Of a stretch of DNA of 51,334 nucleotides, positions 1 through 51,334 are shown in pieces. The notes under the pieces are model-generated. The model was not told where the DNA came from, searched no databases, and was given only the letters and a program-made list of their open reading frames with translations. Origin of the DNA: Rikenellaceae bacterium DTU049 (GTDB lineage Bacteria > Bacteroidota > Bacteroidia > Bacteroidales > DTU049). Each line of letters begins with the position of its first letter. Position 1 is the stretch's first letter. The DNA lies in NCBI GenBank assembly GCA_001513285.1, contig LFTI01000072.1, forward strand, positions 1-51,334, given 5' to 3'. A program made the translations under genes and the position numbers.

Positions 1-414
1 AATTTGCTTTTCAAACACACCGGAGAAAATAGAGTCCAGAACAGTCAGATAAAAGAAGAGTTAAAGCGAAGAGTATCAGAGAAAAATTTGATATGTTTTA
101 AGCCTAACGATGAGTTCAAACAAGCAGTGAAAGAATCACCAAGCAAAAAAGTATTAGTTAGACGTAAAACAAAAGGATTGGCAATTTATAGCGTAAACAT
201 AGCAGAAAAAAAGATAACTAATTTTCTGGTTTGGATGCTAAGATTCAGAGGAGTAGCTACAAAGTATCTACAGAACTACCTTATGTGGTTTGTAGTGATG
301 AATAAATATTTGAAAGCCAATATAGAATCAGATATTGGACGACTTTTGAACTTGTCATCGCACGATAGATGGGCATGGGAGCGGTATTGGAGTTTGATGA
401 AGTTAAAATATTGA
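1..414 (+). pseudogene. 3' part of an IS1595-like transposase (cut by window edge)
   Basis: The frame is already open at base 1 and the listed TTG start is only the first possible start codon in the window, so this is the C-terminal part of a longer gene. The end of the protein (RFRGVATKYLQNYLMWF) resembles the conserved tail of IS1595-type DDE transposases (COG3677), in which an R-F-x-G-V-x-T-K-Y-L motif is followed by an aromatic-rich NYLxWF segment. The catalytic residues would lie mostly upstream and cannot be seen. Whether the full gene is intact cannot be judged. I could not identify a terminal inverted repeat in the 120 bases after the stop. The family assignment is from memory of the tail motif and is moderately sure; that it is a transposase is more likely than the exact family. 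Confidence 0.6.
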
Positions 415-536
415 TATAATACTTAAATTTAAACAATAAAAATTATTATTTATTTCAAATCCTTATTCTCTATAGCCGCTTTAGCTCACTCAATATCAAT
501 TAATTATGCCCCATGATTATTAAAACAATCTCAATT

Positions 537-1208
537 CTAATAAAATACTTCCCTGAGGACTTTTAAACTCTTTATCTCGCTAGTCAAAATATCTTGTGAT
601 TGTAAATACTGGATCGTCAAATTCAATAAGTGGTAAGGGCTGGATGGCAGCGTTATTTCATCGTCTTGTGAATTAATTGGTTGTAGATATAAATATTCCA
701 TTGTGTTTAGTAAAGATTCATAATGTGGCATAGCATCTATCGTACTATAATTTTTCCTACTTAATATACCTAGATATTCTAAAATATTTGCCATAAATGA
801 AAGTATGAATGCATTAGGAATTTTTTCCCATTTATTTAATTTATCAACAAATATTGTTAAAATATCATATAGTTGAGTATCGTATAAATCTTGAGGGGTT
901 ATTTTCATTATAATTTCAGTCATGAAAGTGGCTACTGCAGAGTGTAGTATATGTTCAGATATCATTTCTGGGAAACTATACAAATATATTTGATCTATTT
1001 TGTATAAATGTTGTCTTGTTGTTAATTCATTATAAGTAATTTCCACATTTACTAATGGAATTTTAATATATTCATAAGATTTATTTTTAGGTGATATAGA
1101 AGGAAGAAAAAATGCAACTCTTCCCATAGGTGCCAAAGAATGAATGATATATGCTTTTTTAGTATATGGGATAGAATGTAGTATATATGCTAGAGTAGTT
1201 TTATTCAT
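537..1208 (-). CDS. recO: DNA repair protein RecO
   Basis: RecO helps load RecA onto SSB-coated single-stranded DNA in the RecFOR recombination-repair pathway. The 223-residue length and the N-terminal OB-fold pattern (YILHSIPYTKKAYIIHSLAP, then a GRVAFFLPSIS strand) fit Bacteroidota RecO, followed by a mostly helical C-terminal domain. The four-cysteine zinc finger of many RecO proteins is absent, which I believe is common in this phylum. It lies 3 nt downstream of porZ on the same strand, so the two are almost certainly co-transcribed; a recO-porZ pair is a recurring arrangement in Bacteroidota. The start is the ATG at 1208. Confidence 0.82.
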   Translation of the reverse strand: MNKTTLAYILHSIPYTKKAYIIHSLAPMGRVAFFLPSISPKNKSYEYIKIPLVNVEITYNELTTRQHLYKIDQIYLYSFPEMISEHILHSAVATFMTEIIMKITPQDLYDTQLYDILTIFVDKLNKWEKIPNAFILSFMANILEYLGILSRKNYSTIDAMPHYESLLNTMEYLYLQPINSQDDEITLPSSPYHLLNLTIQYLQSQDILTSEIKSLKVLREVFY

Positions 1209-1211
1209 TTT

Positions 1212-3554
1212 TTATTCAATAAAAAACTTACCAGTACCTGTTATGGAGCCATCATCATTGCTAACCCAGACAACATAAACACCTCTTTTGGCTTTATTAT
1301 TGTAAACATCCACTCCATTCCATGTGGCTCTACCACCTAAAGATTTTGTTTTATAAACTACTTTACCATATGAATCTGTAATGGTAACATAACTATCCTC
1401 TGGTAGGCCATCCATAGTAATGTATCCATTAATATCTGCAGGAACAGGATTAGGAAAAATTTTTATTTCTTGCATTTCTGTAAAAGGTTCTATCGCATTA
1501 CTACGATAAGAGACTAATCCTAAATCGGTAGCTGCAAATACTTCTCCAGTAATTGGATCAATGGTCAGACTGATTACTTTATTGCTTAGTAAAGGAGAAT
1601 TTTTATCAGTAAAATGATATATTTCTTTATCTCCATTAGGTGAGAAAGTAAAAATCCCTGCATTATCCGTAGCAAACCATTTCCTATTAGCTCCATCGAT
1701 TTCTATTTTATTTACTTTTTCTGAAATGAGCATAGGCATGGCATAGCCATCTACTTCTAGAATTATTTGCGATGCATCAAATGAATTTGCGGTAAAAAAA
1801 TTATGAGTATTATAAATAACTGCTACACCCTCACTAGTAGCTAACCATAGCTGATCATTTTTGTCTATAGCAAGTGAATAAACAGTATTACTTGGTAGTT
1901 TACCGTTGCCAGCTTGAGTAGTCAATATCATAGATCTATCATCAGAAGTATTATCTATGGTACCGTTATATTTAAAGACCAAAACTCCTCCACTGCCACG
2001 TGGAAAAGGGACATACACATTATTATTATTTTCATCTATAATCATTTCTCCAGGGTTATTATTACTAATAGAAGAGCTTATAGGTAACCTAACCATTTGT
2101 CCATTAGTTTTATAGACGGTGAATTCATTAGCTCCAGCTACTAATATCCATAGATTACCAGCAGAATCAAACTGTATATCGCTAATTCTACAAAATCCAG
2201 TTATACCAAGTGTAGATGGTAAAATAGAATTCGTATCATTAAATATTTTTACAATATTATTGTTTATTTCAATTAGTCCATATCCATATGTAGCAATAAA
2301 TAAACGATTAGCATTAAAAGGATCTATTAATGCTTTAATACCATCTCTTACATTAGAAAGTTCAGGAAATTTATCACTATTATATATTGACCAATTTTCA
2401 TTTCTAAAAATTTCTACATTAATTTGATTCCATAGATTATCAAAAGACATATCATAACCTCCAGCTGTAGACAAAATGGCTTCATTACTATATGATACCT
2501 TAAAACATTGATCTGATGATGGACCAGAGGGAGTAACGATTCTATTATTCCATGTATCATTCCAATTATAAGCTAATCCAACATTTTTATCTCCAATTAT
2601 TAAATATTTTTTATCTGCCGAATAAATAGCATCTAAAGGATATGGTACATCATCATTTGGAAAATATTGATATATTTTATATTTTAAATTCCATGAATTA
2701 TCATATATAAAAACAGACCCTTCTGCTAAAATAATAAACTCATTATTATCAAAAACGACCTTATTAATATTAAAGTGAAGTGTATCGATAATGGTATCCC
2801 AATGATTGACATTATATTTAATAATTAAATCATTCCATCCACTATCTATGACAGCATATAAATTATTATTTAACACATTGGCATATATAATTTCTGAATT
2901 AGTAGCAAAAAAAGTATTCCAATTTGTAAAATCATTTAGATTGCTACCATCTAGGGGAGCATAGATAATGATCGTATCAAAAACTGAGTACAAATAATCA
3001 TTATAAATAAATGTGGCTTTTACCTTTTTATTTTGCATATATTGAGATAAATAATAAGTATTTTTAAATTCATTTTTATTTAAATCATATATAGCTATGC
3101 CAAAATCACAAGAAAAATAAATAAAATTATCTTTTACATAAATATTATTGATGCTTTTGGACCCCATCATTGATTTCAAATATATATCTGGCACATTACG
3201 AATAGTTAAATTATTGTAATTAAAAATATCAATATTCCCATTTTGATATCCTAAAATCATTATTGAATGAGCTTTATCAAAAGTAAAAGCATTTATCTTT
3301 ATATCTGATAATTTATTTAATTTGCTATAAATAGTGATTTCGCTAGTAGAAATATCGAAACTATATAAATAATATGAATTGCATGCCCAGAATAAATTAC
3401 CAGTACTAGCTACTCCTATTACATTATTAAAAGGTAAATGATATCGCCAGCTGCCAACTGCTATTCCCTGCGAGAAAAGATTAAAAGAGAAAATAATAAA
3501 AATTTGTAAAAAACAAATTTTTTTATATTTATTAAAAGAACTGTGTCCTAACAT
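1212..3554 (-). CDS. porZ: type IX secretion system protein PorZ
   Basis: PorZ is a surface-exposed component of the T9SS attachment complex that works with the sortase PorU. The 780-residue protein starts with a signal peptide (hydrophobic stretch ending near FNLFSQG). It then begins with the typical PorZ N-terminus (GIAVGSWRYHLPFNNVIGVA), followed by two long beta-propeller-like regions. The second resembles two-component-regulator propellers (DKNDQLWLATSEGVAVIY). A T9SS type A sorting domain occupies about residues 700-780 (IKIFPNPV at its start, RGVYVVWV near its end). PorZ is known to keep its own sorting domain. It is upstream of recO by 3 nt. The alternative reading, a generic propeller T9SS cargo, is less likely because of the N-terminal motif and the recO neighbour. 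Confidence 0.82.
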   Translation of the reverse strand: MLGHSSFNKYKKICFLQIFIIFSFNLFSQGIAVGSWRYHLPFNNVIGVASTGNLFWACNSYYLYSFDISTSEITIYSKLNKLSDIKINAFTFDKAHSIMILGYQNGNIDIFNYNNLTIRNVPDIYLKSMMGSKSINNIYVKDNFIYFSCDFGIAIYDLNKNEFKNTYYLSQYMQNKKVKATFIYNDYLYSVFDTIIIYAPLDGSNLNDFTNWNTFFATNSEIIYANVLNNNLYAVIDSGWNDLIIKYNVNHWDTIIDTLHFNINKVVFDNNEFIILAEGSVFIYDNSWNLKYKIYQYFPNDDVPYPLDAIYSADKKYLIIGDKNVGLAYNWNDTWNNRIVTPSGPSSDQCFKVSYSNEAILSTAGGYDMSFDNLWNQINVEIFRNENWSIYNSDKFPELSNVRDGIKALIDPFNANRLFIATYGYGLIEINNNIVKIFNDTNSILPSTLGITGFCRISDIQFDSAGNLWILVAGANEFTVYKTNGQMVRLPISSSISNNNPGEMIIDENNNNVYVPFPRGSGGVLVFKYNGTIDNTSDDRSMILTTQAGNGKLPSNTVYSLAIDKNDQLWLATSEGVAVIYNTHNFFTANSFDASQIILEVDGYAMPMLISEKVNKIEIDGANRKWFATDNAGIFTFSPNGDKEIYHFTDKNSPLLSNKVISLTIDPITGEVFAATDLGLVSYRSNAIEPFTEMQEIKIFPNPVPADINGYITMDGLPEDSYVTITDSYGKVVYKTKSLGGRATWNGVDVYNNKAKRGVYVVWVSNDDGSITGTGKFFIE

Positions 3555-3721
3555 ATGAAATTTATTGTCAAAATTAATAGTAATTTTTCAAATATGAAAG
3601 AATTATTATGTAGATAAATATCGTAAAAAACTATCAAAATGAATGAAAAATTGCAAGAGTTTAAGCTGAAAACAAAGCTAATTTTTTTATTTATTATGCA
3701 AAAATATTTAAATTAAAAAAA

Positions 3722-3950
3722 TTGGTTCTATAACATTTTAAGTGGGCAAAGATTAAAAAAGTAATTTTATAAAAATGAAATTTATTATTAGACAGTTAAA
3801 TATTAACCACAAAGTTCTCAAAGCAGGCACAAAGAACACAGAGAATACTAGAATTAAAAGTCTTAAAAATGGCACTTTGTGAACTTTGTGTAATATCTTG
3901 GTGCCCTTTGTGGTAAAATAATTAACCCACAATAAACGTTATATAACCAA
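3722..3950. repeat. Family A short inverted-repeat element (complete copy)
   Basis: A 229-bp element bounded by imperfect terminal inverted repeats of about 25 bp: the left end reads TTGGTTCTATAACATTTT and the reverse complement of the right end reads TTGGTTATATAACGTTTA, both followed by GTGGG. Inside each end is a run of CACAAAG-type heptamers (left half) or their complement CTTTGTG (right half), so the whole element can fold into one long imperfect hairpin. No coding capacity is visible. Related copies are at 22878-23110 (reverse orientation) and 51088-51165 (partial). This is the structure of a MITE. A target duplication cannot be called because both flanks are A-rich. Confidence 0.75.
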
Positions 3951-4036
3951 AAAAATTGATATTATTTAAAGTTTTAATTTTTCATTACCAGATTAATTAT
4001 CAATAATATAAAATACAATATATTTATTTTTTTATT

Positions 4037-4044
4037 TATTTTTG
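4037..4044 (+). promoter_or_regulatory. -7 promoter box abutting the namZ start
   Basis: TATTTTTG matches the Bacteroidota -7 consensus TAnnTTTG. It ends five bases before the ATG, so transcription would begin at or next to the start codon and the mRNA would be leaderless or nearly so. No clear -33 TTTG is visible at the usual spacing, which lowers confidence. Confidence 0.4.
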
Positions 4045-4048
4045 TAAT

Positions 4049-5260
4049 ATGATTTTTTGTAAAAAATATATTTTTTTATTTTTTATTGGGCTAATATTTT
4101 TTAATGTTAGCCTATTAGGACAATATGTTCCAGCAATAGAGCTTACTGAGGAATATTTTTATAAATTAAAAAATAAAAATGTAGGCATTCTATGTAATAA
4201 TAATAGCAAAATTTATGAAAGACATTTAATAGATTCACTTGTTATAAATGGTATAAAAGTAAGCAAAATTTTTACTCCAGAGCATGGATTTTATGTTGAT
4301 CAACCTGATGGTAAAAAAATATTTAACGACAAATACAAAACTGTAAATAAAAACTATATACAAATAATTTCTCTTTATGGAGATAAATACAAACCTACTC
4401 CATTTGATTTAGATAATGTAGATATCATTTTGATAGATCTGCAAGATGTGGGTGTTAGATGTTTCACATATATAAGCACTATATTTTATATGATGGATGC
4501 ATGTGCTTTAAAAAAAATTCCAGTAATAATTTTGGATAGAGCCAATCCTAATGGTTATTTTATTGATGGTCCTGTATTAGATATGCGATTGGCTTCTTTT
4601 GTAGGAGTGGCACCTATTCCACTAGTATATGGCATGACTATTGGAGAGCTATCAATGATGATAAATGATCAAAATTGGTTAACATCTCGAGAACGTTGTG
4701 ATTTAGAAGTAATCAAATGCCGAAATTATACACATGATTCATTGATAGAAATAAATTTCTCTCCATCACCTAATTTACCCAATATGGCTGCAATATATGC
4801 ATATCCTCATTTGGTATTATTTGAAGGAACTATGATGAGTGTGGGTAGGGGAACTGATAAGCCTTTTACTCTTCTAGGAGCTCCAGATTTTTGCATTAAT
4901 GATACGATTTTTACTCCGATTTCTATTCCAGATAAATCTATTAATCCGCCTTATAAAAATATTGCATGTAAAGGAATAGATCTTACTAATTTCTCAACGC
5001 ACTTTTTGAAATATTATAGAAAAATATATTTAGACTTACTCATAGAAAGTTACAAATGCTCCAAAGAAAAAGATAAATTCTTTATTTTACCATTTTTTGA
5101 TAAATTAGCTGGAACAGATTTACTAAGAAAGCAAATAATTCAAGGATTAACAGCTGATCAGATTAGAGCTTCATGGCAAAAAGATTTAGAAAATTTTATG
5201 CAAATTCGTAAAAAATATTTATTGTATGAAGACTTTAGCAAAGAAACCATGGATTACTAA
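4049..5260 (+). CDS. namZ: exo-beta-N-acetylmuramidase NamZ family (DUF1343)
   Basis: NamZ-type enzymes (DUF1343) release terminal N-acetylmuramic acid from peptidoglycan fragments and act in cell-wall turnover and recovery. The 403-residue protein has a signal peptide (about residues 1-24, ending LLGQ), so it is exported. The diagnostic motifs are in order: TPEHGF (about 77), LYGDKYKPT, DVDIILIDLQDVGVRCFTYI (about 125-143), ILDRANPNGYFIDGPVLD, VYGMTIGEL, SPSPNLPN, and VLFEGTMMSVGRGTD. Length is normal for the family. It overlaps the next gene by 35 bp, so the two are translated from one mRNA. I know of no close functional link between them. Family assignment is firm; the exact substrate is inferred from family knowledge. 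Confidence 0.88.
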   Translation: MIFCKKYIFLFFIGLIFFNVSLLGQYVPAIELTEEYFYKLKNKNVGILCNNNSKIYERHLIDSLVINGIKVSKIFTPEHGFYVDQPDGKKIFNDKYKTVNKNYIQIISLYGDKYKPTPFDLDNVDIILIDLQDVGVRCFTYISTIFYMMDACALKKIPVIILDRANPNGYFIDGPVLDMRLASFVGVAPIPLVYGMTIGELSMMINDQNWLTSRERCDLEVIKCRNYTHDSLIEINFSPSPNLPNMAAIYAYPHLVLFEGTMMSVGRGTDKPFTLLGAPDFCINDTIFTPISIPDKSINPPYKNIACKGIDLTNFSTHFLKYYRKIYLDLLIESYKCSKEKDKFFILPFFDKLAGTDLLRKQIIQGLTADQIRASWQKDLENFMQIRKKYLLYEDFSKETMDY

Positions 5261-7301
5261 GATTACAGAATATCCTAATAAAAAATTGTGCTGGTTTCTA
5301 TTTATAGCCGCTACTATCCTGTATTTACCTACAATTACTTTTGATTATACTTTGGATGACGCACTAGTAATGACAGGTAATAAGTACACTCAGCAAGGTC
5401 TCAAAGGAGTGAAAGATATCTTCACTCATGATTTATTCGAAGGTTTCTTTGGTGAAGGGAAACAAATAGTGGCTGGTGGTCGTTACCGTCCATTTACTCA
5501 ATTTATCTTTGCTATTCAAAAAGAATTATTTGGTTTTCATCCATGGATAGGTCATCTCACAAATATTCTCTCATATGCCCTACTAATGGTCATTCTTTTT
5601 CTCACTATCAAAGCTTTACTGTCTTTCCCTCCTTTTAATAAAGAAAATGCTAAATTAATTGCTTTTTTAGCTACAGTGCTATATCTTTTCCATCCTATTC
5701 ATACTGAGGTAGTGTGCAATATCAAAAGTTTAGATGAGATATTTTCTATGCTTGGTTCATTAGGTGCCATATTACTTTTGCTATCTTATCATAATAAACC
5801 TAAAATTTATAAATTGTTTTTATCCGGATTTATCTTTTTCATAGCTTTATTATCTAAAGAGAATGCTCTCACTTGGTTAGGTGTGTGGTTGTTTTGGTTA
5901 TTATTTACTCATAAATCATTTTCTAAAAAATACATTATTAACTCATTTGTAGTACTTTTGATACCAGCAGCTTTATTTATATTTATTCGTTCTCAAGTGC
6001 TCGGAGCTTTTCTCAATACTGAAATACCAAAAGAGCTATTAAATAATCCTTTTATCAATTCTACTAAAACAGAAGAGATAGCTACAGTACTTTTCACTTG
6101 GTTGATATATTTCAAATTATTAATTTTCCCACATCCACTCACACATGATTATTATCCTAAGCAAATACCAATATTAAATTTTGGTGATTTTAGAGTGTGG
6201 TTGGCAATAATACTGGTACTAGCAATTATCTATATCTTAATAAAATCGTGGAAAAGAAAACCAATAATAGCCTTTGCTATATTGATGTTTATAGCAAATT
6301 TTTCTATGGTTTCTAACCTACTATTTAATGTAGGTACATTTATGAATGAGCGATTTATATTTTCTGCATCAGCAGGATTTACATTAGCAGTTGGTTGGTT
6401 ATTTGCAAAATGGGGAGAGAGAAGCCCAAAGTGGGCAATGTATGTTTTGATAACAATTTTAGCTTTGTATGGAGTCAAAACAGTTAGTAGAAGTTTTGTG
6501 TGGAAAGACAATTTGACTTTATTCACTACGGATGCTAAAACATCAAATAATAGTGCAAAAGTACAAGTATCTGCTGCAGAAGTTTTAATAAAAGAAGCTG
6601 AAAAAACTAATAATCCAAATAAAAGAGAAAAATTGCTCGTAGAAGCATTGAAATATTTACAACGTGGAGGAGAGATATATCCCAATTATTATGGTGTATA
6701 CGATCTAGGTGGCAAAGCACACTTCTATCTGAAAAACTATGATTTATCGTTAGAAAATTATTTAACTTGTGCAAAGCTAAATCCTAATATTCCCACACCA
6801 TATAACAATATATATGCAGTGGGAGTTAATGCTTTAAATGATTCAGTCTATGATGTAGCACAGCGTGCTTTTAAATTTCTCATAAATAAATATCCTGATT
6901 CTACTAATTACCTGTTTCAGCTTGCATTAGTTTATAAAACTACTATGCAAATAGATTCAGCAATTTTAACTTTAAATAAGATAATTGAAAAAGATAATTG
7001 TCATGCAGACGCATATAATCAATTAGGAGAGATATATGCTAGATATTTAGCTAATAATAAAGTAGCAGAGCAATATCTATTGAAAGCTGTGAAATGCAAT
7101 CCTACAAATTCTGCAGCCTTAGAAAATTTAGGAGTATTATATGGTATGCAAGGTAGATCTTTGGATGCTTTAAACTATTTCAAACAAGCATATAAATTAA
7201 ATCCAAATAGCAAAAACATTATGCAAAATATGGGTTTAGCATATAAAAATCTTGGTATTATAGACAGTGCTAATTATTATTTACAAAAAGCGCAGCAATA
7301 G
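5226..7301 (+). CDS. GT-C fold glycosyltransferase-like membrane protein with C-terminal TPRs
   Basis: The 691-residue protein has an N-terminal half with about ten hydrophobic segments and the layout of GT-C glycosyltransferases. After the first membrane segment comes the acidic luminal motif DYTLDDALVMT (about 35-45), expected to bind the lipid-phosphate sugar donor, then YRPFT and FHPIHTEVV as in the DUF1736/TMTC-like proteins. The C-terminal 230 residues are tetratricopeptide repeats (for example NPTNSAALENLGVLYGMQGR). The architecture parallels eukaryotic TMTC O-mannosyltransferases. A role in protein O-glycosylation of exported proteins is therefore plausible but only inferred. Its start lies inside the last 35 bp of namZ. 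The substrate and sugar cannot be read from the sequence. Confidence 0.75.
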   Translation: MKTLAKKPWITKITEYPNKKLCWFLFIAATILYLPTITFDYTLDDALVMTGNKYTQQGLKGVKDIFTHDLFEGFFGEGKQIVAGGRYRPFTQFIFAIQKELFGFHPWIGHLTNILSYALLMVILFLTIKALLSFPPFNKENAKLIAFLATVLYLFHPIHTEVVCNIKSLDEIFSMLGSLGAILLLLSYHNKPKIYKLFLSGFIFFIALLSKENALTWLGVWLFWLLFTHKSFSKKYIINSFVVLLIPAALFIFIRSQVLGAFLNTEIPKELLNNPFINSTKTEEIATVLFTWLIYFKLLIFPHPLTHDYYPKQIPILNFGDFRVWLAIILVLAIIYILIKSWKRKPIIAFAILMFIANFSMVSNLLFNVGTFMNERFIFSASAGFTLAVGWLFAKWGERSPKWAMYVLITILALYGVKTVSRSFVWKDNLTLFTTDAKTSNNSAKVQVSAAEVLIKEAEKTNNPNKREKLLVEALKYLQRGGEIYPNYYGVYDLGGKAHFYLKNYDLSLENYLTCAKLNPNIPTPYNNIYAVGVNALNDSVYDVAQRAFKFLINKYPDSTNYLFQLALVYKTTMQIDSAILTLNKIIEKDNCHADAYNQLGEIYARYLANNKVAEQYLLKAVKCNPTNSAALENLGVLYGMQGRSLDALNYFKQAYKLNPNSKNIMQNMGLAYKNLGIIDSANYYLQKAQQ

Positions 7302-7453
7302 TGAGATGTATTAATAATTATAAATAAGTAAGTTTTATAACGATTAAATTCAAGTAATTAATGCAACTTTTTCAAGACGAGATAAGTGTTAACCCTTCTA
7401 TCCTACGCGGCTTGCTTGTTTTATTGCAAATTATTTCCCAATGCGGCATTGCT

Positions 7454-7534
7454 AAAGCTTATTAATTTTTGTAAAGGTATTATTTTAATATAAAAAGCTG
7501 AAAAAGACTTTATTATCTAAACGCCTATTTTAAT
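7454..7534 (+). repeat. Family B element, right-end fragment
   Basis: This stretch aligns with the right half of the complete family B copy at 9426-9619 (shared AAAAAGCTGAAAAAGA followed by TTATTATCTAAA). Its last bases are the cleanest version of the right terminal repeat. Their reverse complement, ATTAAAATAGGCGTTTAGAT, differs at one base from the left terminus of the copy at 26076. The left half of the element is missing here; 7302-7453 otherwise holds nothing I recognise. Confidence 0.65.
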
Positions 7535-7571
7535 TCCAATATTTAATGTACCAAGATGGCTAATATTATAA

Positions 7572-7855
7572 TTACAAAATAGAATTACATTTTAAATATA
7601 ATTTATCTGTTGCATTATTTTGAAAATTTCCAGGGCTATCATCATTTGAAAATATATGAAAAGTTAATCTTACTGTTTTTATTAGCGTTTGTGTAGCATT
7701 TTCAAAAGAATAATTCATAAAGTCTTCGCAACAAGCATTATTTAATGATTTTAGAATGCTATAAATTCCATTTGTATCTGTCAAACAAGTTTGAGAAATA
7801 CAAGTTTTAATGAAAAAACTTTCAATACTAAAGTATAATAAAAATATTTTTTCAT
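7572..7855 (-). pseudogene. truncated, frameshifted secreted-protein fragment
   Basis: The listed 70-residue ORF starts at a TTG, but its frame stays open further upstream and reads KIFLLYFSIESFF... through CISQTCLTD, like the tail of a signal peptide. An ATG at 7855 (ATGAAAAAATATTTT) is one base out of frame with it: adding a single A to the A-run would give MKKIFLLYF and join the two. The mature part contains RLTFHIFSNDDSPGNFQ, which resembles the segment before the catalytic domain of secreted Bacteroidota metalloprotease-like proteins, a recollection and not a proven match. It stops after about 90 residues with no domain following. A family B terminus lies 37 bp beyond the stop. I read this as the remnant N-terminus of a secreted protein. 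Confidence 0.5.
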
Positions 7856-7863
7856 TTCTTTGT

Positions 7864-8751
7864 TTATTTTAAAAATGTTGATATATGAATAATTTTATTA
7901 TCCAAACTTGAAAATGTGATAATATAGAATCCTTTAGTTAAATATTGAAGATTAATTTTATCACTATTTGTTATACAACTCTTTACTATCTCACCAAATA
8001 TATTATAAATATTAACTATAAGTTGGTCGTGTTTCAAATTATTAAAATATAAGTAATCTAATACGGGATTTGGATGTAAATTAAAATCTGCAACTGAGAA
8101 TATTTCTGCAATCCCAACATTAGTATAATCACAAATGGGTGCAATTCCAGTCTGATAATTCCCTAATAACGAATCTTCATAACATCTTAACCCATTATTA
8201 AAATTCAAATCGCAAGCGGAATTGATAAAAGGAAACATATTACGATCATGTCCCAACTTTTCAGTTATTTTTCCGCTGTATCCGACCCAATTAGTTGTAC
8301 TGCCAATTGTTGTGTATAATACCTTAAGAGGAATACCGTTTATTATTATCGTAGAAATTGAATCTACATGAACTAATAAAGAATCGGGATTATTACTATT
8401 ATCATTTACTTGGATATACCATGTTTCGCCAGGTGTTTTATTAAAATCATATAATAAATTAAATTTATTTGAATATTCATCATAAAAATAAACTCTGTTA
8501 CTATCTTCGTACATAAATTCAATTTGTGGCCGATCATCGCATGTAATATTTAATCGTAATATTTTTTTACAGGTTATAGTATTAATTACAGTATCTTTCA
8601 TTGATTCTATAATATTAAAATCTTCTGCATTAGTGCTTGCAAATTTCAGAGTATAGTACCACTTTGCTCCAATTGGCGCCCATTCATTTTGTCCAAAACA
8701 AAACTGCACAATTATGAAAAAGAGAAATGTTAAAAGTATTTTTGGCCTCAT
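7864..8751 (-). CDS. secreted protein with T9SS type A sorting domain
   Basis: The 295-residue protein has a signal peptide (LLTFLFFIIVQFCFGQ) followed by NEWAPIGAKWYYTLKF, an opening seen in many Bacteroidota surface proteins of unknown function. The C-terminal 75 residues are a type A sorting domain: LHPNPVLDYLYF at its start, VNIYNIFGEIV in the middle and LTKGFYIITF near the end. It should therefore be exported by Sec, carried across the outer membrane by the T9SS, and released or anchored after removal of the sorting domain. No catalytic motif is recognisable in the middle region. It follows the frameshifted lipoprotein by 23 bp and precedes a pseudogene fragment, so it sits in a decaying accessory cluster. 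Confidence 0.75.
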   Translation of the reverse strand: MRPKILLTFLFFIIVQFCFGQNEWAPIGAKWYYTLKFASTNAEDFNIIESMKDTVINTITCKKILRLNITCDDRPQIEFMYEDSNRVYFYDEYSNKFNLLYDFNKTPGETWYIQVNDNSNNPDSLLVHVDSISTIIINGIPLKVLYTTIGSTTNWVGYSGKITEKLGHDRNMFPFINSACDLNFNNGLRCYEDSLLGNYQTGIAPICDYTNVGIAEIFSVADFNLHPNPVLDYLYFNNLKHDQLIVNIYNIFGEIVKSCITNSDKINLQYLTKGFYIITFSSLDNKIIHISTFLK

Positions 8752-8774
8752 ATTTTTTTTATATTTTTTAGGTT

Positions 8775-9327
8775 TTAATTATTTATATGATATGATTTTA
8801 ATAGCCAATTTTCAGAAGAATCTACATTTTCTTTTTTTATTAAACCAATATTTTTTACCCAATAATAATAAATTTTATTTTTTGCATATGTATATATACA
8901 ATATACATTTTTATACCATTCATCTAAAATTTTAAGTGAATCATATTTTATAATATATTCAACATTCCAATTTTTTCTCATCGCATAATATCCATATCCG
9001 CTATATTCGTAAAATGATGGATCGTCTGAGAATAAGCAACTTTGTGCTCGTAAATAATTATTGTATGACGAATAAAAATTTTGCTCTAATCTTTCATAGT
9101 TAAAATAATTCTGTTCAAATTCGTAAATTGTCAAATTTCTTCCATATAGGTATATACTATCCTTTATACCAGAGATTGAATCTTCATAAACCCAGTAAGA
9201 GCCAACAGGGAAATCCACATATTCTTTAAATTCCTTTGGCATGTAATAAGTCGGTTTTTTTTTGCAACTATGAAGATAAGCATAAGATTGATATTATTAA
9301 TATGAAAAGGTAAAATTTTGATTTCAT
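8775..9327 (-). pseudogene. lipoprotein gene with a one-base frameshift in the signal peptide
   Basis: The ORF track gives 155 residues from an ATG at 9242, but that protein lacks an export signal. In the same frame just upstream the sequence reads LHSCKKKPTYYMPKEF, a lipobox followed by the usual charged linker. The only suitable start is the ATG at 9327, which gives MKSKFYLFILIISILCLSS and then a TAG stop. Removing one base near 9270 joins MKSKFYLFILIISILCLSS to SCKKKPTYY, a textbook lipoprotein signal. The mature part (VDFPVGSYWVYEDSISGIKD) belongs to a common Bacteroidota lipoprotein type. It shares the ending KNIGLIKK with the lipoprotein at 33410. Either the gene is broken, or the base is a sequencing error, or a shorter cytoplasmic form is made. 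Confidence 0.65.
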
Positions 9328-9425
9328 AATAAAATTTTTTTAAATTCTTTAAATACAAATTTACAAAAAAAATTGAAATAACCAAATTTTTTTATTATAA
9401 TTTTCATAATTTATTAGATTAATTT

Positions 9426-9619
9426 ATTGAATTAGACGTTTAATTAAAAACTAAATTATTACTGATACATTCTCGGTAATAACTATATTTATTATGAGTA
9501 TAATTGATTTTGAATAAATTAATAAAAGTCTCCTTGAGAAAGCTTGCAAATTATTGTAAAGTTATTCTTTTAATACAAAAAGCTGAAAAAGATTTTATTA
9601 TCTAAAAGCGTATTTTAAT
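9426..9619 (+). repeat. Family B short inverted-repeat element (complete copy)
   Basis: A 194-bp AT-rich element with no coding capacity. Its left end (ATTGAATTAGACGTTTAATT) and the reverse complement of its right end (ATTAAAATACGCTTTTAGAT) are diverged versions of the cleaner termini at 26076 and 7534. The internal block CTAAATTATTACTGATACAT ... CGGTAATAACTATATTT recurs at 26101-26140. The right half recurs at 7454-7534. The gap between the lipoprotein and hppA (9328-9656) contains this element and nothing else I can recognise. Confidence 0.7.
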
Positions 9620-9656
9620 AAAAATTTTTATTATTTTCTCAAATAATGTAAATAAA

Positions 9657-12044
9657 TTATTCTTTTACATTTAGCCCAAAGAATGATCTCATAGCGAAAA
9701 ATATAGCAATTATTAAAAATACTATACCTATGTATGGAGCTATATTTCTAAATCCTTCGCTAATAGCTATTTCCATAGCTAGCAAGCCAAATAAGGTAGT
9801 AAATTTTATTATAGGATTTAAAGAAACTGAGGCAGTATCTTTGAAAGGATCCCCTACGGTATCTCCTATTACTGTAGCATCGTGAAGTGGTGTCCCTTTT
9901 TGTTTCATATCAACCTCTACGATTTTTTTTGCATTATCCCATACACCACCGGCATTAGCCATAAACACTGCTTGCATTAATCCAAAAAATGCTATAGAAA
10001 TCAAATAACTTACAAAAAATGATACTGCATTAATATCATAGGCAGGTGATGAGAAAAAAGCAAAAGCTAAGGCAAAAGAAAAAACAGCAATAAAAATGTT
10101 AATCATTCCATTCTGAGCATATATGGTACAAATGCGCACCACTTCTTTTGAGGTTTTAGTAGAAGCTTTTTTGGGAGCATCTATATCTAATTGTATATGT
10201 TGCTTGATATAATTAACAGCTTTGCCAGCACCTGCATTTACAGCATGATTAGCTGCTCCACTAAACCAATATATCACACTGCCACCTAATAAAAATCCTA
10301 AAATTGTAAAAGGATTTAATAAATTTAATATTTGAGCAGGATCTATTCCTAATGTATTTTTTATAACTAAAATAATAGAAAAAATCATAGTAGTAGCACC
10401 TACAACTGCTGTACCAATTAGAACTGGCTTAGCAGTGGCTTTGAATGTATTACCTGCACCATCATTAGCTTCTAAATAATTTTTTGCATCATCAAAATTC
10501 GGTTTAAAATTGAAATCCCTTTCTATCTCTTTGTCTATATCTGGAATTTCTTCTATTAATGATAATTCATAAATAGATTGAGCATTATCTGTTACTGGCC
10601 CATAGCTATCTACTGCTATAGTAACAGGTCCCATACCTAGCATACCAAATGCTATTAGTCCAAAACTAAATATCACTGGATAAATCATATAATTACCTAA
10701 GCCAAAATATAGTGTAGTTATATATCCTAATACCATTAAAATAGCTATAGCTACAGCATGATAAAATGCTGAATAATAGCCAGTTACGATTCCCGATAAA
10801 ATATTTAATGACGCGCCACCACGTTTACTAGATTCCACGACTTCTTTAGCATGTCTAGAATTTGGACTAACAGAAAACTTTGTTAGCTCAGGTATTATCA
10901 AAGCTGCCAAAGTTCCTAAACTAATGATTATACTTAAGCCAACCCATAGACCGGGATAACTTGCTCCTAAAATTATGTAACTCACTAAAAAAGTCATCAA
11001 GATAGAAATAATAGATGTTATTACAATGAGTGACATAAGGGGTTTCTCAAAATCTACTTTATTATTTTTACTAAAAGATTTCTTAGCTATAAAATCATTC
11101 AAATAATATCCTACAAGAGAAGCTATAAGCATAGACAGACGAATGCCAAAAATCCAAGCCAAAAATTGCACTTGATGATCTATGCCATCTACAGCAAGTA
11201 AAATAAAAGCTATTAAAGCTACACCTGTAACACCATAAGTTTCGAAGCCGTCAGCAGTTGGGCCTACACTATCACCAGCATTATCACCAGTACAATCAGC
11301 TATAGTACCTGGATTACGAGGATCATCTTCTCCGATTTTAAAAATCACTTTCATAAGATCAGATCCAATGTCAGCAATCTTAGTAAATATACCTCCAGCG
11401 ATTCTCAATACTGATGCACCTAATGATTCTCCAATAGCAAAACCTATGAAACTAGCTCCAGCGAGGTTACCAGGTAGCACCATCAAAATAAATAACATTA
11501 TCAATAGTTCTAAACTTATTAACATCATGCCAATGCTCATACCAGCCTGCATTGGAATTTTGAAAAGCTTAAATGGTTTGTTTTCTAAACTAGCAAAGGC
11601 CATACGCGAATTTGCTAAAGTATTCATCCTAATGCCAAACCAAGCTACAGAGTATGATCCTAAAATACCAATCAAGGTCCACATTAGAATAAACAATACT
11701 TGTCCAACATTAAATCTGGGCTCACTCAAATATCCAAAATAAAAAGCTATTACTGCACCTACAATTAGAAATAAAATTATAAGAAATTTACCTTGCTGAA
11801 TTAAATAAGTTTTTCCAGTTTGATAAATGACATTAGCTACCTCTAGCATACTTTTATGAGCAGACTTTTTAATTACTTTTTTATACTGCAAAAAGCCAAA
11901 TAAAATACCAATTAATGTAATAAAAAAACCAATATAAAGCCATTTTTCAGACTTCATTGCATCGGGTACTACCAAATTAGCTTCACTAGCTTCTACTATT
12001 AACGGCGTCGCCAATAAAATTAATAGACTTAAAAACTTTTTCAT
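9657..12044 (-). CDS. hppA: membrane-bound ion-translocating pyrophosphatase
   Basis: This enzyme couples hydrolysis of cytoplasmic pyrophosphate to outward pumping of H+ (or Na+). The 795-residue protein is a polytopic membrane protein with the three acidic signatures of the family: GGIFTKIADIGSD then DDPRNPGTIAD with GDNAGD (about 220-260), and GDTVGDPFKDTASVSLN near the C-terminus. The version here (IADCTGDNAGDSVGPTADGFE) belongs to a divergent clade and not the classical IADNVGDNVGD form. The GNTFKAT motif (about 531) has Lys where K+-dependent enzymes have Ala, which predicts K+ independence. The ORF-track start is a TTG; I prefer the ATG six codons later (MKKFLSLLILL), 23 bp downstream of a TAATTTTG promoter box. 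It begins with a signal-like segment. Confidence 0.93.
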   Translation of the reverse strand: MKKFLSLLILLATPLIVEASEANLVVPDAMKSEKWLYIGFFITLIGILFGFLQYKKVIKKSAHKSMLEVANVIYQTGKTYLIQQGKFLIILFLIVGAVIAFYFGYLSEPRFNVGQVLFILMWTLIGILGSYSVAWFGIRMNTLANSRMAFASLENKPFKLFKIPMQAGMSIGMMLISLELLIMLFILMVLPGNLAGASFIGFAIGESLGASVLRIAGGIFTKIADIGSDLMKVIFKIGEDDPRNPGTIADCTGDNAGDSVGPTADGFETYGVTGVALIAFILLAVDGIDHQVQFLAWIFGIRLSMLIASLVGYYLNDFIAKKSFSKNNKVDFEKPLMSLIVITSIISILMTFLVSYIILGASYPGLWVGLSIIISLGTLAALIIPELTKFSVSPNSRHAKEVVESSKRGGASLNILSGIVTGYYSAFYHAVAIAILMVLGYITTLYFGLGNYMIYPVIFSFGLIAFGMLGMGPVTIAVDSYGPVTDNAQSIYELSLIEEIPDIDKEIERDFNFKPNFDDAKNYLEANDGAGNTFKATAKPVLIGTAVVGATTMIFSIILVIKNTLGIDPAQILNLLNPFTILGFLLGGSVIYWFSGAANHAVNAGAGKAVNYIKQHIQLDIDAPKKASTKTSKEVVRICTIYAQNGMINIFIAVFSFALAFAFFSSPAYDINAVSFFVSYLISIAFFGLMQAVFMANAGGVWDNAKKIVEVDMKQKGTPLHDATVIGDTVGDPFKDTASVSLNPIIKFTTLFGLLAMEIAISEGFRNIAPYIGIVFLIIAIFFAMRSFFGLNVKE

Positions 12045-12346
12045 AATGGAATTTTTTTTCAATCTGCAAAATTATAGAAAATTTTTATCTTAAAATTTTC
12101 TAATAAATTTATAATATTATATGTTTAATATTATAAGTTTACATTAATCGAATAAATTATGGTTTAAATTATCAAACTTTTATTATTGATATATAATTGT
12201 TTTTGCTATTTATTTATAAAAATTTTTCTATTTTTTTATCAAATTGAGCCCTATATAACTAAATATTTTTTTAAAAACTTTTTTAAATAAAATTTTGTTA
12301 TTATACGAATTGATTATTTTTGTAAATATAACACACTAGCATCAAA
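12045..12346. other. 302-bp divergent intergenic region (hppA / flippase)
   Basis: No gene is visible. It carries the start regions of two divergent genes. On the minus strand TAATTTTG at 12067-12074 is a -7 box for hppA. On the plus strand TATTTTTG at 12315-12322 precedes the flippase. Everything between is homopolymer-rich AT sequence. Confidence 0.5.
12293..12322 (+). promoter_or_regulatory. putative promoter of the flippase gene
   Basis: TTTTG at 12293-12297, a 17-nt spacer and TATTTTTG at 12315-12322 resemble the Bacteroidota -33/-7 pair (TTTG, 19-21 nt, TAnnTTTG). The spacer is two bases short, so the -7 box is more certain than the -33. Confidence 0.4.
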
Positions 12347-13849
12347 ATGGCACAAGGATCTGTATCTTCATTAGCAAAGCAAACAGTTATTTATGGTATC
12401 AGTAGCATTTTAGGTAGATTATTAAATTATTTATTAGTACCATTATACTCTAGATTATTTTTGCCCGCAGAAGCAGCTGTTTATGTAGAATTCTACGCAT
12501 ACGCAGCCATATTTTTAGTTATTTTAACCTATGGAATGGAAACAGCTTTTTTTAGATTTATAAATGACAAAAATTTAAATGATCAAGAAAGAGTTTATAG
12601 CACAGCGTTTAGTTCTATTTTATTAACTTCAAGTTTTTTTATATTAATATTAAGTATATTTTCAAATAATATAGCTAGTGGATTAGGATACGCAGAAAAT
12701 GCAAAATTTGTAATATTTTTTGCCATTATAGCTGGAGCAGATGCGATATCTAGTATCCCATTTGCTTATTTAAGAAGTAAGGGAAAAGCAATCACTTTTG
12801 CTACCATCCGCATAGTAAATATCATTATAAATATTTTTCTAAATATTTTATTTTTAGTTATAATTCCCAATTTATATAATAATCATCCTGATTTACAAAA
12901 TTTTTTATCAATATTCACAAATGGTACACCATGGATAGGATATATTTTTGTTGCAAATCTGATTACAAGTTTATTAAATTTAATACTGTTATTTCCATAT
13001 TATAGACGAGTGAAGCTACGTATAGATAAGCATCTATGGATCACTATGCTTAAATATGCATTACCATTATTGATTTTAGGACTTTCTGGTATATTAAATA
13101 ATAATATTGATAGAATATTACTAAAAAATTTATTACCTCCAGATATAGCAATGCATCAAATGGGAGTTTATGGGATGGTATTTAAATTTTCAGTAATTAT
13201 GAGTCTAGCATTACAAGCTTTTCGCTATGCAGCAGATCCATTTTTTTTCGAGCAATCAAATGAACAAGATTCAAAAAAAACTTATGCTAGAGTGATGAAT
13301 TATTTTGTTATTACTCTAGTACTCATCTATGCTCTTACAATGTTAAATATGGATTATGTAAAATATTTTGTTGGCGAATCATATTTCGAAGGGCTACCTG
13401 TAGTGAATATTTTATTACTTAGCCAATTATTTTTAGGTATTTTTTATAATTTGAGTATTTGGTATAAACTAACTGATAAAACTCTTTTGGGAGCCTTAGT
13501 GAGTATTATTGGCACAGCAATTTTAATAATTTTAAATATTATTTTGATACCTAAGATTGGCTATGTAGGTAGTGCCTGGGCTAATCTGATATGTAATTTT
13601 ACGATTGCATTAGCTAGTTATTTGCTTTCACAAAAATATTATCCAGTTCCTTATGAACTTACTAAACTAATTATTTATATTATTTCTGGTATCTTAATTG
13701 TTTTTATAGGATCATTTATACCAACTATAGATAATCATTTACTAAACATTTTAGCTCATAATAGTTTGTTATTAATATATATACCTATCATTTATTATTT
13801 GGAGCCCGGTTTTTTTAAGTTTATCAAAAGTGCATTGAAAAAAAAATAA
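12347..13849 (+). CDS. polysaccharide flippase, Wzx-like (MOP superfamily)
   Basis: The 500-residue protein is almost entirely hydrophobic, with about 12-14 transmembrane segments. Its N-terminus (SLAKQTVIYGISSILGRLLNYLLVPLYSR) is the classic opening of lipopolysaccharide or O-antigen flippases of the MOP superfamily. Such proteins move undecaprenyl-linked sugar repeat units across the inner membrane. No sugar-specific genes lie next to it; the O-antigen ligase-like and glycosyltransferase genes of this window are 26 kb away. It is transcribed alone, with a weak promoter upstream and 154 bp before the next gene. The MurJ lipid II flippase is an alternative, but the N-terminal motif fits Wzx better. 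Confidence 0.82.
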   Translation: MAQGSVSSLAKQTVIYGISSILGRLLNYLLVPLYSRLFLPAEAAVYVEFYAYAAIFLVILTYGMETAFFRFINDKNLNDQERVYSTAFSSILLTSSFFILILSIFSNNIASGLGYAENAKFVIFFAIIAGADAISSIPFAYLRSKGKAITFATIRIVNIIINIFLNILFLVIIPNLYNNHPDLQNFLSIFTNGTPWIGYIFVANLITSLLNLILLFPYYRRVKLRIDKHLWITMLKYALPLLILGLSGILNNNIDRILLKNLLPPDIAMHQMGVYGMVFKFSVIMSLALQAFRYAADPFFFEQSNEQDSKKTYARVMNYFVITLVLIYALTMLNMDYVKYFVGESYFEGLPVVNILLLSQLFLGIFYNLSIWYKLTDKTLLGALVSIIGTAILIILNIILIPKIGYVGSAWANLICNFTIALASYLLSQKYYPVPYELTKLIIYIISGILIVFIGSFIPTIDNHLLNILAHNSLLLIYIPIIYYLEPGFFKFIKSALKKK

Positions 13850-14003
13850 ACATTATATATATTTGCCTATTTATAAACGAAACTTAGTTATCAATAAATG
13901 CAGATTAATCTGTTTAATGCTGAATTATAATTTTATTTTAAATTTAAACAAAATATCCATATTATCAAAATATTTTATAATTTTGCAAAATAAAAAATAG
14001 ATT

Positions 14004-14405
14004 ATGTCTAAAAAAATGATATTGCTCGTGGTGATGAGCTTTTTGATGATAAGTTTATCAAAAGCACAAACACCCTACGATACAATAGATGTCAATATAG
14101 ATTATTTAGAACCGTTAATCACTGTCCCTAATGCGTTTACACCAAATGGTGATGGCCTAAATGATTATTTTTATCCTTTCATTTATTATAATTATCCGAT
14201 TATTAAATATGAATTGAGAATATTTAGCATTAATGGGCAACAAGTATTCTATACTACTGATCCATATGCTAGATGGGGTGGCGATCAAGTAGATATGGCA
14301 ACTATTCATAATTATTCAAAATCTTTTGTGTATTATTTGTATGTTCAATTCAGCAATGGAGTAAGTAAAAAGTTAAGAGGTAGCTTTTTATTGCTTATAG
14401 TATGA
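14004..14405 (+). CDS. minimal secreted protein consisting mainly of a T9SS type B sorting domain
   Basis: This 133-residue protein is a signal peptide (MILLVVMSFLMISLSKAQ), a linker of about 17 residues (TPYDTIDVNIDYLEPLI) and then a complete type B (gliding-motility-associated) sorting domain. The domain opens with TVPNAFTPNGDGLNDYF, continues with KYELRIFSINGQQVFYT and ends with LRGSFLLLIV. Type B domains normally sit at the end of very large adhesins, so a stand-alone version is unusual. It could be a small surface protein, a decoy or competitor for the secretion pathway, or the tail of a decayed cargo gene. The start codon and signal peptide look intact. It overlaps the next gene by 4 nt (ATGA), showing translational coupling. 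A TAATTTTG box lies at 13978-13985. Confidence 0.75.
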   Translation: MSKKMILLVVMSFLMISLSKAQTPYDTIDVNIDYLEPLITVPNAFTPNGDGLNDYFYPFIYYNYPIIKYELRIFSINGQQVFYTTDPYARWGGDQVDMATIHNYSKSFVYYLYVQFSNGVSKKLRGSFLLLIV

Positions 14406-15292
14406 AAAAAATTGGAAAAGGTTTTTTTCATATTTCAATATCTGAATGGAAAGGTATTTTCGTTTTAGCTATTTTAATTTTTTCCATTTCCTTTATCCCA
14501 CTGACTATTGACATATTTTATAAACCCAAAATAAAAGATTTTAATAAATTAGACAGCATAGCAACAGAATTACAAAATAATAGAGCATTAGCCTTAGAAG
14601 ATAAAAAAAATAAATCATCAGAAAATTATTATAAATGGAGTATTAACTCTCTAGACCCTTTTCATTTTAATCCAAATACAATTAGTGCTCAAGATTTTAA
14701 AAAAATGGGATTTACCGACAAACAAACACAAAGTTTTATTAATTATAGAAGTGCGGGGGCTAAATTTTATACAAAAAAAGATTTCAAAAGATTATATTTT
14801 ATAAATGATGAAATATATGAACTATTATCACCATATATTCTTTTGCCAGATAGTATTAGTGCATCTAAACAAAGTAAAAAAATAAAAGAACAAATAATAG
14901 TAGAGCTCAATACTGTAGACAGTATCAATTTAATAAAAGTGCCTGGCATAGGTGGTTATAGAGCAAAAAAGATCTTAGAATTAAGAAATAAATTAGGTGG
15001 CTTTACTGATTATGATCAATTAAAAATGATATATGGCTTTAATGACTCTTTAATAGAAACATTAAAACCATATATAAATATAAATCCATATATAATTAAA
15101 AAAATTAATATTAACGAAGCAAATATCAAAGAATTAGCACGTCATCCATATATTGGCTACAATTTATCTATTTCTATTTATAACTATAGACAAAATCATG
15201 GTGATTATAACTCTCTAGAAGATTTAAAAAAATTGAAGTTGATAAATGATAGTATATATAATAAGATATTACCATATATTACTGTTGAATAA
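14402..15292 (+). CDS. membrane-anchored helix-hairpin-helix (ComEA-like) protein
   Basis: The 296-residue protein has one N-terminal transmembrane segment (GIFVLAILIFSISFIPLTI, about 16-34), a charged linker and then three regions that look like helix-hairpin-helix DNA-binding units. The middle one is clearest: ELNTVDSINLIKVPGIGGYRAKKILELR, with the VPGIGGYRA hairpin typical of ComEA. A third copy is ININEANIKELARHPYIG. Helix-hairpin-helix proteins bind DNA non-specifically, and ComEA proteins bind incoming DNA during transformation. Bacteroidota commonly carry such anchored proteins, with uncertain roles. It is translationally coupled to the mini sorting-domain protein upstream. A competence role is only a possibility. 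Confidence 0.75.
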   Translation: MKKIGKGFFHISISEWKGIFVLAILIFSISFIPLTIDIFYKPKIKDFNKLDSIATELQNNRALALEDKKNKSSENYYKWSINSLDPFHFNPNTISAQDFKKMGFTDKQTQSFINYRSAGAKFYTKKDFKRLYFINDEIYELLSPYILLPDSISASKQSKKIKEQIIVELNTVDSINLIKVPGIGGYRAKKILELRNKLGGFTDYDQLKMIYGFNDSLIETLKPYININPYIIKKININEANIKELARHPYIGYNLSISIYNYRQNHGDYNSLEDLKKLKLINDSIYNKILPYITVE

Positions 15293-15305
15293 ATTGTAAA
15301 TATTT

Positions 15306-15513
15306 AGTCGTCCCTTAAAAACACGATAAGTATTTGTTTATTAATAACTTATAGATAATTTTTTACTCAAAATAATGCAATTTTTTGTAACTTTGCACCA
15401 TAAAATTTGCAAATTTTGGAGAGGTTGTTTTTATCTGTTCAAAAAACCATATTATCAATTCTTCTTTATTTTTTTCAAATAAAATATTCAAATTGACTTT
15501 TTAAGGGTCGACT
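15306..15513. mobile_element. Family C MITE-like element, 208 bp, with TIRs and target duplication
   Basis: The left end AGTCGTCCCTTAAAAA (15306-15321) and the right end TTTTTAAGGGTCGACT (15498-15513) are inverted repeats with one mismatch in 16. ATTT stands immediately outside both ends (15302-15305 and 15514-15517), a 4-bp target-site duplication. The interior has no ORF but includes TAACTTTGC at 15388, a good Bacteroidota -7 box like those found just inside insertion sequences. This is what an internally deleted IS (MITE) looks like; a 4-bp duplication fits IS5-type elements, though the parent is not in the window. It lies between two convergent genes. The stop codon of the PorE-like gene (bases 15512-15514) is formed at its right edge. 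Confidence 0.8.
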
Positions 15514-17776
15514 ATTTATCTGCAATTACTAATAAACTTATTAGATGAATTTCATCCCCACTAATATTTGTTTTTACTTTTATTGTTATCAATCCTGGCT
15601 TTATGTGGCAGCCATCTTTAATTATTAGATTCAAATATGTCTTTTCATCAGGTTGCACTATTGGATTTAGAATTAATGTCTCTATGCAGTCTGATGATAT
15701 ATTTACACTCTCTATCTCAAATGATTCATTACCTAAATTATAAATAGGAATTTTAATATTACTTGTTTTTGCCAATTCGCTTGTAGTAATGCTTATAAAT
15801 GATGAATCAGCATGAAAAATGCCAGATTTATTTTCCAATTTACCACCTTTAAAATCTGAAATGTAAGAAGATATTTGTGCTCTACGTTCATGTGAAGCAG
15901 CTATGCTGTAAATAGATTTTTGTAAATCTTGTGGATTGTCTGATACATATGGCGAAGCTAGTTCTTTGCCCATGGGCTCTTGAATTATTAGTAATTTGCC
16001 TCCTGATGGATTTGTCCCTTCTATATAGGCAGATAATTCACCATTATTAATTTTTAATAAATAATTTTTAAGACTTGAAATCCTCCTCTTAGAAAGATTA
16101 ATATTATATTCTGAAGTATGCAAAGGGCTACAATATCCATTAATTTTTATTGTAACGTTACTGCCATTTTTTAAATCTTCTAAAAGTAAATTTGTGAAAC
16201 GTTGTAGTTTATCAAACCCAGCAATTATTTCTGTATGGAAAAAATTTTCTATATCTTGTTCTGCTTTAAGTTTGTCTTCGCCTTTCATTCCTTTACTATA
16301 TTCTTTTTTGTATTTGTCTATTAAATTGAGATATTCGAAATATAGCTCATCATAACTATATTTAGTAACTGTATCCCAACTTCGTGGGTCAGGGATATCG
16401 TTATGAAAATACACTGTGATAGGTAATAGAGACATTATCTCATCTCTCAATGGATTTATAGTGTCCAATTTGCTAATTGTATCCAATATTTTATTTTCTG
16501 TTGTAACTATTTTGTCTTCTATGTAAAAAGCAAAAATATCGTAGCAACAATATTGTCCATTCATGAAATAAGCCCCTTTTCTATTAGATGTTATATATCC
16601 ATCATAGTCGTAGCTATTTCTATAAAAATAAAAATCATTAAAAGAAGAATTTATGGGAGCACCTAAATTATTTACTTTTTGCCAGCTATTCAAGTATCCT
16701 TTGGATGAAAATATATCAAATCCTCCAAGGCCAGTGTGAAAATTACTACTAAAAAACAAGGTAGAATCTCGCAAATCATAATATGGTGTTATCTCATTAC
16801 CTGCTGTATTTATTATTGGGCCGAGATTAATAGGCGTTTGGAAATTAAAATTTTTAATTATAGAATAATATAAATCGTAGCCACCATATCCACCAAGTCT
16901 ATTAGAACTAAAAAATAATATTCCATCTCCGTAGTCGTCTAGTATCAGAAATGGTTGCGTTTGATTACTATTATTAATATTTATAGGAGCTTCTTTTATA
17001 TTTTTTATAATTTCATTTTCATCTATTTCGCCCCAATAAATTTTACAATTTTCACCAGAATATTCACATTGTGTAAAGCTGAAATATTTTTGATTTGGGC
17101 TAAAAGTAAGATTAGCATTATGTATTTTATCTTTCGATTTAGAAATTTCTATTTTTTGTGGTACTGCTAATCCTTTTGGTAAATAATAAGTTTTATAAAT
17201 ATCAGACTTAAAATAAGCTGGAAATAATGAGCTATATTGTTTTGTGATATTTGGGCTATATGATGTGAAATATATTTCACCACCATCACCATATTCTATT
17301 GCTGCAAATTCACTGTAAGGTGTATTAAGTGGTGATGGTAGATGTCTGATGGTAACGTTATTATTTGATGTATGGTAGATATAAATATTTTCAAAATTAG
17401 TTAAAAGCTCTTGAGTATGTAGATAGCAATAATCATCTTTATGTTCTGGAAACATCATATATCCTTGATAATATTGCTTAGCCATAGAATATTCTTCTAA
17501 ATATCTGTATATTTCTCCCAAATAATATAGAGTTTCTGGATAATAAGTTAATGAGTCTGATTCTATTACATTATTAAAATGTTTGAGAGCTAAATCAATT
17601 AGAAATTCATTTAAAGCTAATTTACCAGCGTTGAAATTTTGATTAATAGTCAAATGCTCGTCTATATTTGCAATAAATTCATCGTAAGTAGTAGAATTAT
17701 TTAAAAATTGACATTTTATGTCCAAATAAAATGTGCATAAAGATAAAATTAAAAAAAATCTTAAAAAATTGGACAT
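15512..17776 (-). CDS. PorE-like T9SS protein (TPR, PD40 propeller, OmpA domain)
   Basis: The 754-residue protein has a signal peptide (about 1-22), a TPR region (about 55-115), then a PD40/WD40-type beta-propeller (repeated FFSSNRLGGYGGYDLYYS and FFSSNFHTGLGGFDIFSS, about 145-420). An OmpA-like peptidoglycan-binding domain follows around 530-640 (VTIKINGYCSPLHTSEYNIN then LSKRRISSLKNYL). The last 100 residues look like a DUF1573-type Ig-like domain. PorE proteins anchor T9SS machinery or PorP/SprF-bound adhesins to peptidoglycan. It overlaps the porP/sprF gene upstream by 16 bp, so the three genes here form one unit. A family C element abuts its 3' end and provides part of the TAG stop, so the original C-terminus may have been slightly different. 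Confidence 0.82.
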   Translation of the reverse strand: MSNFLRFFLILSLCTFYLDIKCQFLNNSTTYDEFIANIDEHLTINQNFNAGKLALNEFLIDLALKHFNNVIESDSLTYYPETLYYLGEIYRYLEEYSMAKQYYQGYMMFPEHKDDYCYLHTQELLTNFENIYIYHTSNNNVTIRHLPSPLNTPYSEFAAIEYGDGGEIYFTSYSPNITKQYSSLFPAYFKSDIYKTYYLPKGLAVPQKIEISKSKDKIHNANLTFSPNQKYFSFTQCEYSGENCKIYWGEIDENEIIKNIKEAPININNSNQTQPFLILDDYGDGILFFSSNRLGGYGGYDLYYSIIKNFNFQTPINLGPIINTAGNEITPYYDLRDSTLFFSSNFHTGLGGFDIFSSKGYLNSWQKVNNLGAPINSSFNDFYFYRNSYDYDGYITSNRKGAYFMNGQYCCYDIFAFYIEDKIVTTENKILDTISKLDTINPLRDEIMSLLPITVYFHNDIPDPRSWDTVTKYSYDELYFEYLNLIDKYKKEYSKGMKGEDKLKAEQDIENFFHTEIIAGFDKLQRFTNLLLEDLKNGSNVTIKINGYCSPLHTSEYNINLSKRRISSLKNYLLKINNGELSAYIEGTNPSGGKLLIIQEPMGKELASPYVSDNPQDLQKSIYSIAASHERRAQISSYISDFKGGKLENKSGIFHADSSFISITTSELAKTSNIKIPIYNLGNESFEIESVNISSDCIETLILNPIVQPDEKTYLNLIIKDGCHIKPGLITIKVKTNISGDEIHLISLLVIADK

Positions 17777-18777
17777 GATTGTTTGAATTTATTATTATAA
17801 ATACTAGCAGGATTAAAATATTTATAAATACTTAATTCGAATCCACCTCTCCCTCGACTAGCTACAGTAAGTGATGAAGTGTTAATATCATATGAAATTT
17901 GTCCCTGCCAGTCATACCCCTCAATAGCAAAACCTAAAATTATTGCATCCTTTATCCTAACTCCTCCAAAACCACCGATACTTTTAATTGAGCTATTCTT
18001 ATCTATGGGTTTCATGATTTTTAATAATGGTAATATCTCATTAAAAGGTTTCTGATATGAGTAATAAAGCATAATATCTATATAATACTTCCTAAAAAGT
18101 TCTTCATTATAATATCTAATAGAGCTACGATGATTCAATGGCAAAATAAATTTATTTCCCTCACTATTAGATATATTTGCATTACCAATATTAGCTAAAG
18201 CGTAATCAAATTCTAAAAATTGTGAATTAGAAAAATATAGTTGATAAGCTACACCTAAAGTCGCAGTGAAATAAGATAAATTTTCATCAATATATTGCTC
18301 ATTAGTTTGTAGATTAGGGTCATATATATTGCCATTAAACTGATCTCCAAAATGCAATTTTGTAAAATCAAAGGATTTGAAATTGTACCAACCTTGTAAT
18401 CCGAAACTGAGAATATGAAAAAATCTACCCTCTAACCCTTTAGTATAAGATAATCCCAAGGCAATAGAAGTAGTACCATAGCTGGCATCTCCAGCGAATT
18501 CTCTAAAAACCATCAAATTACCACCTAATTGATCCATGTGAGGCACTCTTTTTAGTATTTGCCCATCAGCAGAAATCATATAAGTTTGATAAGGTTTAGT
18601 AACAGAGTACCATTGTAATTTAGCAGAAGTATATAAGCGAAAAATATTTGGATTTAGTCCTATCTGAGCGGGATTCCTGAAAGTTTCATTTTGCAATATT
18701 TGGCTCCAATGTATATCTTGACATTGCACAGATATGACAGAAAAAAACAAACAAAATAAAATTAAAAATTTTTTCAT
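17761..18777 (-). CDS. type IX secretion membrane protein, PorP/SprF family
   Basis: PorP/SprF proteins are outer-membrane beta-barrels that partner with T9SS type B cargo and are needed for their export or surface attachment. The 338-residue protein has a signal peptide (ILFCLFFSVISVQCQ) and then DIHWSQILQNETFRNPAQIG, matching the family N-terminus (D-x-x-S-Q, then an NPA-x-x-G motif). It continues with alternating strands such as YGTTSIALGLSYTKGL and GFGGVRIKDAIILGFAIEGY, as expected for the barrel. Length is normal for the family. Its start overlaps the end of the large type B cargo gene by 4 nt, and its end overlaps the PorE-like gene by 16 bp. That order is the typical cargo, SprF, OmpA cassette. 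Confidence 0.88.
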   Translation of the reverse strand: MKKFLILFCLFFSVISVQCQDIHWSQILQNETFRNPAQIGLNPNIFRLYTSAKLQWYSVTKPYQTYMISADGQILKRVPHMDQLGGNLMVFREFAGDASYGTTSIALGLSYTKGLEGRFFHILSFGLQGWYNFKSFDFTKLHFGDQFNGNIYDPNLQTNEQYIDENLSYFTATLGVAYQLYFSNSQFLEFDYALANIGNANISNSEGNKFILPLNHRSSIRYYNEELFRKYYIDIMLYYSYQKPFNEILPLLKIMKPIDKNSSIKSIGGFGGVRIKDAIILGFAIEGYDWQGQISYDINTSSLTVASRGRGGFELSIYKYFNPASIYNNKFKQSCPIF

Positions 18778-21700
18778 CTAAGTAAAGTAATATTCCCTTT
18801 TTTTTGAAATTTTTGCTCATTATAACAATAAACTTCTAAATAATAATCATATACACCAGGAGGAGCAGGCTTACCATTATAGTTTCCATCCCAACCTATG
18901 TATTTATCATTAGTCTCGAAAACTTTTTGTCCCCAACGATTATATATAGCTAAATGCATAGATTCTATATAATTCCCATTAACATACAATACATCATTTA
19001 TCCCATCATCATTAGGAGTGAAGCTATTAGGAATATAAATATAAGGTTCCTCACAAAAAACTTCTAATACAACTATATTTATTGTATCATAATAATAACA
19101 ACCATTGCCATCATCCATCATTATAATGTAAGAAATAGAATGTGGTGGAGTAGCTATAGTAGAAGGTTTATAAGGATCATCTAGATATGATGCTGGAGAC
19201 CATTGATAAGTAACATTAGAATAATTAGTAGAATGAATAGTAGTAGATTGACCTTGATAGATGGTATCATTGTCTACCCATGCCGTTGCATCAGTGAAAA
19301 TATAGTTCAAAATTACTGAATCACTATTAGAAGTTACACAATTATTCGCATCTGAGACTGTACATGAATATTCTCCCACACATAAATTATTAATATCTTG
19401 GCTATTAAATCCATTAGACCATAAATATGAATATGGCGGAGTGCCACCACTAGCTGAGATGCTTAAAGATCCATTACATGCATTAAGACAAGTTTCCGGA
19501 GAGCTACTTATATTTGCTATTAGCTGTGGTGGACTATTAATTAATAATGAATCATATTTAATGCAGCCAGTAGCATCTGTAACAGTAAAGTAATATGTGC
19601 CAGCACATAATGAATCTATAAATGAACTATCTAATCCATTACTCCAATTATAAGTAACTGGGAAATGTGCAGTATCAACTGTAATAGTAGCATTACCATC
19701 ACAAGAGCCAAAGCATGAAGTATTTTGTATAGTATGACTTGTACTTATTTGAAAAAAATTAATTTTTACACTATCTATGTCATAGCACAAACCATTAGTT
19801 ACTTGTAGATAATAAGTATGGCTATCAGTTGTATGAATAGTAGCAAAATTATTTGATAGAGAACTATTTAGAGTATCTGTAAAATTAATATTTGAAGACC
19901 AGATATAATATAATGTTGTATCACCACTACCACTTCCATACAAAGTAATAGGAGATAAACAAATAGAGGTATCATTTCCAGCATCGGCAGTCAAATTTAT
20001 AACATCTACATGCTGAATAAAGGTCTGTGAGCACTCACCTCCAGTTATTAATAGTGTGTAAGTAGTGTCATGAGGTGGATTTGCTATAGGATCGCTGATA
20101 TTTGGATTTGATAAATAATCAGAAGGTGTCCACAAATATGTAAGTCCTTGAGCTGGTAGAGAAGTTATACCGATATTAGCAGATTGGCCTAGACACAATT
20201 TAATATTACTTAAAGTATCAGTAGAATTATTTAAAACGGTAATAGTTTTTTGTATAGTATCTGATCCATTACAACTAGTAAGATCACTTACGATTAAGGT
20301 AACAGTATATACACCAGCACTAGAGTAATAATGTGTAGGATTCATAAGATTAGATGAAAATCCATCACCAAAATTCCAGTGAAAAGTAGGGTTGCTAGTG
20401 GAGGGTATATGACTAATATTAATAAAATGCACACTATCAGGCAGACACACTATATTAGGTGCATTAAAATCAGCTACTATTGCAGGTAAATGAAAATCTA
20501 TTTTCACAACACCATTATTGCAATTAAAAGAATTATTAGTATTGGACCATGCACCAGTAGTAGTAGGCAGATCACTATTACCGCCACACCCTGCGCAGAT
20601 AGATTGGTATAGACGACCTAGCCTATCAAAGCGACTAGTGCCGCCATCTACATGCTCCATACTAATATTGCCACCAAAATATGAAGCAAATACTAATGTA
20701 TTAGCATCTTGGTCTATTGATAGGAAATAGAAATCATTACCGTCAGTACTAGTCTGAAAAGCATCTGTAGTAATAGGTAACCCACTTGTACTGCCACCAT
20801 TTAGGAGCCCACCCCACCCGGATAAATAAATATTGTTACAATAATCTACTGTTAATGCTGATGGACTAAGATTAATAAATCCTGGTGTAGTACCAAATCT
20901 TGTAGACCAATAAGTAGTAGTTAAATATTTATTCAATTTTGTAATGAATTGCCCACCAGATGGAGTATACCATCCAGCATTTTGCACTAATAAATTTGTT
21001 GCATTATTTGATTGACCATATATGTAAACATTATCATATTTATCAATCCTCACAAAAAAGACTTGATCATACTGAGGAGTGCCAAAATATGTGCAAGCAT
21101 TTAGAAAAGCACCATTATTGCTAATTCTAGCAATAAATCCATCAACGTCACCTTGAAAATTTTGCATTATTGCATTGCTAGTTGTAGGTAAATCACTACT
21201 AGTAGTGCCACCTGCTATATAAACAGCATCTTGTCTACCCAGGAAAATACTATAAATAGCATCATGACCATTACCGTCAAAATAGCTACTCCACATAATT
21301 TGAGATAGATATCTATCTAAACAAGTAATAAACCCTTTCTGTCCTACAGATGGGGTGGGTTGAAATGTATTAGTTGTAGTGGGAAAATCATCTGAATATG
21401 TACTGCCAGCTATGTAAACTTCATTATTCCTACCTAATATAATCTCTCCTCTAGCATCATCTGCATAATTATGTAATAATGGGGTAGCAGCATTTAATCC
21501 ATCATTAGCTGTGCCACCCACATAGGTAGAGGCTATTAATGCTGTACCATCAGGAGAAAAAGCAGTTATACCTAAATCACTGCCATTAGTATAGTTTATC
21601 ACATGAGTCAATGTATAATTTGTACCTCCATTAAAAGTAGAATCATAGCAGCCAGTAGAATATGGATAATCACTAGAGCCAGTAATTGTAAGGACATATA

Positions 21701-22703
21701 ATTCATTTAAATCATTTGTTACCATGCTTATAGGCACTTCATTACCGCTACCTCCTAAATAAGTGCTATATATTAGATATGATCCTGTAGTATCATATTT
21801 AGACACTGCAGCATCTACATTCCCGCTAAAAATCGTATCATATGCACCAAGGGTAGTAGGATATCCCATTGCGAAACTATTCCCTCCGGCATATAAAAAA
21901 CCCTCTTTATCATATGTAGCTGTATAACCCCAATTATCTGAAGTAGCACCAGAATAAGAACAAAACATAATATCTGGATCTATATGCAGCTCTTTGCTTT
22001 TATCATAACCTTCTGGCAAAACAAATGAAATATTATTCCCTTTTATCTTATATTTTATCGGTATTTCTATATCATTTTGAAAAGCTCTCGGTGATTTTAA
22101 TTGCAATACTCCAACTGTAGTGGGAATAGTTATTATGCTATCATTCAGTTTTATATCATCTACTCCTAAAATAGAAAAACTAATATTTCTAACCTTTGCA
22201 TATGGTGATAAATAAAAATCTATTGCTAAATTACCATTTCTACTGGTAATCAAAGCATCTGTGCCATCATATAATTCATGCATTTTTATTATTCTCACTG
22301 GATGAATCTTAGTAGCCCATTTATCAGAATTATTACCCAAATAATAATTCAAGTAATGCGGCATAGAATCTTTACTTTCAAATGATGGGATATTTGCATT
22401 ATTAAATTCTATTTCTAGAACATGACCTTTTATTTTTAAAGGTAACTGTTTTTGTTGTTTATCGGGAGCATGCATTTTTCTATGATGGATAGAATCACTA
22501 AAAGATGGGTCTATTAAATTGATTTTAATACTTTTTGTTGTAATGTAAATATCATTATTCCCAATATTAGCTTTATATTTTACTTCCTCATTCCATTGCC
22601 CTTTATTTTCAACAAAGGTCAATTCAGTGAAATTTTGAGCATGCAATCTCACTGAAGCTAAAATGAAAAATATTAATATACAAATAGTATTTTTTAACCC
22701 CAT
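18774..22703 (-). CDS. large T9SS type B cargo: SBBP propeller, PKD and SprB-like repeats
   Basis: The 1309-residue surface protein starts with a signal peptide (ILIFFILASVRLHAQ) and a DUF7948-like region (FVENKGQWNEEVKYKAN). Then come SBBP beta-propeller repeats (about 240-740) built of units such as STYLGGSGNE. A PKD domain follows (FHWNFGDGFSSNLMNPTHYY, about 775-850), with several Ig-like stretches and two SprB-type repeats containing YNWSNGLDSSFIDSLCAGTY and YLWSNGFNSQDINNLCVGEY. The C-terminus is a full type B sorting domain (IPNSFTPNDDGINDVLYV ... GNITLLR). Such proteins are adhesins or motility filament components held at the cell surface. It is the first gene of the unit with PorP/SprF and the PorE-like protein, so those two are its probable dedicated partners. 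Ligand unknown. Confidence 0.86.
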   Translation of the reverse strand: MGLKNTICILIFFILASVRLHAQNFTELTFVENKGQWNEEVKYKANIGNNDIYITTKSIKINLIDPSFSDSIHHRKMHAPDKQQKQLPLKIKGHVLEIEFNNANIPSFESKDSMPHYLNYYLGNNSDKWATKIHPVRIIKMHELYDGTDALITSRNGNLAIDFYLSPYAKVRNISFSILGVDDIKLNDSIITIPTTVGVLQLKSPRAFQNDIEIPIKYKIKGNNISFVLPEGYDKSKELHIDPDIMFCSYSGATSDNWGYTATYDKEGFLYAGGNSFAMGYPTTLGAYDTIFSGNVDAAVSKYDTTGSYLIYSTYLGGSGNEVPISMVTNDLNELYVLTITGSSDYPYSTGCYDSTFNGGTNYTLTHVINYTNGSDLGITAFSPDGTALIASTYVGGTANDGLNAATPLLHNYADDARGEIILGRNNEVYIAGSTYSDDFPTTTNTFQPTPSVGQKGFITCLDRYLSQIMWSSYFDGNGHDAIYSIFLGRQDAVYIAGGTTSSDLPTTSNAIMQNFQGDVDGFIARISNNGAFLNACTYFGTPQYDQVFFVRIDKYDNVYIYGQSNNATNLLVQNAGWYTPSGGQFITKLNKYLTTTYWSTRFGTTPGFINLSPSALTVDYCNNIYLSGWGGLLNGGSTSGLPITTDAFQTSTDGNDFYFLSIDQDANTLVFASYFGGNISMEHVDGGTSRFDRLGRLYQSICAGCGGNSDLPTTTGAWSNTNNSFNCNNGVVKIDFHLPAIVADFNAPNIVCLPDSVHFINISHIPSTSNPTFHWNFGDGFSSNLMNPTHYYSSAGVYTVTLIVSDLTSCNGSDTIQKTITVLNNSTDTLSNIKLCLGQSANIGITSLPAQGLTYLWTPSDYLSNPNISDPIANPPHDTTYTLLITGGECSQTFIQHVDVINLTADAGNDTSICLSPITLYGSGSGDTTLYYIWSSNINFTDTLNSSLSNNFATIHTTDSHTYYLQVTNGLCYDIDSVKINFFQISTSHTIQNTSCFGSCDGNATITVDTAHFPVTYNWSNGLDSSFIDSLCAGTYYFTVTDATGCIKYDSLLINSPPQLIANISSSPETCLNACNGSLSISASGGTPPYSYLWSNGFNSQDINNLCVGEYSCTVSDANNCVTSNSDSVILNYIFTDATAWVDNDTIYQGQSTTIHSTNYSNVTYQWSPASYLDDPYKPSTIATPPHSISYIIMMDDGNGCYYYDTINIVVLEVFCEEPYIYIPNSFTPNDDGINDVLYVNGNYIESMHLAIYNRWGQKVFETNDKYIGWDGNYNGKPAPPGVYDYYLEVYCYNEQKFQKKGNITLLR

Positions 22704-23164
22704 TAAAATATTATTATTTACAAATTAAATACAAATATATATAAAATTTATCAAATTTAAAGATAAAAAACAAATTTAAAATTAAATTATTAATAAAATA
22801 TCGATGTTTATTACATAATAATTTATCCATTATAAAATATAATATTATAAAAACTATTAAATTTTATTCATTTTTTATGGTTCTATAACGTTTTTTGTGG
22901 GTAATTTATTTTACCACAAAGGGCACAAAGATATTACACAAAGTTCACAAAGTGCCATTTATAACCCCTTTTAATTCCATATTTTAATAAAATAACATTA
23001 AAGTTTATCATTCACTTTCATTTTTTCTCTGTGTTGTTTGTGCCTTCTTTGAGAGCTCTGTGGTTAATATTTAACTTTCCAATAACAAATAAAATTCATT
23101 TTTATAAAATTTAAAAATAATGAATAGCAAATAATAATTTAATTTTGTTAAACAATTATTGAAT
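22704..23164. other. 461-bp divergent intergenic region (T9SS cargo / aroC)
   Basis: Half of the region (22878-23110) is a family A repeat. The remainder is AT-rich with no ORF of interest. I do not see a clear promoter pair for either flanking gene. Confidence 0.5.
22878..23110 (+). repeat. Family A element, second copy (right terminus lost)
   Basis: Starting TGGTTCTATAACGTTTTTTG, this copy matches the reverse complement of the 3722-3950 copy almost end to end. It keeps the CACAAAG cluster (CACAAAGGGCACAAAG ..., then TTCACAAAGTGCC), the spacer and the complementary cluster TTTGTGCCTTCTTTGAGAG. Similarity stops after CATTTTTATAAAATT, about 25 bp before the expected end, so the distal terminal repeat is missing or diverged. 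Confidence 0.75.
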
Positions 23165-24160
23165 ATGGCTAATTCATTTGGCAAAATTATAAAAATGCAT
23201 CTTTTCGGTGGCTCACATGATCAATTAGTGGGTGTAATATTAGAAGGTATTCCCTCGGGAATAAATATAAATGTAAAGGATTTCACAGAATATATAGACA
23301 GAAGGAAAGGCGGAACTACGGCTACTACAGATAGAGTAGAAAAGGATACACCTAAAATAGTAACTGGTGTCGTCAATGATGTAACTACTGGTTTACCAAT
23401 AACTATTCTATTTGATAATGAGCACAAAGATTCTAAAAACTATGATTTATTCAAAACATGGCATAGACCTGGCCACGCTGACTTCACTCAATCTATCAAA
23501 TATGAGAAGGACGCAGATATTAGAGGTGGTGGAATAGCATCAGGTAGAATGACATTGCCAATAATGATAGCTGGATTGATAGCGGCTAAATGCATTCCTA
23601 CAATTACTGCAAAAGCCTATATTTCTCATATTCATGGAGAAATTCCAGAAAACTTAAATTGGGAAAAGATTAAAGATGAAGGAGATAGTCTGGGTGGAGA
23701 GATTATTTGTGAGATTGCAAATGTACCAGCAGGTTTAGGTGAACCATTTTTTGACAGTGTAGAAAGCTATCTTAGTCATTTACTTTTTTCTATTCCCGGC
23801 ATCAAAGCTATTGGCTTTGGAGATAGTTGGCAAACACCATTAATGAAAGGAAGTGAATACAATGACATTTTTATATCAGAAAATGGGCAAACTGCTACAA
23901 ACCACTGTGGTGGAATTCAAGGGGGAATAACTAATGGGAATTCAATAATTTACAATATAGCAGTACGCCCACCTGCTAGTATATCTAAACCACAGGAAAG
24001 TTTTAATTTTATGAATAAAAAAATGGAGATTCACCAAATTAAAGGCTCACATGATACTGCTTTCATATTAAGATTACCACCCGTTATCGAAGCCATTTCT
24101 CTTTTTGCTATCGCAGATCTATACTTATTTTCTAAAATTTATAAAGACAAATTATTATAG
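23165..24160 (+). CDS. aroC: chorismate synthase
   Basis: Chorismate synthase converts 5-enolpyruvylshikimate-3-phosphate to chorismate, the last common step of aromatic amino-acid synthesis, using reduced FMN. The 331-residue protein shows the family in order: MANSFGKII, the first histidine motif (here GGSHD, residues 15-19), DRRKGGTTATT, RPGHADFT with the second catalytic His (about 102), RGGGIASGRMT, GSEYND, NHCGGIQGGITNG and GSHDTAFILR. The first motif departs from the near-universal GESHG at two positions, and the SGR motif region is also slightly off-consensus. I chose the ATG at 23165 over the TTG at 23159 because MANSFGK matches the family start. It is transcribed alone towards atpC, with a hairpin between them. 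Confidence 0.92.
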   Translation: MANSFGKIIKMHLFGGSHDQLVGVILEGIPSGININVKDFTEYIDRRKGGTTATTDRVEKDTPKIVTGVVNDVTTGLPITILFDNEHKDSKNYDLFKTWHRPGHADFTQSIKYEKDADIRGGGIASGRMTLPIMIAGLIAAKCIPTITAKAYISHIHGEIPENLNWEKIKDEGDSLGGEIICEIANVPAGLGEPFFDSVESYLSHLLFSIPGIKAIGFGDSWQTPLMKGSEYNDIFISENGQTATNHCGGIQGGITNGNSIIYNIAVRPPASISKPQESFNFMNKKMEIHQIKGSHDTAFILRLPPVIEAISLFAIADLYLFSKIYKDKLL

Positions 24161-24172
24161 AACATATCTTAT

Positions 24173-24201
24173 AAGTATTATCACAATTGTGATTAATACT
24201 T
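24173..24201. terminator. hairpin between convergent aroC and atpC
   Basis: AAGTATTA + TCACAAT pairs with ATTGTGA + TAATACTT (one bulged T), giving a 15-bp stem with no loop slack. It sits 13 bp after the aroC stop and 32 bp before the atpC stop, as expected for a shared bidirectional terminator. Neither side has a strong T-run, so it may instead be a simple palindrome. Confidence 0.4.
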
Positions 24202-24232
24202 GTACAACAATTAATTTATGAATTTGATAAAA

Positions 24233-24481
24233 TCAATCGATAAGAACTCTCAGTTTGTTATTTTTAACCTCTACGATGCCACCATCAATATCAAAATTTT
24301 TGAATTGATCATTAATTTTAATTTTTATAGTTCCCTTATCTAGTACAGAAAGCAGAGGAGCATGATTAGGCAAAACCTGAAAAGGACTTACGATACCAGG
24401 CAACCAAATAGTATCTACTTCTCCTTTGTATATAATTTTTGTAGGATTTATTAATTCAACATAAATAGACATAATGATCAT
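24233..24481 (-). CDS. atpC: ATP synthase F1 subunit epsilon
   Basis: The epsilon subunit sits in the F1 central stalk and couples rotation to catalysis. The 82-residue protein consists only of the N-terminal beta-sandwich domain (VELINPTKIIYKGEVDTIWLPGIVSPFQVLPNHAPLLSVLDKG ...). The C-terminal helical hairpin found in E. coli epsilon is absent. I recall this as the normal short form in Bacteroidota. The pattern LPGxxxPFQVLPNHAPLLS is diagnostic. It follows atpD by 14 bp. Two ATGs are possible (24481 and 24472); the second gives MSIYVELINP, closer to the usual start. The other ATP synthase subunits are not in the window, consistent with a separate atpDC operon in this phylum. Confidence 0.9.
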   Translation of the reverse strand: MIIMSIYVELINPTKIIYKGEVDTIWLPGIVSPFQVLPNHAPLLSVLDKGTIKIKINDQFKNFDIDGGIVEVKNNKLRVLID

Positions 24482-24495
24482 TAAATTTTTTAAAA

Positions 24496-26004
<1,509 letters not shown>

Positions 26005-26021
26005 TTATTTTTTTACATTGG

Positions 26022-26052
26022 CAAAGATATTACATTTTTGCAATATTGCAAA
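26022..26052 (-). promoter_or_regulatory. atpD promoter (Bacteroidota consensus)
   Basis: Read on the minus strand: TTTG (26052-26049), exactly 19 nt, then TATCTTTG (26029-26022). This is a perfect match to the TTTG-N19-TAnnTTTG promoter used by the primary sigma factor in Bacteroidota, 23 bp before the atpD ATG. Confidence 0.7.
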
Positions 26053-26075
26053 AAAAAATTATTAAAAAAAGAATT

Positions 26076-26250
26076 ATTGAAATAGGCGTTTAGATAATAA
26101 CTAAATTATTATTGGTTCATTCACGGTAATAACTATATTTCTTATTAGTATAATTGATTTTTAAATAAATTTCTACTCAATTTACTTTTCTTTGTCAACC
26201 ACACAAAGAAAAGTAACAAAAGAAAAGTCTCCGCTCGGGAAATGATATGA
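26076..26250 (+). repeat. Family B element, left half plus hairpin module
   Basis: It begins with the clean left terminus ATTGAAATAGGCGTTTAGAT and continues with the same internal block as the 9426 copy (GGTAATAACTATATTTCTTA). At 26181 it passes into a hairpin module, ACTTTTCTTTGTC facing CACAAAGAAAAGT, followed by AACAAAAGAAAAGTCTCCGC. The hairpin module recurs alone at 51251-51320 and, in a diverged form, at 31809-31835. No right terminus is present. The 66-residue ORF at 26195-26395 is the repeat read through and is not a gene. The whole gap 25999-26403 holds only the atpD promoter and this element. Confidence 0.7.
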
Positions 26251-26403
26251 AAGACTTATTGATAGTTTGAGTTTCTTGGATACAAAGGGGAAGGGAGTAA
26301 TAACAATCTTTATTGTTTAAAAATTTATAATACTTAATTTTACACAAAAATGTTATTTGTTCTTTCCCTTTTTGATTTATGTTTAATAACTCCATCTATT
26401 TCC

Positions 26404-27069
26404 TTATTTCCTATAACCTAATATCAACGCCAATATTAAATAAATAATCAATAATATCAATATTGCCTTCCAAGAACACAAAATAAAAAATATTATTAAT
26501 GCTAAAAATAAAATGGCTAAAACAAACATTCCAGTTTTTGATTTTTGTAAATCTTTGAATGTATAAAAATGTATGGGTAATATCATTAGAATTCCTATTA
26601 TGAAATTAAGGATTAAATATAGCTGCCATGACATTTGCCATTGAATATTTAAGAAAAATAATGTAATTACTATTATAGCAGCTAATGGCGACGATAATCC
26701 AATAAAATATGGAAGATTATTATATTTTGTATTAAATTTCGCCAAACGGTATATAGTAAATAATGGATATATGCCTGCTGAAAAAATTAAAATATTTGGT
26801 ATTGTTTCGTAATGTTTAAGCATATATGCTATTAATACTGCAGGTAATACACCAAAGCTTACTGTATCGCATAATGAATCTAGTTCTTTACCAATTTCAG
26901 AATTAGTTTTTAATAATCTAGCAATCATACCATCTAAGAAATCACATAAAAGGGCAGCTGCGAAAAAATAAGGTACTATATTTATTTGATCATTTAATAT
27001 TGCAATAATACTAATTATACCAAAAAAACCATTACATAAAGTTATAAAATTAGGTAATATACGTTTCAT
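26404..27069 (-). CDS. pssA: CDP-diacylglycerol--serine O-phosphatidyltransferase
   Basis: PssA joins CDP-diacylglycerol and serine to make phosphatidylserine, the precursor of phosphatidylethanolamine. It is an inner-membrane protein with about seven or eight hydrophobic segments. The CDP-alcohol phosphotransferase motif is complete: DFLDGMIARLL then SEIGKELDSLCD (about 36-62), matching D-x2-D-G-x2-A-R-x8/9-G-x3-D-x3-D. The ORF-track start at 27189 lies inside the preceding gene. I place the start at the ATG at 27069 (MKRILPNFITL), which matches the family and gives 221 residues, 14 bp after the universal stress gene. The decarboxylase psd is not in the window. Confidence 0.88.
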   Translation of the reverse strand: MKRILPNFITLCNGFFGIISIIAILNDQINIVPYFFAAALLCDFLDGMIARLLKTNSEIGKELDSLCDTVSFGVLPAVLIAYMLKHYETIPNILIFSAGIYPLFTIYRLAKFNTKYNNLPYFIGLSSPLAAIIVITLFFLNIQWQMSWQLYLILNFIIGILMILPIHFYTFKDLQKSKTGMFVLAILFLALIIFFILCSWKAILILLIIYLILALILGYRK

Positions 27070-27083
27070 TTTAAAAAATTTTT

Positions 27084-27959
27084 CTAAAAAACCTGAAAAG
27101 TATTTTGAAATGGTGTAACAGTAAGTACTGGTACGGTAGCAGATTTTATAATTTGAGTAGCCGTGCTTCCTATGTAAGTATGATGCCAATCTGCTTCCTT
27201 CTCTTGTTGAGTCATCAAAAAAATCATATCTGCTTCTGAATATGTAGCATATTCTAGTATTTCGTCGGCAATACTTTTATAAGGTTCTAGATTTGCTAGT
27301 AAATTAGTAGTACAATGAACATTGTTTTCTATCATGAAAATTCTAATTTTTTCTAATTTTTGTTTAAATTCGTTTTCTCTATTCATATTTTTGTTTGTCA
27401 TTACAAAGACGATTTTTAGTGAGCTTAAATAAAATCTACTAAATTGTATTGCTGCATTTATTTTTTGGCTAATAGGTTGGGTGAGATCTATAGGGAAAAG
27501 AATAGTATTAAATTCATTTTTCACTCCATAGGGTGAGGTGATCAAAACTGGACAGTATGCTTTTCTGATTACTTGAGCAGTATTATTCCCTATTGTCTGT
27601 GTCTGATTCAGATGTATTCTCCCTATTTTTCCCATTACTATTAATCTAGCGTAATTTTCATATGCAAAAGAAATTATCGTTTCACTCACATCTCCTTGTA
27701 ATATTTGGTAATGAAAATCTATTTCATATCTTTTACGATAAATGCTAGATAGTAGCTTTAGCTTTCTAATAATGCTTTCATCAGGCTCATAATATTCTTT
27801 TACTCCATCTTTGATAGATTTAACGTCGTGCACTATGTGTAGCAAAGTAATATCACAATTAAATAAGGTAGCTATCTGATAGGATTGTTCTACTATTAAT
27901 TCTGTAAAATCATTAAAGTCTACTGGAGTAACAATATTGTTATAATAAGGATTTTTCAT
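27084..27959 (-). CDS. universal stress protein, tandem UspA domains
   Basis: The 291-residue protein has two UspA folds. The first (about 6-145) begins NNIVTPVDFND and contains the ATP-binding motif GKIGRIHLNQTQTIGNN, which fits the G-x2-G-x9-G-N/S pattern of nucleotide-binding Usp proteins. The second (about 150-285) begins NTILFPIDLTQPIS and has a degenerate loop ending IGSTATQIIKSATVPVLTV. Tandem Usp proteins are common in Bacteroidota and are linked to stress survival; the actual target is unknown. It stands 22 bp after the secreted protein upstream and 14 bp before pssA, so it may belong to a longer transcript, with no evident functional link. Confidence 0.86.
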   Translation of the reverse strand: MKNPYYNNIVTPVDFNDFTELIVEQSYQIATLFNCDITLLHIVHDVKSIKDGVKEYYEPDESIIRKLKLLSSIYRKRYEIDFHYQILQGDVSETIISFAYENYARLIVMGKIGRIHLNQTQTIGNNTAQVIRKAYCPVLITSPYGVKNEFNTILFPIDLTQPISQKINAAIQFSRFYLSSLKIVFVMTNKNMNRENEFKQKLEKIRIFMIENNVHCTTNLLANLEPYKSIADEILEYATYSEADMIFLMTQQEKEADWHHTYIGSTATQIIKSATVPVLTVTPFQNTFQVF

Positions 27960-27981
27960 TCACAAGTTACATTAAAAATCA

Positions 27982-29568
27982 TTATTTTATATTTACGATT
28001 GAAATTTTATATTTTGGATAGCTTAAAGTTTTTGCCCTTACTAATATTAAAGCAATTTTATTAGGAGCCATTACTTTGGAATTTATTGGTAGTGCTATAT
28101 AGTCATCTATTTCTTTACTAGCAAAAAGCATTTCATTAGATTTATTACCATTGGGGTCTATACTACAAAATGCTACACATAGATTACGATTTGTAGAACT
28201 AATATCAATAAATTTTGGAGGTAAAGGTGCTGGAGTAACTAAATTTTTAATGTTTTCATTATAAAGTATATAAATATTATCTTTGTAAATAGTATAAATA
28301 TAAGAGGTTAGGTATTCATAGCCTTTAATATTTTTTTGTCTTTTAGGAACTTTAACTAAAAATTTTGTTTCTCCTTCTGGATTAAATTTAAACACAATAA
28401 TATCATCGTAATTATACAATTCTTCATCTTTAGTACTTATTTGTTCAGCAAAAGCTATTACTGAGCCATCAACATTTACAACAATATCTTTAAATTTTAA
28501 GTTATCTATTGTAACTTCGTCGCCATTAGCAGCACTATTGATTATATTTTTAGCTTGTAACTTGCCAAGTCCTTCTGCAATAAATTCTGGTGAAAAATTA
28601 TATTGTTTTATTTTTTTTACTTCAAAAGTATTATGATCAATAATGGTATAAAAATAACCACTTGCTTTATTTGAAATATATTTAGAATAAGTTAATCCTA
28701 CAAGTACAATATCATTATTTGGCAGTGAGCTAGCTATCACCTCACTAATAAAATTATTTTGAATGTTTACATCAATTTCCTTCAAAGATTGGCCTTGATC
28801 ATCAGTTGCTAAAAGTACAAAACTATAATTATCTTTTATATTCCTACTAATGATTGATTTTTTCCCTTCATATTTAGTACATTTTAGGACTAATTGTCCA
28901 TTATTCATCACAAAAAAATCATTTATAGCGAAATTTTCATCTGAATATGGTAATTCATATTCATTAGCCCATATTCTATTCATATCTTCATCAAACACCA
29001 TAGCTCCAAATTTTTGAGGCATACCACTTTTGTATGGCGCTGGGTAAAAAATTAATATTTTTGAGCTATCTTGAGATAAATTGAGTTGAAACTTATTAAC
29101 ATTGCGCAATTTTGTATAGTCATAATTAATAGCACCTAATTTTCTAGGTTCAGAAGCTATTAACTCTTCTTTGTCTAAAGTAAGCATATATAGAGATACT
29201 GTTTTTTCACTTTTTTCAGTAACATAACCAAATACATAGATGTTATCATTTACCTCGTATAAATCAAGAAAATTTAATTTCTCTATATCACCCAACCCTT
29301 TAAAAGCTAATGGTAAAGTATTTCTGAATCTTAAATCGCTTCCAGCATTTGCTACTATGATGTTAGTACTATAGGAAAAACTAACCAATTGATTGCCTAA
29401 AAATAAAAATTGTTCTGGATTAGCACTTATCATTTTAGTTATAGTAATACTTGCGTCTTTTATTGAATATTCTGGACCATAAGTTATTTTAACTTTATTG
29501 GTCTTGGTCTGTGCTTGGAGATTTAAGACACAAATAATTCCTAATAATAATACAAAAAATTTTTTCAT
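27982..29568 (-). CDS. secreted protein of unknown function, propeller-like
   Basis: I do not recognise this 528-residue protein. It has a clear Sec signal peptide (MKKFFVLLLGIICVLNLQAQ) and no C-terminal T9SS domain, lipobox or transmembrane segment, so it should end up in the periplasm. The rest alternates beta-strand blocks with the rhythm of a beta-propeller: LKCTKYEGKKSIISRNIKD, IVLVGLTYSKYISNKASG and IVVNVDGSVIAFAEQIST. Sequences such as FLFLGNQLVSF and LDLYEVNDNIYVFGYV resemble proteins that report per-item state, but no known domain can be named. It is followed after 22 bp by the universal stress gene and preceded after 30 bp by fmt. Confidence 0.6.
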   Translation of the reverse strand: MKKFFVLLLGIICVLNLQAQTKTNKVKITYGPEYSIKDASITITKMISANPEQFLFLGNQLVSFSYSTNIIVANAGSDLRFRNTLPLAFKGLGDIEKLNFLDLYEVNDNIYVFGYVTEKSEKTVSLYMLTLDKEELIASEPRKLGAINYDYTKLRNVNKFQLNLSQDSSKILIFYPAPYKSGMPQKFGAMVFDEDMNRIWANEYELPYSDENFAINDFFVMNNGQLVLKCTKYEGKKSIISRNIKDNYSFVLLATDDQGQSLKEIDVNIQNNFISEVIASSLPNNDIVLVGLTYSKYISNKASGYFYTIIDHNTFEVKKIKQYNFSPEFIAEGLGKLQAKNIINSAANGDEVTIDNLKFKDIVVNVDGSVIAFAEQISTKDEELYNYDDIIVFKFNPEGETKFLVKVPKRQKNIKGYEYLTSYIYTIYKDNIYILYNENIKNLVTPAPLPPKFIDISSTNRNLCVAFCSIDPNGNKSNEMLFASKEIDDYIALPINSKVMAPNKIALILVRAKTLSYPKYKISIVNIK

Positions 29569-29598
29569 AACTAATTTTTTTTACAAATATATTTAAAA

Positions 29599-30549
29599 TT
29601 ATTGAAAAAACAATTTTTCTTTTTCTTGTAAGCCACGTAAAAATTCTGACTTACTCATCTTCTTTCTACCTTCTAAAGCTACAGTTTTAGGAATTAATAT
29701 CCCATCACTACAACCTATAGCAAAAGTATTTTTATCTAAAATTATAAATTGTCCAGGCATAGAATTACATAGTTTATAATCAGCATCAAAGATTTTTAAT
29801 ACCAATTTATTTTTTTTAGAATTAATAAGATAAACAAAAGCTGCTGGTTTAGGAGATAGAGCACGCACTACACGCCAATTATATTTGCAAGATTTGTCTA
29901 AATCTAATTTACAAATTTCTTTTGTTATTTTAGGAGCATAAAATTTTTCTTGTTCATAAATTAGTTCTTGTTTTATAGGATTAATAGTATTATTTACTAG
30001 ACCTATTATAGAATCGACTACGAGCTGAGCACCTTTTATTTTTAATCTATCATGAAGAGATTGAAAATTATCTGTATCATAAATAGGTTCAGTATTTTGC
30101 AATAAAATAGGTCCTCCATCTATTTGTTCATTCAATAGTATAGTTGTTACACCTGTAGATTCTTCGCCATTAATGATAGCCCATTGCATAGGAGATGGTC
30201 CACGATATTTAGGTAATAGAGAAGGATGTAAATTAATAGTCCCATATTTAGGAATAGATAATATTTCATTAGGAACTATTCTAAAAGCTACTACTACAAT
30301 AAAATCTGGATTTAATTGTTTTATTTGTTTGATAAAAGAAGGATCTTTTAAAGAAATAGGTTGTGCTAAAGGTAAGTGCAGTTCTGAAGCTTTTAATTTT
30401 ACAGGTGAAGGTTGCATTTTTAAACCTCTGCCAGCTTGTTTGTCTGGTGTAGTAACCACAAGGGATATATTAAAATTTTTAGCTAATAATTCTAAAGTAG
30501 GGACAGCAAAATCTGGTGTCCCCATGAAAATTATATTTAATTTGTGCAT
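29599..30549 (-). CDS. fmt: methionyl-tRNA formyltransferase
   Basis: Fmt formylates the amino group of Met-tRNA(fMet) using 10-formyltetrahydrofolate, for translation initiation. The 316-residue protein has the N-terminal signature IIFMGTPDFAVPTLELL. Its catalytic region INLHPSLLPKYRGPSPMQWA carries the Asn and His, and EQIDGGPILL carries the catalytic Asp. A C-terminal OB-fold follows (ISKE-like KEICKLDLDKS and GRKKMSKSEFLRG). All key residues are present and the length is normal. It starts 4 bp after ribH, so it belongs to the operon that begins with the TPR gene. The partner deformylase gene is not in the window. Confidence 0.95.
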   Translation of the reverse strand: MHKLNIIFMGTPDFAVPTLELLAKNFNISLVVTTPDKQAGRGLKMQPSPVKLKASELHLPLAQPISLKDPSFIKQIKQLNPDFIVVVAFRIVPNEILSIPKYGTINLHPSLLPKYRGPSPMQWAIINGEESTGVTTILLNEQIDGGPILLQNTEPIYDTDNFQSLHDRLKIKGAQLVVDSIIGLVNNTINPIKQELIYEQEKFYAPKITKEICKLDLDKSCKYNWRVVRALSPKPAAFVYLINSKKNKLVLKIFDADYKLCNSMPGQFIILDKNTFAIGCSDGILIPKTVALEGRKKMSKSEFLRGLQEKEKLFFQ

Positions 30550-30553
30550 TTAT

Positions 30554-31039
30554 CTATAGATTTTCCTTTACTCTAGCCATACTAATAGCTGTTAAAGCTG
30601 CTTCTACACCTTTATTGCCATGACTGCCACCACTTCTTTCTATAGCTTGTTCATAATTATCAGTAGTCAAAACACCAAAAACTACTGGTATAGAGTTTTG
30701 CAGAGATACTTGCATACAGCCATTAGCTACAGCATTAGATATAAATTCGAAATGCCTTGTCTCACCTTGTATCACACAACCAAGACAAATAATGACATCG
30801 TATAATTGTTTTTTAGCAATTATTTGAGCCAATTGTGGTAGCTCATAGGATCCAGGAACATGCTTAACTAAAATATGCTCTTGTTTAGCTCCATGCTCTA
30901 TTAAGCTATTATATGCGCCCTTTAGTAATCTATCTGTAATTTCTCTATTCCAATCAGAAACAATTATAGCATATCTAAATAATGAACCGTCTAAAAATTC
31001 ATTTTTACCAATATCTGATAAATCAATTTTTTTATTCAT
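30554..31039 (-). CDS. ribH: 6,7-dimethyl-8-ribityllumazine synthase
   Basis: RibH makes the penultimate riboflavin intermediate from 5-amino-6-ribitylaminouracil and dihydroxybutanone phosphate. The 161-residue protein has the substrate-binding motifs VPGSYELPQLAQ, and CLGCVIQGETRHFEFI with the catalytic His, then PVVFGVLTTDN and a C-terminal GNKGVEAALTAI. These are the standard order and spacing, and the length is typical for the icosahedral enzyme. It lies 9 bp after the TPR gene and 4 bp before fmt; a TPR-ribH pair is common in Bacteroidota. No FMN riboswitch is visible upstream of the operon. Confidence 0.96.
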   Translation of the reverse strand: MNKKIDLSDIGKNEFLDGSLFRYAIIVSDWNREITDRLLKGAYNSLIEHGAKQEHILVKHVPGSYELPQLAQIIAKKQLYDVIICLGCVIQGETRHFEFISNAVANGCMQVSLQNSIPVVFGVLTTDNYEQAIERSGGSHGNKGVEAALTAISMARVKENL

Positions 31040-31048
31040 TCGATAAAT

Positions 31049-31741
31049 TTATTTATTTTTCAAAGCTGTCTCTGCTCGAGCTATATATTTATCTATATCT
31101 CTAGCCTCTATAGAGCGAGGATATTTCTCTTGAATTTCTTTATATAGTCTGATAGCTTCTTTATAATTATCCATCATTTCATAAGTCATAGCGCAACGGT
31201 GCAAATACATTGGTGTAGTGAAATTATTATCACTATTTTTTATAGCTTTGTTATAATATTTGATGGCTAATTCATTATTATCTAATTCTAAGTAAGCATC
31301 TCCTATTGAGCCTAATGCCATCGTAGCAATAATGTTATCTTTGCCATTATATTTCTTTAAATGTGTAATAGCATCTTCATAATTTCCCTGTCTGAGATAT
31401 ATCATCCCAATATAATAATTAGCTAATTTACCAGTAGGAGTGCTACCATATTGATCTATTATATCTAAAAAACCTAAATCTAATCCATCTCCATTAAGTG
31501 CTAAATTGAAAGAATCTATCAAATAATATTGCTCAGCCATATACATACTAGCAGCTGCTTCTTCATTTTTAGGATTAGAGACAAATCTATTATATAAAAA
31601 TATAATTAATATTACTGCTGTGATGCCTATTAATACCCATGTAAGTATTTTTTGATTTTTATTAACAAAACTTTCCATCTTTGAAAAAGTACTTGGTTCT
31701 TTTTCAACGTTTACATTTCCTCCTTTTTTATCTTCTGCCAT
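31049..31741 (-). CDS. membrane-anchored tetratricopeptide repeat protein
   Basis: The 230-residue protein has an N-terminal cytoplasmic tail, one membrane segment (ILTWVLIGITAVILIIFLY, about 35-53) and a periplasmic-side TPR region with four to five repeats (for example GKLANYYIGMIYLRQGNYEDA, split as YYIGMIYLRQGNYEDAITHL). This layout is like the YfgM family, which interacts with the Sec translocon and periplasmic chaperones, though homology cannot be shown here. It is the first gene of the operon with ribH and fmt; a TAATTTTG box lies 20 bp upstream (31762-31769). The link to riboflavin synthesis is conserved gene order and not an obvious functional relation. Confidence 0.8.
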   Translation of the reverse strand: MAEDKKGGNVNVEKEPSTFSKMESFVNKNQKILTWVLIGITAVILIIFLYNRFVSNPKNEEAAASMYMAEQYYLIDSFNLALNGDGLDLGFLDIIDQYGSTPTGKLANYYIGMIYLRQGNYEDAITHLKKYNGKDNIIATMALGSIGDAYLELDNNELAIKYYNKAIKNSDNNFTTPMYLHRCAMTYEMMDNYKEAIRLYKEIQEKYPRSIEARDIDKYIARAETALKNK

Positions 31742-31807
31742 AATTTATATTTTATATTTTGCAAAATTAAATTAATTTTTTTAAATAATAGTTTAGATTT
31801 TTTTGTT

Positions 31808-31911
31808 TCTTTCTTTTCATAGTTGTAAAAGAAAGAATTTAATGAGACATATAACTTTTGCTAATAGATTTATTGTAATAATTTAGTAATTAATGCGATG
31901 CCTATTTCAAT
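31808..31911 (-). repeat. Family B element, diverged left half with hairpin module
   Basis: On the minus strand it begins ATTGAAATAGGCATCGCATT and then has ACTAAATTATTACAATAAAT, matching the left terminus and the first internal block of the 26076 copy. At 31809-31835 it ends with a hairpin CTTTCTTTT ... AAAAGAAAG, a changed version of the module at 26181. The 269-bp gap between the TPR gene and the HAD gene is otherwise empty apart from promoter-like boxes. Confidence 0.55.
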
Positions 31912-32010
31912 AATTATTATTATTTTTGAAGATTAATTTATTAATAAAATAATTTATTTATTTTTGTATTTTAAGTGTATTTTAGCTATATTATAAATTA
32001 AGAGGAAATA

Positions 32011-32607
32011 ATGTCTTTATATAATCAAAATATTCTCAAAAGTTGGAAAATTCATCAGAATTGGACTCTATTTCTCGATAGAGATGGTGTGATAAATAAA
32101 CGCAAAATAGGAGATTATATAAAACTAATAGATGAATTTGAATTTTTACCTGATGCCAAAGAAGCCTTATCTATTCTAGCTAAATATTTTAACAAAATCA
32201 TTATAGTAACAAATCAACAAGGCATTGGCAAAGGAATAATGACAGAAGATGATTTACGTGATATACATAAATATATGTTAGAGGAAATATTGAAATCTGG
32301 TGGACGAATAGATGCTATCTATCATTGTCCAGATTTATCTAACTCGAATTCTAATTGTAGAAAACCTAATCCTTACATGGCTTTAAAGGCAAAAGAAGAT
32401 TTCCCGATGATAGATTTCTCGCATAGTATGATGGTAGGTGATAGTAAAGTAGATATGGATTTTGCTCAAAATTTAGGAATTAAAAAAATTTTTATTGGAG
32501 ATCTAGAAGAAGAAGAACTCACACTGGTAGATATAGATTTAGTATTTCTATCACTGTATGATTTTGCTATAGAAATCAAACAATATTACCAAAATTTACA
32601 ATTATGA
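32011..32607 (+). CDS. HAD-IIIA phosphatase, GmhB-like
   Basis: The 198-residue protein is a HAD-superfamily phosphatase of class IIIA. The three catalytic motifs are intact: LFLDRDGVINKR (nucleophile Asp plus acid/base Asp), IIIVTNQQGIGKG, and VGDSKVDMDFAQ. This group includes heptose bisphosphate phosphatase GmhB and histidinol phosphatase. The region corresponding to the GmhB zinc loop is shortened to YHCPDLSNSNSNCRKPNP, with only two Cys and one His. A role in ADP-heptose supply for lipopolysaccharide is therefore likely but not certain. It opens a four-gene overlapping operon with a MORN protein, a lipoprotein and a subtilase. GGAA lies eight bases before the ATG. Confidence 0.82.
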   Translation: MSLYNQNILKSWKIHQNWTLFLDRDGVINKRKIGDYIKLIDEFEFLPDAKEALSILAKYFNKIIIVTNQQGIGKGIMTEDDLRDIHKYMLEEILKSGGRIDAIYHCPDLSNSNSNCRKPNPYMALKAKEDFPMIDFSHSMMVGDSKVDMDFAQNLGIKKIFIGDLEEEELTLVDIDLVFLSLYDFAIEIKQYYQNLQL

Positions 32608-33413
32608 AATATAATTTTTTTATTTTAATTTATATTTTTTTAGCCGTCTCATTATTCGCTCAAAATGATACTATTAATCAAAAAGATAATAATGGATTAC
32701 CGCATGGATATTGGGAGAAATATAAAGAGGGCAAACTCTTTTACAAAGGTCATTTCAATCATGGCAATCCAATAGGTGAATTTACATATTTCTATCCCGA
32801 TAATATTATTAAAACTAAACTTAGTTTTAGTGATAATGGCAAAAAGGCTTATGCTATTCATTATTATAAAAATGGTAAAAAATATGCTGAGGGCATGTAT
32901 TATGATAAAAAAAAGGAAGGTAAATGGATTTACTATGATGGATTTGATCATATCATAGCTATAGAAAATTATAAAAATGGAGAATTAAATGGAATAAGCT
33001 ACGATTTTTTTCCTAATGGAGATACACTGCAGATAGCTAATTATGTAAATGGCAAAAAAAATGGAGAATATAGACTATTTTACCCTACTAAAAGTCCTAG
33101 GATAATAGCTAATTATAAAAATGACACTATACAAGGCCTTACAAAATATTTTTATTCTAATGGACAAGTTTATGAAATAGGTAAATATCGTGATGGTCTG
33201 CGAGATAGCCTTTGGATAATGTACGATGAAAATGGAGTTGTGATATTAACTGAACTGTATAATTATGGCTCTCTCATAGAGAGAAAAGTTTATCAACCAG
33301 ACAAAGATCCAATGAAATTAGAAGATGACATTATTAAAAATATAGATCTATACAGAAAAGGTATTATAAAAGAACCATCAGAAAATGATTTTTTTAATGG
33401 TACAATTAGATGA
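32604..33413 (+). CDS. secreted MORN-repeat protein
   Basis: The 269-residue protein has a signal peptide (FFILIYIFLAVSLFAQ) and then about eight MORN-variant repeats with the pattern G-x-W-x-x-Y-x-x-G-x-L (for example HGYWEKYKEGKLFYKGHF and KEGKWIYYDGFDHIIAIENY). Bacterial MORN proteins of this kind are often labelled YwqK-family antitoxins, but that name rests on weak evidence; here the protein is exported, so a toxin-antitoxin role is unlikely. The last 40 residues lie outside the repeats and are charged. It overlaps both neighbours by 4 nt (ATGA), so expression is coupled to the HAD phosphatase and the lipoprotein. Function unknown. Confidence 0.78.
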   Translation: MKYNFFILIYIFLAVSLFAQNDTINQKDNNGLPHGYWEKYKEGKLFYKGHFNHGNPIGEFTYFYPDNIIKTKLSFSDNGKKAYAIHYYKNGKKYAEGMYYDKKKEGKWIYYDGFDHIIAIENYKNGELNGISYDFFPNGDTLQIANYVNGKKNGEYRLFYPTKSPRIIANYKNDTIQGLTKYFYSNGQVYEIGKYRDGLRDSLWIMYDENGVVILTELYNYGSLIERKVYQPDKDPMKLEDDIIKNIDLYRKGIIKEPSENDFFNGTIR

Positions 33414-34081
33414 AAAAGTATTTGATTATTTTATTTTCTATTTTTTGTTTTTTTAGTTGCCAAAAAGAAACTGAAAATTTGGATATTGGTTATTCATATT
33501 ATGTAGCTGAACCAGGATATTACCTTACTTATGAGGTAGATTCTATTTATTTCGATGATTTCTCAGGTACCTCAGATACTAATTACTTTTGGATTAAAGA
33601 ATTTATGGAATCTTCATTTATAGACAATGAAGGACGACAAGCTTATCGCATAGAACGTTGGTATAAATATAATGATACACTGCCTTGGCTGCTAAAAAAT
33701 GTATGGTATAGCGTGAAAACTGATAAAAACATTGAAAGAGTAGAAGAAAATATTAGATATATAAAATTGATATTCCCTGTTAAAAATAATGCAAAATGGG
33801 ACGGTAATGCTTTAAACAATATAGATTATCAAGAATATAAATATACAAATGCTCATAGACCATTTAATATTTCTAATTTCGCCTTTGATTCTACAGTGAA
33901 AGTGCTGCAAGATAGCTTTGTAAACCTAAAGTATAATCATTACAAATATGAGATTTATGCTAAAAATGTAGGCTTAATAAAAAAAGTTTATATAAATTTG
34001 GAAAATAAAGATAATATGTCGGGCGAAATTAAAAATGGTGTCAAATATGAATGGAGGTTAATTGATTATGGTAAAGAATAA
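33410..34081 (+). CDS. putative lipoprotein of unknown function
   Basis: The 223-residue protein starts MKKYLIILFSIFCFFSC, a lipoprotein signal with the cysteine at residue 17, so it should be lipid-anchored. The mature region (YYVAEPGYYLTYEVDSIYFDD) resembles the SYWVYEDSISG lipoproteins of Bacteroidota. Its ending AKNVGLIKKVYINLENK parallels the frameshifted gene at 8775 (KNIGLIKK). No catalytic motif is visible. It overlaps the MORN gene by 4 nt and the subtilase start by 14 nt. Such coupling suggests that it works with, or is maturated alongside, the secreted protease, but this is inference. Confidence 0.72.
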   Translation: MKKYLIILFSIFCFFSCQKETENLDIGYSYYVAEPGYYLTYEVDSIYFDDFSGTSDTNYFWIKEFMESSFIDNEGRQAYRIERWYKYNDTLPWLLKNVWYSVKTDKNIERVEENIRYIKLIFPVKNNAKWDGNALNNIDYQEYKYTNAHRPFNISNFAFDSTVKVLQDSFVNLKYNHYKYEIYAKNVGLIKKVYINLENKDNMSGEIKNGVKYEWRLIDYGKE

Positions 34082-35726
34082 ATTGTTTTTATTAATTTTT
34101 ATTATCTTTTTAGCTAGCACAATATATGCACAGATTTATTATCGAGTAGATTTCACTAATAAATATAATACTAATTTCTCATTAGACCATCCAGAGGAAT
34201 ATCTCTCTACAAGAGCTATAGATAGACGAATTAAATTTAATATCCCAATTGATAGTACAGACCTACCAGTGAATAGCTGGTATTTGGATAGTTTGAGAAA
34301 CCTTGGTTGCGAAATAGTCCATTCATCTAAATGGTTTAATTCTGCTGTTATCAAAATAAATGATAGCAATTTAGTTAATACTATTGCACAATTATCTTGC
34401 GTAAGTAATGTACAACTTGTTAAACCAATTGTTAATAAAGATGCAAATAATGATAAAAAAACATCTACACAATATATTGATTATGAAAATATTAAAAATA
34501 AAAGAGTAAAAATCCCCAATACTATCTATGGCTTTTCAACTAATCAAAATCAAATGATTGGGATACATATATTGCATCAATTCGGATATAGAGGAGATGG
34601 AATAGTGATAGCAGTGATGGATGCTGGTTTTTCTGGTGTGGATAGGGTACCATTTTTTGATAGTTTGAGATTACAAAATAGATTATTAGGAACAAGAGAT
34701 TTTGTATATCCTGATAATAATGTATACAATAAAAGTACACATGGCACATCGGTATTAGCTTTAATGGCAAGTAATATTCCAAATATCTTAGTTGGCACAG
34801 CACCTAGAGCATCTTATTGGCTTATTAGAACTGAGGACCCTGCGACAGAATACATCATTGAAGAAGAAAATTGGATAGTAGGAGCAGAGTTCGCTGATAG
34901 TGTAGGAGCAGATATTATAAATTCATCCCTTGGATATACTACTTTTAACTTATCATCACAAAATCACACATATATGGATTTAGATGGTAAAACTGCAAGG
35001 GCAAGCAAAGGAGCTACTATGGCAGCCAGAAAAGGAATTATAGTTTGCAACAGTGCTGGCAATAGCGGTAATTTATATTGGCATTATATAGGAGTCCCAG
35101 CAGATGCAGATAGTATTATCACTGTAGGTGCTGTAGATTCTTTAGGAGTCCTAGCATCATTCTCATCGAGAGGCCCTACATCTGATGGACGTATAAAACC
35201 TACTGTTTGTGCTCAAGGAGCTCAAGTATATACTGGAACACAAGATAGTAGCATTATAATTGGCAATGGTACCTCTTTTAGCTCTCCTATTATAGCTGGT
35301 GCTACAGCTTGTCTATTGCAAAAACATCCTAATGTAGATCCTATAAATATAATACAAGCTATAGTAAAAAGTGGAAATAAATATCTAACACCTGATAATA
35401 ACTATGGGTATGGTATTCCAAATTTTGCTGTTGCTGATATTTTCGCAAATGATACATCAATATCTACACCCATATGGTTAGAAAATTCTCCATACATTTA
35501 TCCTAATCCTTTCACCTCTTCATTGAATATTATTTATAAATCTAATAAAAAAGACATCATTAATCTAGCTTTATATTCCATTAATGGCAAGCAAATATTC
35601 AGTAATGTTTATAAATTGTATCCTGGGAATAATTATATCGTATTAGATCAATTAGATTCATTAGCTACAGGTACATATTTGTTATCTATTGGAGCGCATA
35701 ACCCAATAAAACTTATTAAAAATTAA
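34068..35726 (+). CDS. subtilisin-like serine protease (S8) with T9SS sorting domain
   Basis: The 552-residue protein has a signal peptide (LFLLIFIIFLASTIYAQ), a propeptide-like region and a peptidase S8 domain. The catalytic triad is visible: Asp in IAVMDAGFSG (about 184), His in STHGTSVLALMAS (about 225), and Ser in GTSFSSPIIAGA (about 404), with the oxyanion Asn in CNSAGNSG. A type A sorting domain closes the protein (IYPNPFTSSLNIIY ... ATGTYLLSIGAHN), so it is secreted by the T9SS. I chose the ATG at 34068 over the TTG at 34062. A GGAGG sequence 10 bp upstream is unusual for this phylum and supports that start. It is the last gene of the overlapping operon. Confidence 0.88.
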   Translation: MVKNKLFLLIFIIFLASTIYAQIYYRVDFTNKYNTNFSLDHPEEYLSTRAIDRRIKFNIPIDSTDLPVNSWYLDSLRNLGCEIVHSSKWFNSAVIKINDSNLVNTIAQLSCVSNVQLVKPIVNKDANNDKKTSTQYIDYENIKNKRVKIPNTIYGFSTNQNQMIGIHILHQFGYRGDGIVIAVMDAGFSGVDRVPFFDSLRLQNRLLGTRDFVYPDNNVYNKSTHGTSVLALMASNIPNILVGTAPRASYWLIRTEDPATEYIIEEENWIVGAEFADSVGADIINSSLGYTTFNLSSQNHTYMDLDGKTARASKGATMAARKGIIVCNSAGNSGNLYWHYIGVPADADSIITVGAVDSLGVLASFSSRGPTSDGRIKPTVCAQGAQVYTGTQDSSIIIGNGTSFSSPIIAGATACLLQKHPNVDPINIIQAIVKSGNKYLTPDNNYGYGIPNFAVADIFANDTSISTPIWLENSPYIYPNPFTSSLNIIYKSNKKDIINLALYSINGKQIFSNVYKLYPGNNYIVLDQLDSLATGTYLLSIGAHNPIKLIKN

Positions 35727-35812
35727 AATTTTATTGTAATTTGTAAAGTTTTGCCACATTATTAATGGTTTTAGCTGTGAGCTTAATGTGAAAACACTTT
35801 TTGATGCTATTG

Positions 35813-35895
35813 AAAAACCTGTGGTGAGCAAAGCCGAGCCATGGTTTGAAATTAATCCGAAAATTTTAAAAAAAAATTGTATATTTGTAACATAA
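35813..35895 (+). repeat. direct repeat, first copy (flanking the 44-bp palindrome)
   Basis: AAAAACCTGTGGTGAGCAAA, then GAGCCATGGTTT, an A/T-rich stretch and finally TATATTTGTAA. A second, diverged copy at 35969-36071 has AAAACCTGTTGTGAGTTAAG, GAACCATGTTTT and the same ending TATATTTGTAA. The shared core GTGAGNNAAGNNGANCCATG resembles short dispersed repeats seen in other Bacteroidota genomes. Confidence 0.5.
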
Positions 35896-35939
35896 TAATA
35901 TTCATAGCACACGGTTTAAACCGTGTGCTATGAATATTA
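35896..35939. repeat. 44-bp perfect palindrome
   Basis: The arms read TTCATAGCACACGGTTT and AAACCGTGTGCTATGAA and extend through TAATA/TATTA to 22 bp each with no loop. It would form a very stable hairpin or cruciform. Similar REP-like palindromes in Bacteroidota are associated with RAYT/IS200-type transposases; no such transposase is in the window. It could terminate transcription of the subtilase operon and of rodA from either side. Confidence 0.85.
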
Positions 35940-35968
35940 ACGAATAATAAAACCGTTTCAGGTTGTCT

Positions 35969-36071
35969 AAAAAACCTGTTGTGAGTTAAGATGAACCATG
36001 TTTTATGTTAAAAACTGAAATTTTTAAACAGAATCAATTTCAGTTTAAAAATAAAGTTTTATATTTGTAAG
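35969..36071 (+). repeat. direct repeat, second copy
   Basis: Diverged copy of 35813-35895. It contains an additional hairpin (CTGAAATT ... AATTTCAG) not present in the first copy, and ends with TTTTATATTTGTAA, which also looks like a promoter -7 box. Confidence 0.45.
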
Positions 36072-36130
36072 AAAATAAAAGTCCAAACAACGTTGTGAAA
36101 CTTGACAAAAACTCTCTTATTTTCAATAAC

Positions 36131-37393
36131 CTATATTACATCATTATGGTACATGTCTAAGTTTACAAAAGTGGCGAGTAATAGGGTAAATGCCCAGTAA
36201 GAGGATCCTCCATAGCTAATAAATGGCAATGGTATTCCTATGACTGGTACTAATCCTACTGTCATTCCAATATTTATAAATATATGTAGGAATAAAAGTG
36301 ATGCTACTGAATATCCATAAACTCTTGAAAAAATAGATCTTTGTCTTTCCGCTAATTTTAGAATTCGTAATAATAAAATTAAATATAATGATAAAACTAC
36401 TAAAGCCCCTATAAATCCCCATTCTTCACCAATTGCACAAAAAATAAAATCTGTTGTTTGTTCTGGAACAAATTTCATTTGTGTTTGGCTACCTTCTAAA
36501 AATCCTTTACCAGTTAATCCTCCAGAACCTATTGCTATCATAGATTGTCGTAGATTCCAAGATGCTCCTTTAGGATCATCTTTTAGGCCTAGCATTACTT
36601 CTATTCTCTCTTGATGATGGGGCATAAGCATCTTGTAAAAATAATTAACTCCTACTATCAATATTATACTAATTACGTAAATCTCTACAAACCTAATAAT
36701 TAATTTTCGTTTTTTCCTGAAAATAAATATAAATATCAATGTGATTGCTGTCAGGATTAATAAAAAAATAAATTGTTTTATTAAAAAAGATAGAATAAAT
36801 ACTAATATAAACCAAAAACCAATAAAAATGACATATGAAGGTAAGCCCTCACGATATAATGCTAAAATAAATGCAAAAAAGATAAGCATTGTGCCTATAT
36901 CTTTTTGTAAAAATATCAAAAGCATAGGGATAGCTATTACTATTAAAACATTCCTCATAGTTTTATTTATGTTTCGCTTAGCATCAGGATCACTCCATAT
37001 TTTGGATATTAATAGAGCAGTTGTATATTTAGCAAATTCTGATGGTTGCAATCTAATGCCATTACCTATATCTAGCCAAGCCCTATTGCCACCTACTACG
37101 GCTCCAATTACTAAAACTAAAAATAATAATACTAATATTACTCCATAAAATATCTCGGCAGCATTTGAAAACAAATGTGGATTAGAATATATAATTAATA
37201 CAAATAACAATAATCCTGTTAATATCCAAACAAATTGTTTTACATGTATGTATTTAAAAGATAAACTAAAAAAATTTATGCCATCTTGATATGATGCAGA
37301 ATAAATACTTATCAATCCTATAATGGAAAGAATTATATATATTGAGATAATAATTATATCTGGGGGGAATCTTTTATTTTTATTTTGCTGCAT
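36131..37393 (-). CDS. rodA: rod shape-determining protein RodA (SEDS glycosyltransferase)
   Basis: RodA is the SEDS-family peptidoglycan polymerase of the elongasome and works with PBP2. The 420-residue protein has about ten transmembrane segments and the SEDS signatures: LIGLISIYSAS near the N-terminus, GNRAWLDIGNGIRLQPSEFAK, LLIFLQKDIGTMLIFF, the extracellular loop ending GGLTGKGFLEGSQT, FVPEQTTDFIFCAIGEEWGFIG, and IGIPLPFISYGGSS at the end. It lies 83 bp downstream of the PBP2 gene on the same strand. The pair is a conserved mrdA-rodA unit. FtsW is the alternative SEDS member, but the neighbour is PBP2 and not a division protein. Confidence 0.93.
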   Translation of the reverse strand: MQQNKNKRFPPDIIIISIYIILSIIGLISIYSASYQDGINFFSLSFKYIHVKQFVWILTGLLLFVLIIYSNPHLFSNAAEIFYGVILVLLFLVLVIGAVVGGNRAWLDIGNGIRLQPSEFAKYTTALLISKIWSDPDAKRNINKTMRNVLIVIAIPMLLIFLQKDIGTMLIFFAFILALYREGLPSYVIFIGFWFILVFILSFLIKQFIFLLILTAITLIFIFIFRKKRKLIIRFVEIYVISIILIVGVNYFYKMLMPHHQERIEVMLGLKDDPKGASWNLRQSMIAIGSGGLTGKGFLEGSQTQMKFVPEQTTDFIFCAIGEEWGFIGALVVLSLYLILLLRILKLAERQRSIFSRVYGYSVASLLFLHIFINIGMTVGLVPVIGIPLPFISYGGSSYWAFTLLLATFVNLDMYHNDVI

Positions 37394-37476
37394 ATTTAGA
37401 CATCATTTAAGCACTTTAGATTATTAATATTTTCTTATCTAATTTTAATTATTTCATTTTGTTGTTTTTTATACAA

Positions 37477-39291
37477 TTATTTAATTAAAAAATCTGCTGC
37501 TTTCATTCTGTTTTCTAAATCGGTACGCTTAATAGTATCTGTTAGGTATTTCTCCATCATTAAGCTAGCAATAGGTCCTCCATACGAGGCTCCCCACCCT
37601 GCATTTTCTACTAAAACAGCTATCGCTATTTTAGGATTTTCTACAGGACCGAAAGCTATAAAAACACTATGACTTTTTCTAGGTGGATCCTGTGCAGTAC
37701 CAGTTTTGGCAGCCACGCGTATTTCAGGTAATTGTGCTATTGTTGCTGTACCACTGGTAACTGCTTTTTCCATACCTTCTACGATGAGATCAAAGTATTT
37801 CTCATTAATAGGAACTACAATTTTATTTTTATATCTAGGATTTAAACTGTCTGGATGTCCTATAGCACGTACTATATGTGGAGGTATGTACCATCCTTTA
37901 TTAGCAATGATTGCAGCTAAATTAGCTAATTGTAGCGGCGTAGCGCCAATCTCACCTTGCCCAATAGCTACAGAAACAATACCATCAGCTTTCCAATTTC
38001 TAGTTCCTTTTAATCTATTATAATATTCAGAAGTAGGTACGAACCCACTATATTCATTTGGTAAATCTACTCCCAGTGGTATGCCAAATCCAAGTATATT
38101 TACATAATATCGCCATCTTTCATATCCTATACTAGATTTTCCAAAATATTTATTATCTACAAAAACTTTAAATACTTGACAAAAAAAAGTATTACAAGAA
38201 TATTGAATACCACTAATTATATTTACTGGAGAGGGATGCCCATGGCAGCCTATAGTGTGTGAACCTATGCGATAACCTCCATAACAGCCAAAAGATGTTT
38301 TTTCATCGATAAAATTCTCTTGCAATGCAGCTAAACCGTTTACAATCTTGAATGTACTGCCAGGTGGATACCTTGTCATAGTAGCTCTATTGTATAAAGT
38401 ATGATTTTTATTGTCATTGCTTAGCATTATATAATTTTTATTCCTTTCTCTACCTGTCAATAAATTAGGATCATAACTGGGAGAAGATATGAGGGCTAAA
38501 ATTTCTCCAGTTTGAGGATTTATTGCTACGATAGCACCACGTTTATTTTGCATTAGTTCTTCACCATATTGTTGTAAATCAGCATCAATACTTGTATATA
38601 AATCTTTCCCATTAATCATAGTAGAATCTAATTGTCCATTTTTGTAGCTATCCACTATTCTATTATGTACATCTGCTATATAGACTTTTACACCTTTGTG
38701 TCCTCTTAAATCTTTTTCATAAAATTCTTCTAATCCAGTGACTCCTACATAATCACCCATTTGATAATATGAATCTTCTTCAATTTTTTTTGGGCTAGCT
38801 TCTGAAATATACCCTAATAAATGAGCACCAGTTTTTAATGGATAATTACGCGTGAATCGTTTTTCTACGATTATGCCATTAAATTCACTCTCATGCTCAT
38901 AAAAATAGCTAACCGCTGCATCTGGCATATCTTCATATACTATTACTGGTTGATAACCACCCATTTTCTTGTTCTTTTCTATTTTAGTTTTTAATAATTT
39001 TGTATCTGTATCTAATAATTGAGCTATATAATTTGTATCAAAAGGTTCTAATTCATAAGGGATAATTGCCAAATTATATATTGGCCTCCAACCTGCTAAT
39101 ATTTTACCATTAGCATCATATATAGTTCCTCTCTGTGGATATTCATACACATATCTGAGAGTATTTTTTTCTGCTAATGTTTTATAAGTAGGATCAATTA
39201 TTTGAATATAAAATATCCTCACGCCTAATACTATAAATGCAATTATAAAAATATAAACAAAAAATAATTTTCTATTGTCGTATGAACGCAT
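37477..39291 (-). CDS. mrdA: penicillin-binding protein 2
   Basis: PBP2 is the monofunctional transpeptidase of the elongasome, cross-linking glycan strands made by RodA. The 604-residue protein has an N-terminal anchor (LFFVYIFIIAFIVLGVRIFYI), a PBP dimerisation (pedestal) domain (RGTIYDANGKILA and GVTGLEEFYEKDLRG), and a transpeptidase domain. The active-site serine is in PPGSTFKI (about 312-315), followed by the S-x-N motif SCN (about 365) and KTGTAQ (about 530). All catalytic motifs are intact. A TATTTTTG box at 39315-39322 lies upstream of the ATG. mreBCD, usual upstream neighbours, are not in the window. Confidence 0.94.
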   Translation of the reverse strand: MRSYDNRKLFFVYIFIIAFIVLGVRIFYIQIIDPTYKTLAEKNTLRYVYEYPQRGTIYDANGKILAGWRPIYNLAIIPYELEPFDTNYIAQLLDTDTKLLKTKIEKNKKMGGYQPVIVYEDMPDAAVSYFYEHESEFNGIIVEKRFTRNYPLKTGAHLLGYISEASPKKIEEDSYYQMGDYVGVTGLEEFYEKDLRGHKGVKVYIADVHNRIVDSYKNGQLDSTMINGKDLYTSIDADLQQYGEELMQNKRGAIVAINPQTGEILALISSPSYDPNLLTGRERNKNYIMLSNDNKNHTLYNRATMTRYPPGSTFKIVNGLAALQENFIDEKTSFGCYGGYRIGSHTIGCHGHPSPVNIISGIQYSCNTFFCQVFKVFVDNKYFGKSSIGYERWRYYVNILGFGIPLGVDLPNEYSGFVPTSEYYNRLKGTRNWKADGIVSVAIGQGEIGATPLQLANLAAIIANKGWYIPPHIVRAIGHPDSLNPRYKNKIVVPINEKYFDLIVEGMEKAVTSGTATIAQLPEIRVAAKTGTAQDPPRKSHSVFIAFGPVENPKIAIAVLVENAGWGASYGGPIASLMMEKYLTDTIKRTDLENRMKAADFLIK

Positions 39292-39344
39292 TTAATTTAT
39301 TTGAAAATTTTTTACAAAAATATAAATAAAATCATTGTAAAAAT

Positions 39345-39899
39345 TTAAAAGATATATGGATAATTATTCTTAAGATAATTCAAGACATTGACAAATCTAT
39401 GTTCTAATTGTTGAGAAACAATGAAGTAGTTTTTTTTAGCTTTTATTAATTCATTTTCATAAATATTAAATAGTTCTAAACGATTGTCTGGGTTTTCTCT
39501 TAATGGGTCATAGTTCCACTCTATATCTGGATAGCAGAGTAAATATAAATCTATGGATTGCCTATGAAATGCATCTGTTATCCATTGTGGACATTTTTTA
39601 TATTTGTATATTAGCCAAATATAGATTACTAGCATTTCAGTATCATAAATTACAACTTTGCTATTATTAGTCGGTTGTTTATTTATCATTTCCCATTGTT
39701 TTTTTGCTATTTCTATTACATCATCATAGTTATATGGCCTGTCTAGTTTCAATAAATATTCACGAGCATACTCAGGAGTATAATCAGTTTTGAAATAATT
39801 AGCTAATTGCTCTGCTAACCATGTTTTACCAGTAGATTCTGGCCCAGTAATTCCTATTTTTATGGGTAATTTAACCTTCAATTTTTTATATTTTTGCAA
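39345..39899 (-). CDS. NadR-like ATP-binding kinase
   Basis: The 184-residue protein is a P-loop NTPase of the AAA_28 type, as in the ribosylnicotinamide kinase domain of NadR. The Walker A loop is GITGPESTGKTWLAEQLA (about 17-34), followed by the EYAREYLL segment, a Walker B-like VVIYDTEMLVIYIW and an Arg-rich lid (PLRENPDNR). In Bacteroidota, short single-domain forms are common. The likely activity is phosphorylation of nicotinamide riboside in NAD salvage, but the separate adenylyltransferase domain of NadR is missing, so this is inference. It lies upstream of mrdA by 53 bp and may be co-transcribed. Confidence 0.78.
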   Translation of the reverse strand: MQKYKKLKVKLPIKIGITGPESTGKTWLAEQLANYFKTDYTPEYAREYLLKLDRPYNYDDVIEIAKKQWEMINKQPTNNSKVVIYDTEMLVIYIWLIYKYKKCPQWITDAFHRQSIDLYLLCYPDIEWNYDPLRENPDNRLELFNIYENELIKAKKNYFIVSQQLEHRFVNVLNYLKNNYPYIF

Positions 39900-39984
39900 A
39901 AATATATGATTTATATTATATTAATGCGTTTGAAATTTTAAATGTAATTTTGATTACAAAAAATTTTTTTGTAATAATATAAAA

Positions 39985-41244
39985 ATGAGCAAAGAAGCAG
40001 TTAAAGATTTTTTTAAACAAATATCTCCTAAAAGTTATTTTGATATAGCTATTATTTTACCCTTAATAACACTATTTTTATATCCTTCTCACGCCGCCTA
40101 TGGAGTAGTCGGCTTTGTAATACTTTGTATTTATGGAATTATTAAAAAGGATTTAGTTTTTCATTGGAATATAAATATATTATGGGTGGGATTTTTTGTT
40201 TTATACGTTATATTTTTTTTGAAAGCTACTGATACTAAAGAAGGACTTTTTGAATTAGAAAAAAAATTATCTTTCTTAGTTTTTGGTATTTTGTTTTTAT
40301 TTAAATCAAAAAAACCTTTATCATTACCATTTTGGATAATTTCATTTATGTTATTAGTAATTATCAGGAGCGCTATTGGTTTTGTAGAATCTATCATTAT
40401 GTATAATGAAATTCATATTTTGCCAGCTTTTTTCACTTCTAGATTTTCTCAACACATACATCCATCTTATTTGAGTTTCTATATTATCATTTGCTTAATC
40501 ATTACATTTTATTGGGAATATAAAAAAGTTATCAATTTCCCTAAATGGTTTTTAATAATTTTTTCAATAATTTCAATAGTTAGCATATTATTACTGTCAT
40601 CATTATCGGCTAATTTATTTTTATTTTTTACAATTTTAACAATAATTATTTATTATTTATATAAAAAGTTAAAACCACTTTTAGCTTCTACCATTGCCAT
40701 TTTATTCATTATAATTAGTTTTGTGGTAATTAAATATGGACATTTCAGAGCAATTAATTTTAGTGAAACATATAATAATACTATTACATTTCTAAAAAAT
40801 CCTAAAGAATATATAGATGCAGATCAATATATTAAAAAAGCTAATGAAAAAAGATTAATATTATGGACCCTAAGTTGGCAAAAAATTAAAGAAAATCCTA
40901 TGGGCTATGGAGTAGGTAGTGCTGGTGATGTTTATAGAAATGTATATAGCCAATACGGCCTTACCTCGCTTATGGACCCTTTATTAGACTCACACAATCA
41001 ATATTTACGGATAGCATTAGAAATGGGAGTTATCGGTATTTTTGCTTATTTAGCTATCATTTGTGCATATATTGTTAAAGCCATTAAACAAAAAAAATAT
41101 TTACTTTTATATGTAATGATATGTTTTTTATATTTTGGTATGTGGGAGTCTATATTGCAACGTCAATCTGGTGTAATATTTTTTACTTATATGATAACAT
41201 TTTTATTTCTTTATGAACCAGTTTTTTCTAAAAAGAAAATCTAA
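39985..41244 (+). CDS. O-antigen ligase / polymerase family membrane protein
   Basis: The 419-residue protein has about ten to twelve transmembrane segments and a large extracytoplasmic loop. The Wzy_C signature appears before the last segments: NPMGYGVGSAGDVYRNVY, then LLDSHNQYLRIALEMGVIGIFAYL (about 330-355), where His and surrounding residues match the catalytic loop of WaaL/Wzy proteins. It could attach O-antigen to lipid A-core or polymerise a surface polysaccharide. The following glycosyltransferase genes suggest a small surface-glycan locus. Its start is an ATG 16 bp after a TTTTTTTTG tract. Confidence 0.82.
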   Translation: MSKEAVKDFFKQISPKSYFDIAIILPLITLFLYPSHAAYGVVGFVILCIYGIIKKDLVFHWNINILWVGFFVLYVIFFLKATDTKEGLFELEKKLSFLVFGILFLFKSKKPLSLPFWIISFMLLVIIRSAIGFVESIIMYNEIHILPAFFTSRFSQHIHPSYLSFYIIICLIITFYWEYKKVINFPKWFLIIFSIISIVSILLLSSLSANLFLFFTILTIIIYYLYKKLKPLLASTIAILFIIISFVVIKYGHFRAINFSETYNNTITFLKNPKEYIDADQYIKKANEKRLILWTLSWQKIKENPMGYGVGSAGDVYRNVYSQYGLTSLMDPLLDSHNQYLRIALEMGVIGIFAYLAIICAYIVKAIKQKKYLLLYVMICFLYFGMWESILQRQSGVIFFTYMITFLFLYEPVFSKKKI

Positions 41245-41255
41245 AGACTTATTTT

Positions 41256-41384
41256 ATGAAAAAATTACTTATAGTTAGTTCTAATTCTATACATTTATTT
41301 AATTTTTATAATTTGATAAATTCTTATTTCGACTACATAGATATAGCTACTGATAGCATTTATAATGAATTATTAAATAATTAA
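41256..41384 (+). pseudogene. 42-residue glycosyltransferase N-terminal stub
   Basis: This short ORF, below the length limit of the track, reads MKKLLIVSSNSIHLFNFYNL and ends after 42 residues at TAA. It resembles the first beta-strand and loop of GT4-type glycosyltransferases (KKLLIVSSNSIH...FNFIN). It starts 11 bp after the ligase gene and ends 11 bp before the intact glycosyltransferase. I read it as the remnant of a deleted glycosyltransferase gene whose ribosome-loading position is retained. It might still be translated as a small peptide. Confidence 0.5.
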
Positions 41385-41395
41385 AAATGTAAATT

Positions 41396-42490
41396 ATGAA
41401 GAGGGTTTGTCATTTAACTAGTGTACACCAAAGAGATGATATCAGAATATTTCACAAAGAATGCAAAAGTTTACAAAATATTTATGAAATCAGTATAGTA
41501 GTAGCTGATGGTCGCGGAGATAATATAGTAGATGGAATAAAAATATTTGATGTGGGAAAGCCTAGCTCTAGATGGAAACGTATTATTTTAACTACTAAAA
41601 GAGTATATAAAAAAGCATTAATGTTAGATGCAGATATATACCATTTCCATGATCCAGAGCTTATACCTATTGGACTTAAACTTTTGAAAAGAAATAAAAA
41701 GGTTGTCTACGATGTTCACGAGGATGTACCCAAGCAATTATTAAGTAAACCTTATCTTAATAAATTTATACTTAAAATGATCGCTAATGCTTTTAAAAAA
41801 TATGAAAATAAATCTGTAAATAAATTTACTGCTATAGTAACTGTAGTTCCAGAGATTACGAATAGATTAAAGCAATATAATGATAAAACTGTAGAAGTGA
41901 GAAATTATCCAAAGTTGAATGAATTTGCAAAAATAAATGTGCAATGGGAAGATAGAGAGAATGCTATGGTGTACATTGGTAGTATATCAAAGATCAGGGG
42001 AATATATGAGATGATGCAGGTAGCCTATAAAGCTAATATTAAGCTGCATTTAGCTGGTAATTTTTCTACCCGATCTTTAGAAACTGATTTGCAAAATCAT
42101 AAAGAATGGGAGCAAGTGATTTATCATGGAGTTTTAGGCAGAGATGAGTTAGTAGCATTACTTTCTAAAGTAAAAATTGGATTACTTTTATTACATCCTG
42201 TACCCAATTATTTAATAGCATTAAGTACAAAAATATTTGAATATTTAGCTGCTGGGTTGCCGATTATTGCATCTGATATACCTCATTATAAAGAAATTAT
42301 AGAAGTAAATAATTGTGGCTTTTGTGTTAATCCATTTGATATCGAGTCAATAGCTGATAAAGTTAGTCTTCTAATAAATAACAATCAAATAGCTGAGGAA
42401 ATGGGCTTAAATGGTAGAAATGCAATTGAGAAATATTATAATTGGGAAAATGAGGGGAAAAAATTAATAGAATTGTATAAAACAATATAA
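41396..42490 (+). CDS. glycosyltransferase family 4
   Basis: The 364-residue protein has a GT-B fold. The N-terminal domain (RVCHLTSVHQRDDIRIFHKE, ADIYHFHDPELIPIGL, VVYDVHEDVP) resembles enzymes of the GT4 group that modify surface polysaccharides. The C-terminal nucleotide-sugar domain has YIGSISKIRGIYEMMQ, KIGLLLLHPVPNY and TKIFEYLAAGLPIIASDIPH, where the E-x7-E pattern is represented by FEYLAAGLPI. The donor and acceptor are unknown. It is the last gene of the small glycan cluster, ending in a clear terminator. Confidence 0.86.
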   Translation: MKRVCHLTSVHQRDDIRIFHKECKSLQNIYEISIVVADGRGDNIVDGIKIFDVGKPSSRWKRIILTTKRVYKKALMLDADIYHFHDPELIPIGLKLLKRNKKVVYDVHEDVPKQLLSKPYLNKFILKMIANAFKKYENKSVNKFTAIVTVVPEITNRLKQYNDKTVEVRNYPKLNEFAKINVQWEDRENAMVYIGSISKIRGIYEMMQVAYKANIKLHLAGNFSTRSLETDLQNHKEWEQVIYHGVLGRDELVALLSKVKIGLLLLHPVPNYLIALSTKIFEYLAAGLPIIASDIPHYKEIIEVNNCGFCVNPFDIESIADKVSLLINNNQIAEEMGLNGRNAIEKYYNWENEGKKLIELYKTI

Positions 42491-42523
42491 AAAAAGGGGC
42501 TATATTTATAGTCCCCTTTTATC
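42491..42523. terminator. bidirectional rho-independent terminator
   Basis: AAAAGGGG-CTATA pairs with TATAG-CCCCTTTT (one bulged T), a 13-bp stem with T-runs on both strands. It sits between the convergent glycosyltransferase gene (stop at 42490) and the exbD gene (stop at 42542). Confidence 0.8.
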
Positions 42524-42541
42524 AAAAAATTTTTGAAAGAT

Positions 42542-43012
42542 TTACTTAAATAAATTATCAGTTTTATTAGCGGAGTAATTAATTTTATAAGCACCAACTT
42601 TTCTAAGTTCTTGTTTCACATCAGTTACTATACCCATGCGAACATCTTTATCTACTTTAAGAGAGGTAATTAAAAATGGTCTGTCTTGCTCTGGACGAGC
42701 AGCGCGTTCACTTTCGATAAAAGCACTTATTTGTTCTACAGTTCCAAATTGATCATTTAATTGAATACGAGGTTCTGATCCATACATTTGTATATTAATA
42801 GGAGTACCTATGTATATGTATGATACTAAATTTTTTCTTTCTAATTTTTGAATTTCGGTAGCAGCGGGTACTTGAACCTTAACAAATAATGTAGCTTCGC
42901 GAATAGTTGTAATAACCATAAAGAAAAAAAGGAACATAAAAATAATATCTGACATTGAAGAAGTATTTAGAGCTGGAACTTCTTTTTTCTTTTCTTTTCT
43001 AAATCTTGACAT
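42542..43012 (-). CDS. exbD: ExbD/TolR-family proton-motive-force transducer (second copy)
   Basis: The 156-residue protein has a cytoplasmic N-terminus rich in lysine, a single transmembrane segment (MSDIIFMFLFFFMVITT, about 20-36) with the conserved aspartate of ExbD in SDIIF, and a periplasmic domain (VDKDVRMGIVTDVKQELRK). ExbD works with ExbB to harvest the proton gradient for TonB-type outer-membrane transport, or for T9SS-like machinery. It follows the other exbD by 1 bp. Two different exbD copies after one exbB is the usual Bacteroidota layout; TonB itself is not downstream here. Confidence 0.87.
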   Translation of the reverse strand: MSRFRKEKKKEVPALNTSSMSDIIFMFLFFFMVITTIREATLFVKVQVPAATEIQKLERKNLVSYIYIGTPINIQMYGSEPRIQLNDQFGTVEQISAFIESERAARPEQDRPFLITSLKVDKDVRMGIVTDVKQELRKVGAYKINYSANKTDNLFK

Positions 43013-43013
43013 G

Positions 43014-43586
43014 TCATTTACCTCCTATTGCTTTTGGTTCAGCTTCAGAAATAGACATAGGCACTGCTTTTTGTATCTCATCTAGAATAGCTTGATCACT
43101 GATCTGCGAAATAGATCTACCAAGTTTTTCTTGAGCTAGCTCATCTCTAAGCTCATAGATGGCGCCTGCTAATTCATTCTGAACTTTAATATACATATCA
43201 TAAGATGTACCTCTATCATTTTGCAATGATATTACACCTTTGGATTTCCTTACTTGTCCTAAATGAGGTAAAGTAATAATTTCACCTTCACTGAGATTAG
43301 GATCATCATAAGGATTTGCTATAAATTCTTTTACTTGCTTACGTAGATTACGAATATCTCCCGGCTTACCTTCTACTAAAAGTTGGTCATAAGTATTTAC
43401 TAATACTGTAAAAACATTTCTTTCTTTTATAATAGGTGGTTTAGCATTAGGATCTGGTAATGGTGGTAGCATTCGCGATAATCCCTTATCAGTATTAATA
43501 GATGATGTAAGTAAAAAGAAAGTTAAAAGCAAGAAGGAAATATCTGCCGTTGAAGACATATTTAATTGTGGGATTTTTCTAGCCAT
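43014..43586 (-). CDS. exbD: ExbD/TolR-family proton-motive-force transducer (first copy)
   Basis: The 190-residue protein is longer than the second copy. It has the transmembrane segment ADISFLLLTFFLLTSSI (about 14-30) with the conserved Asp, and a periplasmic domain with ERNVFTVLVNTYDQLLVEG and KGVISLQNDRGTSYDMYIKV. The C-terminal 40 residues (ELAQEKLGRSISQISDQA ...) are an extension common in the Bacteroidota paralogue. It lies 4 bp after the small membrane protein and 1 bp before the second exbD, so all four genes form an operon. Confidence 0.87.
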   Translation of the reverse strand: MARKIPQLNMSSTADISFLLLTFFLLTSSINTDKGLSRMLPPLPDPNAKPPIIKERNVFTVLVNTYDQLLVEGKPGDIRNLRKQVKEFIANPYDDPNLSEGEIITLPHLGQVRKSKGVISLQNDRGTSYDMYIKVQNELAGAIYELRDELAQEKLGRSISQISDQAILDEIQKAVPMSISEAEPKAIGGK

Positions 43587-43590
43587 AATT

Positions 43591-43995
43591 TTATTTTTTT
43601 ATTAAATGTCTAACTTGAGAGTATATAAGAGATAAAATAACAATTCCTACTAAAGTATATACTAAATACATGCCTGCATTTATTATTTTACTCCATCCAA
43701 GTGGAGTATTTGTTTTTTCATAAATAGATAGAGGGAGGTCATTACTAGGAGAAATGAAATAAAATAATACTACTAAAGCTATAGCTGCAATAAAAACTAT
43801 AATATATTTTAAATTTTTCTTAATGTTTTTAGACATTACACTGATAGATGAATATAATAAAGCTATTAATGAGGCCAATATTAAAACATAACCCACATAT
43901 AATCTAACATCTACACTATTAACGAATAAAATTACAGCTGCTGATATTATTAATACAGCTGCAAATATTATGTTATATAATTTTTTATTTTTCAT
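43591..43995 (-). CDS. small polytopic membrane protein in the exb operon
   Basis: I do not recognise a family for this 134-residue protein. It has four hydrophobic segments (IIFAAVLIISAAVILFV, LYVGYVLILASLIALLY, IIVFIAAIALVVLFYFI, GMYLVYTLVGIVILSLIYSQV) and short loops, with the N-terminus inside and a C-terminal VRHLIKK. It lies 2 bp after exbB and 4 bp before exbD. A gene of this kind sits at the same place in many Bacteroidota exbB-exbD operons. It may therefore be an accessory subunit of the ExbBD motor, but no direct evidence is in the sequence. Confidence 0.65.
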   Translation of the reverse strand: MKNKKLYNIIFAAVLIISAAVILFVNSVDVRLYVGYVLILASLIALLYSSISVMSKNIKKNLKYIIVFIAAIALVVLFYFISPSNDLPLSIYEKTNTPLGWSKIINAGMYLVYTLVGIVILSLIYSQVRHLIKK

Positions 43996-43997
43996 AA

Positions 43998-44867
43998 TTA
44001 TTTATTATCTTTTGCCATAGAAATGATATCAACAAATGTAATGGTACTATCTTCCATATCATTTACGATAGTTTCTATTTGTGAAACAATATAATTATAG
44101 AAAACTTGTAATAAAAGTGCAGTTATCAAACCAAAGACAGTAGTCAAAAGAGCTACCTTCATACCACCTGCTACGATAGTAGGACTGATATCACCTGCTA
44201 TTTCGATAGCGTCAAATGCTGAAACCATACCTATAACTGTTCCTAAGAAACCTAAAGATGGAGCTATCGCAATAAACAATGATAACCATGTAAGGTTAGA
44301 CTCTAAATGTCCCATTTGTACACTGCCATATGATACAATAGCTTTTTCGATATTTTCTATAGATTCATTAAATCTTAATAATCCTTGATAAAATACGCTA
44401 GCAATAGGACCTCTGGTATTATGACATAGTTCTTTTGCTTTCTCTATGTCTTTTTCTTCCAAAACTAATTTTTCAATTTGTTCTAGTAAAGTTTTGGAAT
44501 TTGATCTAGCTAATGAAAGATAAATAATACGCTCAATACTGATAGCTAATCCTAATATTAAGCAGAGTAATATAGGAGTCATCCAACCTACTCCTCCTTC
44601 GATGAATTTTTGTTTTAGTACTTGATGGAAACTTTGTTTAGGAGCAGCTTCCTGTGTTTGTTGATCTTGACCTGCTGGAGCTAGTGTAGCTGCGGCTGCA
44701 GTATCCATTGTATCTGTAGCTTGTGCTTGTACGTTTTGAGTATTATTTGCATTTTGTTGTGTTTGATTCTGTGCAAAAGCAGATATGCCAAATGTCACAG
44801 TTAAAATTACTAATACTGTTGCAATCTTTTTCATATTTGTTTTATTTTTCTTTTGGTTTTTCCCCAT
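43998..44867 (-). CDS. exbB: ExbB/TolQ/MotA-family proton channel protein
   Basis: The 289-residue protein has an N-terminal hydrophobic segment ending GISAFAQ, a Gln/Ala/Thr-rich linker, then the MotA/TolQ/ExbB domain. The first membrane helix is GVGWMTPILLCLILGLAISIERIIYL, and the TM2-TM3 region is LTWLSLFIAIAPSLGFLGTVIGMVSAF followed by GGMKVALLTTVFGLITALLLQVFYN. These match the family signature with G-x-x-G-T-V-x-G-M. It energises outer-membrane processes together with ExbD. It is the first gene of the four-gene unit. Two ATGs are possible: residue 1 or residue 12 (MKKIATVLV), the second giving a normal signal-like start. Confidence 0.88.
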   Translation of the reverse strand: MGKNQKKNKTNMKKIATVLVILTVTFGISAFAQNQTQQNANNTQNVQAQATDTMDTAAAATLAPAGQDQQTQEAAPKQSFHQVLKQKFIEGGVGWMTPILLCLILGLAISIERIIYLSLARSNSKTLLEQIEKLVLEEKDIEKAKELCHNTRGPIASVFYQGLLRFNESIENIEKAIVSYGSVQMGHLESNLTWLSLFIAIAPSLGFLGTVIGMVSAFDAIEIAGDISPTIVAGGMKVALLTTVFGLITALLLQVFYNYIVSQIETIVNDMEDSTITFVDIISMAKDNK

Positions 44868-44880
44868 TTTAATTTTTTTA

Positions 44881-44968
44881 CGGAGAGAGTGGGATTCGAA
44901 CCCACGAATCGCTTGTGACGATTACACGCTCTCCAGGCGTGCCTCTTAAACCGCTCGAGCATCTCTCC
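44881..44968 (-). tRNA. tRNA-Ser (GGA anticodon)
   Basis: On the minus strand, GGAGAGATGCTCGAGCGG begins an 88-nt tRNA with a 7-bp acceptor stem (GGAGAGA/TCTCTCC), D-arm, anticodon loop CTGGAGAG containing GGA, a long variable arm typical of type II tRNAs, and the T-arm GGGTTCGAATCCC. The discriminator base is G, as expected for serine. No CCA is encoded. It lies between yggS and exbB. Confidence 0.95.
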
Positions 44969-44985
44969 CAATTTTTTTTCGCTTG

Positions 44986-45016
44986 CAAAAATAATAAATT
45001 TATTATTTATTACAAA
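44986..45016 (-). promoter_or_regulatory. tRNA-Ser promoter
   Basis: On the minus strand TTTG (45016-45013), exactly 19 nt, and TATTTTTG (44993-44986) give a perfect Bacteroidota -33/-7 pair. Transcription would start about ten bases before the mature tRNA. Confidence 0.7.
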
Positions 45017-45039
45017 ATTTTTTTAAACAAAAAATTTTT

Positions 45040-45714
45040 TTATTTATTATATTTTCTTTCACCAAAAATCAATGTTCCTATTCTCACTATTGTACTGCCT
45101 TCTTCTATAGCTATCATATAATCATTTGACATTCCCATAGATAAATGTTTGAAATTCACATTGTTATTAAAATATTTTTCTTTTACTATATCAAAAATTT
45201 TTTTTAAATGTTTGAATTCTTGTCTTATCTGCTCTGTTTCGTTAGTAAAAGTTGCCATTCCCATTAATCCTTGTATTTCTATATTTGCAAAATTATTATT
45301 ATTGTAATATTCTAAAAGTTCAAAAAGTTCACTATCATCTACCCCAGATTTAGTAATCTCATTGGCTATGTGCAATTCTATCAATATTGGTATAATTCTA
45401 TTATTTTGTTTGGCTCGCTTATCTATTTCTTCTATATGCCTGATTGATGTAACACTATGGATCATATATACAAATGGAGCAATATATTTGATTTGTTTTG
45501 TTTGCAAATTACCTATAAAATGCCATTTAATATCCTTGGGTGCTAGTGGTTGCTTGTTTCTAAGCTCTTGGACATAGTTTTCACCAAAGTCCCTTTGCCC
45601 AGCATCATATGCTTCCATAATTTCATCAATAGTTTTACTCTTAGATACTGCTACTAAGGTAACATTAGCTGGTAATTCTTGTTTTATTTTTTGCAAATTT
45701 TCTTTAATAGTCAT
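45040..45714 (-). CDS. YggS-family pyridoxal-phosphate homeostasis protein
   Basis: YggS/PLPBP proteins bind pyridoxal 5'-phosphate and keep its pool and amino-acid metabolism in balance; no enzymatic activity is known. The 224-residue protein has a single TIM-barrel-like domain. The PLP lysine is in LVAVSKSKTI (Lys25), and other family motifs are DFGENYVQEL, KWHFIGNLQTKQIK, and the phosphate-binding LSMGMSNDYMIAIEEGSTIVRIG near the C-terminus, with FGER at the end. All are intact. It lies between two tRNA genes. Confidence 0.93.
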   Translation of the reverse strand: MTIKENLQKIKQELPANVTLVAVSKSKTIDEIMEAYDAGQRDFGENYVQELRNKQPLAPKDIKWHFIGNLQTKQIKYIAPFVYMIHSVTSIRHIEEIDKRAKQNNRIIPILIELHIANEITKSGVDDSELFELLEYYNNNNFANIEIQGLMGMATFTNETEQIRQEFKHLKKIFDIVKEKYFNNNVNFKHLSMGMSNDYMIAIEEGSTIVRIGTLIFGERKYNK

Positions 45715-45789
45715 AATTAAATTATTAACAAAAATAGATATTTTTTAATAGAAATCAAAATATTTCGTATTAGGAAATAAAATATAGAG

Positions 45790-45862
<73 letters not shown>

Positions 45863-45970
45863 AATTAGTATGCAAAATTATAACAAAAATTATAAATAAA
45901 AAAAATACTTGATATAACCATCAGGTTATTGAGCTATTAAAAATTTATTAATTATGGGGAAGATCCGATA

Positions 45971-46012
45971 TAAATAGAAAAAGGGATTCAAACGAATCCC
46001 TTTTTCTATTTA
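45971..46012. terminator. strong terminator after the peroxiredoxin gene
   Basis: TAAATAGAAAAAGGGATTC, loop AAAC, GAATCCCTTTTTCTATTTA: a 19-bp perfect stem with a GGGATTC core and T-runs. It lies 10 bp after the peroxiredoxin stop on the minus strand and would work in either direction. Confidence 0.85.
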
Positions 46013-46021
46013 TTAACTTTT

Positions 46022-46669
46022 TTATTTGAGTTCTTTATAAGTAAACCACCAATCGTATCCTTCGTAATCTTTTTTACGTTGTTCTATTTCTGCGATATTT
46101 TTAGGTGGTGGCACTATACCTTTATCACCGATTAGCTCATTATTTGGCCAATTGTGAGGTAGAGATACTTTAAATTTATCATTCATTTGTAGTGCTCTTA
46201 GTGACCTTAAAATTTCATCTACATTTCTGCCAATTTCTTGTGGATAATAAAGCATTATGCGTATTATTCCGTTTGGATCAATTATAAAGACTGCTCTAGT
46301 AGTTTCTGAACCTTTACTCGGATGTATCATCCCTAGAGTATTAGCTACGGTTCCTAGTGAATCTGCTATTATGGGGAAAGGTACTTCTACATGTAAATTT
46401 TCTTTAATCCATTCTACCCATTTAATATGTGCAAATACTTGATCTACACTGAGTCCTAGCAATTCTGCATTTAAACTTTTGAATTCATCATTCCTTTTAG
46501 CAAAAGCATAAAACTCTGTTGTGCATACTGGTGTGAAGTCGCCTGGATGACTAAATAATACCAACCATTTACCTTTGTAATCATCTGGTATGGTTTTGGG
46601 ACCGTGAGTAGTTAAAACTTTCATTTGTGGTAATGGGTCTCCTAATAAGGGAATTTTTCCTGTTTCCAT
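46022..46669 (-). CDS. peroxiredoxin, Prx6-like 1-Cys type
   Basis: Peroxiredoxins reduce hydrogen peroxide and organic peroxides through a peroxidatic cysteine. The 215-residue protein has [16 protein letters not shown] with the peroxidatic Cys49, the Arg of the active site in [13 protein letters not shown], and the long C-terminal dimer arm of the Prx6 group ([15 protein letters not shown] ... DWWF). This is the only cysteine in the protein. The position that holds a C-terminal cysteine in archaeal relatives is Thr210 (YDWWFTYKE), so it must be regenerated by an external thiol. It lies 5 bp after a Fur-like regulator gene, which suggests peroxide-responsive control. Confidence 0.9.
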
Positions 46670-46674
46670 ATTTT

Positions 46675-47094
46675 TTATTTTTTTGTGGGTTGTTTTTCAT
46701 TTTTTAAATTTATTATAACATCTATATCACCACTATTAGCTATTTGTGGGTATTTATTTTTGAAATATTCAGACAGTAGATTCTCTAAATCTTTATCTTC
46801 TAAATCTTCGATACTACCATCAGGATAATAAAGATGAAAATGCTTCTCCTTGTTAATATCGTACCTAATCACATTTCTATCTGTCATTAATTTATTAATA
46901 ATATTTTTTTTCTCAAATTCTATTAAAATATTATAAATAGATGATAATGATATAATTGGCAATTCATTTTTTAGATGTAAATAAATATCTTCAGCACTTG
47001 GATGCATAGTAGAATTCATTAGATATTCTAGTACTTTTATTCTCTGGATTGTAGCCTTAACCTTGTGAGTTTTTAAAATATTTAATGCATCCAT
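46675..47094 (-). CDS. Fur/PerR-family transcriptional regulator without cysteines
   Basis: The 139-residue protein has the Fur-type winged-helix domain ([20 protein letters not shown], then [34 protein letters not shown]) and a C-terminal dimerisation region. The metal-binding segment is reduced to [19 protein letters not shown]; no cysteine occurs anywhere, so the structural CxxC zinc site of classical PerR is missing. The His residues and acidic cluster could still form a regulatory Fe/Mn site. It heads a two-gene unit with the 1-Cys peroxiredoxin, the layout expected of a PerR-like peroxide sensor. I call it PerR-like by context only. Confidence 0.82.
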
Positions 47095-47265
47095 TTATTG
47101 TTAATTTTATATTGCAAAATTAATATTAATTTTTTAATTATAATAATTTTTATTTTATAATTATTCTAATCTAAATTTGTAATTAATTGTATATCTGTAA
47201 TTTACATATAATATGATATTTATCATATTAAAAAATGAAATTTTTTATTTTATATAAAAATATAC

Positions 47266-47273
47266 TATTTTTG
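47266..47273 (+). promoter_or_regulatory. -7 promoter box of the histidine kinase gene
   Basis: TATTTTTG, a TAnnTTTG match, 17 bp before the ATG at 47291. No good -33 TTTG lies at the expected distance. Confidence 0.4.
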
Positions 47274-47290
47274 TAAAAATATTTTATCTA

Positions 47291-49327
47291 ATGAGAAGAT
47301 TATTACTTATTATCTTCCTAATATTCTCAATAATTAATATTAAATTACTAGCCGATGATAAACTAGCAAAAAATAATGATTTATTTAAAAATTCAAATAA
47401 TTTTTCTTTAAACCAAATAATAGACAAATTAAATACAATAAATGATACAAATAAGGTAAATAGCTATTTTGATTTATTAGAGAGCCAAATATTATTTCAA
47501 AATGATTTAACATTCTCTGCAAAATTAGAATTTGCTAGAGGGTATATGAATTATTTATATTCAAATAATTTACAAGCTTTAAAGCATTTTGCTGCTTCAT
47601 ATAAATTATTCAATTCTCTGAAAGATACAAATGGGATAGTGTATTCTCTCTATTATCAGAGCATTATTGCTAATAATATAAATTTGAATTCAATAATATT
47701 AAATAATTTCATAGAAGCTAAAAAATATATACCTGGATTTAAAAATGATAGTCTATTAATAGAATTTTATAGATTATTAGGCTCTGCATATTTTAAAATG
47801 AATTTGTTTAACGAGAGTATAGATGCTGTGCAGTCTGCTATAGAGTTATCATATAGGATTAATAGCACCGAACAACTATTACGCTGCTATATGAATTTAG
47901 CCCTGAATTTTATAGAAATCAATAAATACAAAGAAGCAGAAGATCTTTTGACAGACGTCTTAGAAAAGTCAAAAAAACTAAATAATGATAATCTTATTGG
48001 AATGTCATACTCATATTTGGGGTATCTATATAATACTTTAGGACAATATAAAAAATGTATTGAATATAATCTAAAAGCTATAGAATATCGTAAAAAAGCT
48101 AAAGACAAATCTGGATTAGTTGCAGACCTTAATAACATAGCTGATAGCTATTACAAATTGGGTAGATATGCCAAAGCATTAGAATATGCTGAAGAAGCTA
48201 TAAGATATGCTGATAGCCTTAATAATTTAGATTCTAAAATAGCGACAAATTTAATAATTGCTGAAACCTATGCTCAATTAGGTAATTACAAAAATGCTTA
48301 TGAAACTTTACAAAAATCTTATGATGCTTATAAGGACAAATATAATCAAATGTTTATCCAAGAAGCTATAGATATATTGGTTAAGAGTAATTATGACTAT
48401 CTCATTAATGAAAATATGTCTCTAAAACAAAATATCGAGTTAAATAATAAATTATTAAAAAATAGTAAACAATTGCAATTTTTCTTGATTATTAGTTTAT
48501 TATTTGCTCTAGTGATAGCACTTTTGCTATATAGGAATACGAAAATCAATCGCAAATATGTTAGAGAAATGGCAGAGATGAATGCAGAGCTTATAAATAT
48601 TAATGAAAAATTAAAAGAAAATGAAAAAGAACTACAAATAGCTAATCAAACCAAAGATAAATTTTTAAGTATTATCGCTCACGATATCCGTAATCCTATA
48701 GCTAGCTTAATGAGTTTCATAAATATTATGAGAAGAGATTTTGATGATATGCCTGCTAAAGAGAGAAAAGAACTTATCGATGAATTAGAAAAAGTAGTTA
48801 CTAATACTAACCAACTTTTAGATAATTTATTATTGTGGGTGAGATCACAATCAGGAAGAATCGACGTTAAAATAGTAGATGTTAATCTAAAAGATATTTT
48901 ATCTCAAATGCAAGATCTCTTTTCTTCATTAGCAAGTCAGAAGTCGATCAAACTAGTTTTCGAAGGACAAGATGAACTAATATTCAAAACCGATATAGAT
49001 ATGCTTAATACTATATTGAGGAATCTTATTAGTAATGCTATAAAATTTACTCCGCTAAATGGCATGGTAACAATAAAAAGCCTTATTGAAAATAATAAAC
49101 TCATAATTTCAGTCAGTGATACGGGAATAGGTATGTCTGATGATATCAAACAAAAGATATTTAAAATAGGTGAAAAAGTAGTACAATATGGCACCAATCA
49201 AGAGAGGGGTTCTGGACTAGGTCTTTTACTAGTCAAAGAATTTGTAACACTTTTAAATGGCACTATAGATTTTGAAAGTGAAAAGGGCAAAGGAACAACA
49301 TTTACTGTAACATTACCTTTAAATTGA
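47291..49327 (+). CDS. sensor histidine kinase with periplasmic TPR domain
   Basis: The 678-residue protein has a signal-anchor (LLLIIFLIFSIINIKLLA), a long TPR region (about 60-360, e.g. NNDNLIGMSYSYLGYLYNT and DLNNIADSYYKLGRYAKAL), one transmembrane segment (FFLIISLLFALVIALLLY, about 397-414), a coiled coil, and a cytoplasmic kinase core. The H-box is FLSIIAHDIRNPIAS with His464; the N-box is LRNLISNAIKFTP; the G-boxes are SDTGIGMSDD and GSGLGLLLVKEF. All catalytic motifs are present, so it should autophosphorylate. No response-regulator gene is adjacent, making this an orphan kinase; such TPR kinases are frequent in Bacteroidota and their signals are unknown. Confidence 0.9.
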   Translation: MRRLLLIIFLIFSIINIKLLADDKLAKNNDLFKNSNNFSLNQIIDKLNTINDTNKVNSYFDLLESQILFQNDLTFSAKLEFARGYMNYLYSNNLQALKHFAASYKLFNSLKDTNGIVYSLYYQSIIANNINLNSIILNNFIEAKKYIPGFKNDSLLIEFYRLLGSAYFKMNLFNESIDAVQSAIELSYRINSTEQLLRCYMNLALNFIEINKYKEAEDLLTDVLEKSKKLNNDNLIGMSYSYLGYLYNTLGQYKKCIEYNLKAIEYRKKAKDKSGLVADLNNIADSYYKLGRYAKALEYAEEAIRYADSLNNLDSKIATNLIIAETYAQLGNYKNAYETLQKSYDAYKDKYNQMFIQEAIDILVKSNYDYLINENMSLKQNIELNNKLLKNSKQLQFFLIISLLFALVIALLLYRNTKINRKYVREMAEMNAELININEKLKENEKELQIANQTKDKFLSIIAHDIRNPIASLMSFINIMRRDFDDMPAKERKELIDELEKVVTNTNQLLDNLLLWVRSQSGRIDVKIVDVNLKDILSQMQDLFSSLASQKSIKLVFEGQDELIFKTDIDMLNTILRNLISNAIKFTPLNGMVTIKSLIENNKLIISVSDTGIGMSDDIKQKIFKIGEKVVQYGTNQERGSGLGLLLVKEFVTLLNGTIDFESEKGKGTTFTVTLPLN

Positions 49328-49397
49328 TAATTTTACTTTTATAAAACAATAATAATAGTAATTATTAAAAGGTTGATAATAAAATTTTAAATAATTT

Positions 49398-49820
49398 TTA
49401 TTTGAATTTATGATAATCTCCCCGTTCTCTTTTTTGATATTTTAGCTCTTCAGCTACTGTATCTGCGAATCGTATAAAAAAGTCTAATTTATTTTTAGCT
49501 AAATAATTTTTTGCTTCATTAGATCCTTGGCATGCAATTGCTATTATCATGTATGTTTGTAAATTATGTTGATTTAGCCAGTCGAGTGCATCTTTATCTC
49601 CATCAATAGCATCTGATAGTAAAGATAATTCTAAAAAACCGTATTTTAATAGCCACTGATATGCTTCTTCATCTGCTCTTATTGCACTAGCAAATGCAGC
49701 TATTTCGGGATAACCATTTTCTATTAAAAAATTAAGAAATTCCTTTTTCCCAGATATGGCTTGCTCCATAGCCAATAATATCCTAATATCATAATCCCAT
49801 AAATATTTCATTTGTCGCAT
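49398..49820 (-). CDS. small alpha-repeat protein of unknown function
   Basis: I do not recognise the family. The 140-residue protein lacks signal and membrane segments and is built of about four degenerate helical repeats of 30-35 residues. The repeats share a pattern of A-I-x-G-x-x-x-A followed by W/F-L: EQAISGKKEFLNFLIENGY, SAIRADEEAYQWLLKYGF, DAIDGDKDALDWLNQHNL and AIACQGSNEAKNYLAKNKL. The form suggests a HEAT- or TPR-like protein-binding scaffold. ATGs at 49820 and 49811 are both possible; the second gives MKYLWDYDIR. It lies 52 bp downstream of the radical SAM gene on the same strand. Function unknown. Confidence 0.65.
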   Translation of the reverse strand: MRQMKYLWDYDIRILLAMEQAISGKKEFLNFLIENGYPEIAAFASAIRADEEAYQWLLKYGFLELSLLSDAIDGDKDALDWLNQHNLQTYMIIAIACQGSNEAKNYLAKNKLDFFIRFADTVAEELKYQKRERGDYHKFK

Positions 49821-49871
49821 ATAAATTCATTTTTTATGTAGCATTATAATAATAGTAAAAAATTAATTAAA

Positions 49872-50651
49872 CTATGCGTAAATTTTTATTTCACAATTTA
49901 CTTTATCTTGCAATTTAGTTTTAATCACTTCTAATTCTGCAAAAGTTAATTTTTCTAAATTATTTGCTGGTGTAGGACGATCTATCACATAGAGCATCCA
50001 TATTTTAGGATTTATCTTATTGATAGCATCTACTAGAGCATTTAGAGATTCTTCGCTAGTATTATCTATTTTTGTCTCATTATATTTACCACGTAGTAAT
50101 AATGTTTGTATTATTTTATTTGGAACCGATAAATTTGCGTAATTCTCTATTATAGTTTGAATATTAATTTTATACATTGGTCGATTAATTATTTCAAACT
50201 CTTGCTGTATCGCACTATCTAATTTTAGTATTGGTTGATCTATTATTGATAAAGCTTCCTGCACTTGAGGTAAATGAAGCATACTTCCATTAGTTAATAC
50301 AGTTACTTTAGCATTAGAGAAATATTTATCCCTCAATGAAATAGTTTGTCTCACTATTGATAAAAACTCTGGATGTAGGGTAGATTCTCCATTACCAGAG
50401 AATGTTATAGAATCTAGATTTATGTTTTTATCTTTTAGTCGTTTTAAATGATCTTCTAAAATATTTTTGAAAGTTTCACTATCGATAAAATTATTTGAGG
50501 TGAACTCTTGAGTCCATCCACATTCGCAATATAAGCAATCAAATGAACATATTTTTTCGTTTGTAGGAATAATGTTTATGCCAAGAGAATTGCCTAACCT
50601 TCGACTTTTTACAGGTCCATAAATGATTTCATGAAATAATGAAGGTCCCAT
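49872..50651 (-). CDS. radical SAM protein
   Basis: The 259-residue protein has the radical SAM [4Fe-4S] cluster motif CSFDCLYC (Cys35, 39, 42, the CxxxCxxC form), the glycine-rich SAM-binding segment FSGNGESTLHPEF, and VTVLTNGSML. Its N-terminus YGPVKSRRLGNSLGINIIP is characteristic of a small conserved group of radical SAM proteins of unknown reaction, sometimes described as wyosine-synthase-like. The substrate cannot be inferred. It lies 4 bp after the small conserved protein at 50656 and 51 bp before the repeat protein, so the three may be co-transcribed. Confidence 0.85.
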   Translation of the reverse strand: MGPSLFHEIIYGPVKSRRLGNSLGINIIPTNEKICSFDCLYCECGWTQEFTSNNFIDSETFKNILEDHLKRLKDKNINLDSITFSGNGESTLHPEFLSIVRQTISLRDKYFSNAKVTVLTNGSMLHLPQVQEALSIIDQPILKLDSAIQQEFEIINRPMYKINIQTIIENYANLSVPNKIIQTLLLRGKYNETKIDNTSEESLNALVDAINKINPKIWMLYVIDRPTPANNLEKLTFAELEVIKTKLQDKVNCEIKIYA

Positions 50652-50655
50652 GATT

Positions 50656-51000
50656 TTATTTTGGCAAATTATCTTCCAATATTTGATTTACTTTATCGAA
50701 GTGCTCATTATATAAATTTAAAAAATTATCAACAGCTTCATTAATTTGTTTAGCATGCTGATGTCTTAGTTTTTTACGTTCTACTTTAGCAGTAGCTTTA
50801 GGTAATCTTTTATATCTATGAGATGGATTAGTGATAATGTTTCTGACTTCATTAATTTTATTTTGCACTTCTTCTGTTAGCTTATATACTTCCTCTGCTT
50901 TGTTTTCATCTTTTACGACTAATGTTGTGAAATAAGCATTAGCTACAAAAAAATCTTCCCAATACTTTAAGTTTTTCTTTAAATTTCTAATCTTTGCCAT
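50656..51000 (-). CDS. small conserved basic/coiled-coil protein of unknown function
   Basis: The 114-residue protein is soluble, rich in Lys and Glu, and mostly helical. It has a central basic motif SHRYKRLPKATAKVERKKLRHQH that suggests nucleic-acid binding (quoted in parts: YKRLPKATAK, VERKKLRHQH) and amphipathic helices on both sides. I believe similar proteins occur in other Bacteroidota but cannot name a family. It lies 4 bp upstream of the radical SAM gene and is the first gene of that unit. Confidence 0.6.
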   Translation of the reverse strand: MAKIRNLKKNLKYWEDFFVANAYFTTLVVKDENKAEEVYKLTEEVQNKINEVRNIITNPSHRYKRLPKATAKVERKKLRHQHAKQINEAVDNFLNLYNEHFDKVNQILEDNLPK

Positions 51001-51087
51001 AATATTTGACTTTAATAATTAATAAAAATTTTTTGCAAAATTAAAGATTTTAATTGAAATGAGGTATAATAAATCACAGAAAAAAAA

Positions 51088-51165
51088 TGGTTCTATAATG
51101 TTTATTGTCGGTAAATTATTTTACCACAAAGGACACCAAGATATTACACAAAGATCACAAAGAGT
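51088..51165 (+). repeat. Family A element, left-half copy
   Basis: Starts TGGTTCTATAATGTTTATTG and continues through the CACAAAG cluster (CACAAAGGACACCAAG, then ATTACACAAAGATCACAAAG) in the same order as the copies at 22878 and 3722 (reverse). Similarity ends where the REP-like hairpins begin. Confidence 0.7.
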
Positions 51166-51174
51166 AGACTATTA

Positions 51175-51237
51175 ACCCTGACCTTTAGGTCAGGGTATGA
51201 CATAAAAAGAATATGGGCTTTAGCCCTGAAAAAGTCA
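51175..51237. repeat. pair of REP-like hairpins
   Basis: The first hairpin is ACCCTGACCT-TT-AGGTCAGGGT (51175-51196). The second has GGGCT-TT-AGCCC (51215-51226) enclosed by TATGAC and GTCATA. Paired GC-rich hairpins in an AT-rich genome are typical of REP/BIME sequences mobilised by RAYT transposases; no such gene is seen here. Confidence 0.7.
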
Positions 51238-51250
51238 TATCATATAACTA

Positions 51251-51320
51251 ATTTACTTTTCTTTGTCAGTCACACAAAGAAAAGTAACAAAAGAAAAGTC
51301 TCCGCTGGGGAAATGATTTG
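51251..51320 (+). repeat. hairpin module shared with family B
   Basis: ACTTTTCTTTGTC facing CACAAAGAAAAGT, then AACAAAAGAAAAGTCTCCGC and GGGGAAATGAT. This copies 26181-26250 with only a few differences in 70 bp, but without the family B terminus. Confidence 0.75.
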
Positions 51321-51334
51321 ATAAAACTACGCAA

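Follow-up and report, generated by a model that had tools for sequence, protein, structure and literature searches.

RAYTs (TnpA_REP) are nucleases of the Y1/HUH type. Their partners, the REPs, which are palindromes of 20-40 bp, and the REPINs, resemble the repeat described here in being multi-copy short intergenic palindromes that are tied to a one-gene nuclease and specifically recognised (PMC3116915, PMC8266576). MITEs derived from insertion sequences are similar in another way, since they have terminal inverted repeats (TIRs) and a target-site duplication (TSD) with a fixed length of 8 bp, lie between genes and reach high copy numbers as internal-deletion derivatives. The Rpn proteins (YhgA-like recombination-promoting nucleases, PF04754) have in common with the protein encoded here the PD-(D/E)XK assignment, a variable C-terminal tail, horizontal spread and a link to DNA mobility; they belong to another Pfam family, and the sections of the Rpn report used here mention no bracketing arrays and describe RpnA as cutting with little or no sequence specificity (PMC5350276). 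Intergenic heptamer arrays are known as the TAACTGA repeats of Beggiatoaceae, cyanobacteria and some Bacteroidetes, which lie mostly upstream of start codons and have been read as a possible post-transcriptional network; these arrays are direct and not inverted, use another heptamer and, in the sections of the source used here, are described with no enclosed nuclease gene (PMC4679880). The GxxExxY family (TIGR04256/PF13366) receives few mentions in the open-access literature, where it is named in passing only.

The window, the whole stretch of 51,334 nucleotides from Rikenellaceae bacterium DTU049 that was analysed, holds copies of a repeat that are probably non-autonomous, MITE-like derivatives of a small palindromic GxxExxY element, with heptamer arms that its own protein would read. 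The full-copy gene belongs to the GxxExxY family, whereas its setting inside inverted heptamer arrays is one on which we found no paper; a description of the pairing of GxxExxY with heptamers was likewise not found in the open-access literature, and may be noted elsewhere. In contrast to REP/RAYT, we observe a PD-(D/E)XK protein, paired-heptamer arrays and, in this genus, 8-bp duplications, and assignment to the REP/RAYT system was rejected because that system requires a Y1/HUH RAYT. Unlike in IS-derived MITEs, the parent that we identified encodes a nuclease-family protein but no DDE transposase, and heptamer arrays lie inside it.

A preliminary description of the window had recognised three copies of the repeat, and this picture was partly confirmed (Table 1). 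Copy 1 has the ends and the facing heptamer arrays that were claimed for it, with both terminal repeats and four CACAAAG-like units against four CTTTGTG-like units, and it is flanked on both sides by AAAAAAATT. Copy 2 is real but inverted, with a single TIR (the GGTTCTATAAC end, at 22879) and an opposite end truncated near 23111; it retains ATGAAAGTGAATGATAAACTTTAATG.., in which the first codons of the GxxExxY gene are joined to its 3' end. The third copy, taken for a 78-bp element, does start at the place indicated, but 51089-51165 is just the beginning of a copy of 608 bp in total (51089-51696) that is interrupted by a nested repeat. Within the window this nested repeat spans 51166-51334 and contains CCTGACCTTTAGGTCAGGG and GGGCTTTAGCCCTGA, motifs that also interrupt copies L024, L029, L210, L304 and L310. 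Additionally, a nested palindrome, TTCATCCTGTTAAATGCAAAGCAATTCCGCTTATGCGGAATTATTTAACAGGATAAA or a close variant of it, is found in L019, L021 and L029 (G000:C53:37979, C64:31870 and C97:5242, respectively), and in several copies a palindrome of this type occupies the same, or nearly the same, position in the right arm.

Table 1. Positions of the element copies in the window and of the parts of copy 1.
Feature	Start	End	Strand	Details
Element copy 1, end to end	3724	3948	+	Short (~230 bp) deletion derivative
Copy 1, left target-site duplication	3715	3723	.	AAAAAAATT, 9 bp in A-run; family mode 8 bp
Copy 1, left terminal inverted repeat	3724	3737	+	GGTTCTATAACATT
Copy 1, left heptamer array	3808	3843	+	Spacing 9-11-9; units CACAAAG 3808-3814, CTCAAAG 3817-3823, CACAAAG 3828-3834, CACAGAG 3837-3843
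Copy 1, remnant of GxxExxY gene 3' end	3847	3878	+	AGAATTAAAAGTCTTAAAAATGGCACTTTG (full copy: GGAATTAAAAGAGTAATAAATGGCACTTTG)
Copy 1, right heptamer array	3875	3912	-	Spacing 9-13-9; units CTTTGTG 3875-3881, CTTTGTG 3884-3890, CTTGGTG 3897-3903, CTTTGTG 3906-3912
Copy 1, right terminal inverted repeat	3935	3948	-	AACGTTATATAACC
Copy 1, right target-site duplication	3949	3957	.	AAAAAAATT
Element copy 2	22879	23111	-	Mid-size (~280-bp class) derivative, inverse orientation
Element copy 3, first part	51089	51334	-	Runs past window to contig position 51696

A genome-wide count of copies, which the preliminary description had proposed, gave 53 matching pieces, spread over about 40 places of this genome (G000; 1.54 Mb, 64% complete), with copy 1 as the query, far above chance. 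Three sister species of the same genus (G398, G399 and G400) hold 43-45 matching pieces each, and almost none are found elsewhere in the family. The ends GGTTCTATAACGTT..AACGTTATAGAACC are both present, with at most 3 mismatches per end, in 97 distinct copies, and the TIRs in this genus are about 14 bp long. In 25 of these 97 copies the flanking 8 bp are perfectly duplicated, where 0.7 would be expected and none of 300 permutations gave more than 4; the signal is strongest at k=8 (z = 11.8), and the few 9- and 10-bp duplications lie mostly in A/T runs. Furthermore, two sites are filled in G399/G400 and empty in this genome, with a flank identity of 93-98%. Both-ended copies, 8-bp duplications and orthologous empty sites together support the identification of the copies as MITE-like transposed elements. 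The earlier reading of the repeat as a MITE was thus upheld: it has TIRs, a fixed 8-bp duplication with empty sites and no intact transposase, and descends, through internal-deletion classes, from a longer element. In G398, which is 97% complete and contains 45 matching pieces and no GxxExxY gene, two copies at different sites are 0.3% apart and have matching or near-matching 8-bp flanks. These recent copies in a gene-less genome indicate either recent movement that does not need the gene, or a gene that was lost or missed.

Similar repeats presumably lie beside GxxExxY genes, which served as a search lead only. The sole full-length GxxExxY gene of this genome was found between both arms of a 581-bp copy (C73:34002-34592), and it is the only gene that this copy encodes. 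Its ATG lies directly 3' of the left array, and its TGA stop falls within the right array, in the first CTTTGTG unit. In the 280-bp copies, including copy 2 of the window, ATGAAAG.GAATGATAA is joined to ACTTTAATGTTATTTTATTAAAAGATGGAATTAAAAGG, so that both gene ends are present, and in the 230-bp copies, including copy 1, only the last codons of the gene are left. Since the gene ends are retained, the short copies arose by internal deletion, and the 280- and 230-bp classes are derivatives of the 581-bp copy by the classical MITE route. They illustrate how an element with a nuclease gene turns into gene-less repeats; if the proposed explanation is true, it would account for the CTTTGTG-type intergenic repeats in many Bacteroidota. 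The same-site gene shows 8 differences between G000 and G399, with a dN/dS of about 0.08 on these small numbers. A weak GxxExxY fragment, below the cut-off, lies at C11:11843 outside any array. The four-helix-bundle protein (TIGR02436) was rejected as an alternative cargo, both of its genes in this genome being outside heptamer arrays.

Two divergent genes have other surroundings. In L341 (G400:C56:1953-2297), a GxxExxY gene of 32% identity lies between ATTTGTG/CACAAAT arrays with ATCCACAGATTTACACAAATTAACAC, and the same unit is also scattered within element copies in this genome. In L339 (G397:C210:3334-3678), the gene lies between directly repeated palindromes, not CACAAAG arrays, which contain ATCATGATAAATCA and end in TTCAGACAATA.

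The product of the full-copy gene scores 132.2 bits against TIGR04256 (cut-off 35) and 128.1 bits against PF13366 (cut-off 22), and the parent gene is a GxxExxY/PDDEXK_3 gene of the PD-(D/E)XK nuclease family, although these models supply the name only and no function. Upon comparison of 159 proteins, the D...E-x-K catalytic residues D67, E77 and K79 are present in all of them, and of the GxxExxY motif E27 is present in all, G24 in 158 and Y30 in 157. The AlphaFold2 model has a mixed alpha/beta core (mean pLDDT 77) and low confidence over residues 112-126, which would fit a C-terminal tail that becomes ordered on DNA. Foldseek matches to this model are weak (all E > 0.02, best E 0.025), the best being the Cas4-like SSO0001, the fdxN excision factor 2okf, AF1548 and RecU, which are PD-(D/E)XK proteins (2okf being of the XisH type). 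The protein is predicted to be a DNA-cutting enzyme.

When sampling 396 genomes of the phylum Bacteroidota, we find a GxxExxY gene in 183. More than 130 GxxExxY elements were compared overall, in two samples that consist of better-scoring relatives and are not a random draw. In the first, of 107 loci, mostly from Bacteroidota and including Planctomycetota, Ignavibacteriota, Neomarinimicrobiota and Cloacimonadota, CACAAAG-like units reach 18.4 per kb over the 150 bp that precede the gene and complementary units 20.0 per kb downstream of it, compared to 1.0-1.5 per kb further off. At least two correctly oriented units are present on at least one side in 97 of the 107 loci and on both sides in 80, and 44 of 60 further loci have at least two on both sides, with CACAGATT-type units instead in some of the remaining loci. 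The arms usually consist of three or four units, for which a spacing of 9-(10 to 13)-9 is common. The association between gene and arrays is general and extends across phyla.

Next to this association, we observe co-evolution between protein and heptamer. Base 2 of the heptamer, which separates CAC-type from CGC-type units, has undergone 22 changes on the GxxExxY tree, and within a locus both arms mostly carry units of a single type. Upon scanning the alignment columns against base 2, two positions are outstanding, residue 122 and the tail-end residue 125. Isoleucine at residue 122 accompanies CAC (A-type) units, and valine or alanine CGC (G-type) units (mutual information 0.68, z 43.8). Residues 117-121 reach a mutual information of at most 0.13 and synonymous third codon positions are at the null, and because neither carries a signal, the correlation is not attributable to linkage with the adjoining arm; the codon after 122, freely variable in the replication set, also speaks against linkage. 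The same missing signal rules out a hidden heptamer within the last codons of the gene. On a protein tree built without the correlated residues, which is short and poorly resolved, 18 of 18 edge-disjoint sister pairs of opposite type are concordant and 1 of 33 same-type pairs differs; the closest opposite-type pair, L082 and L085, consists of two elements in one assembly. In a replication with 60 unused loci, isoleucine accompanies A-type units in 24 of 28 cases and valine or alanine G-type units in 14 of 14 (Fisher p = 5.8e-8). Pooling of the pairs results in 20 concordant, 0 discordant and 2 unchanged, with 6 of 54 same-type pairs differing. A link between base 5 and residue 121, which was seen in the discovery set, was confounded by deep clades and failed replication.

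Because residue 122 tracks the heptamer type, the encoded protein itself most likely uses the heptamers as its recognition sites, and the pattern suggests that a single residue close to the tail of the protein reads the heptamers of the arms. A protein-binding array, one of the roles first considered for the repeat, is strongly supported by this co-evolution of base 2 and residue 122. GxxExxY is known by its motif name only, and the present setting points to the heptamers in its own arms as a probable target. With the residue-122 code, a single point mutation suffices for a direct test of recognition, and the code, if it is true, provides a small nuclease family whose site specificity varies naturally.

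In the explanation that we favour, the element has arms of about four heptamer units each, arranged as two pairs and inverted around the gene, and the heptamers would be read partly by the flexible C-terminal tail, with Ile122 directed to CACAAAG-type and Val/Ala122 to CGCAAAG-type units. GxxExxY would bind and cut DNA at the arrays, which may help the element to spread. In this genus the unit also sits within outer TIRs (GGTTCTATAACGTT), through which the short copies multiplied, possibly with a DDE transposase supplied in trans.

Two other roles for the arrays were weighed against recognition by a mobile element's own protein. The preliminary description had raised a structured RNA, weighed here as a transcribed long stem with periodic loops under selection on pairing, and the consensus fold of the element (-61.7 kcal/mol, z = -6.1) is in its favour, as is the better match of the arms within a locus to each other than to the arms of other loci, although this can stem from a shared heptamer type. 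Copy 1 folds far better than its shuffles (z = -5.0), but the fold of copy 2 is not significantly better (z = -1.3). Additionally, compensatory changes over 61 aligned copies are at the shuffle level (18 versus a mean of 18.1; broken cells 395 versus 390) and no Rfam family is found at the copies, and we regard selection on an RNA stem as highly improbable. The initial proposal that a palindrome without compensatory changes would be accidental does not apply here, because the inverted layout recurs with diverged units in many other genera; we attribute the palindrome to inverted protein sites. The arrays could also be operators or mRNA elements for autoregulation of GxxExxY with no role in movement, to which the start codon right after the left array, the stop in the right array and a co-evolution that fits any specific binding would correspond. 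However, autoregulation needs no inverted arrays on both sides and leaves unexplained both presence and absence at orthologous sites and the multiplied gene-less copies, so we consider it improbable.

With respect to how the copies move, the gene-plus-arms unit is widespread, has no common TSD and is distinct from the genus-specific outer TIR/TSD. We found no fixed-length duplication in GxxExxY elements of other lineages and saw no GGTTCTATAAC ends in the other GxxExxY loci read, which indicates that the TIR/TSD mechanism is not general to GxxExxY elements. The ~14-bp TIRs and the 8-bp TSD in this genus look like a DDE transposase at work, and the copies might be ordinary MITEs moved by such an enzyme, e.g. 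of the IS1595 family, that recognises GGTTCTATAACGTT, with GxxExxY and its arms as captured passengers. The IS1595 family makes 8-bp target duplications, its transposase genes are abundant in these small genomes (59 matches in G000, 81 in G398 and 133 in G400), copies in gene-less G398 are recent, and the TIR/TSD is absent from GxxExxY elements elsewhere. On the other hand, 0 of about 34 examined IS1595 copies end in GGTTCTATAAC, and no transposase gene belonging to the element itself lies between paired TIRs in the stretches read in G000. IS1595 elements were rejected as owners of the TIRs, since their genes inside TIR pairs belong to nested insertions whose ends differ and the full copy encodes GxxExxY alone. 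An autonomous transposase with the same ends was not found among the TIR matches and these IS1595 copies in the 64% complete assembly: TIR-only matches are solo ends or truncated or nested copies and not full IS copies, and a 2356-bp TIR interval at C24 contains a secreted-protein gene. Captured passengers would also leave unexplained the GxxExxY genes in heptamer arms elsewhere and the residue-122 code, and only with regard to the outer TIRs is a DDE transposase compatible with the explanation we favour. Alternatively, GxxExxY itself may be a mobility nuclease that binds the inverted arrays, breaks DNA and acts in trans on full and short copies to move them, in the manner of an autonomous element with its MITEs. 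Its position as the sole gene of the 581-bp copy, its conserved catalytic residues, its co-evolution with the arms and the arms retained by the deletion derivatives argue for this, whereas G398 lacks the gene, other lineages lack TSD and TIR, and we know of no stand-alone PD-(D/E)XK transposase. Given the TIR/TSD pattern, the IS1595 findings and gene-less G398, the chances of a trans-acting transposase for the short copies appear evenly balanced, and movement by GxxExxY itself appears unlikely. Beyond this genus, we tentatively propose, with somewhat more doubt than belief, a class of mobile elements in Bacteroidota and beyond in which a single PD-(D/E)XK gene lies between inverted paired-heptamer arrays that form its own target code, the tail and the heptamer would switch together, and the nuclease would drive spread.

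When examining GxxExxY elements in other contexts, seven distant relatives were found on plasmids, and no related protein in the phages searched. Within the genus that includes G176, several sister species lack a 542-bp element and its arms at the same junction, where two genes nearly overlap, and the empty sites show no evident duplication. These sites were also considered with respect to a homing-endonuclease element, which would cut an empty site and be copied in by repair. At the site of this element, L351 (G082:C52) has only a solitary array of four CGCAAAG-type units, placed between two genes of an operon, which suggests that elements land beside solo arrays or leave them behind. The same gene junctions seem to be occupied in different genera or species in three sets of loci (L100, L116, L137 and L142; L121, L135 and L138; L051, L053 and L057), with the elements often located right where the upstream gene ends.
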